The notes beneath the pieces are model-generated. The model ran no database searches and was not told where the DNA came from. It was given only the letters and a program-made list of their open reading frames with translations. Shown piece by piece: positions 1-64,000 of a DNA stretch of 64,000 nt (positions within the stretch are counted from its first letter, which is position 1; each line of letters starts with the position of its first letter). Position numbers and translations under genes: made by a program. Source of the stretch: Alteromonas aestuariivivens (GTDB lineage: Bacteria > Pseudomonadota > Gammaproteobacteria > Enterobacterales > Alteromonadaceae); assembly GCF_003367475.1 (NCBI RefSeq), contig NZ_QRHA01000013.1, positions 1 to 64,000 on the forward strand, read 5' to 3'.

Positions 1-130
1 CCTAACAAGCACATCAAGTCGCCAGCAAGCTGGCTGGGACGCCAAAACTACGCGGCGATTTAGTTTTGTGCTTCGCAAGTTTAACCAAAATCGCCGCTAC
101 GTTTTGTTGCCACTTATGTGGGCGTTAGCT
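1..130 (+). repeat. Integron attC site 1 (left edge cut by window)
   Basis: A long attC recombination site. It begins with the R'' core (CCTAAC, 1-6) and ends with the R' core GTTAGCT (124-130). The inner arms GCGGCGATTT near 52-61 and AAATCGCCGC near 94-103 form a long imperfect stem. The segment GCTGGGACGCCAAAACT (33-49) recurs at 6056-6072 in the truncated last attC. It closes a cassette that lies left of the window. Confidence 0.85.
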
Positions 131-143
131 GCCTAGGTCACTT

Positions 144-623
144 ATGAAGCATATTTTAATAATATTAACCTTACTCGGAGTAATTACGATGGCTCAAGCC
201 GAAGATACATGGACTGTTGGTAAAATGAATATCAAGGGTAAGCCTGTTATTTATAAATTCATGAGTCAGCTACCCGATATCACTATTCAAAAGAAGTTAC
301 CTTGGTTAACTGTAATATCATGGAAATATGATGGTTCAACTAATAACGGGATGCCTATTACTTCCGAAAATGAACAAATGATAGCACTGGAAGATGGTCT
401 TGAAGAAATTAGTGGCGAAGAAAGTATTTATTTACCTGCCTATACCGCAACGGGTAATGATTTAAAGGAGTTTGTTTTTTATATTTCAGATAGAGAGGCT
501 TTTATCAATAATTTAAATAAATCTTTATCTTCACACTCAAGTTACCCGATTGAAATTAATTTTTATAAAGATGAAGAGTGGTCTGATTTAACTAAGCTTT
601 TAGAGGATTTTAAAGGCAGCTAA
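144..623 (+). CDS. Secreted DUF695-like protein in integron cassette
   Basis: This 159-residue protein has a clear N-terminal signal peptide: a basic MKH start, a hydrophobic stretch, and a likely cut after the AQA at about residue 19. The rest resembles the DUF695 family, with a W-x-Y segment, a GMP stretch, an acidic LEDGLEE stretch and a TGNDLKEFVFYISD block. The function of DUF695 is unknown. The gene is AT-richer than the core genes downstream. It starts 13 bases after attC 1, and its TAA stop lies inside the R'' core of attC 2, as is normal for a mobile cassette. No strong ribosome binding site is visible. It was probably acquired through the integron. Confidence 0.75.
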   Translation: MKHILIILTLLGVITMAQAEDTWTVGKMNIKGKPVIYKFMSQLPDITIQKKLPWLTVISWKYDGSTNNGMPITSENEQMIALEDGLEEISGEESIYLPAYTATGNDLKEFVFYISDREAFINNLNKSLSSHSSYPIEINFYKDEEWSDLTKLLEDFKGS

Positions 624-721
624 CAAGCCGCTCTAGAGTGACAATGAACTACGGTTGGTGTTCTTGTCGCTAGCTCCAAATTTAACACCAACCAACATTG
701 CTCCTAAGCGGAGCGTTAGCT
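618..721 (+). repeat. Integron attC site 2
   Basis: The R'' core AGCTAAC (618-624) and R' core GTTAGCT (715-721) are exact reverse complements. Inside them, GGTTGGTGTT (653-662) and AACACCAACC (684-693) make a perfect 10-base stem. This site separates the DUF695 and LysE cassettes. Confidence 0.9.
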
Positions 722-757
722 GCCGTTTAGTATTTGTTCTTTTTTCGGAGATTTGAA

Positions 758-1396
758 ATGGATTTAAACAATATTCTTACGTTTATCGCTGTTGCAACGT
801 TGCTCGTAATTTCTCCTGGCCCTAATGGGTTTCTTATCGCCAAAACAGTACCTCTATCTGGACATCGCGCGGGTCTAGCCAATGTCGCAGGCTTTGTGGC
901 TGCTTTCTACGTCCATGGCACGCTATCAATATTTGGCATATCTATTCTAATAGTACAGTCTGCAAACGCCTTTTTTGTTTTTAAAATGCTGGGTGCTACT
1001 TATTTAATATGGCTGGGCGTAAAGGCGCTCAGAAACGCTGTTAGTCAAAATTCAGTTACACATAATTCAGAACCGGAGTTGCAACAAAAAACAGTCTCTA
1101 CAAAAGGTGCGTTCTTTGAAGGCTTTTTAACTAATACTCTTAACCCAAAAGTGTCCATATTCTATCTCGCTGCTTTTCCGCAATTCATGCCCATAGATGG
1201 CAGCGCATTCAGCGCGTATTCTCTTGTTACGGCACACTCAATAGTTAATGTTGTATGGTTTTCAGCAATGGTATTCACTCTTGCTAAGGTTAAAAGTGCA
1301 ACTAACCACCCTAAATTCAAAGTTTGGTTAAACTCAGTTACAGGTGTTGTATTTATTGGGTTTGGCACTAAATTGGCATTTGCGAAGAGCAGCTAA
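758..1396 (+). CDS. LysE/RhtB family amino-acid exporter in integron cassette
   Basis: This 212-residue inner-membrane protein belongs to the LysE/RhtB/threonine-efflux family. It has the typical N-terminal signature SPGPNGFLIAKTVPLSGHRAG and about six hydrophobic segments, at the normal family length of 200-215. The substrate cannot be told from sequence; amino acids or homoserine lactones are usual. The start at 758 was chosen because GGAG lies 7 bases upstream; an upstream in-frame start at 734 would add a basic stretch not usual in the family. The TAA stop (1394-1396) overlaps the R'' core of the next attC. The group II intron insertion point falls between its second and third bases, and the intron end supplies an A, so the stop is kept. 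Confidence 0.85.
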   Translation: MDLNNILTFIAVATLLVISPGPNGFLIAKTVPLSGHRAGLANVAGFVAAFYVHGTLSIFGISILIVQSANAFFVFKMLGATYLIWLGVKALRNAVSQNSVTHNSEPELQQKTVSTKGAFFEGFLTNTLNPKVSIFYLAAFPQFMPIDGSAFSAYSLVTAHSIVNVVWFSAMVFTLAKVKSATNHPKFKVWLNSVTGVVFIGFGTKLAFAKSS

Positions 1397-1432
1397 TCGG
1401 GTAGCCGGAGGTATCTAGCCTCCAGCCCCCAC

Positions 1433-1464
1433 AACACCCTGCATGCGGCTCCGCACAGGGCGTT
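1433..1464 (-). ncRNA. Group II intron domain V (catalytic hairpin)
   Basis: On the minus strand the 32 bases starting AACGCCCTG and ending CAGGGTGTT fold into a 9-bp lower stem, a 2-base bulge (TG) and an upper stem TGCG/CGCA with loop GAGC. The lower stem carries CGC, the catalytic triad form of group IIC rather than AGC. It begins right after the reverse transcriptase stop codon. A second hairpin, GGAGG/CCTCC (1407-1423), fits domain VI. Confidence 0.7.
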
Positions 1465-2799
1465 TCATTTAGGATAGTGAAGCGCAATCCATCCATCACG
1501 TAGTGAGTAAAGCCCTTCGGATTTTAGGTAATCAAGAGATAACGCTTGATTGATCCCAGGGGATTTCGCACTTCGCCATGGCCCTTTGCTGGTGATACCA
1601 CACGCCACCGCAGCTTGAACATGCACGCCCAGTCTCATTAAGTTTCGTACCTTGGTGCGCGGCTTTCGCCACTGACGCCAGTAAGCCATTCGCACTCTGC
1701 GCCGGATCCAGTGATCCAGTTCTACACAGCGTTGATAGCCACTGGCGATACCAAAGTAATTTATCCAGCCTCGTAAATCCTGACTGAGTTTAAAGAGTTG
1801 GTAATGCATCGATACGCCCCAGTTGCGATTCGTTAACCGTCGAACCTGCTGTTTAAACTTCATCAGGGTCTTCAGGTGCCATTGAATGCGTCCTGCCTTG
1901 AAGGTGAATCCAAGGAATTTGCTTTCACTGGTTTTAACGACGTGGCTTTTGGTTGTATTAACAACCAACTTCAAGCGGTGACTCAGGAATCTGCTAATAC
2001 TATTGAGCACGCGTTCACCCGAACGGGGCGTCTTTACCAGTATGGTAAAATCATCCGCATATCGGGCAAATTTGTGACCCCGTTTCTCAAGCTCTTTGTC
2101 TAACGGGTCGAGCATGATGTTTGCCAACAGCGGCGATAATGGCCCGCCCTGAGGGACACCTTCTCGACTCTCACTATAAAACTGGTTATCGATAACCCCA
2201 GCTCGTAAGTAACGTTTAATCAGTTTAAGCAATCGCTTATCTTTCACTTTATAGCCAAGGTAGGTCATGAGTAAATCGTGATTAACGCGGTCAAAGAACT
2301 TAGACAGATCAACATCCACGGCAAAACGGCGTCCCGTTTTGATAATGCTGTTTACCTGCTTCACGGCTTGCTGCCCATTTCGATTTGGCCTGAACCCAAA
2401 GCTATTATCTGAGAAGGTTGGGTCGAAAATAGGCGTAAGGACTTGAGCAATCGCTTGTTGAATCACACGATCAACGATAGTTGGGATCCCTAATTGACGT
2501 TTTCCGCCATCAGGTTTATCAATCTCAACGCGTTTCACCGGTGAAGGTTGGTATTGGTCTGAGCGAAGCTCAGCCATAATACGTTTCCAGTTTCCGGCGT
2601 TTGCCCAAGCGGGGAAGTCATCAATGGTCATGCCATCAATGCCAGCTGCCCCTTTATTGGCTCGAACCTGTTTCCAGGCCGCCACAATATTGGAAGGCTG
2701 GAGAATAAGTTCGAGTAGATCTGCACTAAAGGCTGGCTGCTCATCACTACGCTGAGTCACGTCATTACCGGGCGGCATTCGTGTATTCAAGTCTGACAA
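1465..2799 (-). CDS. ltrA: Group II intron reverse transcriptase/maturase
   Basis: This 444-residue intron-encoded protein splices and retrotransposes its host intron. The N-terminal third carries RT blocks (ANKGAAGIDGMTIDDF, KRQLGIPTIVDRVIQQA, FGFRPNRNGQQAV). The catalytic YADD motif is in KFARYADDFTILVKTP. The thumb/maturase region follows, with WINYFGIASGYQRC and an RRRVRMAYWRQWRKPRTK block. It ends after the X domain with no HNH endonuclease, as expected of class C introns. The proposed start is TTG, preceded by a strong AGGAGG; an ATG seven codons further in is the alternative. The reading frame is intact, so the protein may be functional. Confidence 0.95.
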   Translation of the reverse strand: MSDLNTRMPPGNDVTQRSDEQPAFSADLLELILQPSNIVAAWKQVRANKGAAGIDGMTIDDFPAWANAGNWKRIMAELRSDQYQPSPVKRVEIDKPDGGKRQLGIPTIVDRVIQQAIAQVLTPIFDPTFSDNSFGFRPNRNGQQAVKQVNSIIKTGRRFAVDVDLSKFFDRVNHDLLMTYLGYKVKDKRLLKLIKRYLRAGVIDNQFYSESREGVPQGGPLSPLLANIMLDPLDKELEKRGHKFARYADDFTILVKTPRSGERVLNSISRFLSHRLKLVVNTTKSHVVKTSESKFLGFTFKAGRIQWHLKTLMKFKQQVRRLTNRNWGVSMHYQLFKLSQDLRGWINYFGIASGYQRCVELDHWIRRRVRMAYWRQWRKPRTKVRNLMRLGVHVQAAVACGITSKGPWRSAKSPGINQALSLDYLKSEGLYSLRDGWIALHYPK

Positions 2800-3316
2800 G
2801 GCTCCTCCTTTGTTCTAAATGTTCCGGCCTTGGCCGTGTCCCAGCCATTATGCTGGGCATTTGGCTACTATGCCGTCTGCTGACTTCTGCTTTATCACCG
2901 CCACAGTCGCCTGAGACAGCGCTATCGGTTTGCATCAAGTTCGCTCGCAGTGGATGATGCGTTTCCTCTGCGCCAAGGCACTTGTATACCAGAGCCTCAC
3001 TGGTGTTTACCGATCGCTCGTAAAGCAGATCTCCCCAGATAAGAGCATGCACTGTCTCTGCACTGCTGCATCATTTACGGTGGCCGTTAGATCACATGGT
3101 TTCGTTGTCTTGTGCCAACTCACCTTCAGCCTACGCCTCATATGATGTTCTTGTTCATCAGCTCGCAGATTTGCTAGCGGCTTCCTCCAGACTATCTCTC
3201 ACGATTTAGCCCTTGCCATTCGCTAGTAGTTAGCGTTGAATAACAAAGTGTTAAACAACGGTGATCTTCCTACAGAGGACTTTCACCTCATTAGTTCATG
3301 CCCATGCTGGGCGTAC

Positions 3317-3371
3317 ACAAGGCCAGTCAGCATCGCCCACTGCGTGGGCTGGACAGCTTGCGGCGTTGATA
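3317..3371 (+). repeat. Right part of the intron-interrupted attC (degenerate)
   Basis: Joined to 1389-1395, this restores GCAGCTAACAAGG, an R'' core. The sequence continues with a GCCCA/TGGGC hairpin and a CTTG that can pair with CAAG. The expected R' core is poor: only GTTGAT at 3365-3370. Either the site has decayed or its right half was replaced by the neighbouring IS110 sequence. Confidence 0.45.
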
Positions 3372-3635
3372 TGATTCCCGCTGTCAATAAGCACGCAGAT
3401 CTTCCCACCGATTATTCAAATCGGTGTATGAAATCCAACTGAAGGTGCCTTTGGCCAATCAATGTCGGCGGTTGACCTTGCTGATATTCGGGAGTTTGGT
3501 TATTCCCATGACTTGTTTGCGCCGCTGGAGCCTTGCCTCAGTCTAGGTGCGCGTATTCTCAACGCTTAACGCCCTCGAGGATTGCTCACACCGCTGCCGC
3601 AGACAGGCCTCCAGTCAGATTAACTTTTAAAAACT
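3372..3635. other. Non-coding stretch beside IS110 remnant
   Basis: No convincing gene on either strand. It lies directly 3' of the IS110-type transposase remnant, where members of the IS110/IS1111 family keep a structured non-coding end that can encode bridge RNA. I infer, without a match, that this is the end of the same decayed element. A local hairpin CACCGATTATTCAAATCGGTG at about 3399-3419 supports some structure. Confidence 0.35.
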
Positions 3636-4589
3636 TTACTCCTGAACCGGCCCCATTTCAGGGTCAAATCGTTGCGCGATGTCCCAGCTATACCCTAGCA
3701 GTTCTCTCGCTACCGCCGTGACTACTTTGTTGTATTCCTTACCTCGCGCCTTAAGCGCAGCAAAGCGTCGGCACAACCGCATCTGGGCTTCCCAACTCCG
3801 ATTCTGCAAACCCACCGAATGCTCCTGCTGGCGTTTCTGCATTTCCAGCGAAACCTTGGGGGCATGACGGTAAGCCCAGGCCGCTTAAATCAGAATACGT
3901 CGTGCATGGGTGTTGCCGCACTTGGTAATGCCGCCTTGTTGTTGGCGAGCGCCACTGGAATACTCGCTGGGCGTCAGCCCTACAAAATTCATCAGGCTGC
4001 GCGGGTTGCTGAACCGGCGCAAATCCCCCAATTCTGCCACCAGAGTAACGGCGGATAAAAAACGAATACCCCGAAGTACAGTGAGCCACTGCACCAATGG
4101 ATACCAGCACCACGCCTCGGTTACCACGTTCAATTCCAGTTCGATGTGCTGCAACCGCTCATGCCGCTCTGTCACTGTGTGGATGTAGTGCTGAAAGGTG
4201 ATTTTCTTGGCCGGCTGTAAAAAGTGGATGTCGGCCAGGTGGCGTTTGTACGCCTCATTCCAATTCTGCCTTCCGGAGCACGGGTGACCATTGCGAAGCA
4301 GAAAAGATTTTAGTCGCTGACGGGCCTGACGAAGGTCGAGCATGGCATCTTCCCTTGCACGAATGAGGTCTCGGATGGCCCGTTTCTCCTTCGGATAGAC
4401 ATAGGCCAGGGGAGAGTTGCCACCCCGGATGAGTTTGGCAATTTTGTAAGCATCAATCTAATCGTTCTTGGTTTTGCCACCGTGAATGGCTTTCATATAC
4501 AACGCATGACCCAGAATACAGACTTACAACAGTCTTGCGTGCAGATCGATACCGCAGTAAAACGGATGTAAATTGGTATGGAATTGCAT
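3636..4589 (-). pseudogene. IS110-family transposase, inactivated
   Basis: One frame of 318 codons can be followed from ATG at 4589 to 3636. It begins FYCGIDLHARLL, which carries the first DEDD aspartate, and passes GHALYMKAIHGGKTKND. The C-terminal transposase_20-like region has LTVLRGIRFLSAVTLVAEL, FVGLTPSEYSSG and GGITKCGNTHARRILI. It is broken by TAA after HARLL, TAG after GKTKND and TAA at 3885-3887 after RRILI. About 50 residues usual between the N-terminal block and GHALYMKAIHGG are missing. The N- and C-terminal halves look like two different IS110 subtypes. No intact element ends were identified. Confidence 0.8.
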
Positions 4590-4674
4590 TGAGCCTAGTC
4601 CTTTTTGGTTTCGTCACATTCCAGCTTAGCCAGTTGGCTTCGCTGGGGGGAGAAGGCTCAATCAGTATCAATGC

Positions 4675-4756
4675 GCTTAACACTTTCCCTTCAGTGACTG
4701 GGACAGCAACGCAGCGACTCTTCGCGATTTTACCGCTACGTTTCTGCCCATTAGCT
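4675..4756 (+). repeat. Integron attC site (shorter, altered R')
   Basis: The R'' core GCTTAAC (4675-4681) and an R'-like ATTAGCT (4750-4756) bound a foldable site. GGGACAG pairs with CTGCCC, ACG with CGT, and GCG with CGC, around a loop with CTTCGCG. The right side, CCGCTACGTTT...TTAGCTGCC, matches the right side of attC 1 except for a short deletion. The R' core carries G to A at the crossover base, so recombination may be impaired. Confidence 0.65.
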
Positions 4757-4783
4757 GCCACGACGAAGTGATGCACAACATCC

Positions 4784-4830
4784 TGTACATGTGCTCACTT
4801 GCAAGCTAGACTTGTCTTATATAATGTACA
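4784..4830 (+). promoter_or_regulatory. Cassette-borne promoter and YefM operator motifs
   Basis: A consensus -10 TATAAT (4820-4825) lies 19 bases before the antitoxin start, with TTGCAA (4799-4804) as a possible -35 at a short 15-base spacing. The hexamer TGTACA occurs twice, at 4784-4789 and 4825-4830. TGTACA is the known core bound by YefM in E. coli. The downstream copy overlaps the -10 region inside the larger inverted repeat ACTTGT...ACAAGT, which fits autorepression. Confidence 0.6.
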
Positions 4831-4843
4831 AGTGAGGTACAGA

Positions 4844-5098
4844 ATGAGAATCGTCTCTTTTACCGAAGCTCGAAATGGCCTTAAAGCTGTTTTAGACAAT
4901 GTAATTAACGATGCGGATACTACTATAATCACTCGTCGTGACTCTGAAGATGCTGTTGTGATGTCATTGGATTATTACAACAGCCTTATGGAAACCGTTC
5001 ATTTACTTCGTTCGCCAGCGAACGCTGAACACTTGAATCGTTCAATCGCACAGTTTAAAGCGGGTAAAACGACTCAGCGAGAACTTATTGATGAGTAA
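4844..5098 (+). CDS. yefM: Antitoxin YefM (Phd/YefM family)
   Basis: This 84-residue antitoxin neutralises the YoeB toxin and represses the operon. It has the Phd/YefM fold: an MRIVSFTEARNGLKAVLDNV DNA-binding N-terminus, an ITRRDSEDAVVMSLDYYNSL block and a YefM-type LLRSPANAEHL segment before the toxin-binding tail. The start at 4844 was chosen because it gives the family-standard N-terminus; the longer frame from 4799 would run over the promoter. The stop overlaps the toxin start (ATGAGTAA), indicating translational coupling. The pair sits in an integron array, where toxin-antitoxin cassettes are thought to stabilise arrays. Confidence 0.93.
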   Translation: MRIVSFTEARNGLKAVLDNVINDADTTIITRRDSEDAVVMSLDYYNSLMETVHLLRSPANAEHLNRSIAQFKAGKTTQRELIDE

Positions 5099-5354
5099 CA
5101 GGTTGTTATCATGGACTGATGAAGCCTGGAATAGTTACGTTTATTGGCAGACTCAAGACAAGAAAACCTTAAAACGAATCAACAAACTAATTACCGATGT
5201 TCTGCGTTCTCCGTTTGATGGAATTGGAAAGCCTGAACCTCTTAAAGAAAACCTTTCCGGCTTCTGGTCTCGCAGAATAGATGATACCAATCGTTTAGTA
5301 TACGCCGTGGATGATGCGGCAATTACTTTTATCTCCTGTCGTTACCATTACTAG
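5091..5354 (+). CDS. yoeB: Toxin YoeB, ribosome-dependent mRNA interferase
   Basis: This 87-residue RelE-superfamily toxin cleaves mRNA in the ribosomal A site. Family features are the start LLSWTDEAWNSYVYWQ, KRINKLITDVLRSPFDGIGKPEPL, then LSGFWSRRIDDTNRLVYAV and the C-terminal CRYHY, with catalytic Glu, Arg, His and Tyr positions present by inspection. The length is normal (84-88). The ATG at 5091 overlaps the antitoxin stop by 8 bases. The toxin looks intact, so the antitoxin must be active for the cell to live. Confidence 0.93.
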   Translation: MSNRLLSWTDEAWNSYVYWQTQDKKTLKRINKLITDVLRSPFDGIGKPEPLKENLSGFWSRRIDDTNRLVYAVDDAAITFISCRYHY

Positions 5355-5362
5355 TAGGCGGC

Positions 5363-5400
5363 AGCTGACAAACCGGAACAGCGCGAGAATAGCCTAAAGT
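5363..5400 (+). repeat. Collapsed attC remnant between cassettes
   Basis: AGCTGAC (5363-5369) resembles the AGCTAAC R'' core of attC 2 with one change. Only about 30 bases follow before the next gene, too few for a folding attC, and no R' core is present. The attC between yoeB and the next cassette seems deleted, so these two would move as one unit. Confidence 0.45.
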
Positions 5401-6021
5401 ATGCGTAAGTTGAGATTTCAGGGAAAATTAACAAATTGGAATGATGATAAAGGATTTGGGTTTGTCGAACCAAATGGTGGTGGTACCAGGTCTTTTGTTC
5501 ATATTAAATCTTTTCAAAAACGCACCAGAAGACCGGTTGAGGGTGACTTAATCGTATATGAACAAGTTAAAGAGCCCCAAGGGAAATTTAAAGCCGTTAA
5601 TATAAGTTTGGTTACTGATCGCAAGTTGAAAACCGCCATGCCTCAGAAAGCAGGCAAATTTGGTTCTTTGGTATCTGTTACCTTTTGCGTCACTTTGATA
5701 TCAATTACGGTGTTGGAACTATTGCCGGTAGAGATTTTGTACTTATATATTGGGGCAAGCATTTTGGCTTTCATTGCATATGCTTATGATAAGTCTTCGG
5801 CTCGAAATGGCCGCTGGCGCACACCGGAAAGTCACCTTCATTTACTTGGTTTAATCGGTGGTTGGCCTGGTGCGTTTTATGCGCAAAATAAGTTGAGACA
5901 CAAGTCCAATAAGAAAGAATTCAAACAGGTATATTGGGCAACTGTTGTAACTAATATTTGTGTGTTTGTTTGGCTTTTAGGTGAACAAGGTCAGCAGTTC
6001 CTGGAAACAATTGTCGGCTAG
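5401..6021 (+). CDS. Cold-shock domain plus DUF1294 membrane protein
   Basis: This 206-residue protein joins an N-terminal cold-shock (OB-fold) domain, residues about 4-68, to a DUF1294 membrane domain, residues about 85-200. The cold-shock part keeps the nucleic-acid motifs KGFGFV and SFVHI. The second part has hydrophobic segments around residues 88-107 and 113-130, then the DUF1294 signature YDKSSARNGRWRTPE...GLIGGWPGAFYAQ...HK. This architecture is common in gammaproteobacteria, but its role is unproven; membrane-linked RNA binding is a guess. It is the last gene of the cassette array. No good ribosome binding site precedes the ATG, in line with the loss of the upstream attC and leader. 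Confidence 0.85.
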   Translation: MRKLRFQGKLTNWNDDKGFGFVEPNGGGTRSFVHIKSFQKRTRRPVEGDLIVYEQVKEPQGKFKAVNISLVTDRKLKTAMPQKAGKFGSLVSVTFCVTLISITVLELLPVEILYLYIGASILAFIAYAYDKSSARNGRWRTPESHLHLLGLIGGWPGAFYAQNKLRHKSNKKEFKQVYWATVVTNICVFVWLLGEQGQQFLETIVG

Positions 6022-6118
6022 CAGTCGCATCTGGTAGCGCCACCTAAAAGCGGGCGCTGGGACACCAAAACTGTGCAGCGCAATTCACACAAAGTTAATG
6101 ATTGTGAATTTTAAAAGC
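6018..6118 (+). repeat. Truncated terminal attC at the array/chromosome junction
   Basis: GCTGGGACACCAAAACT (6056-6072) matches attC 1 (33-49) at 16 of 17 bases. The perfect arms AATTCACA (6082-6089) and TGTGAATT (6103-6110) form an inner stem-loop. The right half with its R' core is missing: the sequence passes straight into the 3' end of the chemoreceptor gene. Confidence 0.6.
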
Positions 6119-7810
6119 TCACACTGTAAAAATGCCCATTTCATGGTTAAGCGCATTTACATTGCTCTTTAAGTTTTTCCCGGTTTTGGCAACCACGGTC
6201 ATTTCTTCCTCAGTATCTCCAGTCAGCTTAGATAAATCGTGCAAGCTTCTGTTCAGGTCTTCTGTAACACTGGTTTGTTGGGAAGCAGCGGTTGCTACCA
6301 CTGCGTTAACTTCATTGATCTCTTTAATTGAATTGTTCACTCGTTCCAAAGCGGTTTTAGAGTCTTCGGCAACTGCCTGGGCCTGTTCACTTGTTTTTCT
6401 GCTGACTTCCATCGCACTCACAACGTTACGGGCACCTGACTGCAACCGTTCAATCATTGTACGAATTTCTTCAGTACTGTTTTGCGTGCGGCTTGCCAGT
6501 GTTCTGACCTCGTCCGCTACAACCGCAAACCCCCGCCCCTGCTCTCCGGCTCGTGCAGCCTCTATTGCAGCGTTCAGAGCAAGCAGGTTGGTTTGTTCCG
6601 CAATTTGCTGTATCACTTCCAGCACACCGCTTATCCCGTCAGTTTCCCGCTCCAGCTCATTCATCGCATCAGATGACTTGTTAATATCCTGATTGAGGTC
6701 TTCCAGTTTTCTTACGGCTTCCGTTAATGCCTGTGAAGTATTCAGTGCTTCCTGACTTGCTTCATTCGCAGCATTGGCTGCCTTATTCCCGTTATTAGTG
6801 ATTTCCTGGGCACTTGCTACCATTTCATAAATCACCTGGCTCAAATGCTCAGTTTTAATCTTCTGCTCAGCCGCTAACTGCAGGCTCTTTTGCGAGGAAT
6901 GATCCAATTGCAACGTAGCATCATTGATCACATTCGCCTCGTTGCTCACAGTCATTACAATTTTTCTGATTTTTTCGGAAAAGTCATTAAAGGATTTTGC
7001 GCTCAAGCCCACTTCGTCATCAGACTCTATCTTCAACCTGTGAGTTAAATCGCCCTCACCATGCGCAATATCCTGCAGCGCAGTATTCATATTTGCGAGA
7101 GGTACTAAGGCTTTTCGGATGAAAATAAAACTAAAAACCCAGGACAAAGCTAAAATAATCAGGCTCAGTGATACGGTTTTCGTCATCAGCCGGCTGATCA
7201 TCATATCGAAGGTGTTCACATTTTTGGCGATGGTTTGCTCAATATCGTCAATGAAGTAACCCGTGCCCAGCAACCAGTCATAGCCGGGTATGTTTGCAGC
7301 ATAAGCCAGCTTGGGCGCTTGTTCAGCGTCACCTAACTTTTTGAATGCTGAATAGTGAACATAACCACCACCTTGTTTCGCCACTTTAACCATTTCATCC
7401 AGTGGATGGGGTTTGCCATTCAGGTTACTGCGATTAATGTTTAGCTTTTCAATCGGCTTAGGGCCAACGCGACCATTGGCAATACCATACAAATCGTAGC
7501 TATTGATAAAGAAATAGGTGCCATCGCCATATTTAAAATCAAAGACAAAATCCCTGATTGCCTGATCGCGTTGCTCGGAAGGCGGCTGATTTAGAGTCTC
7601 CTTCATGGCAGAAAGCGCTAGCAATACCAGAGCCTTAAGTTCATCTTTTTTTTGCTGGAGCAACGATGCGCGCTCTGTCTCAATTTGCTTTTGCTTGAGG
7701 GATTCCAGCTCAGTTACAGTACTCCAGCTCAAACCAACCGAGATAACAATCAACGGGATAGCCGATATCAAAATTAATCGGTTTCTTAACAGCTTCAACT
7801 TTCCAAACAT
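6119..7810 (-). CDS. Methyl-accepting chemotaxis protein with Cache sensor
   Basis: A 563-residue chemoreceptor. A transmembrane helix near residues 8-28 is followed by a periplasmic single-Cache-type sensor to about residue 190 ([31 protein letters not shown]). A second helix at about 207-230 leads to HAMP and then the cytoplasmic signalling hairpin with [20 protein letters not shown]. It should feed the CheW/CheA pathway; the ligand is unknown, though such domains often bind small organic acids. The ATG at 7810 has GGAG six bases before it, which favours it over an upstream TTG. No terminal CheR-binding pentapeptide is visible. Its 3' end abuts the integron's terminal attC fragment. Confidence 0.93.
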
Positions 7811-8003
7811 GGATAACTCCAAAACAAACCCATGCCAACATTGTTATTCGGTTCGACTAACAACTGACTTACTGAAAATCCCTTTAACCAAATTATCCCT
7901 AATCCAAAGTACCACCCCCAGAATATAACAATTCTTTTACAAAACCAATCAAAATAGTCAAGCGTTTAAGCCAAGATCAATCATTTTAAATCCAATGCAG
8001 AGG

Positions 8004-8450
8004 CTATCTGAAATACGCCTTGGTGTGCTCGTGCACATCATCGGCTTCGAGCAGCTCATCAATTGGCATCCACCGGTAGTCCGAATGCTGTTCCAACGGT
8101 AACTCGCTGACCGATTCAAGCTTCAGGCTATAGGCGATGGCAACATAGTGGGTGGATACTTCCTCATTAAAAACGCAATCCGCGTAAAAGTGGTCGTACA
8201 CTCCGAGCAGCGACGCACCCGATATTTCCAAAGTCTGACCCACTTCTGCCTGGGTAAGGCGCTTGAAGGCTTGCTTTAAAGGTTCATTCTTGTAAATTCT
8301 GCCACCGGGTACAAACCAATAGCCCTGGGCAGGCCTGTTCACTCGTTTGCCAAGCAGAACAAAGTCATTGCGGTTTCGAATTACAAGATCAATTGAAACC
8401 AGCGGTGTACTTTCCAGCACGTCAATAAATCGCTGTTTATCCAGAAACAT
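8004..8450 (-). CDS. gmm: GDP-mannose mannosyl hydrolase (Nudix)
   Basis: This 148-residue Nudix enzyme resembles Gmm/NudD, which hydrolyses GDP-mannose or GDP-glucose to GDP and the sugar. It has the subfamily start FLDKQRFIDVLESTPLVSID and the modified Nudix box GGRIYKNEPLKQAFKRLTQA. This box lacks one usual glutamate, as in true GDP-mannose hydrolases, which work by a different base mechanism. The start at 8450 was chosen for a GGAGAG ribosome site and the family N-terminus; the longer frame to 8564 adds an unrelated leader. No capsule or GDP-mannose gene cluster is nearby, so it probably tunes sugar nucleotide pools. Confidence 0.85.
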   Translation of the reverse strand: MFLDKQRFIDVLESTPLVSIDLVIRNRNDFVLLGKRVNRPAQGYWFVPGGRIYKNEPLKQAFKRLTQAEVGQTLEISGASLLGVYDHFYADCVFNEEVSTHYVAIAYSLKLESVSELPLEQHSDYRWMPIDELLEADDVHEHTKAYFR

Positions 8451-8711
8451 AGCTCTCTCCAAAATCCCTATTAAAGACAACAGACTAGCAAACTTCGGTT
8501 GGTAATTGAAAACCTGGATAGCGAAATGCTCTGTAATGTTGACGCGCTTTGAAACTGAAACCAAATCTTGATGATAGTGAATGAAAAAGTTGCCTCCACT
8601 TATATTATTATATTAATGTAGAGAGAAACATAATTTTAACAAACTGTGCACTGCCCTACCAAGATGTAGTTCACGCCGCCGTCTGCGAAGTAACCAGCAC
8701 GAGGTAAGAAT

Positions 8712-10739
8712 ATGAAGTTACTCAATAATATAAAAATAAGGCACCGCATCCTGATACTTGCTGCGCTGCCTACGCTGATCATATTGATCAACTCCATCAT
8801 TGAGCTTCGTGCACTTTCCGAACAACAGGCAGTGCTAAAGTCAATGACCAATATCATGTCATTGTCCACCGAAACTCAAATGCTCGCCGCCCAGGTACAG
8901 TATGAGCGAGACCTGACTTACGGCTATTCCAGCGGCCAGCCCATGTTCGCCGCCGCCTCAAAATACGAGGCACGACTAAATAGGCAGCGCAATGCGACCG
9001 ATCGCGCAATCCTAGCGTTCAAGGAATTCGTGAGTTTACATCAGGAAGAGTTGGATGAAGCGGGTTTGGCTAACAAAATCAATACGCTTTTCGAAGCTTT
9101 TGATGATCTAACGCCTGCACGTGAGGTGTTTAACAATCATGAAATCAAAGATGGTAGCGGGTGGTTTGCCATAAATGGGTACCAACAGATTCTCGGGGTT
9201 GCACAACGGATCCACGAGGAAGTGGTAAGAATTGCCTCTGCCAATAAAGAGCTTACCCTGCTTAGCAACGCCTTCGCCATCATTGCGCAAATGCAGGTAG
9301 AGTACGCCAATGAGCGGGGCCTGGGAATTCGTGCCCTGGATCGTCCGAATATCGATTACCAGCGTTACTGGCGGGTAAAAGCCAGCGGTTCAGTCAGCAT
9401 AAAACTGGAAGAACAGTTTCGCGCATTCATAGACCCTGAATTTACCGAGTATTTCAACGCGCAGCACCTGAATAGCGAAATTCGAAAACAAATCAACGAT
9501 TTTCGTAACCGCTTCACAACTTCAGGCGGTAAGCAGGTATCAGAAACACCGGAACAGTGGTTCGAAATGGCAACTCAGCATATGAAGTCACTGCACCAGG
9601 TTGAGGAAAAGCTGGTAGAGAAAATCAATCAGCAAACCGCATCACTGATGCAACAGGCCAACAACAATTATCTTTGGCGCCTTATTCTTATTGCGCTGAC
9701 CCTTGGGCTGATTGTTTTAATCTCAGTCGCCATCATTCGTTCCATTATCATTCCGCTCAGGAGCTTTGTTACTTCCTTTGAGACCATTGCTGAACAAAAA
9801 GACGTCACTCACCGCTTTTCGATCACCAGCAATGACGAGCTATCTGATGTGGGGCGCGCATTTAATCGGTTGCAAGACAGTTTTAACGGCGCATTGCAGG
9901 GCGTTACAACACAAAGCCAGCGTATGCGGGCACTCACTGAAGAAGTGGCTCAGGCAATGAATAACAGCGAGACACTGGCCAACAACCAAAACAATGCCAC
10001 TGACAGCGTCTCCGTTGCCATGAATGAAATGACCACAACCATCAATGATGTTGCCAGGACCGCTCAGGAAACCGCTGGCATTGTCCAGCGCGCCCATGAT
10101 CTTTCACTCAAGAGTACCCAGAGTGCGAATTCCAGCAAAGTCATCATGCAAAAGCTCACGGATGAACTAGCCAAGACTCAAAGCCAGGTTGATGAGTTAA
10201 ACGCCCATAGCGCTTCCATCGGGAATGTGCTCAATGTCATTCAGGCCATAGCCGAGCAAACCAATTTGCTTGCGCTGAACGCTGCAATAGAGGCTGCCCG
10301 CGCCGGGGAGCAGGGGCGGGGGTTTGCGGTGGTCGCCGATGAAGTACGAAGCCTGGCCAGCCGAACCCAGGAAAGCACCGAACAGATTCGCGGTCAGATT
10401 GAAACGCTTCAAAATGGCTCTGCACGGGCAACCGAGAGCATGCAGCGTTTGCAGGCGCAAGGCTCTGAAACCATCAACGCGGTGCACGAAAGTGTGGACG
10501 CATTCAAGGTATTACAGCAGGAGCTCGATGCCATCATGAACATTTCCACTCAAATCGCCACTGCATCAGAACAGCAGTCCCAGGTTGCCAATGAGGTCAA
10601 TCGCCAGGTTTGTGCAATAAAAGAAGACGCCAACAACATGAACAGCCATATTCATCGCACCGCCAGTGCCAGCAAGGAACTGGACAACACCGGAACGGAA
10701 TTGAACCAGTATGTATCAGCGTTCAAAATATCGGCTTAA
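8712..10739 (+). CDS. Methyl-accepting chemotaxis protein with NIT-type sensor
   Basis: A 675-residue chemoreceptor. Helix 1 is near residues 13-30 and helix 2 near residues 322-343. The large periplasmic part between them is helical, with a [12 protein letters not shown] segment like the nitrate/nitrite-sensing NIT domain family. HAMP follows ([18 protein letters not shown]), then the signalling domain with the conserved tip [20 protein letters not shown]. The start is supported by GAGGTAAG just upstream. It is convergent with a similar receptor, and the two share size and architecture, so they may be old duplicates with different ligands. The true ligand is unknown. Confidence 0.9.
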
Positions 10740-10754
10740 AAGAAAATTGTATCA

Positions 10755-10782
10755 CCTCGCCCCTCGTTCTTGAGAGGCGAGG
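10755..10782. terminator. Hairpin between convergent chemoreceptor genes
   Basis: CCTCGCC (10755-10761) pairs with GGCGAGG (10776-10782), and an inner CTC/GAG extends the stem. It lies between two convergent stop codons. No strong T-run follows on either strand, so termination is inferred from position. Confidence 0.55.
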
Positions 10783-10789
10783 TTCCCCT

Positions 10790-12847
10790 TCAGTTAAAGT
10801 GGAACACCGAGATATTTTCCATTAACACATCGCCATTGTTGGTCAGAATCTTTATGGAAGACAGAGTCTCGCTGCCTTGTTTGTACATCACATCAGAGTC
10901 GTCTTTAATAGCATGTATGCGCTGGTTGATTTCGTCGGCCACATTGGTTTGCTGTTGGGCCGCCACTGCGATTTGACCGGACATATCGGTGATTTGATCA
11001 AGTTCAGATTTCATGACCGCAAACGCATTGGTGCTGCGCTCGACAATCTCTGCAGTTGCCTGCCCGGATGTTTGCAGTGAGTTCACTTTATTGCTTGCCA
11101 TAGAAGCGCCGTTGATCAGGGTTTCTATCTGCACCTGTATTTGCTCGGTAGACTCCTGGGTGCGCTTGGATAAATTCCGCACTTCATCGGCGACCACCGC
11201 AAACCCCCGCCCCTGCTCCCCGGCGCGGGCAGCCTCTATTGCGGCGTTCAGGGCTAGCAAGTTGGTTTGTTCAGATATTCCCTTGATAACCTGAAGAATA
11301 TTGCTGATCTGGCCGGCCTCATCATTCAGATTGGAGACCAATTCGTTAGTTTCACCCAATTCTGCAATCAACCCATCAATGGATTGCTTGGTTTTCAGCG
11401 CATCACCCTCGCCGGACACGGAAAGGTCGTACACACGCTGCACCGTATCGGAGGTTGCCGACGCCATTTTGGCCACTTCGTGAATGGTGGAGGTCATCTC
11501 GTTCACTGCGACAGAAATATTGTCGGTTGACTCTCTCTGCTTATTTATCAACGTCATTGAGTCGCTCATAGAGCGGGATACACCTTTGGATACGCTGTCC
11601 AGTGACACGATTTTTTCCCGCACGCTGGATAACGTCTGCTCAAACGTTGTGATCAGGGAGTTAAAGGCATGCCCAACCAGACTGAGTTCGTTGGTGCCTT
11701 CAATACGGCTGCGCAATGTCATGTCTTTGGTTTCGGCCAGCTTTTTGAAATCATTCATCAGCATACTGAGTGGCAAATTAATACTGACGATGATTTTGTA
11801 GGATATCAGTAGAATGCCCGCTAACAATAAAGCCATCATAATCAGAATGTTATAGACCTGCTGCTGTGCATCTTCGACCTGCGCGTTTTTGATCGCGTCA
11901 AAGTTGTCGAGTGCGTGATCCAGCACGCGCTCGTAACCCGCCCCCAGTTGCCGGCCAACATCCAGCCACTCGGCTTTTACAATGCCCACATCCTTACTCA
12001 CATAATCGCTGGGCTTGCGCCTGAGATCCTCGTAGGTTTTGCGCGCAAATTTGTAGAATTCCTGGTTGGTAAGGTTTGCACCGAGGTAATTCACCATGTC
12101 TTCAGATGAAAAACGCCGGTAGTTGTCCAGAAAGGTTTCTTCCATCGCGGAACGCTTCATTACATCGCTGTAGGCACTGACATGCAGGGGTTCCTCTATT
12201 CCACGGTACAGCGCACTGAAAGCCAGCAATGCATTATCCTGGGCGTAGATCAGGTTTTTGAAGGCGTTGGCGGGCAAAGAAAGGTGTTCATTTTTGGCCG
12301 CCAACAGCACCACCTGGTTCATACTTTGAACCAGGCCTTCAGAGATATTCTGGAATGACAATTTGGTCCAGGTATAGGCACCGTTGCTTTCATCTTCGTT
12401 TCTAATTCTTTTCAGGCGCCGATCCGCCAGCCCCCTGACAAACGGCAGTCTGTCCAGCACCTCATTGATATTCTTAATATCGTCTGCCAGTTGAGGAAAT
12501 TCTGAATACTGGGAATCATCCCGGGTAAATTCAACAAAGGCGCTTATGGCCTTATCAACCGCCGGGCGCTTTTCCTGCATATCCGATTTAAACTCCATCC
12601 CGACCGGATCTTCCGGATTGCCAGGCCCAAGATACATTTTGGTATACAGCAGTTCCTGTTGAATTGCTGACAATAAAGGCGTGGCGGTGTACACGTACTG
12701 CTGAAGAAATTCCATGTCTTCTGCACGGTTAAGCTCTTCGCGGGCGTCATTCAATTTCTCCAGAGCCAGCAATGACGCAGCCAGCACAGGAATGGTGACC
12801 AGCAACAATATGCGCGTTTTTATGTTGACCCGGTTGATTACATTCAT
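10790..12847 (-). CDS. Methyl-accepting chemotaxis protein, large periplasmic sensor
   Basis: A 685-residue chemoreceptor. Helix 1 is at about residues 11-28 and helix 2 at about 333-355. The roughly 300-residue helical periplasmic part has blocks such as [14 protein letters not shown] and YIFAQDN-like repeats of the NIT-type class, but the match is looser than in the neighbouring receptor. HAMP and the signalling domain follow, with [20 protein letters not shown] at the tip. The gene is convergent with the previous receptor. The protein is probably inner-membrane, at the cell pole. The ligand is unknown, and no chemotaxis kinase or adaptor genes are in the window. Confidence 0.9.
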
Positions 12848-13187
12848 ACAAACCTCATTATGAAAGACTTCCAGCGAGCAGGATTGAGCCAGTTTGGGCG
12901 AATTTGACGATTACTGAACAGATTAACAACATGGATCCAGTCTGTCACTTAAATTTAACAGCTTGGAAGTTATCGGCGCTCACAGATACTTTTTTAGCCC
13001 CGTCGCCTATTTCGCGGGCTGCAGACCGGCATCACCACGTTGAAAAATTCACACTGGCTATTTCAAACTGACTGTTAAATAATGATTTTTTCAATCAAGC
13101 GGTTTGGCTTTTTCGCCAATACGATAAGATTTAGCGCAGCAATGACAGTGCTGAGCAAATCCACCAGCTCACCGTGTAACCAACAGG
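12848..13187. other. Intergenic region between divergent receptor and transporter genes
   Basis: About 340 bases that must hold the promoters of both neighbours. I found no gene, strong repeat or recognisable operator. An overlapping frame from 13082 is only a shadow of the transporter start. Confidence 0.5.
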
Positions 13188-14471
13188 ATGAATGTTTTGT
13201 CTCAAAGCGTGATCTCCGGGCAAACCGGGCCAATGGAAAATATTCGCAGGCTCATTCGGTTGATGGGCCCGGGTATTCTGATGGCAACCGCAGCAGTAGG
13301 AGGCAGCCATCTGGTTGCCTCAACGCAGGCTGGCGCCCAGTTTGGCTGGCAACTGGCGTTGCTTATTCTGGCGGTCAACTTGTTCAAGTACCCTTTTTTC
13401 CGCGCGAGTGTGAGCTACACCTACAGCACCCGCAACACGCTGCAGCAAGGCTATCGTGATATGGGTAAGGGCTATTTGCTCGTTAGCTTTATGCTCAATA
13501 TTGTTGCCGCCGTCGTTAATACCGCAGCATTACTGATGTTTGCCGCCAGCCTGCTGGGCTACTTTTTACCTTTTGAGCTTCCCATGGCGGCACTGGCTTC
13601 AGTGGTGCTTGCGGTGGTTCTGGTGATCATTATTGCTGGCCATTTCAGTGCCATAAACCGGGCCTCCAAGGCCATCATGGCGGTATTGATCATGGCGACG
13701 GTAATTGCGCTGCTGATGGCCTGGAACGAAGGCGCAGTAGCGCCGCCTGAATTCACGTCTCCCTCTCCCTGGACTCTCGCCACGATTGGTTTTCTTGTGG
13801 TTACCATGGGGTGGATGCCCGCGCCTATTGAAGTCTCCTGCCTCACCTCCCTGTGGCTCAAACAGCAATGCAATGAAAACCCGGTCACTGCGCAATCGGC
13901 CTTGTTCGACTTCAATCTGGGGTACTTTATCACCTTGTTACTGGCACTGGTGTTCCTTGCTCTTGGAGCCCTTGTATTGCACGGTAACGGTGAAACGCTG
14001 GCTTCTGGCGGAATCGGCTTTTCCAGCCAACTGATCAACCTTTACGCGCATACTATTGGTGAGTGGTCCCGCTATCTGGTCGCACTTATCGCCTTTTTAT
14101 GCATTTTCGGGTCAACACTGACGGTTTACGACGGCTACTGCCGTGCTCTGGCTGAAGGTATGACGTTGTTGAAAGGGCAGGAAAAAGCGCCTGACAAAGT
14201 CTTCCTCGGCTGGCTTGTGGCGGTTGCTGTGGTCAGCTTTGGTATTGTGCTGTTTTTTAAATCAGCGTTATTGCCAATGCTCAGTTTTGCCATGACACTG
14301 GCGTTTATCACCACCCCAATGTTTGCCTGGCTCAACCACAGGCTGGTCAAACGGGCTGAGCTTGATCCGGCTCTGAAGGGCGGCATTGTCCTGCAGATGC
14401 TGACCTACTCAGGGCTTATCTATCTGTTTGGGTTTTTACTGGCGTTTGTGGCCTGGAAATGGTGGGGCTAG
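13188..14471 (+). CDS. NRAMP-like transporter lacking canonical metal motifs
   Basis: A 427-residue protein with about 11 membrane segments and the fold pattern of NRAMP metal transporters (start GPGILMATAAVGG...STQAGAQFGWQL). In true Mn/Fe transporters helix 1 has DPGN and helix 6 has an MPH motif. Here helix 1 reads TAAVGGSHL and helix 6 reads MGWMPAPIEVS, so the metal-ligating Asp, Asn and His are absent. The substrate is therefore unlikely to be bound as in MntH and may not be a transition metal. AGGA precedes the ATG at 13188; a start 15 codons later is possible. The gene stands alone and converges with the DUF6524 gene. Confidence 0.8.
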   Translation: MNVLSQSVISGQTGPMENIRRLIRLMGPGILMATAAVGGSHLVASTQAGAQFGWQLALLILAVNLFKYPFFRASVSYTYSTRNTLQQGYRDMGKGYLLVSFMLNIVAAVVNTAALLMFAASLLGYFLPFELPMAALASVVLAVVLVIIIAGHFSAINRASKAIMAVLIMATVIALLMAWNEGAVAPPEFTSPSPWTLATIGFLVVTMGWMPAPIEVSCLTSLWLKQQCNENPVTAQSALFDFNLGYFITLLLALVFLALGALVLHGNGETLASGGIGFSSQLINLYAHTIGEWSRYLVALIAFLCIFGSTLTVYDGYCRALAEGMTLLKGQEKAPDKVFLGWLVAVAVVSFGIVLFFKSALLPMLSFAMTLAFITTPMFAWLNHRLVKRAELDPALKGGIVLQMLTYSGLIYLFGFLLAFVAWKWWG

Positions 14472-14494
14472 CGCGCTAAGCCGCCCCCCTCAGG

Positions 14495-14920
14495 CTAGCC
14501 TCGCCCGTCGTCCAAATCATCAGTATCGACCTGGCCGGTCATGTTTCTTCGAATGTGAGACCAGGACATTCCAACAGCAAGAATGACAGCGATGAGCACC
14601 AGAATAATCCAGCTCAGGGCGTGCTCGGATTGCAGACTCAGTAATCCAATGTCTACGAACCACCATACTATGCCTCCCAAAAGGGCTGCACCCAGCGCTA
14701 TTCCCAGCCATCCCAGTGACATGAATGTGGCGCGCAGGTAGATTATCCAGGCAATGAGTAAAATCACCCCCACGATCAGTATCACCGGCCCGAATTCAAC
14801 TCCTTCTGCGGTAACCCAACTGACGAACGAGTAATGCGTGGGATTGTAAGTCCCCAGTACCAGCGCCAGCGCAAATGCCACCCTGCGCAAAAAGCCCCCC
14901 GCGTTAAAAGCCGAAGCCAT
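14495..14920 (-). CDS. DUF6524-type inner-membrane protein
   Basis: This 141-residue protein has four predicted membrane helices, at about residues 10-28, 43-63, 68-88 and 100-120, and a charged tail rich in Asp. The start FNAGGFLRRVAFALALVLGTYNPT matches what I recall of the DUF6524 family, which has no known function. The C-terminal tail DTDDLDDGRG probably faces the cytoplasm. The gene ends 24 bases from the convergent transporter stop. No partner suggests its job. Confidence 0.75.
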   Translation of the reverse strand: MASAFNAGGFLRRVAFALALVLGTYNPTHYSFVSWVTAEGVEFGPVILIVGVILLIAWIIYLRATFMSLGWLGIALGAALLGGIVWWFVDIGLLSLQSEHALSWIILVLIAVILAVGMSWSHIRRNMTGQVDTDDLDDGRG

Positions 14921-15056
14921 ATTTCACACTCCTTTTAACAGGACAAAGCGCTCACGCAAGCGCCGAATATTAACAAGGTATATACGCCATCCGGCGAGTT
15001 TTCAAATATGGCAGGATCGGGGGGGCGAGCAATATTGCGAAGGTATGAGACTTAAC

Positions 15057-15092
15057 TGCCGCCGTGATACTCACCAGGCGGCATTCTTTTTT
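15057..15092. terminator. Hairpin downstream of glutaryl-CoA dehydrogenase gene
   Basis: TGCCGCC (15057-15063) pairs with GGCGGCA (15077-15083). It lies just past the minus-strand stop at 15102. The T-run TTCTTTTTT is on the plus-strand side, where there is no gene to terminate, so its direction of use is uncertain. Confidence 0.45.
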
Positions 15093-15101
15093 GTCATCTA
15101 T

Positions 15102-16286
15102 TCAGTAAAAGGCCTGAAGCCCAGTCTGGGCCCGGCCGAGGATCAAGCCATGCACATCATAGGTACCCTCATAGGTGTTAACGGTTTCGAGATTGAGCAT
15201 GTGCCGCATTACGTGAAACTCATCGGCAATACCGTTACCACCGTGCATGTCTCGAGCCATTCTTGCAATCTCCAGGGCCTTACCACAGTTGTTTCGTTTG
15301 ATAAGGGATATCATGGTGGGGTCCAGTTTCCCCTCGTCGATAAGGCGCCCTACCCGTAAAGCGCCCTGAAGCCCCAGTGCTATATCAGTTTGCATATTTG
15401 CAAGCTTGGTCTGAAACAGCTGTGTTTGCGCCAGAGGGCGGCCAAACTGGATCCGGTCCAGCCCATATTGGCGCGCGGCGTGCCAGCAAAATTCTGCCGC
15501 CCCCATTGCCCCCCACGAAATGCCGTAACGGGCCATGTTCAGGCAACTGAACGGCCCTTTCAGGCCTCGCACCTCAGGTAGCAGGTTTTCTTCCGGCACA
15601 AACACGTTGTCCATTACTATCTCACCGGTGATGGATGCCTTGAGCGACAATTTACCAGTGATCTCCGGGGCAGACAGACCTGTCATTCCTTTCTCAAGGA
15701 TAAACCCGCAAATCTGGTCATTTTCAGCCTGGTTTTTGGCCCACACCACAAACACATCGGCAATAGGGGAGTTTGTGATCCACATTTTGCTGCCAGTTAA
15801 CCGATAACCGCCATCGACCTTAACCGCGCGGGTAACCATGCTGGCCGGATCGGAACCGGCCCCCGGCTCAGTCAGGCCAAAACAGCCAATCCATTCACCA
15901 CTGGCAAGCTTGGGCAGATAGCGCTGCTTTTGCTGCTCACTGCCAAAGGTGTATATCGGATGCATTACCAGCGAAGACTGTACGCTCATGGCACTGCGAT
16001 AACCGCTGTCTACCCGCTCTACTTCACGGGCAATCAAGCCATAACTGACGTAATTCACGCCGGCGCAGCCGTACTCATCAATGGTGGCCCCCAAAAGACC
16101 TAGCTTCGCAAACATTCTCATAATGCCGGTATCAAAATAACCGTTGCGGTTCGCTTCAAGAATGCCCGGTTGCAGTTCCTGCCGGCAGAAATCTCGGGCC
16201 GTATCCCTTATCAGGCGTTCTTCATCAGACAACTGGTGTTCCAGCAACAAAATATCGTCCCAAGGGGCGTGATTGATCGTACTCAC
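15102..16286 (-). CDS. gcdH: Glutaryl-CoA dehydrogenase (acyl-CoA dehydrogenase family)
   Basis: This 394-residue FAD enzyme is expected to convert glutaryl-CoA to crotonyl-CoA and CO2 in lysine and tryptophan breakdown. Family marks include [61 protein letters not shown] and [16 protein letters not shown], where the glutamate of YEGT is the catalytic base. The length is normal. The Lrp/AsnC-type regulator gene lies just upstream on the same strand, 37 bases away, and probably controls it. Other acyl-CoA dehydrogenases are related, but the YEGT context and overall similarity favour the glutaryl enzyme. Confidence 0.9.
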
Positions 16287-16323
16287 TGAGGTTTCCTCTT
16301 ATTATTGTGCAGGGTGGCACAAA

Positions 16324-16797
16324 TCATAAATGGTTCAGGGGCACGCAGGTAGAATATTTGATCTGTTCCATAGCAAAACTTGAGGTTACGTCATTCAGAT
16401 CAATACCATTGACCAAACGCTTGTAAAAATGGTCGAAACTGGCCATATCTGAGACCAGTACTTTGAGCAGATAATCAAATTCTCCAGACATACGGTAAAA
16501 CTCCACGACTTCCTCAAAAGCCGACGCGTGACGGGCGAAGGTATCCAGCCACTTGCCATCGTGTCTGCCAGCCTTGACCTGCACAAACACTGTCATCGCA
16601 AGCCCCAGCTTTTCAGCACTGAGCAAGGCCACTTTTTTCGAGATAACACCGTGTTGCTGCAAACGCTGGATGCGTCTCCAGCAGGGAGTTGAAGTTAGGC
16701 CAACCTGCTCGGCAATGTCATTAAGCGCCAGGTCGGCATCATGCTGAACCAAGGACAAAATTGCCTTATCAGTATCATCCAGAGCAATATTTTTCAT
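16324..16797 (-). CDS. Lrp/AsnC family transcriptional regulator
   Basis: This 157-residue regulator has the family's N-terminal helix-turn-helix (LDDTDKAILSLVQHDADLAL through CWRRIQRLQQHGVISKKVAL) and a C-terminal RAM ligand domain (MSGEFDYLLKVLVSDMASFD). Such proteins sense amino acids and bind DNA as octamers. Its place directly upstream of the glutaryl-CoA dehydrogenase gene and divergent from cysteine synthase suggests local control of one or both, perhaps in response to lysine or a sulfur amino acid. That link is inference from position. Confidence 0.9.
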   Translation of the reverse strand: MKNIALDDTDKAILSLVQHDADLALNDIAEQVGLTSTPCWRRIQRLQQHGVISKKVALLSAEKLGLAMTVFVQVKAGRHDGKWLDTFARHASAFEEVVEFYRMSGEFDYLLKVLVSDMASFDHFYKRLVNGIDLNDVTSSFAMEQIKYSTCVPLNHL

Positions 16798-16915
16798 ATT
16801 TCACCATTAAATAGAATTATTTTCCAAAAAAGTACCAAAGCTGACCCACAAAGAGCAACCCAATTCTTATCAAACTGGCATTCTGGAGATAACGGCAACA
16901 ATCAGAAGAATTACT

Positions 16916-17884
16916 ATGTTTGACGAACACTACACTTCCTCCATTTCAGAACGCATACCTCGCATTTATGACAGTATTACCCAAACCATTGGGAATACGC
17001 CGCTGGTGCGTCTGAATCGGCTGGCCAACATTGCAGAGCTGTACACAGCTCCACTGGCAAAGGTGGAATACTTTAACCCGGCCGGCTCTATCAAGGACCG
17101 CCCGGCCTACGCCATGTTGCAGGCATTAATTGAATCGGATGATTTTTCGCCTCAAACTGAAATCATTGAAGCATCTTCCGGTAACAACGGTGTGGCTTGC
17201 GCTTGGTTATGTGCACTGTTCAATATTCCGCTGACCGTGGTGATCCCGGAACATATGTCAATAGAACGGCAAAAGCTTATCCGTCACTACGGCGCACAAG
17301 TGGTCACCACCCCCAAAGCGCTGGGTACCAAAGGAGCTATTGATGAGGCCAAACGGCGGGTAGAACTCAATCCCCATGCGGTATCGCTGGATCAATTCGC
17401 CAATCAGGCCAACCCCAACGCTCACGGGGCTTCAACCGCTCAAGAAATATGGCGTGATACACAAGGTAAGGTAGACGTTATTGTGGCAGGAATCGGCACC
17501 GGAGGCACCCTGACGGGGCTGGCTCACACTCTGCGTGAATACCAACCCAATCTCGAGGTGGTTGCAGTAGAGCCTGCGCGCTGCCCGGTGCTCAGTGAGG
17601 GCAGAAGTGGGGTACACAATATTCAGGGGCTGTCATCCGGGCACGTGCCCGAAGTACTGGACACCCAGTGTTACGACCGCATCATTACCGTAGAAGACGA
17701 GGTAGCCATTGCCCAGGCCCAGCAACTGGCGCGGCTCGAAGGCCTGGCTGTAGGAATATCATCCGGCGCTACGGCCTATGCCGCATGCCAGTTGGCCAGC
17801 CAACCTGAGTATAGGGGGAAAAATATTGTGGTCATTCTCGCAGATGGCGCTGAACGCTATTTTTCCACACCGCTGTTTGACTGA
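16916..17884 (+). CDS. Cysteine synthase family PLP enzyme
   Basis: This 322-residue fold-type II PLP enzyme makes cysteine from O-acetylserine and sulfide, or a close analogue. The PLP lysine is in FNPAGSIKDRPA. The substrate loop is SSGNNGVACAW and the phosphate loop is GIGTGGTLTG. The C-terminal part has GISSGATAYAACQLA and GAERYFST. FNPAGS replaces the usual PGGS/NPTGS, and SSGNNG replaces TSGNTG, so it is a divergent member; a cystathionine beta-synthase-like role is possible. It is divergent from the Lrp-type regulator, which may control it. Confidence 0.8.
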   Translation: MFDEHYTSSISERIPRIYDSITQTIGNTPLVRLNRLANIAELYTAPLAKVEYFNPAGSIKDRPAYAMLQALIESDDFSPQTEIIEASSGNNGVACAWLCALFNIPLTVVIPEHMSIERQKLIRHYGAQVVTTPKALGTKGAIDEAKRRVELNPHAVSLDQFANQANPNAHGASTAQEIWRDTQGKVDVIVAGIGTGGTLTGLAHTLREYQPNLEVVAVEPARCPVLSEGRSGVHNIQGLSSGHVPEVLDTQCYDRIITVEDEVAIAQAQQLARLEGLAVGISSGATAYAACQLASQPEYRGKNIVVILADGAERYFSTPLFD

Positions 17885-17923
17885 TTGCTGAGCCGTTTTC
17901 AGTGCGCCCCAGGGCCAGAACTC

Positions 17924-18562
17924 CTAGAGCCACCAGGGCGTGCTGAAATCCACCTGCTCAGCAGGCAATTCAATTGCATACGGTGGCTCAAACGCTTTCC
18001 AGAACAAAGCACTGTAGCGATTGTCCATAATCTCAAACTTTCCCGCATGCTGGTATTCTTTGAGCAGAGTTGCGTAAGCCTGCACCGGAAACTGCGGATT
18101 ACTTTGCTGAAAAATTACCGTACCGCTGTATTGCTCGTACAGAGCCTTGTCGATTTGCCAGCGCCTGACCTGCTTTTCAGCGACTTCCGAGATGCTCGGC
18201 TTGTCACTATTCTGCCCTCCTTCAACCGACAGGTACTGAGCCCTGAACTTGTCTACGAAACGCTGCTTCAGTATCGGATCAGTTTCGATACCCTGGCGGC
18301 TGGCAAAATCAGCCAGAACTGCGTCAATTATCAACTCAGACAAACGCCCGTGGCGATATTGCGCCAATGCCATGTCCTTTGTGGCCTTATTGACCCGAGC
18401 CAGTTGGCTGAGTTCATCTGCGGTGGGGCTGATATCGGATTCCGTTATGGGATTGGAAAACAATTTGGCAACGGCGACATCCTGAGCCAGTGCATAGCTC
18501 TGCAGGACCAACATCATGATCAGTCCCATCGCTTTAATCGTGTGACGCTTCCAGACTTGCAC
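17924..18562 (-). CDS. Exported protein with SurA/parvulin-like N-terminal region
   Basis: I do not recognise a named gene. With the GTG start at 18562, supported by AGGG six bases upstream, the protein is 212 residues. It begins with a signal peptide (KRHTIKAMGLIMMLVLQSYALA, cut before QDVA), so it is probably periplasmic. The helical middle, with ELIIDAVLADFASRQGIETDP, is reminiscent of the chaperone region of SurA and PpiC/PpiD-type peptidyl-prolyl isomerases, but no isomerase domain follows. A longer frame runs to 18640 but would bury the signal peptide. It is convergent with the cysteine synthase gene. Confidence 0.6.
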   Translation of the reverse strand: MQVWKRHTIKAMGLIMMLVLQSYALAQDVAVAKLFSNPITESDISPTADELSQLARVNKATKDMALAQYRHGRLSELIIDAVLADFASRQGIETDPILKQRFVDKFRAQYLSVEGGQNSDKPSISEVAEKQVRRWQIDKALYEQYSGTVIFQQSNPQFPVQAYATLLKEYQHAGKFEIMDNRYSALFWKAFEPPYAIELPAEQVDFSTPWWL

Positions 18563-18744
18563 TTTGATGCCCTTTTTTATGGCGTTCTGAACAGGATAAT
18601 ACATTGATTCGTTGACCGGCATAATACTCCTGCACAGCATTAAATCCCATAGCCCGCTAACTACCGTCAGGTAGGTGGCAATATTGTTAAGTCAGTAGTA
18701 TCAGAAGGGTGTTATTCGGGGGTATTTGTGAATGGGTGGGAAGA

Positions 18745-18776
18745 AAAGCAGGGCAGACCGCAATCCACCCTGCTTT
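18745..18776 (-). terminator. Rho-independent terminator of the cold-shock gene
   Basis: On the minus strand AAAGCAGGG pairs with CCCTGCTTT across a 14-base loop, and the stem ends in TTTTCTT. It starts 13 bases after the cold-shock stop. Confidence 0.8.
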
Positions 18777-18789
18777 AAAAATTCGTCAG

Positions 18790-18999
18790 TTAGAGCGCCG
18801 TTACGTTTGCAGCCTGCAAACCTTTCTGACCTTGCTCTACTTCAAACTCGACGCGTTGTCCTTCCGCCAAGGTTTTGTAACCTTCTGAAACAATCGCACG
18901 AAAATGAACAAAAACGTCCTTATCGCCGCTATCCTGCGTCAGAAAACCATAACCTTTATCTGCGTTAAACCATTTAACGGTGCCTGTAACTTTAGACAT
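18790..18999 (-). CDS. Cold-shock protein (CspA family)
   Basis: A single-domain OB-fold protein of 69 residues that binds single-stranded RNA and DNA. Both RNP motifs are present: KGYGFLTQ and DVFVHF. The start at 18999 ([12 protein letters not shown]) is the family standard; six extra upstream codons are in frame but unusual. It is followed by a good terminator and is preceded by a long untranslated region, as in cold-inducible csp genes, so post-transcriptional control is plausible. The paralogue cannot be assigned. Confidence 0.93.
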
Positions 19000-19341
19000 G
19001 TAGACCTCAAATATCACTTAAACTCGCGCGCTTGCGCAGACTTGCGCCTTTAATTAGAGCGAGTTATTCAGGTCTTACGTCGGGATGGGCAAATGACATA
19101 CAACAAGTCACCGGGTAACTTGCGCGGCTTTGCATCAATGCAAAAACAAAATAATCCGTCTAGTTAAAGACTGAGATTGGCAAGCCCGGGCAAATTCACT
19201 GCATAGCCCCGGATAACCAGTCTCAGGCCCACTATATCACTGATTCACAAAAAAAATACACCCGTGAATCAGTTAATTGCAGATCGGCGTGTAAACTCGC
19301 CGAATCAGTATTGATTTTGCGCGCCTGAAAATTGGCCGCGA
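19000..19341. other. Intergenic region with two inverted repeats
   Basis: This region holds the leader of the cold-shock gene and the 3' flank of ubiB. CTGATTCAC (19240-19248) and GTGAATCAG (19264-19272) are perfect 9-base arms around a loop with eight A residues. A second, longer-range pair is GACTGAGATTGG near 19169 and CCAGTCTCAGGC near 19218. No small gene was found. Confidence 0.5.
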
Positions 19342-20991
19342 TCACTCCACAACCCGGGGGGCTTTCCCCAGGCGCCAGGCTACAAACCAACAGCTTAATC
19401 CGGCTGTGGCAAGCCCGGACGGAATTAGCCAAAAAGAATCATATAACGGCAAGATCGCTGAAATTATGAGCAATGTTGCCCCAATTGTGCGGTAATGGGC
19501 TGCGTGGTTGGCGCGCTTTTGCAGCCCGATCATAACCCGCTGGGCACGCTCCTGATGCTGCGAAAACTTCTTCATTTGCTGCAGGCTGTCATACAACAAA
19601 TCGGGCATTTCAGGTAACTTCTCTGACCAGTAGGGAAGATTCTCCCGAACCTTCTTAAACATGGCCGCCGCCCCCACTTGCTCACGCATCCAGTTCTCAA
19701 GAAACGGTTTGGCGGTTTGCCACAAATCCAGCTGGGGATACAGTTGCCGCCCTAACCCCTCGATGTACAACAAGGTTTTTTGCAGCAACACCAATTGCGG
19801 CTGTACCACCATATTGAAGCGACGGGCTGTGTTGAACAACTGCAGTAACACGTTTCCGAATGAAATTTCTGCCAGCGGCTTCTGGAAAATGGGCTCACAC
19901 ACGGTTCGAATCGCCACTTCAAATTCGTCAATATTGGTGTCACCCGGCACCCAGCCCGAGTCCACATGCAACTGTGCTACCTTGCGATAATCCCGGTTAA
20001 AAAAGGCGATAAAATTCTCAGCCAGATAGCGCTTGTCATCCCGATTCAGTGTCCCGACAATGCCGAAGTCAATGGCAATGTATTGTGGGTTGTGCGGCTC
20101 ATGGGTGGAAACAAAAATATTGCCCGGATGCATGTCTGCGTGAAAAAAGCTGTCTCTGAACACCTGGGTAAAAAACACTTCAACCCCGCGCTCGGCAAGC
20201 TTCTTCATGTTGGTATTCTGCGCCAGCAACGCATCAACATTAGAAATGGGAATACCGTAGATACGTTCCATTACAAGGACATTCTTGCGGCAATAATCAC
20301 TGTAAATATGCGGGACGTACAGGGTTTCAGAACCTTCAAAATTGCGTCTTAGCTGAATGCCGTTGGCCGATTCCCGCAGCAGGTCGAGCTCGTCGATCAG
20401 CGTTTTCTGATACTCCTTTACCACTTCTACCGGGCGCAAACGCCTGCCGTCCGGAAGCCAGCGCTGCAGCACTTGGGCAAGTGTGAACATCAGTTCAAGA
20501 TCTGCATCAATGGTGGCGCGTATACCCGGCCGTAGTACTTTTACAACCACATCCTGCCCGCCGTCGCGAAGCCGGGCGGCATGGACCTGAGCTATGGAAG
20601 CCGAAGCCAGTGGCGCAGAATCGAAACTGCTGAACAGCTCGCTCAGCGATTGCAGGCCCAGCGCTCGCTTAATAATCTGCTTTGCCTGTTCGCGATCAAA
20701 GGGCGCTACCTTGTCCTGCAGCCTGGCCAGTTCGTTGGCAACATCCGGCGGCAGCAAATCCCGGCGGGTAGACAGCATCTGGCCAAACTTGATGAAGACC
20801 GGCCCGAGGGACTGCAGGGCCAGCGTAATGCGGGCGCCAGTGCTTTTATCCCGATGCCGGTTTCGGATCCAGAACAGACTCTTTCTCGTAGCCTTGGCAT
20901 ACCAAGGCAGCAGGCGGTCCGGGATCAGTTCATCGAGACCGTGCTGAAGCAACACCTTATTGATGTGATAAAACCTGACAATGCGCATCAT
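19342..20991 (-). CDS. ubiB: Ubiquinone biosynthesis protein UbiB (atypical kinase/ATPase)
   Basis: This 549-residue ABC1/ADCK-family protein supports coenzyme Q assembly at the inner membrane. It shows the family KxGQ region ([19 protein letters not shown]), the alanine-rich loop ([15 protein letters not shown]), the ATP-site lysine in VVVKVLRPG, and the catalytic and metal motifs [10 protein letters not shown] and AIDFGIVG. Two C-terminal membrane helices follow ([15 protein letters not shown] and a second after PSGLA). The start codon abuts the ubiJ stop with no gap. The order ubiE-ubiJ-ubiB matches E. coli, and the length is almost the same (546 there). Confidence 0.97.
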
Positions 20992-21633
20992 TTATGTATT
21001 TTTTAATTGCTTTTGTAATTGTGAAAAGCGGGCATCCAGACGCTCCACGTCATCCCTTAACCGATCCACTTCATCAGAAAAGTGCATAACCGCCAGTCGA
21101 TGGGCCGCCAGTGTTTTCTCTTCCACCAAGGCGTTGCCAACTCCAGCGTTAATTCTGTCAAGTACGCCAAGCAACGATTCTTTGGCGTGTGCTGCAAGCG
21201 CAAAGGTCTGGTGCGCAACCACATCCCCCGTATAACGGGAAAGCTGCTCTTCCCAGTCGATATCCAGACTCTGAAACAGGTTACTGGCGTGCTGGGCGAT
21301 CTGCAATTCACCGTCGACCTGCAAGGCTCCCTGTTGGATCAGACGGGTCAACTGACTGGTTTGGGACAACTCTCCCAGTACGTCAAGGCGGGTTTTAATG
21401 CAGCATTCATTGCTGCCCAGCCGTGCGACGGTGGCCGAGTGCTCATGTTCCAATGCCAGCACATCTACCTTGTCGGAAAAGGCCAATGCCAGGCCCCGAC
21501 GAAAAGGCTCCAAAAACACCAGCAGCCGGTAACCATGCAACTTCGCGAGACGATCCGCCGAATCGGGGTCCAGTGCCAACAGGCGGTTGAGGCCCTGCTC
21601 GAGCGTTGCGGTTAACAGCGACTGTGCCGGCAT
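20992..21633 (-). CDS. ubiJ: Ubiquinone biosynthesis accessory factor UbiJ (SCP2 domain)
   Basis: This 213-residue protein has an SCP2-like lipid-binding N-terminal half (LAKLHGYRLLVFLEPFRRGLALAFSDK). Its C-terminal helical, coiled-coil-like tail ends VERLDARFSQLQKQLKNT. UbiJ binds ubiquinone intermediates and helps UbiK and the soluble Ubi complex in aerobic synthesis. The start overlaps the ubiE stop (TAATG), and ubiB follows without a gap, so the three are one operon. Identification relies on both the domain and the conserved order. Confidence 0.9.
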   Translation of the reverse strand: MPAQSLLTATLEQGLNRLLALDPDSADRLAKLHGYRLLVFLEPFRRGLALAFSDKVDVLALEHEHSATVARLGSNECCIKTRLDVLGELSQTSQLTRLIQQGALQVDGELQIAQHASNLFQSLDIDWEEQLSRYTGDVVAHQTFALAAHAKESLLGVLDRINAGVGNALVEEKTLAAHRLAVMHFSDEVDRLRDDVERLDARFSQLQKQLKNT

Positions 21634-22424
21634 TAAAACTTAAAGCCCCGATGCAGGGCGACAATGCCACCGGTTAGGTTGTGAAAATCGCATTGCTCAA
21701 ACCCTGCGGTTTCAAACATACCTTTGAGGGTTTCCTGATCCGGGTGCATGCGGATGCTTTCCGCCAGATACTGATAACTCTCGGCATCATTAGCCACCAG
21801 CTGGCCCATTTTGGGCAGAATGTGAAAGGAGTACATATCGTACAACTTGCTCAGATGCTCCGATTGGGGTTTGGAGAATTCCAGCACCAGCAATCGCCCG
21901 CCGGGTTTAAGCACTCGGAATATGGAATTGAGTGCGTTCTGCTTTTCGGTCACATTTCTGAGGCCAAACGCCATGGTCACCAAGTCAAAGCTGTTGTCCG
22001 GAAATGGCAGCGCTTCAGCATCGGCCTGAACGTAATCCAGGTTGGAAATAAGCCCCATATCACGCAACTTATTGCGTCCTACCGTCAGCATGGAGTGATT
22101 GATATCTGCCAGGGTAACTGAGCCTGTCGGGCCAACCAGACGGGAAAATTTGGCTGCCAGATCGCCGGTGCCACCAGCAAGATCCAGCACTTTATGCCCG
22201 GCACGAACACCGGAACAATCGATGGTGTAACGCTTCCACAGGCGATGAATACCCATCGACATCAGGTCATTCATAAGGTCATATTTGGCGGCTACCGAGT
22301 CGAACACTCCGGCCACCATGGAGGCCTTTTTCGATTTTTCGACCTGCCTGAACCCGAAGTGGGTTTGATCGGCTTGATGGTTTGCCTGTGGCGAATTGTC
22401 TGAAACAACCGGGTTATCGCTCAT
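21633..22424 (-). CDS. ubiE: Ubiquinone/menaquinone methyltransferase UbiE
   Basis: This 263-residue class I SAM methyltransferase acts on the C2 position of the benzoquinol ring, and on demethylmenaquinol if that is made. SAM motifs are [16 protein letters not shown] and [18 protein letters not shown], followed by the family signatures [18 protein letters not shown] and [17 protein letters not shown]. The start at 22424 was chosen for its GGAAGG ribosome site; fifteen in-frame codons upstream look untranslated. It is the first gene of the ubiE-ubiJ-ubiB operon. Confidence 0.97.
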
Positions 22425-22490
22425 AACCTTCCTGATACGTCTGTGTATGATTGCCCGAAGTGTACCCAAAAGCGCTGGTCAGCAACAGCG

Positions 22491-23180
22491 CTAATTGGAA
22501 TGGTTAGTCCCCCAGCTGTAGGCCAGGATCAGGCTTAGGTGTTGTAAAGGACGGCCACTTTGTTGCTGCCATTCGGCAAACTGAGCATTGATGGCAGCCA
22601 GGCTTCGCTTACTGGTGGGGCTGCCGCTAAACACTTCATGTTTACGCAGATAATCTTCCACGTCCTGCGACAGCAGGAAGGTGTCAACCCCCATACTGCG
22701 CAGCATGTAAGGGCCGGTATTGCCGCCCAGCCTGGCACCGTGCTCCTTGAGGAACTGCCACAGTTCGGTAATATTGTGCGCTTCATACGACGCCACAAAC
22801 TGACCAAAGCTACCGTGCTTTTGACTCACGTCCTGGATCATCAGCGCGTTGTCCCGCACGGTCATGATCTTCTTATAGTTGCGCACTATTTTGGGGTCGG
22901 TAGCTCTCTGTTCGAGCATTTCATCCGGCATCAACAACACTTTTTCAATGTCGAAAGCAAAAAATGCAGCCTCAAAATCCGGCCACTTCTGCTCAATCAC
23001 CCGCCATACAAAGCCCGACTGAAACACCTTCTTGGTCATGGCCGAGAGGAAGCGGTCATTGCTGATCGCCGCCACCTGTTGTTTGTTCAGCGGTGCGGAC
23101 AGCAAACTTTCCAGCGCTGCACTGCCGCCTTTTCGTTCCGCTGCCCGCTGGTAGATGCTGTCAAAACGTTCGGCAGTCAC
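22491..23180 (-). CDS. Divergent DNA-3-methyladenine glycosylase I family protein
   Basis: This 229-residue protein resembles the Tag family of alkylation-repair glycosylases (FWRVIEQKWPDFEAAFFAFD-like region, ATDPKIVRNYKKIMTVRDNA, HGARLGGNTGPYMLRSMG, DTFLLSQDVEDYLRK). E. coli Tag has an N-terminal C-x-W and a Cys/His zinc snap. These are not seen here: the N-terminus starts differently and the C-terminal Cys is missing. It may be a Tag-like protein with a changed substrate. The start overlaps the prlC stop by 4 bases (ATGA), so the two are co-transcribed. Confidence 0.75.
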   Translation of the reverse strand: MTAERFDSIYQRAAERKGGSAALESLLSAPLNKQQVAAISNDRFLSAMTKKVFQSGFVWRVIEQKWPDFEAAFFAFDIEKVLLMPDEMLEQRATDPKIVRNYKKIMTVRDNALMIQDVSQKHGSFGQFVASYEAHNITELWQFLKEHGARLGGNTGPYMLRSMGVDTFLLSQDVEDYLRKHEVFSGSPTSKRSLAAINAQFAEWQQQSGRPLQHLSLILAYSWGTNHSN

Positions 23181-25213
23181 GTGCGAATGCCGTTATGGCG
23201 CAGCAGGGCATCAACCTGGGGTTCGCGGCCACGGAAGGCCACAAACAAATCCATCGGCTCGCGGCTGCCACCCATTTCAAGTATGTTGTGGAGGAAGGAA
23301 TTACCGGTATCGCGGTTGAATATACCTTCTTCCTCAAAGCGGCTGAACGCATCGGCAGACAGCACTTCAGCCCACTTGTAGCTGTAGTAACCCGCCGCAT
23401 AGCCACCCGCGAAGATGTGCCCGAAGCTGTGCTGGAAGCGGTTGAATTGTGGTGGCGTGATAACCGCGACTTCGTCACGCACCTGGTTCAGTACCGTCTG
23501 CACATCCACACTGGCACCGTCCTGCTGATGCAACACAAAATCAAACAGGCTGAACTCCAGCTGACGCACCATTTGCATGGCAGCCTGAAAATCCCGTGCT
23601 GCCAGCATGCGCTCGAGCAACGCTTCAGGCAAAGGCTCACCGGTTTCAAAATGACCTGAAATAAAATTCAGCGCCTCTTCCTGCCAGCACCAGTTTTCCA
23701 GGAACTGGCTGGGCAGTTCAACCGCATCCCAGGGAACCCCATTGATACCCGATACACCGGCCACCGACATTTTGGTAAGCATGTGGTGAATGCCATGGCC
23801 GAATTCGTGGAACAGAGTCACCACTTCGTCATGGGTAAACAGGGCGGGCTTATCGCCCACCGGGGCATTGAAATTACAGGTCAGGTAAGCCACCGGCAAC
23901 TGCAGGTCGGCGTTGAGGGTATGGCGGCGCACGCGGCACTCGTCCATCCACGCGCCACCGCGCTTTTTGGCCCGGGCGTACAAATCCAAGTAGAAGCTGC
24001 CACGCATCACGTCGGCGTCATCGGTAATGGTGAAGTAACGTACATCATTGTGCCAGGTATCGATGCCGGGCTGCTCAATGATTTTCAGGCCATAGAGGCG
24101 ATGTACCACTTCGAATAAACCGGACAGCACCTTGTCCTCCGGAAAATACGGCCGTAGCATTTCATCGGAAATGGTGTATTTGGCCTGCTTAAGTTTTTCG
24201 CTGTAATAGGGAATGTCCCAGGCTTCAAGGCTTTCAACATTGTGTTCGGCTTTGGCAAATTCGAGCACTTCCTGCAGTTCCCGCTGAGCCTGGGGGCGGG
24301 ATTTGTGCGCCAGATCCCGCAAAAAAGTGACAACCTGATCGGTGGATTCGGCCATTTTGGTCGCCAGCGAGCGCTCGGCGTAATTGTCAAAATCCAGTAA
24401 CCGGGCCAACTCGCTGCGCAGCGCCAGGGTTTCCTGAATGATGGCGGTGTTGTCCCATTGGCCGGCCTGGGGCCCCTGATCAGACGCACGGGTGGCATAA
24501 GCCCGGTACATTTCCTCACGCAGCGCCCGGTTGTCGGCATACAGCATAACCGGCAGGTAGGAAGGAATGTCCAGGGTGAAAAGCCAGCCCTGCAGGTCTT
24601 TGGCATGGGCCGCTTGGGCGGCAGCATCCAGTGCCGATTCCGGCAACCCGGCCAGTTCCTCTTTATCGGCCACGTGTCGGGTCCAGCCCATGGTGGCATC
24701 CATCACATTGTTGCTGAACGTGGAAGAAAGCTCACTGAGGCGCGCCTGAATTTCGGCATAACGCTTTTTCTGCTCGGCGGGTAACGCCACACCGGAAAGG
24801 GTGAAATCACGAATGGTATTGTCGATGAGTTTTTGCTGCTGCTGTTCCAGACCTGCGTATTCTTCGCTTTCACGTAATTGGGTGTAGGCTTTGAACAGAC
24901 CTTCGTGCTGCCCCACCCAGGTACCGTACTCTGACAGCAAAGGCAGACAGGAGTCGTGTGCTTCCCGCAGCTCATCACTGCTGACGACAGAGTTCATATG
25001 TGACACCGGCGACCACATTTTGCTTAAGCGATCGTCAATTTCCTCAATGCGCATGACCAGATTCTGGTAACTGTAGTCGCCCGACGCGACCACTTCCTCA
25101 ATGGTGTTTTTACAGGCTTCAATGGCTTTTTCTATTGCCGGTTTGATGTGCTCAGGGTCGATACCTGAAAAAATGGGCAGCCCCTCTGTGTGTTCGATTG
25201 CCGGTGTGGTCAT
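23177..25213 (-). CDS. prlC: Oligopeptidase A (M3 zinc metallopeptidase)
   Basis: This 678-residue cytoplasmic peptidase degrades oligopeptides and cleaved signal peptides. The zinc motif HExxH is in LFHEFGHGIHHMLTK, with the third ligand in the WDAVELPSQFLENWCW region. The N-terminal helical region and the C-terminal SYKWAEVLSADAFSRFEE block are typical of OpdA. The length is normal (680 in E. coli). A weak sigma-32-like promoter lies upstream, and prlC is a heat-shock gene in E. coli. The glycosylase-like gene follows with a 4-base overlap. Confidence 0.95.
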   Translation of the reverse strand: MTTPAIEHTEGLPIFSGIDPEHIKPAIEKAIEACKNTIEEVVASGDYSYQNLVMRIEEIDDRLSKMWSPVSHMNSVVSSDELREAHDSCLPLLSEYGTWVGQHEGLFKAYTQLRESEEYAGLEQQQQKLIDNTIRDFTLSGVALPAEQKKRYAEIQARLSELSSTFSNNVMDATMGWTRHVADKEELAGLPESALDAAAQAAHAKDLQGWLFTLDIPSYLPVMLYADNRALREEMYRAYATRASDQGPQAGQWDNTAIIQETLALRSELARLLDFDNYAERSLATKMAESTDQVVTFLRDLAHKSRPQAQRELQEVLEFAKAEHNVESLEAWDIPYYSEKLKQAKYTISDEMLRPYFPEDKVLSGLFEVVHRLYGLKIIEQPGIDTWHNDVRYFTITDDADVMRGSFYLDLYARAKKRGGAWMDECRVRRHTLNADLQLPVAYLTCNFNAPVGDKPALFTHDEVVTLFHEFGHGIHHMLTKMSVAGVSGINGVPWDAVELPSQFLENWCWQEEALNFISGHFETGEPLPEALLERMLAARDFQAAMQMVRQLEFSLFDFVLHQQDGASVDVQTVLNQVRDEVAVITPPQFNRFQHSFGHIFAGGYAAGYYSYKWAEVLSADAFSRFEEEGIFNRDTGNSFLHNILEMGGSREPMDLFVAFRGREPQVDALLRHNGIRT

Positions 25214-25260
25214 TGAATTCTCACTTTGCCTTGAAGTTGGGTTTCATCTTATGCCATTTG

Positions 25261-25289
25261 AAATAAGGGTGCGCACACATTTTTACAAG
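25261..25289 (-). promoter_or_regulatory. Weak candidate sigma-32 promoter for prlC
   Basis: On the minus strand CTTGTAA (25289-25283) is one base off the -35 consensus CTTGAAA. After 13 bases comes CCCTTATT, which matches only about five of eight positions of CCCCATNT. Spacing equals that of the much better hslVU promoter in this window. Confidence 0.3.
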
Positions 25290-25381
25290 GGCGTCCAGAC
25301 AAGGTGTTGCTGCTTCCCTTTCATTTCGGCACTGAGGATTTTGTGTCAGAATACCGCCCTCACTTCCTAAGCGGGTTGGCT

Positions 25382-26731
25382 ATGAAAGAATTCGATTACA
25401 TTTGCATTGGTGGTGGCAGTGGCGGTATCGCTTCTGCAAACCGCGCTGCCAAACACGGTGCCAGGGTTGCCCTGATAGAAGGCAAAGCCATTGGCGGCAC
25501 CTGCGTAAACGTGGGCTGCGTGCCCAAAAAAGCCATGTGGTACGGCGCCCAGATAGCCGAAGCCATCCACAAATACGGCCCGGATTATGGTTTTGACACC
25601 ACCGTCAACCAGTTCAGCTGGGCAACCCTTGTTGCCAGCCGCGAGGCCTATATCGAACGCATTCACGGGTCCTACGACAGAGTACTGGCTGCCAATAAGA
25701 TCACCTGGATAAAAGGCTTCGCCCGCTTTGTGGATGAACACGTCATTGAAGTTGACGGCGAGCGCTACACCGCTCCGCACATTACCATCGCCACCGGCGG
25801 CACGCCGCTTATTCCGGATATTCCGGGTGCAGAGCTCGGCATTGATTCCGATGGCTTCTTTGCCCTTAAGGAACAACCCCAAAACGCCGTCGTTATCGGG
25901 GCAGGCTACATCGCCGTAGAACTCGCCGGAGTGCTGCACAGCCTAGGTACCCAAACTCACTTGGTGGTGCGCCGCCATGCGCCGCTGCGCCATTTTGACC
26001 CCATCGTGCATGAAACCCTGGTCGAAATCATCGAACAGGAAGGCCCGACGCTGCACACCCACGCCGAAGTTAACAAGGTAGAACGGCTGTCGGCGACAGA
26101 GTTGGCGGTGTATTTGTCCAATGGTGAGACTCTCACCACGGACTGCCTGATCTGGGCGATTGGCAGAACGCCGAATACCGGCAATCTGGGGCTGGAAAAC
26201 ACCTCTGTTGTGCGTAACGGGCAAGGCTATATTGAAGTGGATAAATATCAGAATACCCATGCCAGCGGCATCTACGCTGTGGGGGATATTATTGGTAAGG
26301 CGGAACTGACCCCGGTTGCCATCAAAGCCGGACGGCTACTCAGCGAACGGCTGTTTAATGGCCAGAGCGAGGCACATATGGATTATTCCATGATCCCGAC
26401 GGTGGTATTCAGCCATCCGCCCATCGGTACCATAGGGCTGACCGAACAACAGGCAAAATCCGCATATGGTGACAGTGAAGTCAGTGTATATACCTCTTCC
26501 TTCGCAGCCATGTATACCGCAGTGACCCAGCATCGCCAGGCCACCAAAATGAAACTGGTATGTGTAGGTAAAGAACAAAGAGTGGTTGGTTTACACGGCA
26601 TTGGCTTTGCCATGGACGAAATTCTGCAAGGCTTTGCCGTAGCGATCAAAATGGGCGCAACCAAAGCGGATTTCGACAACTGTGTAGCCATCCATCCCAC
26701 CAGCGGGGAAGAATTTGTGACTATGACCTGA
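25382..26731 (+). CDS. gor: Glutathione reductase (NADPH)
   Basis: This 449-residue flavoenzyme reduces glutathione disulfide with NADPH. It begins with the FAD-binding [19 protein letters not shown] fold. The redox disulfide is in [13 protein letters not shown]. The NADPH fold is [20 protein letters not shown], and the C-terminal dimer domain has the base in [16 protein letters not shown] followed by the HPTSGEE catalytic His-Glu. The start was placed at 25382 because 26 earlier in-frame codons do not match the family. It stands alone and is followed by a strong hairpin. Confidence 0.96.
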
Positions 26732-26754
26732 TCACGCCATGTTGGAGTTTAGAC

Positions 26755-26782
26755 GTGGGCTTCGGAATGGCTCCGAGCCCAC
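26755..26782 (+). terminator. Hairpin downstream of gor
   Basis: GTGGGCTTCGGA pairs with TCCGAGCCCAC with a single bulged T, starting 24 bases past the gor stop. It lacks a long T-run. Confidence 0.55.
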
Positions 26783-26933
26783 TTCCCACCCATCAAACCT
26801 TATTCAAACAAAGGCTATTTTTCAATAAATTAGGTGGATTGCACAATGGTGCCACCGTTTTCATTGGTGCCTTCGATGGCGTTCTCCCGATATATGACGG
26901 AATCGCTGAAAGTCACAGTGCCAGCAGGCCTAC

Positions 26934-27632
26934 CTAACAAAAGTTGTCCTCGGCCTGAGGACGAATAACCAACTCATGAATATGGGTTTTTTCAGCCGTA
27001 TCCAGCAGATTCAGAATCGCCCTAGCCACCTCACCGGCTTCCAGATACTGAGGGCGGTCGGCTTCACGAAACTCGGTGTTCACTCCCCCGGGGTATACCG
27101 AAATAAACTTAATGTTCTGACCTTTCAGTTCCTTACGCATGACCTTGGTGTAGCCATCAAGAGCAGCTTTGCTGGCGGTGTAAGCCGCAATGCCGGGGTT
27201 TGCGTACAAACAAACCGTTGACAGAACGTTGACTACAGTTCCACAGCCCCGCTGTAACATGGAAGGCAACACAGCCTGAATGCAGGCGATGGGCGCATAG
27301 CAGTTCACCTGCATCAGCCCTTCCATCTGCTGGATTGTGGTTTCTGCTCCCGGTGCGCGCACGTTATTCAAACCCGCGCAGTTAATCAGTACAGAAACCG
27401 GCCCATGTTGCTGCACCGCTTGCTCAACGAATTCGTCAAGAGCTTCCTGAGCAGTAAGACAATATGCCCGGCAAAACGCTTTTTGCGGGTATTGCAACAT
27501 GTCCTGCGTCTGTGCGAGTTTTTGCTCATTGCGCCCGCACAGGCTGAGAAAAACACCACGCTGTTCCGCCTGCACGGCCAGTTCACGCCCTATGCCCGAC
27601 GATGCGCCGGTAATTAACAGGGGCCTTGTCAT
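26934..27632 (-). CDS. Short-chain dehydrogenase/reductase
   Basis: A 232-residue classical SDR oxidoreductase with the NAD(P) motif TGASSGIGRELA, the structural NCAG, the catalytic serine in VVNVLSTVC and the active-site YTASK. An arginine at CGRNEQ suggests NADP(H). The substrate cannot be deduced. The C-terminal part, ILNLLDTAEKTHIHELVIRPQ, resembles YdfG/FabG-like broad-range reductases. It is convergent with gor and has no clear operon partner. Confidence 0.88.
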   Translation of the reverse strand: MTRPLLITGASSGIGRELAVQAEQRGVFLSLCGRNEQKLAQTQDMLQYPQKAFCRAYCLTAQEALDEFVEQAVQQHGPVSVLINCAGLNNVRAPGAETTIQQMEGLMQVNCYAPIACIQAVLPSMLQRGCGTVVNVLSTVCLYANPGIAAYTASKAALDGYTKVMRKELKGQNIKFISVYPGGVNTEFREADRPQYLEAGEVARAILNLLDTAEKTHIHELVIRPQAEDNFC

Positions 27633-27905
27633 GCTCTCCCTCCCTATATAGTGAATTTATATGTACATTATTAGCAGATTGCCGACAACAACGCGGTTAG
27701 TTCTGCTAAATCTGACAGCATCATTGATAGCCATAAAACTTACCTAAAACGCCCCCTAAATACAGTGCAAGTTGTTGCAAATGCTGGTATTAATGGTCCG
27801 TCCACTGGTTTGATTTGTCTACTGGCGCCGATGACCACAACGGCAACTGGCTCCCAACACAGTCAATTCAAAACCCATTGAGTGAGAATGTTCAGGAGCT
27901 TCAGA

Positions 27906-28847
27906 ATGGATTTAATTTTCGATTATTTACTCACCCCGCAAACCCTGTTTCTGGTGTTTGTGATCATTATGGTCAAGGTATCGATTAAGTTCGTACCGCA
28001 AAACCGCGCATATCTGATTGAACGATTTGGCAAGTACCAGTCCACCAAAGAAGCGGGCCTGAATTTTATCATGCCGTTTATCGACCGCGTGGCTGCCGAT
28101 CGTTCACTAAAGGAGCAAGCGGTGGACGTGCCTGAGCAAAGCGCCATCACCAAGGACAACATTTCACTGCATGTGGATGGCGTGCTGTACTTTCGGGTGC
28201 TGGACCCCTACAAAGCCACTTATGGAGTCGACGACTATGTATTTGCCGTTACCCAACTGGCTCAGACCACCATGCGGTCAGAGCTCGGTAAAATGGAACT
28301 GGACAAAACTTTCGAAGAGCGGGATCTGCTCAACACCAATATTGTTGCGTCGATAAACGAAGCTGCCGGCCCGTGGGGCATCCAGGTTCTGCGTTACGAA
28401 ATTAAGGACATTGTGCCACCCAACTCGGTAATGGAAGCGATGGAAGCGCAAATGAAGGCCGAGCGGGTTAAGCGGGCGCAGATACTGGAATCCGAAGGCG
28501 ACCGGCAGGCTGCCATCAACCGCGCCGAAGGGGAAAAACAATCCGTGGTGCTGGCCGCCGAAGCGGAGAAGGAAGAACAGATCCTGAAAGCCGAAGGTGA
28601 GGCCCGGGCAATCATGGCGGTAGCAGAAGCCCAGGCCAAAGCGTTGCGCGAGGTAGGTGACGCCGCTAACACCGAAGCTGGCCAGAAGGCGATTCAATTG
28701 GACCTGGCCACCAAGGCAATTGAAGCCAAGCGCGCGATCGCCAAGGAATCTTCGGTGGTACTGCTGCCCGACGGCGCAACCGAAGCCAGTGCGCTGGTCG
28801 CCCAGGCCACCAGCATCATTCAGCAAATGAATAAGGGCGGCGCATGA
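27906..28847 (+). CDS. SPFH/stomatin-like membrane protein (QmcA type)
   Basis: A 313-residue flotillin-clan protein with one N-terminal membrane anchor (residues about 4-24), then an SPFH/band-7 domain (FVPQNRAYLIERFGKY, QAVDVPEQSAITKDNISLHVDGVLYFRV) and a long alanine/glutamate-rich coiled coil from about residue 190. Such proteins form large cage-like assemblies with the FtsH protease or NfeD partners. The start at 27906 has GGAG eight bases upstream. The NfeD gene overlaps its stop, the usual two-gene membrane quality-control unit. Confidence 0.92.
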   Translation: MDLIFDYLLTPQTLFLVFVIIMVKVSIKFVPQNRAYLIERFGKYQSTKEAGLNFIMPFIDRVAADRSLKEQAVDVPEQSAITKDNISLHVDGVLYFRVLDPYKATYGVDDYVFAVTQLAQTTMRSELGKMELDKTFEERDLLNTNIVASINEAAGPWGIQVLRYEIKDIVPPNSVMEAMEAQMKAERVKRAQILESEGDRQAAINRAEGEKQSVVLAAEAEKEEQILKAEGEARAIMAVAEAQAKALREVGDAANTEAGQKAIQLDLATKAIEAKRAIAKESSVVLLPDGATEASALVAQATSIIQQMNKGGA

Positions 28848-29302
28848 ACTGGTTAAACGAGCACCTGGTGCAATTCCTGGCTGTCAGCGGACTGGCGTTG
28901 CTGGCGATAGAAGTGTGGGTGCTGGGTTTTGCGACTTTTTTCCTGTTCTTCATTGGTATTGGATTACTCATTACGTCCGGGTTGATTCACCAGGCACTGA
29001 TCCCAGCCAGCGTCCTCTCTGCGGTTATGAGCACGTCCCTCATTACCGTTTTGTCAGCGCTAATACTTTGGAAACCGCTGAACACAATGCAAAATCGGGT
29101 CGAGAAAAAACCGGTTACCAGCGACATGGTTGGTCACAGCTTTGTGCTTGATGCCGCGGTTTCTCCACAACACCCGGGCAGTTACCGTTATTCAGGCATA
29201 GAGTGGAAACTTCACAGTAACAGCGCGCTCCCCAAAGGCACCCGGGTAAAGGTAATCGAAGTTCAGGTAGGGGTGTTTGTAATTGCGGCTCAGGATAGCT
29301 AG
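28844..29302 (+). CDS. NfeD family membrane protein (YbbK/YbbL type)
   Basis: This 152-residue partner of the SPFH protein has hydrophobic segments at about residues 12-32, 34-48 and 55-75. A C-terminal OB-fold domain follows (MVGHSFVLDAAVSPQHPGSYRYSG to KVIEVQVGVFVIA). It overlaps the upstream gene by 4 bases (ATGA), so the two are translated together. It belongs to the short class of NfeD proteins without the N-terminal protease domain. Confidence 0.88.
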   Translation: MNWLNEHLVQFLAVSGLALLAIEVWVLGFATFFLFFIGIGLLITSGLIHQALIPASVLSAVMSTSLITVLSALILWKPLNTMQNRVEKKPVTSDMVGHSFVLDAAVSPQHPGSYRYSGIEWKLHSNSALPKGTRVKVIEVQVGVFVIAAQDS

Positions 29303-29335
29303 TATCGCCACCACCTCCTGCTTTCAGAATTTACT

Positions 29336-29356
29336 GGCCCGTTGGCAGAGCGGGCC
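29336..29356 (+). terminator. Small hairpin after nfeD-like gene
   Basis: GGCCCG (29336-29341) pairs with CGGGCC (29351-29356) around a 9-base loop, 33 bases after the stop. No T-run follows. Confidence 0.4.
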
Positions 29357-29434
29357 ATGCTACTTATCAACGTTCACCTCCACAAAAAATTAATATAGTA
29401 TTACATAATCTCTCTAAGCTGCGGAATCCTCCTC

Positions 29435-30583
29435 ATGCACCGCCTGTTCCGCCAATCCAAATTTGGCAAGTTGATACTGTGTACCCTTTTTTTCAGCAAC
29501 ACAGGATGCGCAGAAAGCACCACAGAACGCTCCTTTCCGCTGGGTACTCCTGCATCGCTGATCGGATCCGGTGCACAATGGGAACCTGACAGGGGCACGT
29601 TTCGTATTAGCCGTTCCGTAACCTTTTCAAGTTTCACCAACGGAGAGATGGATGATGATCTGGAAGGTTTTTACTGGACCGTAGCGCCTGAAATCAGGCA
29701 CATCATTATCGAGAAAGACGTCACCGTACATGGTCATTTTCGGGTCACTGCGCCCATCACTATTGAGGGCAGGAACAGAAAAACCTCTCGCATTTTTGGC
29801 ACTAATACCAAAGCCTGGGCCAGAGGCCCAAATGGTGTGGAAGACCAAGGCACGTCCTGTAAGACTCCAACCCAACCTGCAGCGGTTGCCGGAGACGATC
29901 GCGCTCACGATTGTGAAAAGTGGTTATTTGGTGCTATCAGCGTTGCACTGGATGCCCCGACCGAAGGCCATTATCGTTTTAAAAACATGACTTTAGAAAA
30001 CCCCAGAACCTATGCTATCACCGCTTTCAGGCAGGCTCTGGAGATCAACAATATCGACATCCTCAATACCCGGCCAGCCCCTGATTACTCAAGCAATTCA
30101 GATGGCATCGGCGGTGGAAAAGGAACGTTGATTGAGGACGTGTTCATTGATACCTGGGACGACAGTATCAAAATCTACCGGGATATGGTCATCCGCAACG
30201 TCAGGATTGTGCATAACCAGAATGGATCCCCGTTCCAGTTTGGGTGGTCAGACAAGGAGCCCGTTACCGCCACCCTCAACAACATTGATATCACGCAGGG
30301 TAACCGGTATGTAGGCCGGGTTTACAACCTGCCTTTGTTTGCCAACTCCGGCGGCACCGTGTCGCCCAGCCTTGATATTACCAAGCTGCGTTTTAACTAT
30401 GACGACAGAGTCAGTGTACGAAAATGCCCGTCAACAACACCTATGCCTCTGGTGTACTTATCCGATCCTGCAAGCGTTGTGAAAGTAGCAACCAGCGAGC
30501 GCGTATGGAATGCGCTCAACCGCACACATTGTGGCAACGGCACCCTTCAGCGAATTTCAACGCTCTCAAGCACGGCTGACTAA
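29435..30583 (+). CDS. Predicted secreted right-handed beta-helix protein
   Basis: A 382-residue exported protein. It has a signal peptide with a possible lipobox (LFFSNTGC, Cys about residue 25), although Asn at -3 is unusual. The body has short beta-helix-like coils: IIIEKDVTVHGHFRV, FKNMTLENPRTYAI, IEDVFIDTWDDSIKIYRDM and VRIVHNQNGSPFQFGW. The last two recall dextranase/isopullulanase-type (GH49-like) and GH28/pectate-lyase-like enzymes, with DGIGG and WDDS as possible acidic catalytic sites. Several cysteines suggest disulfides. Exact family and substrate are unknown. The C-terminus also carries C and H residues and no membrane anchor. Confidence 0.65.
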   Translation: MHRLFRQSKFGKLILCTLFFSNTGCAESTTERSFPLGTPASLIGSGAQWEPDRGTFRISRSVTFSSFTNGEMDDDLEGFYWTVAPEIRHIIIEKDVTVHGHFRVTAPITIEGRNRKTSRIFGTNTKAWARGPNGVEDQGTSCKTPTQPAAVAGDDRAHDCEKWLFGAISVALDAPTEGHYRFKNMTLENPRTYAITAFRQALEINNIDILNTRPAPDYSSNSDGIGGGKGTLIEDVFIDTWDDSIKIYRDMVIRNVRIVHNQNGSPFQFGWSDKEPVTATLNNIDITQGNRYVGRVYNLPLFANSGGTVSPSLDITKLRFNYDDRVSVRKCPSTTPMPLVYLSDPASVVKVATSERVWNALNRTHCGNGTLQRISTLSSTAD

Positions 30584-30661
30584 TAGGCCAACCGGAATTA
30601 AGCACAACTTACTAACCTATTCTATATTCAAAGTATTGTGGCAATAATGCGATGGTATTTC

Positions 30662-32212
30662 ATGCAGGATGACGAGCTGGTTTTCGCCCAGGACGATGAG
30701 CCGGACGAGCAGGGAGCGCAATCGCCCCCGTGGGTTATTCTGTTGGTTGACGACGAAGAAGAAGTTCATCACGTCACTCAACTTGTATTACAGGATTTCA
30801 CCTTTGATGGGCGCAAAGTTGAGTTGTTGTTTGCCCGCTCTGCCGGGCAGGCACAGAAAATTCTGCAGCAGGCTCCGCGTCATGAAATCGCCGTTGCCAT
30901 GATAGATGTGGTAATGGAAACGCATCACGCCGGCCTGGAACTCATCCGCTGGATCAGAGAAAAACTGAACAATCACGCCATCCGCCTCATCATTCGTACC
31001 GGCCAGCCAGGAGAGGCGCCTGAAGAAAATGTCATTCGGGATTACGATATTAACGACTATAAAAGTAAAACCGAATTAACCGCCTTGCGGCTTAAATCAA
31101 TGTTGTACACCGCGCTGCGCGGCTTTCGGGATATCAGCACACTTGAGCATCACCGCCTGGGGCTGGAAAAAATCATTGCGGCCACTACCCATTTTATTGA
31201 ATGCGATTCCCTGCAACAGTTTGCCAGCAGTCTGCTGGACCAGATTGCAGTGGTACTGGAACTCGAAGCACACAATATTGTTTGTTGTGCGGCGACCAGT
31301 GAAAGCCAGACTGGCGCGCTGTCTGATTTAACGCTGTTGGCCGCCAACCCCAACGCCACATTGGGTTTTGCAACTGATATTCAGGATGTTAAGCCCCACA
31401 TTCGAACCGGCTTGGAGCTGGCGCTAAAACAAAAACATTCAATTCAGTCTCCCCACTGCTTTGTGGGTTACTATGCCACACAAAAAGGCACCGAAAGTCT
31501 GCTTTATGTAGCCCATGAGGGGCCTTTGCTGCCCGTTCAGCATCACCTGCTGGGTTATTTCACCCACAACCTTGCGGTGGCTCACGAAAACCTCAAACTC
31601 CGGGAAACCATTCGGGAATCCCAAAAGGAACTGTCGTATATCATCGGCGAAGCGGTGGAAGTGCGCTCCAAGGAAACCGGCAGCCACGTACGCCGGGTGG
31701 CAGACTGCAGCTATCTGCTGGCCAAGTACTATGGACTGGACGAACAGGAAGCGGAAATGATTCGACTGGCCTCACCCCTTCATGATGTCGGCAAAGTGGG
31801 TATTCCTGATGTCATTCTGAACAAGCCCGGTCGTCATACCTCCCAGGAGTCAAACATCATGCGCACTCACGCCGAAATTGGGTATGAGATGCTAAAAGAT
31901 TCCGCCAATCCCATCCTTCAACTCGGAGCACGAATTGCCTTTGAGCACCACGAATGCTGGAACGGAGGGGGTTACCCCAGGGGGCTGGCCGGCAAAGACA
32001 TTCACATCGCCGGGCGAATTTCCGCGGTTGCAGACGTGTTTGATGCCCTTGGCAGCCGTCGCTGCTACAAGCAGCCCTGGCCTATGGACGATATCATTCG
32101 CTATTTTGAACAAAAACGCGGGCAGGCCTTTGAACCCAGACTGGTCGATATTCTGATTGACCACATCAGTGAATTTGCCGCCATCCGCCGACAATATCCC
32201 GATCTGCACTGA
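30662..32212 (+). CDS. HD-GYP response regulator with DUF3369 domain
   Basis: A 516-residue cytoplasmic regulator predicted to hydrolyse cyclic di-GMP. An N-terminal receiver domain (ILLVDDEEEVHHVT, phospho-Asp in AMIDVVMET) is followed by a DUF3369 middle domain. The C-terminal HD-GYP has LHDVGKVGIPDVILNKPG and the GYP motif in HHECWNGGGYPRGLAG, so catalysis looks intact. The start at 30662 gives the usual MxDDxLVFA-type N-terminus; a GTG eight codons earlier is possible. No cognate sensor kinase is adjacent. Confidence 0.9.
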   Translation: MQDDELVFAQDDEPDEQGAQSPPWVILLVDDEEEVHHVTQLVLQDFTFDGRKVELLFARSAGQAQKILQQAPRHEIAVAMIDVVMETHHAGLELIRWIREKLNNHAIRLIIRTGQPGEAPEENVIRDYDINDYKSKTELTALRLKSMLYTALRGFRDISTLEHHRLGLEKIIAATTHFIECDSLQQFASSLLDQIAVVLELEAHNIVCCAATSESQTGALSDLTLLAANPNATLGFATDIQDVKPHIRTGLELALKQKHSIQSPHCFVGYYATQKGTESLLYVAHEGPLLPVQHHLLGYFTHNLAVAHENLKLRETIRESQKELSYIIGEAVEVRSKETGSHVRRVADCSYLLAKYYGLDEQEAEMIRLASPLHDVGKVGIPDVILNKPGRHTSQESNIMRTHAEIGYEMLKDSANPILQLGARIAFEHHECWNGGGYPRGLAGKDIHIAGRISAVADVFDALGSRRCYKQPWPMDDIIRYFEQKRGQAFEPRLVDILIDHISEFAAIRRQYPDLH

Positions 32213-32323
32213 CACCGGGTCACACAGCAGCGATTGTGCAACTCAACGCTTCGCTTTTGCAATCTGATTACTGGCCTATTACCTTATTGGTTTTCAGACA
32301 CTCTTTGGCTTGGAATAACTAAA

Positions 32324-35300
32324 ATGACGACTGCCACACGAAACTGGCTGGGCGCTTCAGCGCTCGCCGTGCTGCTTGGAATAGTGCCTGCCACTGCCAG
32401 CGCACAGAACCCGACAGATAGCACATCCGGCTACGATACCGAAAACTGGGATGTACTTAACCCGCCATTCGAACTGAATGCTGTTACCATTCGCACCGAA
32501 CAGACTACCTGGTCCAGCCTCGATATTTCTCCCGACGGCAAAACCATGGTGTTTGATATGCTGGGAGATATTTACCTGGTTGATGTGACAGGCGGTGACG
32601 CCAGGCCCCTGACCCAGGATTTTGCCTGGAATATCCACCCTTCTTTTTCCCCTGATGGCAGTCAAGTTGCCTTTATCTCTGACCGCGGGGGAGTATCGAA
32701 CATCTGGGTAATGAATACCGACGGGACTAACCTGAAACAGATATCCCAGGAAAAGGCCAATTTGATTCACAGCCCCAAATGGAGCCCGGATGGTGATTAT
32801 CTGGTTGCAACCAAAGGCATTATGTCCAGCCGCAGCATTCCCGCCGGTGAGATCTGGATGTATCACAAAGCCGGTGGTGATGGTGTTGCCATAAAAGAAC
32901 GGGTAAACGGCCAGCGTGATCAGCAAAACATAGCAGACCCGGTGTTTTCCCACGATGGCAGGTACCTCTACTACACCGAAAATACCGTGCCCGGCAGCCG
33001 CTTTGACTATAATCGGGACCCGCTTGAGGGCATTTTTGCCATCACCCGCTATGACCGCGAAACCGGTGAAGAGAGCCGTTTTGTCAGTGGTACCGGCGGT
33101 GCCGTTGTCCCCACTCCGTCCCCCGACGGCAAGTATCTGGCTTTTGTACGCCGGGTAAAAAACAAAACCGGCCTGTTCGTCAAAGACCTCACCAATGGTG
33201 AAGAAAAAGCTCTGACTCTGACACTGGAGAGGGACATGCAGGAAGGCTTTGGTTCGGAGGGCTACTTTGCCTATTTTGACTGGCTGCCGGATTCTTCCGC
33301 ACTGGTTTACTGGACAGCCGGTAACTTTCATAAAATCAACATCGACAACCTCAATATTAGCGACATCCCGGTATCGGTAGAGGCGACAGTCCAGTTTGCC
33401 GATGCACTACGTTTTAATGTGGCTGTGGCTCCGGACCAAGTCGATGTGCGCATGATCCGCTGGTCACAGAAATCACCAGATGGCAAATCAGTGCTGTTCC
33501 AGGCACTGGGCAAGCTGTATGTGCGTGACATAAAATCCGGCAAAATCCACCGCCTGACCAAACAGAGCGATCACGACGAATACTTTCCCCGATATTCAAA
33601 CGACGGCAAATACATTGTGTACACCAGCTGGAACGATCAGGAGCTGGGGCAGGTTCGCATCGTGCCTGCCCGCGGCGGCAAAGGCAAAGTCATCACCAAG
33701 CAGCCCGGTCACTATGTGGAACCCAGCTTTTCGCCAGATGGTAAAAAAGTCACCTATCGCAAATTCACCGGCGGGTACCTGCTCGCTCCAAGATACTCGC
33801 TAAACCCCGGGTTGTACGTCATTGACCTGGATTCCGACACTGAAACCAAAGTTGCCGACTCCGGATTCGAGCCACATTTCGCCGGTAGCAGTGAGCGGAT
33901 TTACTTCACCGAATCGGTAAGTGGCAAACCCTACCCCGAAACCCAGTTGAGCAGCGTCGACCTCAACGGCGAAGACAAGCGTACCCATTTGTACGGCGCT
34001 GACAAAATCAGTGAATACCGCTTATCGCACGACGGCAAATGGGTTGCCTTTGTTCACCAGTTCAAAACCTACGCCGCACCGTTTTTAGACAATGGCAAAA
34101 CCCTGAATCTCGGCCCGGATATGACGTCTCTGCCAGTCAGACAACTATCTGCCCAGGCTGGGGAATACCTCAACTGGAGCCCCGGCAACGATTCTGTTGG
34201 CTGGTTCCATGGCCCTTATTATTTTGAGCGTGCTCTGAAGGATGCGTTCAAATTTGTCGAAGGCAGCCCCGACCCTCTGCCCGAGCCGGAAGAGGAAGGG
34301 ATGGATCTGTCCTTTCAGGTTGATGCCGACAAGCCAAAAGGCTACAAAGCCCTAATTGGTGGCACGGTAGTGACCATGCGCGACGCCGACAGGCAACAGG
34401 AAGTCATTGAAAACGGGGTGGTGCTAATAAAGGATAACCGCATTGAAGCAGTAGGAAAGATGGGCAATGTCGCTATCCCCGATGATACTCAAATTCTGGA
34501 TGTGAGCGGCAAAACGGTGCTCCCCGGGCTGGTTGATACACACGCCCATGGTGCTCAGGGTCGCAATGAGATCATCCCACAGCAGAACTGGAACCAGTAC
34601 TCTAATCTCGCCTTTGGCGTTACCACCATCCACGATCCGTCCAATGATACCACTGAGATTTTCGCCGCAGCCGAACTGCAGCGCACCGGCAACATCCTGG
34701 CTCCGCGGATTTATTCAACCGGTGCAATTCTCTACGGCGCTGAATCCCTGGGCTACAAAGCGGTTATCAACAGCTACGAGGACGCCTTCTTCCACGTAGA
34801 GCGCCTGAAGGAAAGCGGAGCCATTTCGGTAAAAAGCTACAACCAGCCACGCCGTGATCAGCGCCAGCAGGTACTGTGGGCATCTCATAATCAGCAAATG
34901 ATGGTAGTGCCGGAGGGCGGCGGTAAATTCCAGCAGAACATGACCATGCTGGTTGACGGGCACACGGGCCTTGAGCACAGCCTGCCCATTCCCAGAGGCT
35001 ATGACGACGTCTCCCAGCTGTGGAAAGCAACCCGATTCGGTTACACCCCTACTTTTGTCGTTTCCTATGGTGGCCTGATGGGTGAGGAATACTGGTATGA
35101 TCGTACCGAGGTGTGGAAGAATGCCCGCCTGCTGCGGTATACACCGTCCTTCCTGCTGGATGAACGCGCCATTCGCCGGCCAACGGCTCCGGACAACCAG
35201 TACAATCACTTTGCCGTTGCCCGATATGCCAAAGAACTGCGCGATCAGGGCGTGACTGTGCACATTGGTGCCCACGGCCAGCGCGAAGGGCTGGGAGCAC

Positions 35301-35659
35301 ACTGGGAGTTATGGCATATGGCTCAGGGAGGCTTCACCCCCTGGGAAGCACTGCGCGGCGGTACCATAGACGGAGCACGCCATCTGGGCATGAGTGGCGA
35401 CATTGGCAGTATCGAAACCGGCAAGCTGGCCGACCTGGTAGTAACCGACGGCACAGTGCTGTCTGATATTCGGCGCAGCGAGTATGTTTCGTATACCGTC
35501 CTTAACGGGCGAATATACGATGCTGCGACAATGAACGAAATCGGCAGCAGTAAGCAACGTCCCTCCTTCTTCTTCGAACAGGACAATGCGACCTTTATGC
35601 CGGAAGAAACCCGCTCTGAAGTCAGCGCCAAAGCGCATAAATATCACTGGCAACACTGA
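32324..35659 (+). CDS. Exported TolB-like propeller amidohydrolase
   Basis: This very large protein of 1,111 residues has a signal peptide (LGASALAVLLGIVPATASAQ) and is predicted periplasmic. Residues about 60-640 contain repeated PD40/WD40-like blades (SPDGKTMVFDMLGDIYLVD, SFSPDGSQVAFISDRGGVSN, SPDGKYLAFVRRV, YSNDGKYIVYTSW). A metal-dependent amidohydrolase domain follows from about residue 680 (VLPGLVDTHAHGAQG, GTIDGARHLGMSGDIGSIETGKLADLVV). The family is often annotated as imidazolonepropionase-like or Xaa-Pro dipeptidase-like. The substrate is unknown; peptide derivatives are plausible. It ends with a strong terminator. Confidence 0.88.
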   Translation: MTTATRNWLGASALAVLLGIVPATASAQNPTDSTSGYDTENWDVLNPPFELNAVTIRTEQTTWSSLDISPDGKTMVFDMLGDIYLVDVTGGDARPLTQDFAWNIHPSFSPDGSQVAFISDRGGVSNIWVMNTDGTNLKQISQEKANLIHSPKWSPDGDYLVATKGIMSSRSIPAGEIWMYHKAGGDGVAIKERVNGQRDQQNIADPVFSHDGRYLYYTENTVPGSRFDYNRDPLEGIFAITRYDRETGEESRFVSGTGGAVVPTPSPDGKYLAFVRRVKNKTGLFVKDLTNGEEKALTLTLERDMQEGFGSEGYFAYFDWLPDSSALVYWTAGNFHKINIDNLNISDIPVSVEATVQFADALRFNVAVAPDQVDVRMIRWSQKSPDGKSVLFQALGKLYVRDIKSGKIHRLTKQSDHDEYFPRYSNDGKYIVYTSWNDQELGQVRIVPARGGKGKVITKQPGHYVEPSFSPDGKKVTYRKFTGGYLLAPRYSLNPGLYVIDLDSDTETKVADSGFEPHFAGSSERIYFTESVSGKPYPETQLSSVDLNGEDKRTHLYGADKISEYRLSHDGKWVAFVHQFKTYAAPFLDNGKTLNLGPDMTSLPVRQLSAQAGEYLNWSPGNDSVGWFHGPYYFERALKDAFKFVEGSPDPLPEPEEEGMDLSFQVDADKPKGYKALIGGTVVTMRDADRQQEVIENGVVLIKDNRIEAVGKMGNVAIPDDTQILDVSGKTVLPGLVDTHAHGAQGRNEIIPQQNWNQYSNLAFGVTTIHDPSNDTTEIFAAAELQRTGNILAPRIYSTGAILYGAESLGYKAVINSYEDAFFHVERLKESGAISVKSYNQPRRDQRQQVLWASHNQQMMVVPEGGGKFQQNMTMLVDGHTGLEHSLPIPRGYDDVSQLWKATRFGYTPTFVVSYGGLMGEEYWYDRTEVWKNARLLRYTPSFLLDERAIRRPTAPDNQYNHFAVARYAKELRDQGVTVHIGAHGQREGLGAHWELWHMAQGGFTPWEALRGGTIDGARHLGMSGDIGSIETGKLADLVVTDGTVLSDIRRSEYVSYTVLNGRIYDAATMNEIGSSKQRPSFFFEQDNATFMPEETRSEVSAKAHKYHWQH

Positions 35660-35680
35660 GATAGTAAGCGCTTAAATAAA

Positions 35681-35711
35681 ACGCCCCGCTGATATTCCGG
35701 GGCGTTTTTTT
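35681..35711. terminator. Rho-independent bidirectional terminator
   Basis: ACGCCCC (35681-35687) pairs with GGGGCGT (35699-35705), followed by seven T residues on the plus strand. A shorter T-run on the minus strand would also serve the convergent HMG-CoA reductase gene. Confidence 0.9.
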
Positions 35712-35725
35712 ATTTCCGGGGCAGG

Positions 35726-37270
35726 CTAGCGGTTTCTGCCGTACTGTTCATGAGACGAGACCCAGTCGGAAGAGGAAATTGCCGACGCCAGTGATATTTC
35801 CCCTGCCAGTGCCACAGCGCCCACGATTTCTGCAAATTTGTAAACCTTGCCACGCCCATAGCAATCCAGCATTTCCAGGCACTCTCTTTGAGTACCAATT
35901 CCGGTGCCGCCACCATAGGTCGCCACAATCAGAGAGGGTATAGTCAACGAAATATACAAATCCCCTTCATCGGTCAATTCCGAGTACATAATTCCTGCAG
36001 AAGACTCTGACACATTCGCCACATCCTGCCCTGTGGCGATAAACATGGCGGTGATGCCATTGGGTGAATGCAGTCCGGTATTGTTCACCCCGGATAAAAA
36101 CGACCCGACTCCGGCCACGCGCCCGTGATAATCAATTTGTTTGGGCTCCACCCGCATTACGTTGAGCAGATGCTCGCGTTTAATAGTCGCTTCGGCAGTT
36201 ACCCTTTTTCCCCGGGTGCGCATGATGTTTATCTGGGATGCTTTTTTATCTGTGGCGAAATTGGATTCGAGATAAAAATTCTGGACCCCGGGATAGTGGT
36301 CCAGAATCCAGCCACAGGCAGCAAAAGTTGCCCTGCCTACCATATTCTGCCCTGCGGCATCTCCGGTTCGGTAATTGAAACGCAAGAAGGCAAATTTATT
36401 CGACAGGAAGTTATCAATGTAGGTCAGCTTCGCGACTGACGATGTGGACTCGGCCTGCTCGCGGATAGTCTCAATATTGGCATTCACCCAGGCCACGAAG
36501 TCCCTCGCACCACGGGCATTCTCAAATACAAAAACAGGCGCGCGCTGCATTGCATCGTCAACCACGGTTGCCGTCACCCCGCCACTCATATTCAACAGTT
36601 TCATGCCACGGTTATACGACGCCACCAACGTGCCTTCGGTAGTCGCCAAAGGCACTACAAACTCTCCCTGGGCATGCTCGCCATTTATATGCAAAGGCCC
36701 GGCTATACCGATAGGAACCTGGGCCACTCCGATAAAATGTTCGATATTTCCTTTCAGGCTGCCGGGATCAACAGAGTAACGACCAACATGATCCAGTGTG
36801 TGCTGGCTGAACGACTCAAAGTAGCGTTGCCTCTCGGCAATGATTTCCGGCTGATAGTCATCGTGTACATCGCGGGGAATATGTCGGGTACTGCTGCCGG
36901 ATTCAGACACATTGTCCTGAACATCAAAGCTCAGCTTGCCAAACGGCGACGCTACAAAACACACTTCCAGGTTGCGCTTTTCAGGGCTGACTTCGGCATC
37001 GATCTGCAATGTGAGCGTAATTTCCTCGCGCAAAGCAAAAGGCGTTGGCCCGCGCTGGTTCAGTTCACTGGCTTTGATTTGTGACTCAGATCCGGTCTGG
37101 ACCAGAATCTGATCAGGAGAGAAGATTTCGCCGTCCAGGCTCACAAATTGGATTTCCCGAATTACAGCATCCTTTAACCGGTTTTTCAGGGTAAAGCAGA
37201 TGCCGTCCGGCGTTTTGGTGAGGCTGCCATGGGTATACAGCTGTCTGAGTAGCATTTTGGGTACAAACAT
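35726..37270 (-). CDS. Hydroxymethylglutaryl-CoA reductase
   Basis: A 514-residue enzyme that converts HMG-CoA and NAD(P)H to mevalonate or the reverse. Motifs are IGVAQVPIGIAGPLHINGE, the catalytic glutamate in TTEGTLVASYNRG, a lysine at FLSNKFAFLRF, the aspartate in TGDAAGQNMVGRA, and the C-terminal catalytic histidine in SSHEQYGRNR. The ATTEGTLVAS and GQNM-type motifs point to class I, the eukaryote/archaeal type, with an extra N-terminal region of about 100 residues. The ATG at 37270 has AGGA eight bases before it. No other mevalonate gene is in the window. The LuxR-type gene lies divergently upstream. Confidence 0.92.
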   Translation of the reverse strand: MFVPKMLLRQLYTHGSLTKTPDGICFTLKNRLKDAVIREIQFVSLDGEIFSPDQILVQTGSESQIKASELNQRGPTPFALREEITLTLQIDAEVSPEKRNLEVCFVASPFGKLSFDVQDNVSESGSSTRHIPRDVHDDYQPEIIAERQRYFESFSQHTLDHVGRYSVDPGSLKGNIEHFIGVAQVPIGIAGPLHINGEHAQGEFVVPLATTEGTLVASYNRGMKLLNMSGGVTATVVDDAMQRAPVFVFENARGARDFVAWVNANIETIREQAESTSSVAKLTYIDNFLSNKFAFLRFNYRTGDAAGQNMVGRATFAACGWILDHYPGVQNFYLESNFATDKKASQINIMRTRGKRVTAEATIKREHLLNVMRVEPKQIDYHGRVAGVGSFLSGVNNTGLHSPNGITAMFIATGQDVANVSESSAGIMYSELTDEGDLYISLTIPSLIVATYGGGTGIGTQRECLEMLDCYGRGKVYKFAEIVGAVALAGEISLASAISSSDWVSSHEQYGRNR

Positions 37271-37592
37271 GAGAATTCCTTTATTCGATTTATTTTTAAA
37301 GTAGCGGGTTAACCTGACAGTTAACCGCAGCAGGCAATCGGTTCCTGAATTGCGCTGCTTATTCAAATCCTATAGTTGTCGGCAAATTCAGCGCTGTCAA
37401 ATTTGGGACATCTGTTTCAAAAATGGGACAAATCACCGATTTGAAGCATTAAATTCTCCCTCGTCCTGAGTCTTGAAGCCATTGAACTGACTTTTAAAGT
37501 AGTCTGGTGCTGTCAGTAAGGATACTGACCGGAAAAAGGCAATACGAAGTAATGCCCGATTCCATTCACAGCTAGCCGAATAGGAGCAACAT
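37271..37592. promoter_or_regulatory. Shared control region of HMG-CoA reductase and LuxR-type genes
   Basis: About 320 bases between divergent genes, with no coding potential. TGGGACA occurs at 37404-37410 and again at 37424-37430, exactly 20 bases apart, which is two DNA turns, so a dimeric regulator could bind one face. A TGTC-n8-GACA inverted repeat overlaps the first copy. The regulator is not identified. Confidence 0.5.
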
Positions 37593-37853
37593 ATGGAAAT
37601 CACCAAAAGCAACTGCAGTCTGGAACAAAAAGTGGCTCAACTTTCAAAGCGGGAACTTCAGGTTACCCACAAGATTCTGGAAGGGCTGCCCAACAAGTCA
37701 ATTGCCAACCAGCTGTTTATCAGCGAAAGAACGGTAAAATTTCACTGCGCCAATATTTACCGGAAACTGGAAATTCGTAACCGGGCAAGCCTGATGGCGG
37801 TGTATTTCCGGCACCTGTACGAGCCTGCGCTGACAGCATTTATGAACAGATAA
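37593..37853 (+). CDS. HTH-only LuxR-type DNA-binding protein
   Basis: An 86-residue protein consisting almost only of a GerE/LuxR C-terminal helix-turn-helix (LSKRELQVTHKILEGLPNKSIANQL, then SERTVKFHCANIYRKLEIRNRASL). There is no receiver or ligand-binding domain, so it may bind DNA constitutively or be controlled by amount. AGGAG precedes the ATG. It is divergent from the HMG-CoA reductase gene and is a likely local regulator; the 20-base direct repeats between them are candidate sites. Confidence 0.88.
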   Translation: MEITKSNCSLEQKVAQLSKRELQVTHKILEGLPNKSIANQLFISERTVKFHCANIYRKLEIRNRASLMAVYFRHLYEPALTAFMNR

Positions 37854-37928
37854 CGGGCTGACCTGGATTACACAGGACTATGCCGCGGGAATGCCAGCCT
37901 GAAGCCGGAAAGTGACACTGTGATAGCC

Positions 37929-37955
37929 AAAAAAATGGCCGCTAACTGCGGCCAT
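37929..37955 (-). terminator. Rho-independent terminator of hslVU
   Basis: On the minus strand ATGGCCGC pairs with GCGGCCAT around a 5-base loop and runs into TTTTTT. It lies just 3' of hslU. Confidence 0.85.
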
Positions 37956-37969
37956 CTTCTTGTTAAGAA

Positions 37970-39298
37970 CTAGAGAATAAAGCGACTGAGATCTTCGTTT
38001 TCAACCAGTGACTCAAGATGGCTGTTAACGTAGTTATCGTCAATAACAAAGGATTCGCCCTGTTTTTCCGAGGCGCTGAAGGAAATCTCTTCCATCAAGC
38101 GCTCCAAAACCGTATGCAAACGCCGGGCACCAATATTCTCCGTGCGCTCATTGACCTGCCAGGCCGCTTCTGCAATCCGTTGGATACCGGATTCAGTAAA
38201 CTCAACAGACACACCTTCGGTGGCCATTAACGCTCGATACTGCTCCGTCAACGAGGCATTGGGCTCCGTCAAAATGCGTTTAAAGTCAGCCACTTCTAAT
38301 GCAGCCAGTTCCACCCGAATGGGTAAACGGCCCTGCAGTTCCGGGATCAGATCCGAAGGCTTGCTCATCTGGAAAGCCCCAGAAGCAATAAACAGAATGT
38401 GATCGGTTTTTACCATTCCGTGTTTGGTGCTAACGGTAGAACCTTCAACCAGAGGCAGCAAATCCCGTTGCACACCCTCCCGGGACACATCGGCAGAGGT
38501 GTTGCCCTCACGCTTGCAAATCTTGTCGATTTCGTCGATAAACACAATGCCGTGCTGCTCAACCGACTCGATGGCTTTATCTTTCAGATCTTCCTGGTTT
38601 ACCAGCCGGGCAGCCTCTTCTTCAACCAGCAGCTTCTTGGCGTCTTTGATCTTGAGCTTTTTCTTCTTTTTCTGTGAGCCGGACAAATTCTGAAACATGC
38701 TCTGCAACTGGTTGGTCATGTCTTCCATACCAGGAGGTGCCATAATCTCTACACCAACCTGCGGTAACGACACATCTATTTCAATTTCCTTGTCGTCCAA
38801 ATCACCTTCCCGCAGCTTCTTGCGAAAATTCTGACGGGTTCCCCGGTCCTCCACTTCTTCCTTTTGTCCCCAGACATTTTCCGGCGGTGGGATAAGTGCA
38901 TCCAGAATACGCTCTTCCGCCGCTTCTTCTGCCCGATACTTAACTTTGGCCATCTCCCGCTCTTTGGTCATTTTGACAGCGATGTCAGCCAGATCACGGA
39001 TGATTGATTCAACCTCTTTACCGACATAGCCCACTTCGGTAAATTTTGTTGCTTCCACCTTGATAAAAGGCGCATTGGCGAGCTTGGCCAGCCGGCGGGC
39101 AATTTCAGTTTTACCCACGCCCGTTGGGCCGATCATCAGGATGTTCTTGGGAGTCACTTCCTGACGCAACTCTTCGGGAAGTTGCATACGCCGCCAGCGA
39201 TTACGCAATGCAATGGAAACCGCACGTTTTGCGTCCTGTTGACCGATAATATGGCGGTCCAGCTCATGAACAATTTCTCTTGGTGTCATTTCAGACAT
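37970..39298 (-). CDS. hslU: ATP-dependent protease ATPase subunit HslU
   Basis: A 442-residue AAA+ unfoldase that forms hexamers and feeds proteins to HslV. It starts [23 protein letters not shown]. Walker A is [15 protein letters not shown], Walker B is [11 protein letters not shown], and the sensor and arginine-finger region follows with [12 protein letters not shown]. The conserved C-terminal [13 protein letters not shown] tail inserts into HslV. The length is that of E. coli (443). It is transcribed with hslV, 57 bases upstream, and both are expected to be heat-inducible through the sigma-32 promoter ahead of hslV. Confidence 0.98.
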
Positions 39299-39355
39299 GG
39301 AAAACCCTTTTGTAAACTGGGTACGGAAAAGCCCCTACCCGGGCCTGAGCCCAAA

Positions 39356-39880
39356 TTAATAATCCAACACTTCTACGGTCTGGTTATGGTTGGTGAATAC
39401 ACAGATGTCACCGGCAATACTAAGACTCTTTTCGGCAATCTCACGGGCAGAAAGTTCGGTGTTATTCAGCAGTGCTGTGGCGGCAGCCTGGGCGTACGGT
39501 CCGCCGGAACCAATAGCGATCAGATCCTGTTCCGGTTGTACCACATCACCGTTGCCAGTAATTATGAAAGATGCGGTTTCGTCTGCCACTGCCAGCAGTG
39601 CTTCGAGCCTTCGTAACATACGATCGGTTCGCCAGTCTTTGGCCAGTTCCACAGCAGCCCGGGTAAGATGCCCCTGATGCGCTTCAAGCTTACTTTCAAA
39701 ACGCTCAAACAAAGTAAACGCATCCGCCGTGCCGCCGGCAAATCCGGCTATGACTTTGTTGTGATAAAGACGACGAACCTTTTTTGCGTTGCCCTTCATT
39801 ACAGTATTGCCCAGGGAAACCTGGCCGTCACCTGCCATGACCACCTGATTGTTTCTTCTCACCGATACGATAGTTGTCAC
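39356..39880 (-). CDS. hslV: ATP-dependent protease subunit HslV
   Basis: A 174-residue proteasome-like peptidase that forms a double hexamer. The mature protein starts at the catalytic threonine right after Met ([20 protein letters not shown]), and [16 protein letters not shown] and [16 protein letters not shown] are family signatures. It works with HslU to degrade unfolded proteins and some regulators under heat stress. A stem-loop in the 5' leader and a near-consensus sigma-32 promoter lie upstream, between ftsN and this gene. Confidence 0.98.
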
Positions 39881-39906
39881 AGAACTCTCCCGATTATGGG
39901 TAACAG

Positions 39907-39928
39907 CCCGGGCAAGCCGTTGCCCGGG
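39907..39928 (-). ncRNA. Stem-loop in the hslV mRNA leader
   Basis: CCCGGGCAA and TTGCCCGGG form a perfect 9-bp stem with a 4-base loop, about 27 bases upstream of the hslV start. A leader stem-loop that stabilises hslVU mRNA is known in E. coli, so this is the likely counterpart. No T-run follows, so a terminator of ftsN is less likely. Confidence 0.6.
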
Positions 39929-39952
39929 GCTAAATTAAATTCGATGAAGCTA

Positions 39953-39980
39953 AAGTGGGGGGGCATGCGGGATTTTCAAG
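39953..39980 (-). promoter_or_regulatory. Sigma-32 heat-shock promoter of hslVU
   Basis: The minus strand reads CTTGAAA (39980-39974), then 13 bases, then CCCCACTT (39960-39953). The consensus is CTTGAAA with 11-16 bases to CCCCATNT, so only one base differs. It lies between the ftsN stop and hslV start, giving a leader of about 65 bases. Confidence 0.8.
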
Positions 39981-40031
39981 CCCCGCGTAAATGCCAATTT
40001 GCCTCCGGTTTAGTGAAACCCGGATTGAGGT

Positions 40032-40610
40032 TTAGAGATTCCAATACCAGATTTGGCAATCAGAGATGTTCACCTTGCGCAGTGTATGTTTGGCTCGTTC
40101 TGCGTCGCGTTTGGAGTCGAATGGCCCCAGGATCACCCTGAACCAGTCACCGCTGGTTCCTGAACTCAGGCGGATCTGTGCTTCCAGACCCTGGAAAGCA
40201 ATTTTGGCTTTCATTTCATCGGCCTGCGCACGAGTTCGGAACGAAGCACATTGCAACAGATAGCGCTTGTCAGACTGCTCCAGTTCTTCCACTTCCACTT
40301 CCACCTCGTAACCCGGCAGAGTTTTGATGTATTCCCACTCCTCTTCAGGCAGTTCAGGTAATTCTTCCTGCTGCGGCGCCTGAGTAATGGACGCTGGGGC
40401 ATCCGCCTGTGTCCTGGAAGCCCCATTAATCGACCACAAAAAGTATCCCAGGCCCGATGCCAGCAACAATACAACCACTAACCTCATCCACGGAACGGGA
40501 GGCCGGGCCGGCCCTGTGTTCCGTGGCGATTGTCTGGACTTAGTCTGTGGCTTTCTTTTATTTTTATTTTGTGGCGCACGACCACGAGAAACATAATCAC
40601 GTTGAGCCAT
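40032..40610 (-). CDS. ftsN: Cell division protein FtsN (SPOR domain)
   Basis: A 192-residue division protein with the FtsN-like start MAQRDYVSRG, a basic cytoplasmic tail, one membrane helix at about residues 42-60, a periplasmic linker with acidic ELPEEEWEY, and a C-terminal SPOR domain that binds denuded peptidoglycan (YLLQCASFRTRAQADEMKAK through GPFDSKRDAERAKHTLRK). It is shorter than E. coli FtsN (319), mostly in the linker. The position between priA and hslVU is the conserved location of ftsN. Confidence 0.9.
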   Translation of the reverse strand: MAQRDYVSRGRAPQNKNKRKPQTKSRQSPRNTGPARPPVPWMRLVVVLLLASGLGYFLWSINGASRTQADAPASITQAPQQEELPELPEEEWEYIKTLPGYEVEVEVEELEQSDKRYLLQCASFRTRAQADEMKAKIAFQGLEAQIRLSSGTSGDWFRVILGPFDSKRDAERAKHTLRKVNISDCQIWYWNL

Positions 40611-40727
40611 ATACGGGCACTCATTCCCATTTGAATACTAATCGGATTTTTGCGCTGCCAAGTGTAACCGGAACACTCGCAAATTGCTGCTTACTCTTTC
40701 AGCAACGAAGCATCTTTAACACTCCAG

Positions 40728-42896
40728 CTAGCTAAAATCCGTCGGGTCCACATCGACCGACCAGCGCACTCGAGCTGCCAGTGGCAGAGCTGTGACAGCA
40801 GGCAGACACCGATGCAGTAAACGATGCAAAGGCCCGCGTTGACCGGATTGCAATATTAATATAAAACGGAATCGTCCCTGGCGCTTTTCCAGCAATGAGG
40901 GCATGGGCCCCAGGCGCTGCACCTCAGCTTCGCCATCGGTCAGACTCCGCACTTGGCACAGGAAATCATAGGCCTGCTCTGCCTGAATGGCCTCGGCCCG
41001 AAAAGCAACCTGGGACTGAAATGGGGGCAGACCTGAACACTGCCGCTCAAGCAAACCGTGACGGGCAAAATGAGCATACCCGTTATTGACCAGATCCTGC
41101 AACAAGGGATGCTGGGGATTGTGTGTCTGCAGCCACATCTCCCCGGGCTTGCTGGCTCTTCCAGCACGGCCTGCCAGTTGGGTTACCAGTTGCGCAAGCT
41201 TTTCAGCCGCACGAAAGTCCGCACTAAAAAGCGCCCCATCGCAATCCACCACCACTACCAGGGTAACGTGGGGAAAGTGATGGCCCTTAGAAAGGATCTG
41301 TGTCCCTATCAACAGCTGGAATTTCTGCTGGTTGATGGCCTCCAGAATACCATCCAGCTTGTCCTTGCCTCTCACCGAATCACTGTCAATGCGCACTTGC
41401 GGCGCATTGGGGAACAACCGGCTCAGCCCCTGCTCCAGTTGCTCAGTGCCAACTCCGGCGGTGACCAGTTCGTTACTATGGCAATGACCACACTGCCGGG
41501 GGACTGGTTTTACCGCACCACAGTGGTGGCAATGCAGCCGCTGGTGAGCACGGTGCACAGTAAACGGTCGTTCACATCTCTGGCAGGTAACGGTATCGCC
41601 ACAATGGTGGCACAATAATGCTGGCGCATACCCCCGACGGTTCACAAACACCAGTACTTGGTTGCCCTGCTCCAGATGCTGGCGCATCACTGTCAGCATT
41701 CCCTCCGCAAGGCCATAATTAATAGGCTGGTCACGAATATCGAGTATATGCTGTCTCGTGGTCTGAGCTCCGCCTGCACGCCTGGTAAGTTGCAGGTGCC
41801 CGTACCTTTTGGTCAACGCATTGTTGAGGGATTCCAGCGAGGGCGTCGCAGAACCCAGCACCAGCGGTAAATTCTCAGCCTGCGCACGCCTTACCGCCAG
41901 ATCACGGGCGTGATAGCGCAACCCGTCCTGTTGCTTGAACGACTCATCATGCTCTTCATCCACAATCAGCATGCCCGGCCGGCACAATGGCGTGAATATC
42001 GCTGAGCGGGTCCCAATAATAATTCCAAGCTCTCCATCTTTTGCCTGCTGCCAGACTCTGAGACGAGCACTGTCACTAAGCTGAGAATGCAGCACTCCCA
42101 CTTCGATGCCAAACCGGTTTCGAAACCGGTTCACCGTTTGTGGAGTGAGGCCGATTTCCGGCACCAGAATGAGCACCTGTTTGCCCGACTTGAGAACCGG
42201 TTCAATGGCTTGCAGGTACACTTCCGTTTTGCCACTTCCGGTCACGCCTTCCAGCAAAAAAGGAGCAAAACGATTGGCCGACTGGTTTATGGCGGTAATA
42301 GCCAGCGCCTGTTCGCTATCCGGAACAGGTTGGCCATTTGGATTGAGATTCTGTTGCCAGTCCTGCGGCTCAACAGCCTTATCAAACGCAACAATAAGCT
42401 GTTTTTCAAGCAAGGCATTAATCACTGCCGGGGAAAAACTGGCTTTGAGTTGCACTGCATTTTGAGCGCCGTCGCGCAGATGCTCCAGACAGGCGAGTTG
42501 TCTGTGAGCCCGCTTTAGCGCTGTACGTTGTTCGGCCAGCTCGCAGTTCAACCGATAGCAGGTTTCCGGTTCAGGTTCACAGGGCACCCCCTGGCGCAGT
42601 TTTACCGGTAACATGGTATGCAGCACCTCGCCCACAGGATGGTGATAATATTGTGACAGCCACAGCCCCAGCCTTAGAAGGGTGCCGTTCAGTACCGGAT
42701 GTTCATCAAGAATTTCAGCAATGTCTTTGAGCTTGCCCGATGCTTGCACTGCCGACGCCTCTCCTACCACAATGCCAACCAGGCGGCGATTTCCAAATGG
42801 CACCAACACCCTTACCCCCGGCTGCAATTTAATGGGAGCCCGGTAGGTAAAAGATTGTCGAAGCGGAACGGGAACGGCTACGTCTGTCAGTACCAT
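40728..42896 (-). CDS. priA: Primosomal protein N' (replication restart helicase PriA)
   Basis: A 722-residue superfamily 2 helicase that reloads the replisome at stalled forks. The N-terminal 3'-DNA-binding domain starts VLTDVAVPVPLRQSFTY. Walker A is EGVTGSGKTEVYLQA and the DEEH box is IVDEEHDESFKQQDG. Zinc-binding cysteines run through CHHCGDTVTCQRCERPF and CHHCGAVKPVPRQCGHC, and the C-terminal helicase motif has GTQILSKGHHFPHVT. The ATG at 42896 was chosen because it fits the family N-terminus; an in-frame TTG at 42935 would add 13 residues. It is divergent from rpmE, as in E. coli. Confidence 0.96.
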   Translation of the reverse strand: MVLTDVAVPVPLRQSFTYRAPIKLQPGVRVLVPFGNRRLVGIVVGEASAVQASGKLKDIAEILDEHPVLNGTLLRLGLWLSQYYHHPVGEVLHTMLPVKLRQGVPCEPEPETCYRLNCELAEQRTALKRAHRQLACLEHLRDGAQNAVQLKASFSPAVINALLEKQLIVAFDKAVEPQDWQQNLNPNGQPVPDSEQALAITAINQSANRFAPFLLEGVTGSGKTEVYLQAIEPVLKSGKQVLILVPEIGLTPQTVNRFRNRFGIEVGVLHSQLSDSARLRVWQQAKDGELGIIIGTRSAIFTPLCRPGMLIVDEEHDESFKQQDGLRYHARDLAVRRAQAENLPLVLGSATPSLESLNNALTKRYGHLQLTRRAGGAQTTRQHILDIRDQPINYGLAEGMLTVMRQHLEQGNQVLVFVNRRGYAPALLCHHCGDTVTCQRCERPFTVHRAHQRLHCHHCGAVKPVPRQCGHCHSNELVTAGVGTEQLEQGLSRLFPNAPQVRIDSDSVRGKDKLDGILEAINQQKFQLLIGTQILSKGHHFPHVTLVVVVDCDGALFSADFRAAEKLAQLVTQLAGRAGRASKPGEMWLQTHNPQHPLLQDLVNNGYAHFARHGLLERQCSGLPPFQSQVAFRAEAIQAEQAYDFLCQVRSLTDGEAEVQRLGPMPSLLEKRQGRFRFILILQSGQRGPLHRLLHRCLPAVTALPLAARVRWSVDVDPTDFS

Positions 42897-43160
42897 ACTG
42901 TTTTGATTCAATACCACATTGTTAATTGAGCCCAAAGTCTCTGTTTAAGCCGGGGAACGCTGTTCGGACACAACAGCCATCTGTGCGCAAACCATGCTCA
43001 AATAATCACCACAAAGCCCTTGATCGGAAAGGCATCATACATTAATATGCGCGCCTCTTTACGGCAAGGCCGGAAACCGGACTTGCATTGAACTTAAGTT
43101 GCGTATGGTGTTCAGCTTCGGGCTGGATAGCGATACGGCCTTATTTTTTTGAGGTAATCC

Positions 43161-43373
43161 ATGAAACAAGGTATCCACCCGGAATACAACGAAATTACTG
43201 CATCATGTTCTTGCGGTAACGAAATCAAAGTGCGCTCAACCATGGGCAAAGACATCAATTTGGACGTATGTTCAAGCTGTCACCCGTTCTACACTGGTAA
43301 GCAACGTAACGTTGACACCGGTGGTCGTGTTGACCGCTTCAAGAAGCGTTTCGGTGCACTGGGCAAAAAATAA
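43161..43373 (+). CDS. rpmE: 50S ribosomal protein L31 (zinc-binding, type A)
   Basis: A 70-residue ribosomal protein starting [21 protein letters not shown]. Four cysteines at about positions 16, 18, 37 and 40 form the zinc ribbon, so this is the C+ form used under zinc-replete conditions. A GAGG ribosome site precedes the ATG. It is divergent from priA and followed by a perfect terminator. Confidence 0.98.
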
Positions 43374-43391
43374 GCCTCGTCCCGATTCGTC

Positions 43392-43419
43392 AAAAAAGCG
43401 CCTTTTCGGCGCTTTTTTT
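43392..43419 (+). terminator. Rho-independent terminator of rpmE
   Basis: GCGCC and GGCGC pair around TTTTC, flanked by six A and seven T residues. It lies 18 bases after the stop. Confidence 0.92.
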
Positions 43420-43814
43420 GTGTCTGCCTCAAAATACATTTCAGCTATACCCCCTTCATCACTCATAACTCTTATAAATGATGAACATTGCGATACAGCG
43501 TTAGATGAGCGGCACTGGAATGGCTACATTATTTGTTAGAGCGAATGACAACAGGTACTCACCCAGGCGGTGCGTCTGCCGGTTGTGTATGACTTAAAAC
43601 CGAACGGTCTAAGATGCGTCCCCCTGATCAGATATGCTCGGTGAATGCTGCATGGTACAGTGTGTATGGGCTAAGGTTAGTAAAAAACTGCCCTGGATTT
43701 TTTCCTGCCTGCATGCCCCGGTAAGCTCAACTGACCTTACCCGATGTCTGTTCGGCCCAGTCAGGCTGGCAGCGCAGACGTATGTACCCTACACAATAAA
43801 GGACACTTGCAATA
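43420..43814. other. Intergenic region upstream of the malic enzyme gene
   Basis: About 395 bases between the rpmE terminator and the malic enzyme gene. It should contain that gene's promoter. I see no gene, clear repeat or recognisable operator; the short frames here lack a ribosome site and family resemblance. Confidence 0.5.
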
Positions 43815-45056
43815 ATGTCAGACTTAAGACAACGCGCCCTCGACTATCACGCCCACCCCACGCCGGGAAAAATACGTGTTGAACTGTCCAAGCCCGCCGA
43901 CAGTGTCGACGACCTGGCGCTCGCATACAGCCCTGGAGTAGCAGAGCCGGTCCGGGAGATTGCCGAAGACCCTGATGCCGCCTACCGTTATACCGCCAAA
44001 GGAAATATGGTTGCGGTTATCAGCAATGGCACGGCCATTCTTGGCCTGGGTAATCTGGGCCCGCTGGCTTCCAAGCCGGTTATGGAGGGCAAAGCCCTGC
44101 TGTTCAAACGCTTTGCCGGTCTGGATGCCATCGACATTGAAGTAAAACACCGTACAACGGAAGAATTCATCAATACCGTAGCAAACATCGCCGATACATT
44201 CGGCGGCATCAACCTGGAAGATATCAAAGCCCCGGAATGCTTTGAAATTGAGCAGGAACTGATAAAACGCTGCAAGATCCCGGTGTTTCATGATGACCAG
44301 CACGGCACGGCCATTGTTACCGCAGCGGGCATGCTGAATGCGCTCGAGATTCAGGGCAAGCAGGTAGAAAAAGCCAAAATAGTGTGCATGGGCGCCGGTG
44401 CTGCTGCTGTAGCTTGCATGGAGTTGCTGATAAAATGCGGTGCCCAGCGTGAACGCATTTATATGCTCGACCGCAAAGGAGTGATCCACACCCGCCGCGA
44501 TGACCTGACCGAACACAAAAAGCTGTTCGCCAACAATACCGACAAACGCACACTGGAAGATGTGATGGACGGTGCAGACATTTTTGTTGGCGTTTCCGGC
44601 CCTGATGTATTACCGCCAGAAACACTTAAACTCATGGCTGATAACCCGATTGTGTTTGCCTGCTCCAACCCTGATCCGGAGATTAAACCGGAGCTGGCAC
44701 ATGAAGTGCGTTCCGATCTAATTATGGCAACCGGCCGCTCCGATTACCCCAATCAGGTAAACAATGTACTGTGTTTCCCGTTCATTTTCAGAGGGGCACT
44801 GGATGTGCGGGCAACAGCGATCAACGACGAAATGAAAGTTGCTGCGGTTGAAGCATTGCGGGCCATTTCAAAAGAGCCGGTACCTGAGCAGGTACTAAAA
44901 GCAAGCAACTGCACATCACTGGAATTTGGTAAGCATTACATCATCCCCAAACCGATGGATCCGCGTTTGTGCGAGCGCATTGCGCGAGCTGTGGCACAGG
45001 CTGCTATTGATTCGGGTGTGGCACGCCTGGAGAGTCTGCCACCACAATACGGTTAG
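43815..45056 (+). CDS. Malate dehydrogenase (oxaloacetate-decarboxylating), malic enzyme
   Basis: A 413-residue short malic enzyme that turns malate into pyruvate and CO2 while reducing NAD(P). It starts MSDLRQRALDYHAHPTPGKI, with conserved LALAYSPGVAEPVREI, the catalytic region IKAPECFEIEQEL, the metal site VFHDDQHGTAIVTAAG and nucleotide fold VCMGAGAAAVACMELL. It lacks the C-terminal phosphotransacetylase-like domain of E. coli MaeB. AGGA precedes the ATG. A bidirectional hairpin separates it from convergent metJ. Confidence 0.94.
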   Translation: MSDLRQRALDYHAHPTPGKIRVELSKPADSVDDLALAYSPGVAEPVREIAEDPDAAYRYTAKGNMVAVISNGTAILGLGNLGPLASKPVMEGKALLFKRFAGLDAIDIEVKHRTTEEFINTVANIADTFGGINLEDIKAPECFEIEQELIKRCKIPVFHDDQHGTAIVTAAGMLNALEIQGKQVEKAKIVCMGAGAAAVACMELLIKCGAQRERIYMLDRKGVIHTRRDDLTEHKKLFANNTDKRTLEDVMDGADIFVGVSGPDVLPPETLKLMADNPIVFACSNPDPEIKPELAHEVRSDLIMATGRSDYPNQVNNVLCFPFIFRGALDVRATAINDEMKVAAVEALRAISKEPVPEQVLKASNCTSLEFGKHYIIPKPMDPRLCERIARAVAQAAIDSGVARLESLPPQYG

Positions 45057-45077
45057 CCGACAGCAAACCTGAATACA

Positions 45078-45099
45078 AACGCGGGCCGAAGCCCGCGTT
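45078..45099. terminator. Bidirectional terminator between malic enzyme gene and metJ
   Basis: AACGCGGGC and GCCCGCGTT form a perfect 9-bp stem closed by CGAA. It lies between two convergent stops. Confidence 0.75.
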
Positions 45100-45127
45100 C
45101 GTTCGAATATACCGAAGGCCCATTTTT

Positions 45128-45445
45128 TTACTCTTCCTCCGACTCCGCTTCAATCCCCATCGCATGCATTATTTCGCGGGCTTGCGCTGGAATGCGATTC
45201 GGGTTGTCCTTGCGTAAATCGTCATCGTTAGGCAGTGGCTGGCCAGTAAAGGCGTGCAAAAACGCTTCACACAGCAACTCTGAATTAGTGGCGTGACGTA
45301 AGTTATTGATCTGTCTCCGGGTACGCTCATCGGTGAGTACCTTGAGCACATTGATCGGGATAGATACCGTAACCTTCTTAACCTGCTCACTCTTTTTGCC
45401 GTGCTCGGCGTAAGGGTGTATGTACTTACCGTTCCATTCTGCCAT
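45128..45445 (-). CDS. metJ: Methionine repressor MetJ
   Basis: A 105-residue ribbon-helix-helix repressor that uses S-adenosylmethionine as corepressor. The DNA-contact strand is in [23 protein letters not shown], followed by [27 protein letters not shown]. The start at 45445 gives exactly the E. coli length; an in-frame frame to 45496 runs over the promoter. It is divergent from metF, with tandem Met boxes between the two, so it probably represses both. Confidence 0.97.
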
Positions 45446-45532
45446 TGGATTTCTCGGACTACTGTTTCCTAAGTTATAAACAGAAATTCTAAACAATGTG
45501 GCGAAAAGGTCAATTGAGCAGTGTAAACCGCT

Positions 45533-45576
45533 TGACGTCTAGACATATATTCCGTAGTTTAGACGTCTAAACGTCC
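45533..45576. promoter_or_regulatory. Tandem Met boxes (MetJ operators)
   Basis: The MetJ consensus is AGACGTCT. A perfect copy is at 45561-45568, directly followed by AAACGTCC (45569-45576). TGACGTCT (45533-45540, seven of eight matches) is followed by AGACATAT. Paired 8-base boxes are how MetJ dimers bind cooperatively. The sites lie 18-60 bases before the metF start. Confidence 0.88.
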
Positions 45577-45590
45577 ATTAGAGTGAGTAA

Positions 45591-46478
<888 letters not shown>

Positions 46479-46591
46479 GACCACGGCGCACCCTGCATCC
46501 ACAAGGAACGTTTCAGCAAAAAGCGTTTGCCCTGCCAGGCCAAGCAGTTACACTTGCACAAAGTAAGGGTAATCGTTAAAAGGAATCGCGG

Positions 46592-47476
46592 GTGTTGGAC
46601 ATCAACTGGAAGGAACTCTGGTCTCAAACCTGGCCTCGCATTCGCAGGTTCAGCAAGGTGTTTGTTGCCCGTTGCCGCAGCGACAACATTGCCGTGTCTG
46701 CAGGCCATCTTGCCTACGTCACCCTGTTGTCGCTAGTACCCTTTATCATGGTGACCTTCACCATCATGTCTGCATTTCCCGTATTTGCTCAAGCCCGCAG
46801 CAAACTGGAGCACTTCATTTTCAACAATTTTGTTCCTACAGCCAGCGATGTGGTGCATCAGTACATCGGGGATTTTGTCGGCAATGCCTCAGAAATGGGT
46901 GCCATTGGTATTCTGTCGTTGCTGTTTGTAGCTTTATTATTGATTTCCAACGTCGATAAGACGTTAAACCGGATTTGGCGTACCCCCAGCGATCGCCCTG
47001 CCGTGTATACCTTCGCCATTTACTGGATGGTCATAACCCTTGGGCCCCTGCTGATGGGCTCGAGTGTGGTAGTCAGTTCCTATCTGGTCGGGCTAGCGAC
47101 ATTTGCCGAAGAATACACCCCCGGGCTGGGCACGTTTCTGCTCAAGCTGGTGCCCAGTTTTACCGCTTTTACGGCGTTTATTATTTTGTACATGCTGGTT
47201 CCGAATCGCCATGTGAGAGCCTCGCGGGCCCTCTCCGGAGCCCTGCTCGCAACCATCCTGTTCGAAGTGACCAAGAAAGGGTTTGCGCTCTACATCACCA
47301 ACTTTCCGTCCTACCAGATCATTTACGGTGCACTGGCAGTGGTCCCCATTCTGTTTCTGTGGGTGTATATTTCGTGGATCATTGTACTGCTGGGAGCAGA
47401 ATTTACCTGTAGCCTGGCAGACGCCTTTGACGAACAGGTAACAGAACAGGACCCCCGGGACCTGCCCACAGAATAA
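46592..47476 (+). CDS. yihY: YihY/BrkB family inner-membrane protein
   Basis: A 294-residue polytopic protein (YihY, formerly annotated RNase BN in error). It has an N-terminal RRFSKVFVARCRSDNIAVSAGHLAYVTLLSLVPF-type signature, six hydrophobic segments and the conserved LFLWVYISWIIVLLGAEF block near the C-terminus. The function is not settled; a transport or envelope role is likely. The GTG start at 46592 is supported by AGGA eight bases upstream. It shares its neighbourhood (dtd, yiiD) with E. coli. Confidence 0.9.
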   Translation: MLDINWKELWSQTWPRIRRFSKVFVARCRSDNIAVSAGHLAYVTLLSLVPFIMVTFTIMSAFPVFAQARSKLEHFIFNNFVPTASDVVHQYIGDFVGNASEMGAIGILSLLFVALLLISNVDKTLNRIWRTPSDRPAVYTFAIYWMVITLGPLLMGSSVVVSSYLVGLATFAEEYTPGLGTFLLKLVPSFTAFTAFIILYMLVPNRHVRASRALSGALLATILFEVTKKGFALYITNFPSYQIIYGALAVVPILFLWVYISWIIVLLGAEFTCSLADAFDEQVTEQDPRDLPTE

Positions 47477-47478
47477 GC

Positions 47479-48129
47479 CTAATTCTGCATTGCCTGAATG
47501 AAGGCGTCTGATTCGGCAATTGCTGAGTTCATTTCACTGATTAGGCTTTGCACATCGTTTTCGATGGACGACAGTTCCCCCTGCAAGGCACCAATGGCGT
47601 TGGCATTGAGGTTATGCTTTAAATACAGCACATTGTCATTAAAAGCCCTGAGTACCGGTTCCATGCTGTGTTCCGCTTTGCGCATAGTCTGAATCAGGGA
47701 CTTATAGCGCCCCTGTGTATCCCGAAGCTTCCCGGCACTGGCCCGCTTTAACTCTGCGCTGTCGTATTGTTCTAACTCTTCGTTCCACTCCTCAAACAAA
47801 GCTTCTGCAACACTCTCAATTTTATCAATACGGGAGGATACCTCATCAGCAGCGGCACGGCTGTCTTCGTACTGATCGTTCAGACGGTTGTAGACCCGCT
47901 CCAACTCACCACCATCGTAATTGATCAATGAACTGAACTCTTCCAGCGCCGAACTGAACTGCTCCTGAGCATCCTCCTGAGATTCCTTGGCTTCCTCAAC
48001 CCGGTCAACGAGTATGTCGCGTTTTTCTACGCCCACCTGCTCCCAGGCTGCATAGTAGGCAGACTGGCACCCGCCCAATGTCAGGGCGAACGCCAAAATG
48101 CTGGCTGCAATCCAGTTGTGTTGTTTCAT
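47479..48129 (-). CDS. DUF2959 family lipoprotein
   Basis: A 216-residue lipoprotein with signal peptide and lipobox (ALTLGGC, Cys at about residue 21), followed by a highly helical, charged, probably coiled-coil body (EEAKESQEDAQEQFSSALEE, LNDQYEDSRAAADEVSSRID). DUF2959 is a gammaproteobacterial family without known function. The start at 48129 follows the upstream gene's stop (TGAAATG), so the two are co-translated. It ends three bases from the convergent yihY stop. Confidence 0.85.
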   Translation of the reverse strand: MKQHNWIAASILAFALTLGGCQSAYYAAWEQVGVEKRDILVDRVEEAKESQEDAQEQFSSALEEFSSLINYDGGELERVYNRLNDQYEDSRAAADEVSSRIDKIESVAEALFEEWNEELEQYDSAELKRASAGKLRDTQGRYKSLIQTMRKAEHSMEPVLRAFNDNVLYLKHNLNANAIGALQGELSSIENDVQSLISEMNSAIAESDAFIQAMQN

Positions 48130-48130
48130 T

Positions 48131-48367
48131 TCAGAATCCGGGCCCCCGATAGCGGGCGGCATCAATAATTGACCAAATGTGAAAAATCACACCAATCGGC
48201 CACAGGAAGATGAAAATCACCGTTGCAGCCAGACCGTAACAGACGGCGCATATCAGAAAAAACATCAGTGCGGAGAGAATTCGCCCCTGCACCAGTTGCC
48301 CGAGCCCCGGGATAAAAAAATTACAAATCGCAGCAATCACATTCCCACCGGATCCTTGACCTGACAT
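48131..48367 (-). CDS. Small two-helix membrane protein
   Basis: A 78-residue protein with a likely amphipathic start (NVIAAICNFFIPGLGQLVQGR), a hydrophobic stretch from about residue 31 to 58, and a final SIIDAARYRGPGF. The IPGLGQLVQGR motif resembles TM2-like and related small membrane proteins. No function can be assigned. It is directly upstream of the DUF2959 lipoprotein gene in the same transcript. Confidence 0.75.
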   Translation of the reverse strand: MSGQGSGGNVIAAICNFFIPGLGQLVQGRILSALMFFLICAVCYGLAATVIFIFLWPIGVIFHIWSIIDAARYRGPGF

Positions 48368-48520
48368 ACATTCTTCCTCACATTAGTAGCAGTTAATTTG
48401 ACGCGCGTTAAATTGAAGCCAAACTGGCATCAGGTATAACCATCAGGTTTAACCAGAAACGCGGCAGATAATTGTTAAAGCTAAACCAAATCCCTGTCAT
48501 TCACAACGTACTGAAATAAA

Positions 48521-49495
48521 ATGAAACGACTTTATCCGGATACAAGCAGCTATATGAACGGGTATCTGGATACCGAGGACGGATACTCGCTGTACTATGA
48601 ACAAAGCGGGGCTCCGGACGGTATCCCGGTTTTGTATTTGCACGGCGGCCCCGGTGCAGGGCTGTCACCCAATTACAAATCCTTTTTTGATGCAAACCGC
48701 TATCGTATCATTGCGTTCGAGCAACGCGGTTGCGGTCGCAGCCAGCCTTTCGGCAGCCTCACAAACAACACAACGGCCCACAGTCTTGAGGATATCCAGC
48801 GACTACGTCAACATCTGGGAATCGAGCAATGGGTATTGTTTGGGGGCTCATGGGGGGCAACTCTGGCACTGTTATCAGCCATTCAACATCCCCATACAGT
48901 GCGAGGCATGGTACTTAGGGGCGTATTTCTTGGTCGTCAGGAAGACCGGGAGTGGTTTCTTGGCCCCAACGGGGGGGCTGCCCATATGTTTCCTGAATAT
49001 TACCGCCAGTTCATACAGGGCATCGATAGCCCCAGCGTCGACAGCATCTGCCAGCACTACCACAATGCATTCCGGCAGAAATGTGAGTTAAGCCGCGTTG
49101 CAGCGCTCAAGCGCTGGTATCTTTGGGAGGAAAGACTCTCCCGGCTTGTATTACCCCCAGGCACCGGTGAATTTACTGCCCATTATCCCGTCCCACTGAT
49201 GACCAGCCTGGCAAAACTGGAGTGCCATTACCTGATAAATCGTTGTTTCATTGAAAACAATTACATACTCGACAACATTCACCGCATTGCTACAATTCCT
49301 GCCACCGTCATTCATGGCCGTTACGATATGATCTGCAAACTCGAAGGCGCAGATACGCTTGTCCGTGGATGGCCCGCGGCCCAGTTGCAGATCGTTGCAG
49401 ACTGTGGTCACAGTACCTCGGAACCGGGTATTGCACACGCTCTGTGCCGGGCGACACGGGATATGGCCAGATTTATTGAGGAAAATAGCACATGA
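48521..49495 (+). CDS. pip: Prolyl aminopeptidase (alpha/beta hydrolase, S33)
   Basis: A 324-residue enzyme that removes N-terminal proline from peptides. It has the oxyanion region LYLHGGPGAGLSPNYKSFF, the RGCGRS family motif in FEQRGCGRSQPF, the nucleophile elbow GGSWGATLAL, an acidic residue in GRYDMICK and the His in DCGHSTSEPG. The length is normal for the proline iminopeptidase family. The stop overlaps the dtd start by 4 bases, so the two form an operon. Confidence 0.93.
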   Translation: MKRLYPDTSSYMNGYLDTEDGYSLYYEQSGAPDGIPVLYLHGGPGAGLSPNYKSFFDANRYRIIAFEQRGCGRSQPFGSLTNNTTAHSLEDIQRLRQHLGIEQWVLFGGSWGATLALLSAIQHPHTVRGMVLRGVFLGRQEDREWFLGPNGGAAHMFPEYYRQFIQGIDSPSVDSICQHYHNAFRQKCELSRVAALKRWYLWEERLSRLVLPPGTGEFTAHYPVPLMTSLAKLECHYLINRCFIENNYILDNIHRIATIPATVIHGRYDMICKLEGADTLVRGWPAAQLQIVADCGHSTSEPGIAHALCRATRDMARFIEENST

Positions 49496-49929
49496 TTGGA
49501 TTAATCCAGCGGGTCCGGGAGGCAAGTGTCACCGTTAGCTCGGAAAAGATAAGTGAAATTGGTCATGGGATCCTGCTGCTACTTGGCGTGGAGAGAAATG
49601 ACGGAGCAGAACAAATCGAAAAACTGGCCCGCAAAATCAGTCAGTATCGAATATTCAGTGACGCGGAAGGCAAAATGAACCTCAACGTTGAACAGGTTGG
49701 TGGTGAGATCCTGGTGGTTTCCCAGTTTACCCTTGTAGCCGACACTCAAAAAGGCAACCGCCCGGGTTTCTCCCGTGGCGCATCGCCTCAGCACGGGCAG
49801 CAAATCTATCAGGCGTTTGTAGAAGAATTGAAAAGCAAGGGGCTAAAGGTATCAACCGGTGAGTTTGGTGCGGATATGCAGGTCGCGCTGACTAACGATG
49901 GCCCCGTCACCTTCCATTTTCAGGTTTAG
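49492..49929 (+). CDS. dtd: D-aminoacyl-tRNA deacylase
   Basis: A 145-residue proofreading enzyme that frees tRNA from D-amino acids. It has the family start MIGLIQRVREASVTV and the catalytic SQFTLVADTQKGNRPGFS, plus the C-terminal GPVTFHFQV with the Gly-cis-Pro motif (NDGPVT). The length is equal to E. coli Dtd. The start lies in an ATGA overlap with pip. The dtd-yiiD neighbourhood is conserved in E. coli. Confidence 0.97.
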   Translation: MIGLIQRVREASVTVSSEKISEIGHGILLLLGVERNDGAEQIEKLARKISQYRIFSDAEGKMNLNVEQVGGEILVVSQFTLVADTQKGNRPGFSRGASPQHGQQIYQAFVEELKSKGLKVSTGEFGADMQVALTNDGPVTFHFQV

Positions 49930-50067
49930 CCCGAACCTTACATTCCGCCGGTAACAATTGTGCCTTCGGCACAGGGCCTTTTACTCCTAGAATTGCTTTA
50001 GGGCTTGTGAGCCGCCTCGCCATGAGTTCTAATGAGAGTATTGCCTGATAATACAAATTAGATTGCC

Positions 50068-50991
50068 GTGTTCAGAGTCGTCACCCCAAAAAACGATCAG
50101 GAGTTTGAAAAGTACTTCGCGTTTCGATGGCAGTATCTGCGTCAGCCCTGGAACTTTCCGCCCGGTTCAGAAAAAGACGAGTACGAACAGGTTGCCGAGC
50201 ATCGCATGATTGTCAATAGCGAGGGCGAGGTGGTGGCCTGTGGCCGGGTCCACATGAACACCGCTGAAGAGGCCCAAATCAGGCACATTGCGGTGCATTC
50301 CGCCTACCATCGTCGAGGCCTTGGCCAGATGATGCTCGGGGCCCTTGAGGCCGTCGCACGGGACCAGGGAGCGATTCGTGCAGTCACCAACAGCCGGGAA
50401 ATTTCCATTCCTTTTTTTTCGTCCTGTGGCTTCGTGATTGAACGGGAAGCCCCAACCGAACTTGGCTTGCTTAAACGCCAGCAAATGGTCAAGAAGCTCA
50501 CCGACCTCAGCTCATTGGTTCTGCATCCCAAATGGTGCACAGAGTTGCAAAAGACATGGAGCGAAACCATCCCCATTACCGAACACATGGGCATTAAACT
50601 GCACCAGTACACCGGTAAAACTCTGGAAACCCGCGCCTCACTGAATAAGAACATCAATGTGCACGGAACCATGTTCGCGGGCAGTATTTTTTCACTGGCC
50701 ACCTTAACCGGATGGGGCATGATTTTCCTTCAGCTAAAAGAAAAGCAGCTTGAAGGCGACATTGTCCTTGGTGACGGTGACATTCATTACCACAAGCCCA
50801 TCACCATGCGTCCACGGGCCAAATGCAACATTGAATCACTGAGCGGCAAGTTTTCTATCCTGGAAAGTAACAAGAAGTGCAAAATAACGCTGCAGGTTAA
50901 TATACTCGATGACGATACCCCCGTGGCCGAGTTCAAAGGGGTTTACTGGATTCTGCCCGGCAAAGAAGCAAGCGACGCAAAACGCACTTAA
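50068..50991 (+). CDS. yiiD: Two-domain GNAT acetyltransferase/thioesterase-like protein (YiiD)
   Basis: A 307-residue fusion. Residues about 1-145 form a GNAT acetyltransferase with the acetyl-CoA loop VHSAYHRRGLGQMML. Residues about 155-305 form a hotdog thioesterase-like domain (YiiD_C), with NVHGTMFAGSIFSLATLTGWG. E. coli YiiD has the same architecture and neighbours dtd; there it has been linked to fatty acid synthesis (also called FabY). The start is GTG at 50068 with a weak ribosome site. It converges on rpoH through a shared terminator. Confidence 0.88.
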   Translation: MFRVVTPKNDQEFEKYFAFRWQYLRQPWNFPPGSEKDEYEQVAEHRMIVNSEGEVVACGRVHMNTAEEAQIRHIAVHSAYHRRGLGQMMLGALEAVARDQGAIRAVTNSREISIPFFSSCGFVIEREAPTELGLLKRQQMVKKLTDLSSLVLHPKWCTELQKTWSETIPITEHMGIKLHQYTGKTLETRASLNKNINVHGTMFAGSIFSLATLTGWGMIFLQLKEKQLEGDIVLGDGDIHYHKPITMRPRAKCNIESLSGKFSILESNKKCKITLQVNILDDDTPVAEFKGVYWILPGKEASDAKRT

Positions 50992-51017
50992 ACCGTTCAG
51001 GATGGGACAACCAGCAC

Positions 51018-51046
51018 AAAAAAAGCGCCGTAAATGGCGCTTTTTT
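51018..51046. terminator. Bidirectional terminator between yiiD and rpoH
   Basis: GCGCC and GGCGC pair around a GTAAAT loop, flanked by A7 on one side and T6 on the other, so it works on both strands. Confidence 0.9.
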
Positions 51047-51062
51047 CATGCTGACTTTGCGC

Positions 51063-51917
51063 TTACGCAGTCATTGCCGCCTGAAGTTTCTTCATGGCGT
51101 TCTTTTCTATCTGGCGTACGCGCTCTGCAGATACCTGGTATTTATCAGCAAGATCCTGCAGGGTAATTTTGTTATCAGCCAACCAGCGGGTCTCTATAAT
51201 GTCCTGGCTGCGCTCGTCGAGCGTTTTGATTGCAGAGTACAAACGCTTGCTGGCGTTGGCATCCCAATCGTTATTAATTACGTCCATCTCAACGTCGGCA
51301 CTTTTGTCTTCCAGATACTGTACCGGAGCAAAACTTCCACTTTCGTCGTCGTCAGCACTCAGATCAAAGGCCTGGTCCTGGCTGCTCATGCGGGCTTCCA
51401 TCTGCAGCACTTCCTTGGTGCTGACACCCAGTTCTTCGGCCACCGTCTGCACTTCCTCGTGGGTGAACCAGCCAAGGCGCTTTTTCGCTTTGCGCAAATT
51501 GAAAAACAGTTTGCGCTGCGCTTTGGTAGTAGCAACTTTCACAATGCGCCAGTTTTTGAGCACAAACTCGTGAATTTCAGCTTTTATCCAATGAACCGCA
51601 AAAGACACCAGACGAACGCCCACGGAGGGGTCAAAACGTTTTACTGCTTTCATCAAACCGATGTTACCTTCCTGAATCAGGTCAGCCTGCGGTAAACCGT
51701 AACCGGAGTAAGATTTGGCGATATGCACCACAAAGCGCAGGTGTGACATAACCAGCTTTCTCGCCGCTTCGATGTCATCGTCTTCCCGCAAACGCAGTGC
51801 CAGTTCACGCTCTTCCTCGGCGCTCAGCATATTGATAGAGCTGACAGCCTGAATGTAACCTTCGATGCTACCATTGTGTGGTACGGAAAGTGCCATGGAA
51901 TGCATGTTTTTGCTCAT
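51063..51917 (-). CDS. rpoH: RNA polymerase sigma factor RpoH (sigma-32)
   Basis: A 284-residue heat-shock sigma factor. Region 2 has [40 protein letters not shown] and [43 protein letters not shown] (the RpoH box), and region 4 has [26 protein letters not shown]. The start at 51917 ([10 protein letters not shown]) has GGTG upstream and is the family standard. In E. coli rpoH follows ftsX directly; here two EAL-HDOD genes on the other strand separate them. Confidence 0.98.
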
Positions 51918-52279
51918 ATTCACCTCAATTATCCAAGCACCCCAGTCTAACAAAAAACGCGGTGCCTTTCGAGTCCATTTTCCCGCGTCATACAGCTTCG
52001 GGAATTAGGAAATAGGGTTCTTTGTCTCAAATACAAGACCGGCAACAGCATAAAAAGTTTCATTGCCACCGGCAGATTATAAGTTCAAATCGCTAATAGC
52101 CCCAGTCTATACCACAATCTGTTGCCTTTGACAGCCCCTTTGTCGCAGATGACCGCTGCTCGCCGAGGGAGGCCAATTACCCGCGGGCCCTTCACTTATT
52201 TTCAGATTCAGTTAAAGTAACTCGAATCAGTAAGGCGAAGCACAGGACTGCTGGCCTATACCAGTGCAGTGAGGACACC
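51918..52279. other. Intergenic region between rpoH and the first EAL-HDOD gene
   Basis: About 360 bases between divergent genes. It must hold the promoters of both. I found no gene, repeat or confident promoter motif by eye. Confidence 0.5.
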
Positions 52280-53530
52280 ATGTTTGCATATGTGGCGCGA
52301 CAACCGATATTTGACGCGAACCAGGAAGTCTATGCGTATGAGCTTCTTTTTCGAAACGGCGAAGACAACTGTTTTCCAGACATTTCCCCCGATGAGGCAA
52401 CATCAAAAATACTGGCAGGCAGCCACTTGTCCGCTGGCTTGGAGGAAGTAGTAGGCAGTCATCCTGCATTCATCAATTTTCACCGCGACACCCTGATCAA
52501 TCACTTTCCAACCTCACTTCACCCGGGCAAGGTCGTCATTGAGATTGTTGAGACCGTAGAGGTTGACGAGCAACTGATTGAAGCGTGCAAACACATTTAC
52601 GAAATGGGCTACTCACTGGCACTGGACGACTACGATGCCCTGCCTAAGTGGGCTCCATTCCTCGACTTTGTCAGCATTGTGAAGTTTGACATCACCACCA
52701 TCAGCGAAGAGCAACTGCGAGCTACAATTCCTGCTTTAAAGGCACGCAACATTCAATTGGTTGCTGAAAAAATCGAGACCCATCAGCAGTTTGAGTACTA
52801 CAAATCTTTGGGGTTTGATTTTTTCCAGGGCTACTTTCTTGCCCGGCCTGAGGTAGTGCGCCATCGCAAACTTGGCCCATCCCAACTAACCATGCTGGAA
52901 CTGCTTGCCATCAGCGGCTCAGGTTCGCTGGATTATGAGCAAGTCAACCGCATAGTGGAGCGGGACGTATCATTAACCTATCTGCTGCTTCGGTTTATCA
53001 ATAATCCACTGGTAAACAAGCGCCACAAAATCGGTTCGCTCAAGCATGCCCTGGCGTTTATGGGCGAAGTGGAAATTAAAAAATTTATTGCCCTGGTTTC
53101 TCTGGCAAACCTGTGTAATGACAGTTCAACTGCTTTATTGCAAATGTCATTGGTGCGGGCAAAATTTTGTGAACAAGTCTCGCTGGCACTGAATTTACAG
53201 GAAAACCCACCCACCGGATTTTTAACCGGGTTGCTCTCTATGCTGGATGCCATTATGGCCACCCCCATGCAGGAATTAATGAGCAAAGTCCCTGTCGGTG
53301 AAGCAGTGAAAGAAGCTCTTTGCGGTGAACCCAATGTGCTGTTGGATTGCCTGCAACTGGTGAAACATATCGAGCAGGCAAACTGGAAAGGAGTAAGAAT
53401 CCTGGCCAACAAACATCAACTCAATCAACGCAGGCTGCATCATTTCTATCAGCAGGCCGTGATTTGGGCCAATTCTGTGGGTACATCAGTGGAGCCCTCT
53501 GCCAGCGATACCGAAGCGGAAATGAAATAA
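52280..53530 (+). CDS. EAL-HDOD signalling protein, first of a tandem pair
   Basis: A 416-residue cytoplasmic YuxH-like protein with an N-terminal EAL domain and a C-terminal HDOD domain from about residue 210. EAL is replaced by ELL (Glu21 kept). Other cyclic-di-GMP metal or catalytic positions seem to remain: N in FINFHRD, E in VIEIVET, DD in LALDDYD, K in IVKFDI, E in VAEKIET and Q in FFQGYF. The DDFGTG loop 6 is missing, so it may bind the nucleotide without cleaving it. HDOD lacks the metal-binding HD pair. It is 49% or so similar by eye to the next gene. Confidence 0.9.
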   Translation: MFAYVARQPIFDANQEVYAYELLFRNGEDNCFPDISPDEATSKILAGSHLSAGLEEVVGSHPAFINFHRDTLINHFPTSLHPGKVVIEIVETVEVDEQLIEACKHIYEMGYSLALDDYDALPKWAPFLDFVSIVKFDITTISEEQLRATIPALKARNIQLVAEKIETHQQFEYYKSLGFDFFQGYFLARPEVVRHRKLGPSQLTMLELLAISGSGSLDYEQVNRIVERDVSLTYLLLRFINNPLVNKRHKIGSLKHALAFMGEVEIKKFIALVSLANLCNDSSTALLQMSLVRAKFCEQVSLALNLQENPPTGFLTGLLSMLDAIMATPMQELMSKVPVGEAVKEALCGEPNVLLDCLQLVKHIEQANWKGVRILANKHQLNQRRLHHFYQQAVIWANSVGTSVEPSASDTEAEMK

Positions 53531-53703
53531 CAGGAATATTTTTACATACACAGGTATAATCACCGAATCCCTCTTAAAAAAAGAGGACAACAGTGGTAAA
53601 AATACACAAACAGGGTGATTTGCCGAAAAATCAGGCAGGAAGCCATTAATCGAAAATTTGTCGGTTAAGATGATGCGTTAGATCTAGAGGACTCAGTGGT
53701 CGT

Positions 53704-54942
53704 ATGTTTGCATTTGTAGCTCGTGAGCCGATATTGGATAGGTATAAGGACGTTTATGCCTATGAACTGTTATTTCGTGATGGCAGCGCCGGCGGTTATC
53801 CGGAGCATGATGAAGAAAAGGCCTCTCAAATAGCCCAACGGTTTCATCCGCTCGGTCTGGATGACATCAGTGGTGGCAAAACGTCGTTCATCACCTTTAA
53901 TACAGACACTTTGATTTCGCGCTTCCCCACTACTCTCAATCCGGAGTCCGTTGTCGTCGAACTCGCAGAGAACCCGTCCAATCAGTCTGGCCTGATCGAA
54001 GCCTGCGAATACATCAAGCAGTTGGGATTCAAGCTTGCTATTGATGACCCTATGATGTTAAGCGGTAAACACCCCATCTTTCCGCTGATAGATATTGTTA
54101 AAGTCGACGTTTCCCAAGGCCGTTACGAACAAATCGAAAAAAATATTCCGCGCTTTCTGAATTCAAGGATCAAACTGGTCGCCGAACAGGTGAATACTTA
54201 TCAGGATTTTAATACCTGCCGGGATTTAGGCTTCGATTTTTTCCAGGGGTATTTCTTTGCCCAACCCGAAGCCAGGATCCAGCGTCAGCTTCCCGCTTCC
54301 AAAATGAACCTGGTCGAGTTGATCGGTGCCAGTTCCCAAAGCAGTTTTGATCTGAACCGTATCAATCAAATCATTGAACGGGATGCAGCATTAAGCTATC
54401 TGCTGCTGAAATTCATCAATAACCCCACCATCAACAAGCGATATAAAATTAGCTCTCTCAAGCACGCACTCAACTACATGGGTGAAGTTGAAATCAAGAA
54501 GTTTATTGCCCTTTTGTCTCTGGCCAATCTGGGAGACGACAAACCACTGGAGCTTATCCATATGTCGCTGGTGCGAGCCAAATTTTTTGATCTGCTCGCG
54601 CAGGAGCGCAGGTTGAGCGTCGATCCTCCCGTAGGCTTTCTGGTTGGACTGTTTTCGCTGCTTGATGCCCTGTTGGACAGGGAAATGTCGGAGATCCTCA
54701 AACAATTACCACTGGATGAAGAAGTCAACGATGCACTGATGGGCAGATCTCCTGAGTTTAATCAGTACACCAATCTGGTGAGAGGATTTGAAGGTGCGCT
54801 ATGGCTGAATGTGATCAAACAGTCAAAAAGCATGGGCATTGATCAAAAGCACCTGCACAGCCTTTATAATCAGGCCATCGTCTGGGGCAATGGGGTCCGA
54901 AGTACCATTTCAGCTCACTTCCCCAAACCCGTAATCCGCTAA
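53704..54942 (+). CDS. EAL-HDOD signalling protein, second of a tandem pair
   Basis: A 412-residue paralogue of the previous gene, same architecture. Shared stretches include VYAYELLFR, SYLLLKFINNP, SSLKHALNYMGEVEIKKFIALLSLANL and MSLVRAKF. The EAL domain is more decayed: the metal-ligand asparagine of FINF is threonine (SFITFN), AEKIE is AEQVN, and loop 6 is IDDPMML. It is unlikely to hydrolyse cyclic di-GMP and is probably a sensor or partner scaffold. The 170-base gap contains a small CCTCTT/AAGAGG hairpin. Confidence 0.9.
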   Translation: MFAFVAREPILDRYKDVYAYELLFRDGSAGGYPEHDEEKASQIAQRFHPLGLDDISGGKTSFITFNTDTLISRFPTTLNPESVVVELAENPSNQSGLIEACEYIKQLGFKLAIDDPMMLSGKHPIFPLIDIVKVDVSQGRYEQIEKNIPRFLNSRIKLVAEQVNTYQDFNTCRDLGFDFFQGYFFAQPEARIQRQLPASKMNLVELIGASSQSSFDLNRINQIIERDAALSYLLLKFINNPTINKRYKISSLKHALNYMGEVEIKKFIALLSLANLGDDKPLELIHMSLVRAKFFDLLAQERRLSVDPPVGFLVGLFSLLDALLDREMSEILKQLPLDEEVNDALMGRSPEFNQYTNLVRGFEGALWLNVIKQSKSMGIDQKHLHSLYNQAIVWGNGVRSTISAHFPKPVIR

Positions 54943-54955
54943 TCCGCTAATCCGC
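54932..54955. repeat. Three tandem copies of an 8-base unit
   Basis: TAATCCGC is repeated three times in a row across the stop codon of the second EAL-HDOD gene. The second copy supplies the TAA stop, so gain or loss of a copy would leave the protein unchanged as long as two remain. Confidence 0.9.
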
Positions 54956-54971
54956 TCTGAGCGCCATGGCA

Positions 54972-55952
54972 CTACTTGGGTTCAATTTCCCTGACGTGGC
55001 GCTGAACTGAAATCAATGAACCGACCAGACCAAGCGCGATAGACAATGCAAGCATGGTCAGCAGGGCTGCTCCGGTTAGCCCGGTAATATTGAAATCTTT
55101 TTGATACAAAGCCGCAAACGCCTGAATACTGGAATCCATCCACCACAGAATCAGGATAACCGCAAACCAGGCTATCAGCCCCCCCAGCAAGCCGTACCAG
55201 AAGCCGGTATACAAAAATGGGCGATGAATAAAGGCATCGGTGGCCCCCACCAGCTTCATTACCAGGATCTCATCCCTTTTGTTAAGAATATTCAGGCGTA
55301 TGGTGTTGCCAATGATAAGTACCACCGCAATAAACAATAAACTGCCAATCAGGGTGACCAGTTCTCTGGCCACATCCAGCAGCCCGTACAGACGCTCGAG
55401 CCATTCTATATCCAGCTTGCCAATATCTACTTCACGTTGCTCTTTAAGCTTATTAAGCAGCAACCTGGCTGCCTGTGGGGTGGCGTGTTTTTCTACTGGC
55501 GTCACCAGCACCACATCCGGTAACGGGTTTGCCTCCAGATACGCGATGGCGTCACCCAGACCGGATAAATGCTGAAACTCCTTCAAAGCCTCATCTGCGG
55601 GTATGAAGGTCAGACTGTCAATTTCTGGCCAGGTACCCAGACGGGTCAGCAATTGCTGCGACTGGGCTTCAGACACTGAAGATTTCAGAAACAGTGAGAT
55701 TTCCGATGCCTGTTCCCACCCGGCACTGATTTTCTCGGTATTTTTTACCAGTATGTACAAGGTACTGGGCAGGGTAATACTAAGCCCCAGAACAGCAATC
55801 GTCATGATGGATGCTGCAGGTTGGCGCCACAATTCGCCCAGACTGCCCAGGGCCTGGCGTAAGTGACTGACAAAAAACATGCTTACCGACTGCGCAAAAC
55901 CAATACGTACGTCACTGGCGCCCTGCGGCCGACCTTTGAACAACAGGCTCAC
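54972..55952 (-). CDS. ftsX: Cell division ABC transporter-like permease FtsX
   Basis: A 326-residue inner-membrane protein with four helices (about residues 47-68, 203-225, 252-275, 298-318) and a periplasmic loop between helices 1 and 2. With FtsE it governs septal peptidoglycan hydrolases through EnvC or similar. Family marks are NILNKRDEILVMKLVGATDAFIHRPFLY and a final LISVQRHVREIEPK. Translation begins at GTG overlapping the ftsE stop (GTGA). It ends next to the EAL-HDOD gene, not rpoH. Confidence 0.95.
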   Translation of the reverse strand: MSLLFKGRPQGASDVRIGFAQSVSMFFVSHLRQALGSLGELWRQPAASIMTIAVLGLSITLPSTLYILVKNTEKISAGWEQASEISLFLKSSVSEAQSQQLLTRLGTWPEIDSLTFIPADEALKEFQHLSGLGDAIAYLEANPLPDVVLVTPVEKHATPQAARLLLNKLKEQREVDIGKLDIEWLERLYGLLDVARELVTLIGSLLFIAVVLIIGNTIRLNILNKRDEILVMKLVGATDAFIHRPFLYTGFWYGLLGGLIAWFAVILILWWMDSSIQAFAALYQKDFNITGLTGAALLTMLALSIALGLVGSLISVQRHVREIEPK

Positions 55953-56638
55953 GACCAGTTCTCCCCGAAATCTTCCGTCAGGCCATCCGTGATCATCTGG
56001 CCGTTGCGCAATGTTAATGTCCTGTATTTCATGCGAGCTATCAGCCCCAGGTCGTGCGTGGCAATGAAAACAGATACACCAGCCTGGTTAAAATCTTCGA
56101 ACAGGCGAATAATTTCCATCGACAGTTTAGGATCAAGATTTCCGGTAGGCTCGTCAGCCAGCAACAAGGGGGGCTTATTGACCACAGCCCGGGCAATGCC
56201 TACCCGCTGCTGCTCACCGCCAGACAGCATGATGGGAAGAGCGCGGGCTTTTTCCCGTAAACCCACCATATCCAACGCCGCCTGCACCCGCTTGGTGGTC
56301 TCTTTGTGGGTATAGCCTTCAATAACAAGCGGTAAAGCCACGTTATCGAACACGGTTTTGTCCATCAATAACTGATGGCTTTGAAATATCATGCCAATAT
56401 CACGGCGAATATAAGCAATTTGCCTACGGGTAATGGTATTGAGGTCATGCCCATTGATAAGGACGCGCCCAACCGTCGGGCGCTCCATGATGCTAATCAG
56501 TTTGAGCAGGGTACTTTTTCCGGCCCCCGAGTGCCCGGTCAGAAACGCCATCTCACCGGGTTCGATGTGAAAATTCACCTTACTCAGTGCACGCTGTCCA
56601 CCCGGGTAGGTTTTACTCACCTGCTCAAATTTGATCAT
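55949..56638 (-). CDS. ftsE: Cell division ATP-binding protein FtsE
   Basis: A 229-residue ABC ATPase. Walker A is TGHSGAGKSTLLKL, the signature is LSGGEQQRVGIARA, Walker B is LLLADEPTGNLDP and the H-loop is FIATHDLGLIA. It binds FtsX to power peptidoglycan hydrolase activation at the septum. It overlaps ftsX by 4 bases and lies 39 bases after ftsY, the conserved ftsY-ftsE-ftsX operon. Confidence 0.97.
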   Translation of the reverse strand: MIKFEQVSKTYPGGQRALSKVNFHIEPGEMAFLTGHSGAGKSTLLKLISIMERPTVGRVLINGHDLNTITRRQIAYIRRDIGMIFQSHQLLMDKTVFDNVALPLVIEGYTHKETTKRVQAALDMVGLREKARALPIMLSGGEQQRVGIARAVVNKPPLLLADEPTGNLDPKLSMEIIRLFEDFNQAGVSVFIATHDLGLIARMKYRTLTLRNGQMITDGLTEDFGENWS

Positions 56639-56677
56639 GGTTTCATCCTGCTTCGATCAATGGCATTTCAGTTTGGT

Positions 56678-57946
56678 TCAGGCAGTTTCAGCATCACTGA
56701 CACTAAACAGGGCATCAATAAACTCATCGCCATCAAACGTTCGTAAGTCATCGATCCCCTCCCCTACACCGATATAACGGATAGGTATACCAAACTGGTC
56801 AGCAATAGAGAAGATCACACCGCCTTTTGCAGTCCCATCCAGTTTAGTCAGTGTCAGTCCGGTCAGACCTACCGCCTGGTTAAACAATTTGGCCTGACTG
56901 ATGGCATTTTGCCCTGTGCCCGCATCCAGTGTCAGCATGACTTCATGAGGCGCATCGGGAAGGATTTTCTTCATCACTCGAACAACCTTCTTCAATTCCT
57001 CCATCAGGTTGTCCTTATTTTGCAAACGTCCTGCCGTATCCGCTATCAGAACATCAACACCTTTAGATTTTGCCGATTGCAGTGCATCAAACAAAACTGA
57101 CGCACTGTCTGAACCGGTGGGCTGGGCAATAACCGGGATCTGATTGCGCTCCCCCCAAACCTGCAGCTGTTCGACTGCAGCGGCACGAAAGGTATCGCCC
57201 GCAGCAAGCATTACCTTCTTGCCCTGCTGCTGGAACTGCTTGGCCAGTTTACCGATTGTGGTGGTTTTACCCACGCCGTTTACACCAACCATCAGGATCA
57301 CGAACGGTCCTTCGCTCCGGTCGTGCCGTGCCATGGCTTCAGACAACGGACAGGCGACACCGGTGAGCATTTCACGCATCTGCTCCTTTAATATATCAAG
57401 CAAAGCTTCGGCATCTTTCAGTTGTGAGCGCTTCGCCGATTCAGTTAACTGGCGAATGATTTTCTGCGTAGTGTCCATGCCCACATCCGCTACCAGCAAC
57501 TGGGTTTCCAGTTCCTCGTATAGCTCATCGTCAATGGCCTTACCTTTGAATAAACTGACAAAACCGCTGCCAAGATTCACTCGCGTTCGGCTAAGACTGG
57601 CTTTCAGTCGCCCGAAGAACGACTTTTTGACCGCAGCCTCTGGCACTTCGTTGTTTTCCGTTACATCTTCATCCGTACTCTCAACCGCACAAAACGACTG
57701 CGTGGTTTCAGGCTCAGGCGCTGACTGTTCGATGGGCTGAGCGGATGGAGGTGTATCAACGACCTGGACAAAATCGGACGGGACGGGTTCGTTGCTGGCC
57801 TGTACTTCGGCAGTCTGGGTAGATCCCGGCTGTGACGACTCAACCGCTTCAGCCTGATGTTCTTCGGACGGATACGTGGGATCTTGTTGCGGTTGATCTT
57901 TTTCGGTTTGCTTGTTCTTGTTGAACCAGCCAAAAAGTTTCGACAT
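56678..57946 (-). CDS. ftsY: Signal recognition particle receptor FtsY
   Basis: A 422-residue SRP receptor GTPase for co-translational membrane targeting. The N-terminal about 90 residues are acidic and Glu/Gln/Pro-rich (membrane and translocon contact). NG domain follows: GVNGVGKTTTIGKLAKQF (P-loop), DTAGRLQNKDNLMEEL, TKLDGTAKGGVIFSIADQF and GVGEGIDDLRTFD. It is shorter than E. coli FtsY (497) only in the acidic region. It is divergent from rsmD, as in E. coli. Confidence 0.97.
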   Translation of the reverse strand: MSKLFGWFNKNKQTEKDQPQQDPTYPSEEHQAEAVESSQPGSTQTAEVQASNEPVPSDFVQVVDTPPSAQPIEQSAPEPETTQSFCAVESTDEDVTENNEVPEAAVKKSFFGRLKASLSRTRVNLGSGFVSLFKGKAIDDELYEELETQLLVADVGMDTTQKIIRQLTESAKRSQLKDAEALLDILKEQMREMLTGVACPLSEAMARHDRSEGPFVILMVGVNGVGKTTTIGKLAKQFQQQGKKVMLAAGDTFRAAAVEQLQVWGERNQIPVIAQPTGSDSASVLFDALQSAKSKGVDVLIADTAGRLQNKDNLMEELKKVVRVMKKILPDAPHEVMLTLDAGTGQNAISQAKLFNQAVGLTGLTLTKLDGTAKGGVIFSIADQFGIPIRYIGVGEGIDDLRTFDGDEFIDALFSVSDAETA

Positions 57947-58012
57947 GTTTAGGACAAATCCTTATTAAATCACGGCAAATTCGGCTACACTGGCCGGCTA
58001 TTGTAGGCAGCC

Positions 58013-58633
58013 ATGATAGCATTGTCAGCCCCTATGAAGCGAGCGCGCAAAACACCCCAGTCCCGTAACACCCCAAACGGCAGTGTCCGAGTCATTTCAG
58101 GGCGCTGGCGAGGCCGTAAACTGCCGGTAGCCGATGTTGAGGGGCTAAGGCCCACCACTGATCGCAACAAGGAAACACTTTTCAACTGGCTGATGCAGGA
58201 TATCGCCGGAGCCCGGTGCCTGGATGTGTTTGCCGGCTCAGGCGGATTGGGAATAGAGGCACTTTCGCGCTACGCCGAACACTGCACTTTCATTGAATTC
58301 GATAAGGCCGCCGCCACAAACCTGAAACGCAACCTGCAAACATTGGAAGCCAATAGTCAGGTACACATCGGTGACGCCCTGAACATACTCCCTCAGCTGA
58401 GCGGGCCGTTTGAAATCATATTCGTCGACCCTCCGTTTCATATGGGCCTGGTTGCTCCAACACTTGACAGCATTACAAGCCGTGAGCTGGTTACGCCAGG
58501 CGGTTTTATCTACCTGGAACAGGAAGCCGCTCTCCCATTGCCCTCATTACCTGGCGGCTACAGCATCTTGCGTCAAAAAAGCAGCAGCCAGGTTTGCTAC
58601 TGCCTGATAATGCGGGACGGTTCCGTTAACTAA
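58013..58633 (+). CDS. rsmD: 16S rRNA (guanine966-N2)-methyltransferase RsmD
   Basis: A 206-residue SAM methyltransferase acting on G966 of 16S rRNA. It has the basic start with VRVISGRWRGRKLPV and GLRPTTDRNKETLFNWL, the SAM loop CLDVFAGSGGLGIEALS and catalytic IIFVDPPFH (DPPF for base methylation). An alternative start at the second Met (MKRARK) would shorten it by 7 residues. It overlaps tail to tail by 8 bases with the next gene. Confidence 0.96.
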   Translation: MIALSAPMKRARKTPQSRNTPNGSVRVISGRWRGRKLPVADVEGLRPTTDRNKETLFNWLMQDIAGARCLDVFAGSGGLGIEALSRYAEHCTFIEFDKAAATNLKRNLQTLEANSQVHIGDALNILPQLSGPFEIIFVDPPFHMGLVAPTLDSITSRELVTPGGFIYLEQEAALPLPSLPGGYSILRQKSSSQVCYCLIMRDGSVN

Positions 58634-59207
58634 TTTCCAGACCTATGTTGGAAATACCCTCTTCCAGCGCAATGGCTTTCAGCGCGCGTGCGGTTTCAGC
58701 CGGGTTACGGCCCCGTTCGGCGCAGTCCAGCAATTCGTTTTGAATCGCCACTTCAAACTGCATCAGCGGATGCTGTTTGACGCTGTCATCGTCCGCCTCT
58801 TCGCTGGCCAGAAGATACGCCTCTACACTTCCCTGTGACAGTTTACTGACCACCACGGCGCCCTGTTCATCTTCCTTCAGAATAAGATTAACCAGCGCTG
58901 CGAGTGCCATGCAGGCGTCGATCGCGGGATACACCCCAAACGAATCAAAATCGGCGGTATCGGGAGTGACTTCCTCAACCTTTTCCAGCTGAAGAGCAAA
59001 ATTAATTTTGCTCTTCGGTGCGACCACAGACTCCCAGACTAAATCCAGACAACCGCGACACAACTTGGCGTCACCGAATTCGGTCAACTCACAAAACAAC
59101 TGATAATTCGGCAGCATTCTTTCCAACAAGGCTGCGCTGAACGCCACTGCCTGCCACCCACTGAGCGCCCTGACTCGAGCGAAGGTATTTAACTTTTTGC
59201 CAGTCAT
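58626..59207 (-). CDS. DUF416 family protein (YjaG-like)
   Basis: A 193-residue cytoplasmic protein with the DUF416 pattern: LNTFARVRALSGWQAVAFSAALLERMLPNY, CRGCLDLVWE, DFDSFGVYPAIDACMALAALVNLIL and a C-terminal NELLDCAERGR. E. coli YjaG belongs to this family and has no firm function. It overlaps the MarC gene start by 4 bases in the same orientation and rsmD tail to tail. Confidence 0.85.
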   Translation of the reverse strand: MTGKKLNTFARVRALSGWQAVAFSAALLERMLPNYQLFCELTEFGDAKLCRGCLDLVWESVVAPKSKINFALQLEKVEEVTPDTADFDSFGVYPAIDACMALAALVNLILKEDEQGAVVVSKLSQGSVEAYLLASEEADDDSVKQHPLMQFEVAIQNELLDCAERGRNPAETARALKAIALEEGISNIGLEIS

Positions 59208-59812
59208 AGGACGGACTCCGATGTAGCTTGTACAAAATATTGGCTCACGCCATCTAAAAACATCTGTATGGCAATCATCACCAGGATCATGCCCATCAAT
59301 CTTTCCATGGCCGTCAGGCCCCGCTCGCCCAGCAAACGATGAAACAGGCCGGAAAACATCAGTATCACCGAGCTGATGAGCCAGGCTGAGCCCAGGGCAA
59401 TCGACCAGTCGAGCATTCTGTCAGGATCCTGGTTTGATAACAGGATCAGTGCTGCCAGGGTCGAAGGCCCGGCAATCATAGGAATAGCCAGAGGCACCAG
59501 AAAGGGCTCTTCACCAAGCGCAAGCCCACTCGGGTTCCCTGCCTGAGGGAAAATCATTTTCAGTGCAATCAGAAACAGAATGATTCCGCCGGCAATACTG
59601 ACGGTTTCCTGTTTAACATTCAAAAAATCCAGCACCGCCTGACCACTAAACAGAAAAATAAATAAAATACCCGCGGCAAACAGCAGTTCCCGAATCAGGA
59701 TCATCCGTCGCCGCTTCGGCTCGATCATTTTCAGCACCGACATGAACACCGGCAAATTACCCAACGGGTCCATGATCAGGAACAGCATAACGGCAGCGGA
59801 CCAGGTGTCCAT
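59204..59812 (-). CDS. MarC/YhgN family inner-membrane protein
   Basis: A 202-residue protein with six predicted helices and the MarC-family signatures LFLIMDPLGNLPVFMSVL, GGIILFLIALKMIFP and PLAIPMIAGPSTLAALILL. YhgN is the closest E. coli type. The family's transport role is unproven, and it is not itself a multidrug resistance determinant. It is the first gene of a two-gene unit with the DUF416 gene. Confidence 0.9.
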   Translation of the reverse strand: MDTWSAAVMLFLIMDPLGNLPVFMSVLKMIEPKRRRMILIRELLFAAGILFIFLFSGQAVLDFLNVKQETVSIAGGIILFLIALKMIFPQAGNPSGLALGEEPFLVPLAIPMIAGPSTLAALILLSNQDPDRMLDWSIALGSAWLISSVILMFSGLFHRLLGERGLTAMERLMGMILVMIAIQMFLDGVSQYFVQATSESVL

Positions 59813-60026
59813 GTGCTCTATCTCCTACCTAGATTCAATCAATTCAAAAGGTTACTGCGCCTGAAAACCAGCACGTCGAAATTTATGGCCGCTTTTTCAC
59901 AAGATTGCCCGAAGCAGCAGGAGTCGCTACTATCAATTCGGGCATTGCCATTGAACGGCATTCAAGCTCAGAGTATAACAGGTTGTTGGGGTTGGATTTT
60001 CCCACAATTTAATAAGGATAATAATA

Positions 60027-60209
60027 ATGACTTTGATGACGGTGAAAGAAGTAGCGGAATTTTTGTCCATTCAGGATGTTCGAGTCACACGGCTGGCGCG
60101 GGAAAGCCTGTTGGTCGCCAGACAAAAAGACACCGCTGGCAACCCCCTGTTCGAGCGCGAGGATGTAGAACGTTACAAACAACTCGCTGAACGCCTAGGG
60201 GGCATTTGA
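60027..60209 (+). CDS. Small helix-turn-helix DNA-binding protein
   Basis: A 60-residue protein made only of a MerR/excisionase-type winged helix (TVKEVAEFLSIQDVRVTRLARE and a NPLFEREDVERYK wing). Its size and fold resemble excisionase family (HTH_17) proteins. It has AAGGA upstream. No phage or integrase gene is nearby, so a regulatory role is more likely than excision. Confidence 0.75.
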   Translation: MTLMTVKEVAEFLSIQDVRVTRLARESLLVARQKDTAGNPLFEREDVERYKQLAERLGGI

Positions 60210-60217
60210 AGTTTCCG

Positions 60218-60243
60218 GGGCTCCCTTTGGACACAGGGAGCCC
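60218..60243. terminator. Hairpin between convergent small HTH gene and pepB
   Basis: GGGCTCCCT (60218-60226) pairs with AGGGAGCCC (60235-60243), a perfect 9-bp stem between convergent stops. No clear T-run follows. Confidence 0.6.
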
Positions 60244-60255
60244 GTGTTTCAGCCG

Positions 60256-61539
60256 TCAGGCAGGATAAGTGTGGAGCATCCTTGCGATGCTGCGAATGCC
60301 CATGGCTGAAGCGCCAACAGGCATTTCGGCAGTCGCACTGCCATGATAGGCCGCCGCCAGATCCAGGTGAACCCAGCCTTTGGCGTTTACAAAGCGTGAC
60401 AGAAAGCCCGCCGCGTTAGACGCGCCACCACCACCGCCGCCCTTCATTGGCCGGCTGTTGGCAGTATCTGCAAATGCAGAAGGACAACGTTCCTGATGCC
60501 AGATTTCCAGCGGCAGCGGCCAAAACCGTTCGTTTTCACTTCTTGCACTGTCCAGCATGGCCTGGCGTGCATCGTCGTCCATACTGAAAACGCCATGGTA
60601 ATCGTTACCCAGGGCGACAACTGCAGCTCCGGTTAAGGTCGCCGCATCAATAATCAGTGGCGCTTGGGTTTCAGTGGCCGCCAGTAATCCGTCTGCAAGA
60701 ACCAGACGACCTTCTGCATCAGTATTCACGATTTCCACGGAAATTCCGTTTTTGTAGGTCAGCACGTCACCCAGTTTATAGGCGTGGCCACTTATCAGGT
60801 TTTCAGCGCAACAGAGCAGTAATTTCACCCTTTTCTTCAACCCCTGACTGATAGCCAGTCCAAGAGCGCCGGTCACAGTCGCAGCTCCACCCATATCGCA
60901 TTTCATATCCAGCATCCCTTCACTGGATTTAATGCTGTAACCACCACTGTCAAACGTGATCCCTTTCCCGACCAGAGCTGCATCTACTGGTGCATCAGGG
61001 TCGCCGCTGGGGTTGTAATCCAGCTCTAACATTACCGGGGGTCTGTCACTGCCCCGCCCGACGTTGTATATGCCCACCCAGCCCTGCTTTTTAAGATCTT
61101 CCCCCACTATGGTGCGGTAGGAAACCGCATCTCCGCCGACTTCAGACAACCAGACTGCGGCCCGCTCCGCCAGAGTTTGTGGGGAGAGGTCCTCAGGTGT
61201 TTCGTTAACCAGCTGGCGGGTGAACAACAAAGCCGCGTACTGACGCTCCAGGTCCGGTTTGTCATTACTATCTGCGAAATCCAGATCTGCGGGGAAGCGC
61301 GCGCGGGTAAAACTGATGGCAAATGCCCATTGCTGCTCAAACGTCCAATCACCGCCAAGCCGAACACGGGGCAAATTCAACCCGTCGAGTTTTCGTGCTG
61401 ACTGCTGAATCGTCCGGCATGGATCACGGCCTTCTGATAAATGAATCACTGCGCCTTGTCCGTCCATGCTAAGACTTGCCTTTTCGCCCCATACCCGGGG
61501 CGCTTTCTGTTCACTCAACGTAACTACAAATTCCGACAT
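60256..61539 (-). CDS. pepB: Aminopeptidase B (M17 leucyl aminopeptidase family)
   Basis: A 427-residue dimanganese/zinc aminopeptidase acting on peptides. The metal and active site signatures are LVGKGITFDSGGYSIKSSEGM, DMKCDMGGAATVTGAL and the M17 hallmark NTDAEGRLVLADGL. The N-terminal domain is short, as in PepB rather than PepA. A GKG-G glycine run follows (MKGGGGGGASNAAG). It stands alone, convergent with the HTH gene and divergent from sfsA. Confidence 0.92.
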   Translation of the reverse strand: MSEFVVTLSEQKAPRVWGEKASLSMDGQGAVIHLSEGRDPCRTIQQSARKLDGLNLPRVRLGGDWTFEQQWAFAISFTRARFPADLDFADSNDKPDLERQYAALLFTRQLVNETPEDLSPQTLAERAAVWLSEVGGDAVSYRTIVGEDLKKQGWVGIYNVGRGSDRPPVMLELDYNPSGDPDAPVDAALVGKGITFDSGGYSIKSSEGMLDMKCDMGGAATVTGALGLAISQGLKKRVKLLLCCAENLISGHAYKLGDVLTYKNGISVEIVNTDAEGRLVLADGLLAATETQAPLIIDAATLTGAAVVALGNDYHGVFSMDDDARQAMLDSARSENERFWPLPLEIWHQERCPSAFADTANSRPMKGGGGGGASNAAGFLSRFVNAKGWVHLDLAAAYHGSATAEMPVGASAMGIRSIARMLHTYPA

Positions 61540-61667
61540 ACCAAATCCTTAATCACTTGCTAAACTAACGCCGCTTTATTAAGCGCCGGTTAAAATATTC
61601 ACGGCGGCTTTGCTCTGCTATGACATGCCGCCCCTGTTAATGACTCCCAAACAACCAAGAGACATCT

Positions 61668-62369
61668 ATGCTGTTTTCATCGCCTTTGTTACGAGGCACC
61701 CTGATTAAACGATACAAACGCTTTCTCGCCGATGTAGAGCTTGAAGATGGCAGCGTGGTAGTGGCGCACTGCCCGAACACCGGGGCCATGACAGGATGCG
61801 CCGAACCGGGGTTTACGGTCTATCTCAGCCACTCTGACAACCCCAAACGCAAACTCAGGTATACCTGGGAGCTGGCTGAAGACTTCCAGCACAACTTTAT
61901 CGGAATCAACACTCACAACGCCAATAAACTGGTAGCGGAAGCGCTAAATAACAAGGTGGCTCCCTATTTTAATTGGGTCGACAGCTGGAAAGCCGAAGTT
62001 ACGCCACCCGGCGCACAAAGTCGATTTGACTTTAAACTGATGCTGGAAGGCAAACCCTGCTTCATGGAAGTCAAATCTGTGACCCTGGCGGAAGGAAACG
62101 TAGGCTACTTCCCGGATGCCAGAACCCAGCGCGGAACTAAACATTGCCTGGAGTTGGCCAAACTCGCACAACAGGGGGAGCGTTGCCGCCTGCTGTTCTG
62201 TGTTCAGCATACCGGTATAAAGGAGGTCCGACTGGCGCAGAACATCGATTCAGAGTACGCTGATGCGGTAGGCTATGCCCAGGCGCATGGCGTTGAGGTA
62301 TTGGCTGCCGGCTGCACAATCAATCAACAAAAAATACAAATAAATCAAGCATTAGCTGTTAAATTATAA
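61668..62369 (+). CDS. sfsA: Sugar fermentation stimulation protein SfsA
   Basis: A 233-residue protein of the SfsA family. It begins LLRGTLIKRYKRFLADVELEDG, an OB-like N-terminus, followed by a restriction-fold-like domain with AHCPNTGAMTGC, SRFDFKLM and FMEVKSVTLAEG (PD-(D/E)xK-like residues). Its exact role is unclear; DNA binding and possible nuclease activity have been proposed. The sfsA-dksA-gluQ order is conserved in gammaproteobacteria. Confidence 0.95.
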   Translation: MLFSSPLLRGTLIKRYKRFLADVELEDGSVVVAHCPNTGAMTGCAEPGFTVYLSHSDNPKRKLRYTWELAEDFQHNFIGINTHNANKLVAEALNNKVAPYFNWVDSWKAEVTPPGAQSRFDFKLMLEGKPCFMEVKSVTLAEGNVGYFPDARTQRGTKHCLELAKLAQQGERCRLLFCVQHTGIKEVRLAQNIDSEYADAVGYAQAHGVEVLAAGCTINQQKIQINQALAVKL

Positions 62370-62588
62370 AAAACAGGTTGATTTTTTTCGAAGTGACGCC
62401 ATATTTGCGCCTTGCTTTACCTTCGTGATGCTAATTGAGCGCATCACCTTCGGGGTGTGTTTTCGTCGGTTTTGACACACCAGAGGAAAGGTTACTGAAC
62501 ACGATACATTGCCCGAATCAGTTAAGTCTGCTATAGATAATCGATTGTTTTGGGACATGTGGGTGTCGTAGTGTAGGAGATGTGGCAC

Positions 62589-63038
62589 ATGCCAACAGGA
62601 AAAGAATCGAAATCTCTGGGCTTGTTAGCCCTGGCAGGGCTGGAGCCTTATCAGCCCAAGCCTGATGAAGAATACATGAACGATGCACAGATGGAGCATT
62701 TCCGTCTGTTGCTGAAAGCGTGGCGTAACCAGTTACGGGAAGAGGTTGATCGTACTGTATCGCACATGAAAGACGAAGCTGCGAACTTTCCGGATCCGGT
62801 TGACCGGGCTGCCCAGGAAGAAGAATTCAGTCTGGAACTGCGGACCCGTGACCGCGAACGCAAGCTGATCAAGAAAATCGAAAAAACCCTCAAGCGCATT
62901 GAAATTGATGATTTCGGGTTTTGTGACCAGTGCGGCATTGAAATCGGTATCCGCCGACTTGAAGCCCGCCCTACAGCCGATTTGTGTATTGACTGCAAAA
63001 CAATGGCTGAAATCAAGGAAAAGCAGCTGCAGGGTTAA
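62589..63038 (+). CDS. dksA: RNA polymerase-binding transcription factor DksA
   Basis: A 149-residue factor that acts with ppGpp in the stringent response. The coiled-coil tip acidic residues are in [25 protein letters not shown], and the zinc finger is FCDQCG...LCIDCK. The start at 62589 was chosen because AGGAG lies nine bases upstream; an in-frame ATG three codons earlier is too close to it. It precedes gluQ as in E. coli. Confidence 0.97.
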
Positions 63039-63144
63039 CCTTCCGGCGCGCACCGCTCCCGGGGCACGGAGGCATGAGTATGCTGTTACTTCTGCCTAAC
63101 CCGGGACGCCATTATAAATTCGCTTTTAATTCGCAGGTGATTGT

Positions 63145-64000
63145 GTGAACCCTGCCCCCTATATTGGCCGTTTTGCCCCCTCTCCCAGTGGTCCCCTTCA
63201 CTTCGGCTCCCTAATTGCTGCCCTGGCCAGTTACCTGGATGCCAGATCACAGAATGGACGTTGGCTTGTCCGCATGGAAGATATCGATGAACCTCGCTGC
63301 ATTCCGGGCGCAGACCAATTGATACTAAAGGCGCTTGAAGCACATGGACTGGGATGGGATGGAGAGGTGGTGTATCAGTCACAGCGTCACACACTCTACG
63401 CTGATACGGTTGATGCGCTTCTTGCCAGCCAGGACGCCTATTACTGCACTTGTACCCGAAAACAGATCAAAGCGCAGGGAGGTGCATACCCTGGTACCTG
63501 CCGGGATGCAGGGCACGGTCCACAAAATGCAGCCATTCGACTGCGTGTAAAAACGCCCATTACCCGATTTGAGGATGCAATACGGGGTTTGGTCACAATT
63601 AATGATCCTCACGCGCTGGAAGACACCATTATCAAGCGGCGGGACGGATTGTTCGCCTACAATCTGGTGGTTGTTCTGGATGATATTGCGCAAGGCGTCA
63701 ATCACATTGTGCGCGGAAGCGATCTTCTGAGCACTACCGCAGCCCATCTGAGTCTGTATCATCGCCTGTCAGAAAAGCCCCCAAAATACGCCCACATTCC
63801 AGTTGCCGCGACCACGCCGGGAAGAAAGCTCAGCAAACAAAATCGTGCAAAGGCGCTGGATTTGAACAGAGTGGAAGCTAATATGCGCCAGGCTCTGGCG
63901 TTTTTGAATATGGTTCCGCCCTGGCCCGACAAGGAGGATACGCTGTCAGGACTGCTTGCCTGGGCAAGGTCACAATGGGAATATAAAACTTTACCGCAAT
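63145..64000 (+). CDS. gluQ: Glutamyl-Q tRNA(Asp) synthetase (runs off window)
   Basis: A truncated-type glutamyl-tRNA synthetase that loads glutamate onto queuosine of tRNA(Asp). About 285 codons are visible, open to the window edge. The HIGH-type signature is RFAPSPSGPLHFGSLIAAL, cysteines YYCTCTR...GTCR bind zinc, and the KMSKS-like signature is GRKLSKQNRAKAL. The GTG start at 63145 is preceded by AGGTGA. No C-terminal anticodon domain is expected. It follows dksA closely, as in E. coli. Confidence 0.93.
   Translation, partial: MNPAPYIGRFAPSPSGPLHFGSLIAALASYLDARSQNGRWLVRMEDIDEPRCIPGADQLILKALEAHGLGWDGEVVYQSQRHTLYADTVDALLASQDAYYCTCTRKQIKAQGGAYPGTCRDAGHGPQNAAIRLRVKTPITRFEDAIRGLVTINDPHALEDTIIKRRDGLFAYNLVVVLDDIAQGVNHIVRGSDLLSTTAAHLSLYHRLSEKPPKYAHIPVAATTPGRKLSKQNRAKALDLNRVEANMRQALAFLNMVPPWPDKEDTLSGLLAWARSQWEYKTLPQ

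Follow-up and report, generated by a model that had tools for sequence, protein, structure and literature searches.

Integron biology has long asked how genes become linked to attC sites, and the locus described here poses the question in a concrete form. In Alteromonas aestuariivivens, a LysE-family cassette gene is followed by a group IIC-attC intron and then by the remainder of an attC site: do the sequences on the two sides of the intron have a common origin? We analysed a window of 64,000 nt (contig NZ_QRHA01000013.1, positions 1 to 64,000), to which coordinates refer unless another contig is named.

A full-length group IIC-attC intron with base-exact ends

The intron spans positions 1396-3316 on the minus strand and is full-length (1921 nt), with coordinates exact to the base. 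Read on that strand, the 5' exon ends with ...GGCCTTGT (from 3317 upward), the intron runs from GTACG (3316) to CCGAT (1396) and the 3' exon begins with TAGCTGC (1395 downward), which places the insertion point at CTTGT^TAGC in the attC R'' core. A preliminary description, made from the sequence alone, had put CTTGT before and TAGCTGC after the intron on the minus strand, and its coordinates proved right to the base.

The same description had proposed a search with intron covariance models, and three Rfam group II models indeed match the minus strand at the gathering threshold: RF02001 (group-II-D1D4-3, 132.3 bits, 3044-3208), covering the domain I region of the ribozyme, RF01998 (group-II-D1D4-1, 58.7 bits, 2826-2921), covering the ribozyme region ahead of the open reading frame, and RF00029 (domains V and VI, 48.2 bits, 1396-1465), which stops exactly at the proposed intron 3' end. 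A putative domain V CGC triad can be read by eye on top of the RF00029 covariance match. The final five bases of the 5' exon form IBS1 (CTTGT, 3317-3321, minus strand), with which a candidate EBS1 (ACAAG, 3109-3113, minus strand) is predicted to pair, as read from the sequence; the first base of the 3' exon (T, 1395, minus strand) is IBS3. Across 49 aligned full-length introns, 42 have the candidate EBS1 element GGCACAAGAC without any change; no EBS3 was located.

To these data we added a comparison of ends among relatives. From 140 relatives in a protein-guided scan of genome contigs we kept the 80 best loci, and together with the window these gave 81 sequences in which the 5' end could be read in 65, the 3' end in 70 and both in 55. 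Within this set of the best 80 of 140 relatives plus the window, the intron starts with GTACG in 64/65 cases and ends with CCGAT in 67/70 (the remainder being CAGAT, TCGAT and CTGAT), so that all 70 readable 3' ends, the window's included, are GAT; the 5' exon closes with CTTGT in 32 of 65 and with TTTGT in 21 of 65. Alignment of the relatives thus puts both ends where the preliminary description had drawn them. Three introns on integron-bearing plasmids (L108-L110) have the same GTACG and CCGAT ends. We considered GTACG as an unusual 5' end, since it departs from GUGYG (PMC4424553), and dropped the idea in view of the 64/65 count and the three plasmid introns. Two further loci are internally deleted relics, L117 (G020:C10), matching intron positions 1-30, 34-483 and 1851-1921, and L118 (G017:C15), matching 70-483 and 1874-1921; the protein-coding part is absent from the matches of both.

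An intact maturase in a recently mobile lineage

The intron encodes a 444-aa reverse transcriptase/maturase (1465-2799, minus strand) with a TTG start after GGAGGAG. The protein matches TIGR04416 at 408.9 bits (cut-off 300) and contains the Pfam domains RVT_1 and GIIM, with no endonuclease domain among its Pfam matches; a YADD motif is read in the reverse transcriptase, and residues 28-439 align with the GsI-IIC reverse transcriptase at 442 bits. Its dN/dS lies between 0.05 and 0.12 against 10 relatives, three of which are identical copies, two of the original 12 having been skipped for gaps. Judged by these comparisons, the RT/maturase is intact, as proposed earlier, and under purifying selection. 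With both ends, three Rfam group II regions and this protein in place, the description of a complete element also holds.

In a protein tree, the bootstrap of which is not fully settled and which was built from a set lacking labelled class C reference rows, the window sequence groups with five others, four of them from Alteromonadaceae (100/99), inside a 54-member group that holds the plasmid introns L108-L110 and is separated from three outgroup sequences at 100/100. The introns nearest to the window copy are 96.7% identical to it and have different flanks, and in one Paraglaciecola genome three separate sites carry copies that are identical over 1920 nt, while a fourth copy has 26 differences. 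These observations support the view that the intron lineage has been mobile recently. In Zhongshania marina, four contigs (L049-L052) each end within one intron, identical over 1678 nt, at four sites, which appears to be another sign of recent mobility in addition to an assembly break.

The window intron itself is probably mobile, and its lineage suggests that this group IIC-attC copy may splice and retromobilize. That it is instead a dead, immobile relic seems very unlikely to us: it is the sole copy found in the assembly (3.85 Mb, 35 contigs), and a simple scan detected no sigma-70-like promoter reading out of the intron, where shuffled sequences are expected to give 2.3, but its 444-aa frame is open and under purifying selection, its ends and domains are complete and copies elsewhere are 96.7% identical. 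An outward promoter, which we had also considered for the window copy but did not find in this simple scan, has been reported for several group IIC-attC introns (PMC8876359).

The intron splits the R'' core of an attC site

Joined across the intron, the flanks form an attC of 60 nt, AGCTAAC-AAG-GCCAG ... CTTGC-GGC-GTTGATA. On the plus strand, the outer part of R'' (AGCTA, 1391-1395) is split from AC at 3317-3318, and the remainder (3317-3371) continues with the spacer AAG, L'' (GCCAG, 3322-3326), L' (CTTGC, 3357-3361), the spacer GGC and R' (GTTGATA, 3365-3371). This attC is imperfect (L box 4/5, R' 5/7); when its flank is shuffled, a partner as good turns up in about 1% of cases. Two other genomes of the genus contain the stretch that begins at 3362, preceded there by different sequence (G020, 97% over 32 nt; G070, 86% over 50 nt), which supports the position of the R' junction independently.

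We applied a box-and-spacer attC test to the loci whose 5' end could be read; 58 of the 65 qualified, the remaining ones having too little flank or a junction lacking AC. A canonical attC partner is found at 34/58 junctions, the window included, against 1.4 expected from shuffles, and one with a perfect L box at 26/58 against 0.1 expected; the window is among the weaker of the 58. Free folding, in which AAC-GTT hairpins beat all 20 shuffles in 29/58 loci (with 4 more of 62 without GTT), was rejected as an attC test and replaced by the box-and-spacer test, since its choice at the window intron was a hairpin of 158 nt and not the 60-nt attC. Unanchored hits of a loose attC scanner (L box 4/5 allowed) were likewise discarded, as shuffled sequence gives 7.6 of them per 10 kb per strand.

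The same genome provides a natural empty site. C23:88287-88928 encodes, without an intron, a LysE protein 96% identical to that of the window; window positions 715-1396 match C23 at 93.5% identity, and the match ends at the intron. C23 then carries on as TAACAAACAACTG..., and where the match stops the twin continues TAACAAAC, its R'' core uninterrupted. Because the twin reads through, the insertion can be placed within the R'' core, after TA and before AC. The proposal of an exact seat in an attC is borne out, since the flanks join into an R'' core and the empty-site twin supports the break point, and so is the group IIC-attC identity, for which the ribozyme, the class C protein and a TTGT/T bottom-strand R'' seat against the direction of the cassettes are all present.

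The insertion rebuilds the stop codon of the upstream gene

The LysE-family exporter gene (758-1396, plus strand; LysE Pfam, 111 bits) ends in TAA at 1394-1396, the third A of which comes from the terminal base of the intron. With the intron in place, the opposite strand reads TAA at 61 of 69 junctions (CAA at 4, GAA at 4), a count that includes the window and leaves out one of 70 junctions for its short flank. In 25 of the 61 this TAA closes, in frame, an open reading frame that is 60 codons or longer; in the other two frames such a reading frame ends there in 3 and 1. Given a TTGT^TA target and an intron ending in GAT, a TA^A stop always stays TAA. Stop preservation is therefore general, mechanical and common in this clade. 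The preliminary description was right that the stop is preserved and that its third A is supplied by the intron; the target and the intron end make this automatic, not special, and they explain it without the special adaptation that we had also considered.

The surrounding cassette array

Upstream of the LysE gene lies a DUF695 cassette gene (144-623, plus strand) with a canonical attC (618-721, plus strand; L box 5/5). Near the start of C12 an intact integron integrase is encoded (1347-2288); a canonical attC separates it from the contig start, and array sequence runs toward this same end of C12; we infer that C12 is linked to C5, a join that is not assembled. Five more canonical attC sites are clustered on C23, and an integrase was found in 56/59 genomes of the genus at the threshold used. 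An integrase at the start of C12 and array sequence running toward that end of the contig agree with the sedentary-type array that had been suggested.

Several neighbouring features were recorded. Downstream of the intron-split attC, between attC-like sequences, lies a remnant of an IS110/IS1111-type transposase on the minus strand (3885-4343; with flanks, about 3640-4600), with stops in the surrounding frame, a match to NF033542 of 94.4 bits (below the cut-off of 140) and Transposase_20 in Pfam. A YefM-YoeB-type toxin-antitoxin pair (4844-5354) occupies the distal end of the cassette array, the end of which is adjoined by three long open reading frames (6119-12847) that read like methyl-accepting chemotaxis proteins. 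Elsewhere in the genome of the window (L105, G000:C3, about 109711-111620), two reverse transcriptase genes lie side by side, one scoring 316 bits against Drt3a and the other, over the part available, 390.6 bits against Drt3b, both above the cut-offs, a pair corresponding to a DRT3-type antiphage system.

Different attC sequences follow the LysE gene and its twin

In the window the intron is followed by ACAAGGCCAGTCAGC..., whereas the sequence in the LysE twin is ACAAACAACTGTAGC..., and the two attC sites have lengths of 60 nt and 116 nt. Their identity over 70 nt is 0.61; as a yardstick, an attC half set against intron sequence gave 0.47-0.63 in that comparison. The attC half behind the intron thus differs from the attC of the twin, a point absent from the preliminary description, and the two flanks of the window intron may stem from different attCs.

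Among 54 intron junctions queried, three have near-identical intron-free twins: the LysE window, L015 and L005. The gene at L015 is 90-96% identical to nine places, that at L005 98% identical to its twin over 226 nt, and in both cases a different attC stands behind the intron. Twins that were the intron-bearing copy itself were left out of the family tests, and the three LysE twins are one place under three locus ids. Over the 25 nt after ACAA, a measure picked, like the 0.7 cut-off, after a first look at the attC comparisons, 3/3 intron families differ against 2/24 intron-free control families (Fisher p = 0.0034), or against 3/24 when the worst control pair is taken (p = 0.0068); control families were required to have a perfect L box, and for two of them, 127 and 215, it is doubtful that they are genuine cassettes. 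By the 70-nt measure the three intron families score 0.61-0.67, and the outcome depends on the cut-off: p = 0.0068 with the best and 0.019 with the worst control pair at 0.68-0.70, 0.029 and 0.056 at 0.75-0.80, and 0.21 and 0.31 at 0.64.

Gene pairs defined by attC sites were also counted. At 90% gene identity or more, 15 of 16 pairs share their attC at 80% or more and the last does so at 79%, and below 90%, 2 of 5 keep an attC identity of at least 0.8. One intron-free pair has a gene identity of 86.8% and an attC identity of 0.44. By the 70-nt measure, 14 of 44 control pairs score less than 0.8, a count that includes the pair from the window itself. The nine L015 twins (L057, L118, L004, L185, L205, L215, L217, L220 and L239) carry one gene at 90-96% identity with several clearly different attC starts, including where the intron is absent. 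Similar attC halves behind introns that follow different genes (L046/L047, L015/L058) were set aside as proof of exchange, because one attC type serves several genes.

The comparisons, made on a small test set, are suggestive of an excess of attC mismatch next to introns. This mismatch fits, and weakly favours, the proposal of Leon and Roy in which introns connect a gene with a different attC site. A literature search, mostly at the level of titles and abstract openings, turned up no comparison of attCs between twin cassettes that do and do not carry such an intron.

Discussion

The window intron is, on well-supported grounds, a new member of the group IIC-attC family, in which an exact seat and a preserved stop are ordinary. 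The TTGT/T target and the orientation of this family are described in the accessible parts of PMC7923331, PMC8876359 and PMC4424553. Like S.ma.I2 and its relatives, the window intron targets TTGT/T in R'' on the attC bottom strand, lies against the cassettes, encodes a class C maturase without an endonuclease and has the GTACG and CCGAT ends of L108-L110; unlike them, it resides in a chromosomal Alteromonas array, with the stop codon rebuilt at its junction and behind it an attC unlike that of the gene's twin. It shares a class C protein, a ribozyme and an inverted repeat at the insertion site with the terminator-targeting group IIC introns of PMC4424553, which in the available text hit a terminator, whereas its own target is an attC.

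We lean slightly toward a history in which the intron inserted by reverse splicing and the difference between gene and attC arose by recombination between intron copies. The intron, with its own maturase/RT, would have reverse-spliced at TTGT^T in R'', on the bottom strand of a hairpin formed by the attC, as its family and anatomy suggest. Its terminal T and the TTGT^TA target together rebuild the R''-overlapping TAA, as seen at the junction, and leave the LysE gene on the other strand whole, while the insertion separates the gene from the attC. If two copies of the intron stood as direct repeats at consecutive attC sites, homologous recombination between them would then remove the intervening cassettes, leaving the gene, an intron and another attC. 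Against such an exchange counts that a second copy, the recombination partner, was not found in the assembly. The weakness of the attC, the dependence of the family result on measure and cut-off, and the attC differences seen where introns are absent also speak against it.

A less probable course, which nonetheless has a considerable share of our credence, is plain insertion into the LysE cassette's own attC, with the attC of the C23 twin changed or acquired separately and the intron uninvolved. No ancestor polarises the two LysE cassettes; the nearest relative of the gene outside the genome (G015, 80% nucleotide identity) has by eye no attC after its stop, and intron-free attC differences do occur, in 2-3 of 24 control families and more by the 70-nt measure. 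According to PMC3053210, Leon and Roy saw no relationship between the gene of a cassette and the attC that it carries, and S.ma.I2 is described in PMC8876359 as splitting a gene from its cognate attC. Plain insertion would nevertheless need the same coincidence in all three intron families with twins. We regard it as unlikely that the integron integrase, acting at R'' and not R', or short-homology recombination through the AACAA core made the exchange and the intron came later. The host genome does encode an intact integrase, and where attCs differ in the absence of an intron the break again falls at R'', in a search that required matches reaching R''. Cleavage at R'' is not the usual reaction of an integron integrase, and such a course leaves the excess next to introns, if real, unexplained.

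Recombination between intron copies, the course that we favour, is close to the model of Leon and Roy. According to the accessible text of PMC3053210, introns there target the terminator of a gene and an isolated attC separately; recombination between the introns brings gene and attC together, and splicing and reverse transcription follow. A gene, an intron and an attC of other origin correspond to the intermediate predicted in the portions of PMC3053210 and PMC7923331 at hand. That model, as set out there, begins with a terminator-bearing gene and an attC standing alone, whereas the twin of the window gene is already a cassette, so that the window would represent an exchange and not a first acquisition. 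That the window is a snapshot of intron-mediated joining, in which introns in successive attC sites recombine and give a gene a foreign attC while its stop codon stays whole, and splicing with reverse transcription could yield a scarless cassette, is a tentative reading that we consider rather doubtful.

The rebuilding of the stop codon by introns of this clade suggests why the upstream gene tolerates such insertions. A gene that has one attC in one array and that elsewhere in the same genome precedes an intron and another attC makes the intron-joining model directly testable. If that model is true, group IIC-attC introns would drive the reassortment of attC sites in environmental integrons.
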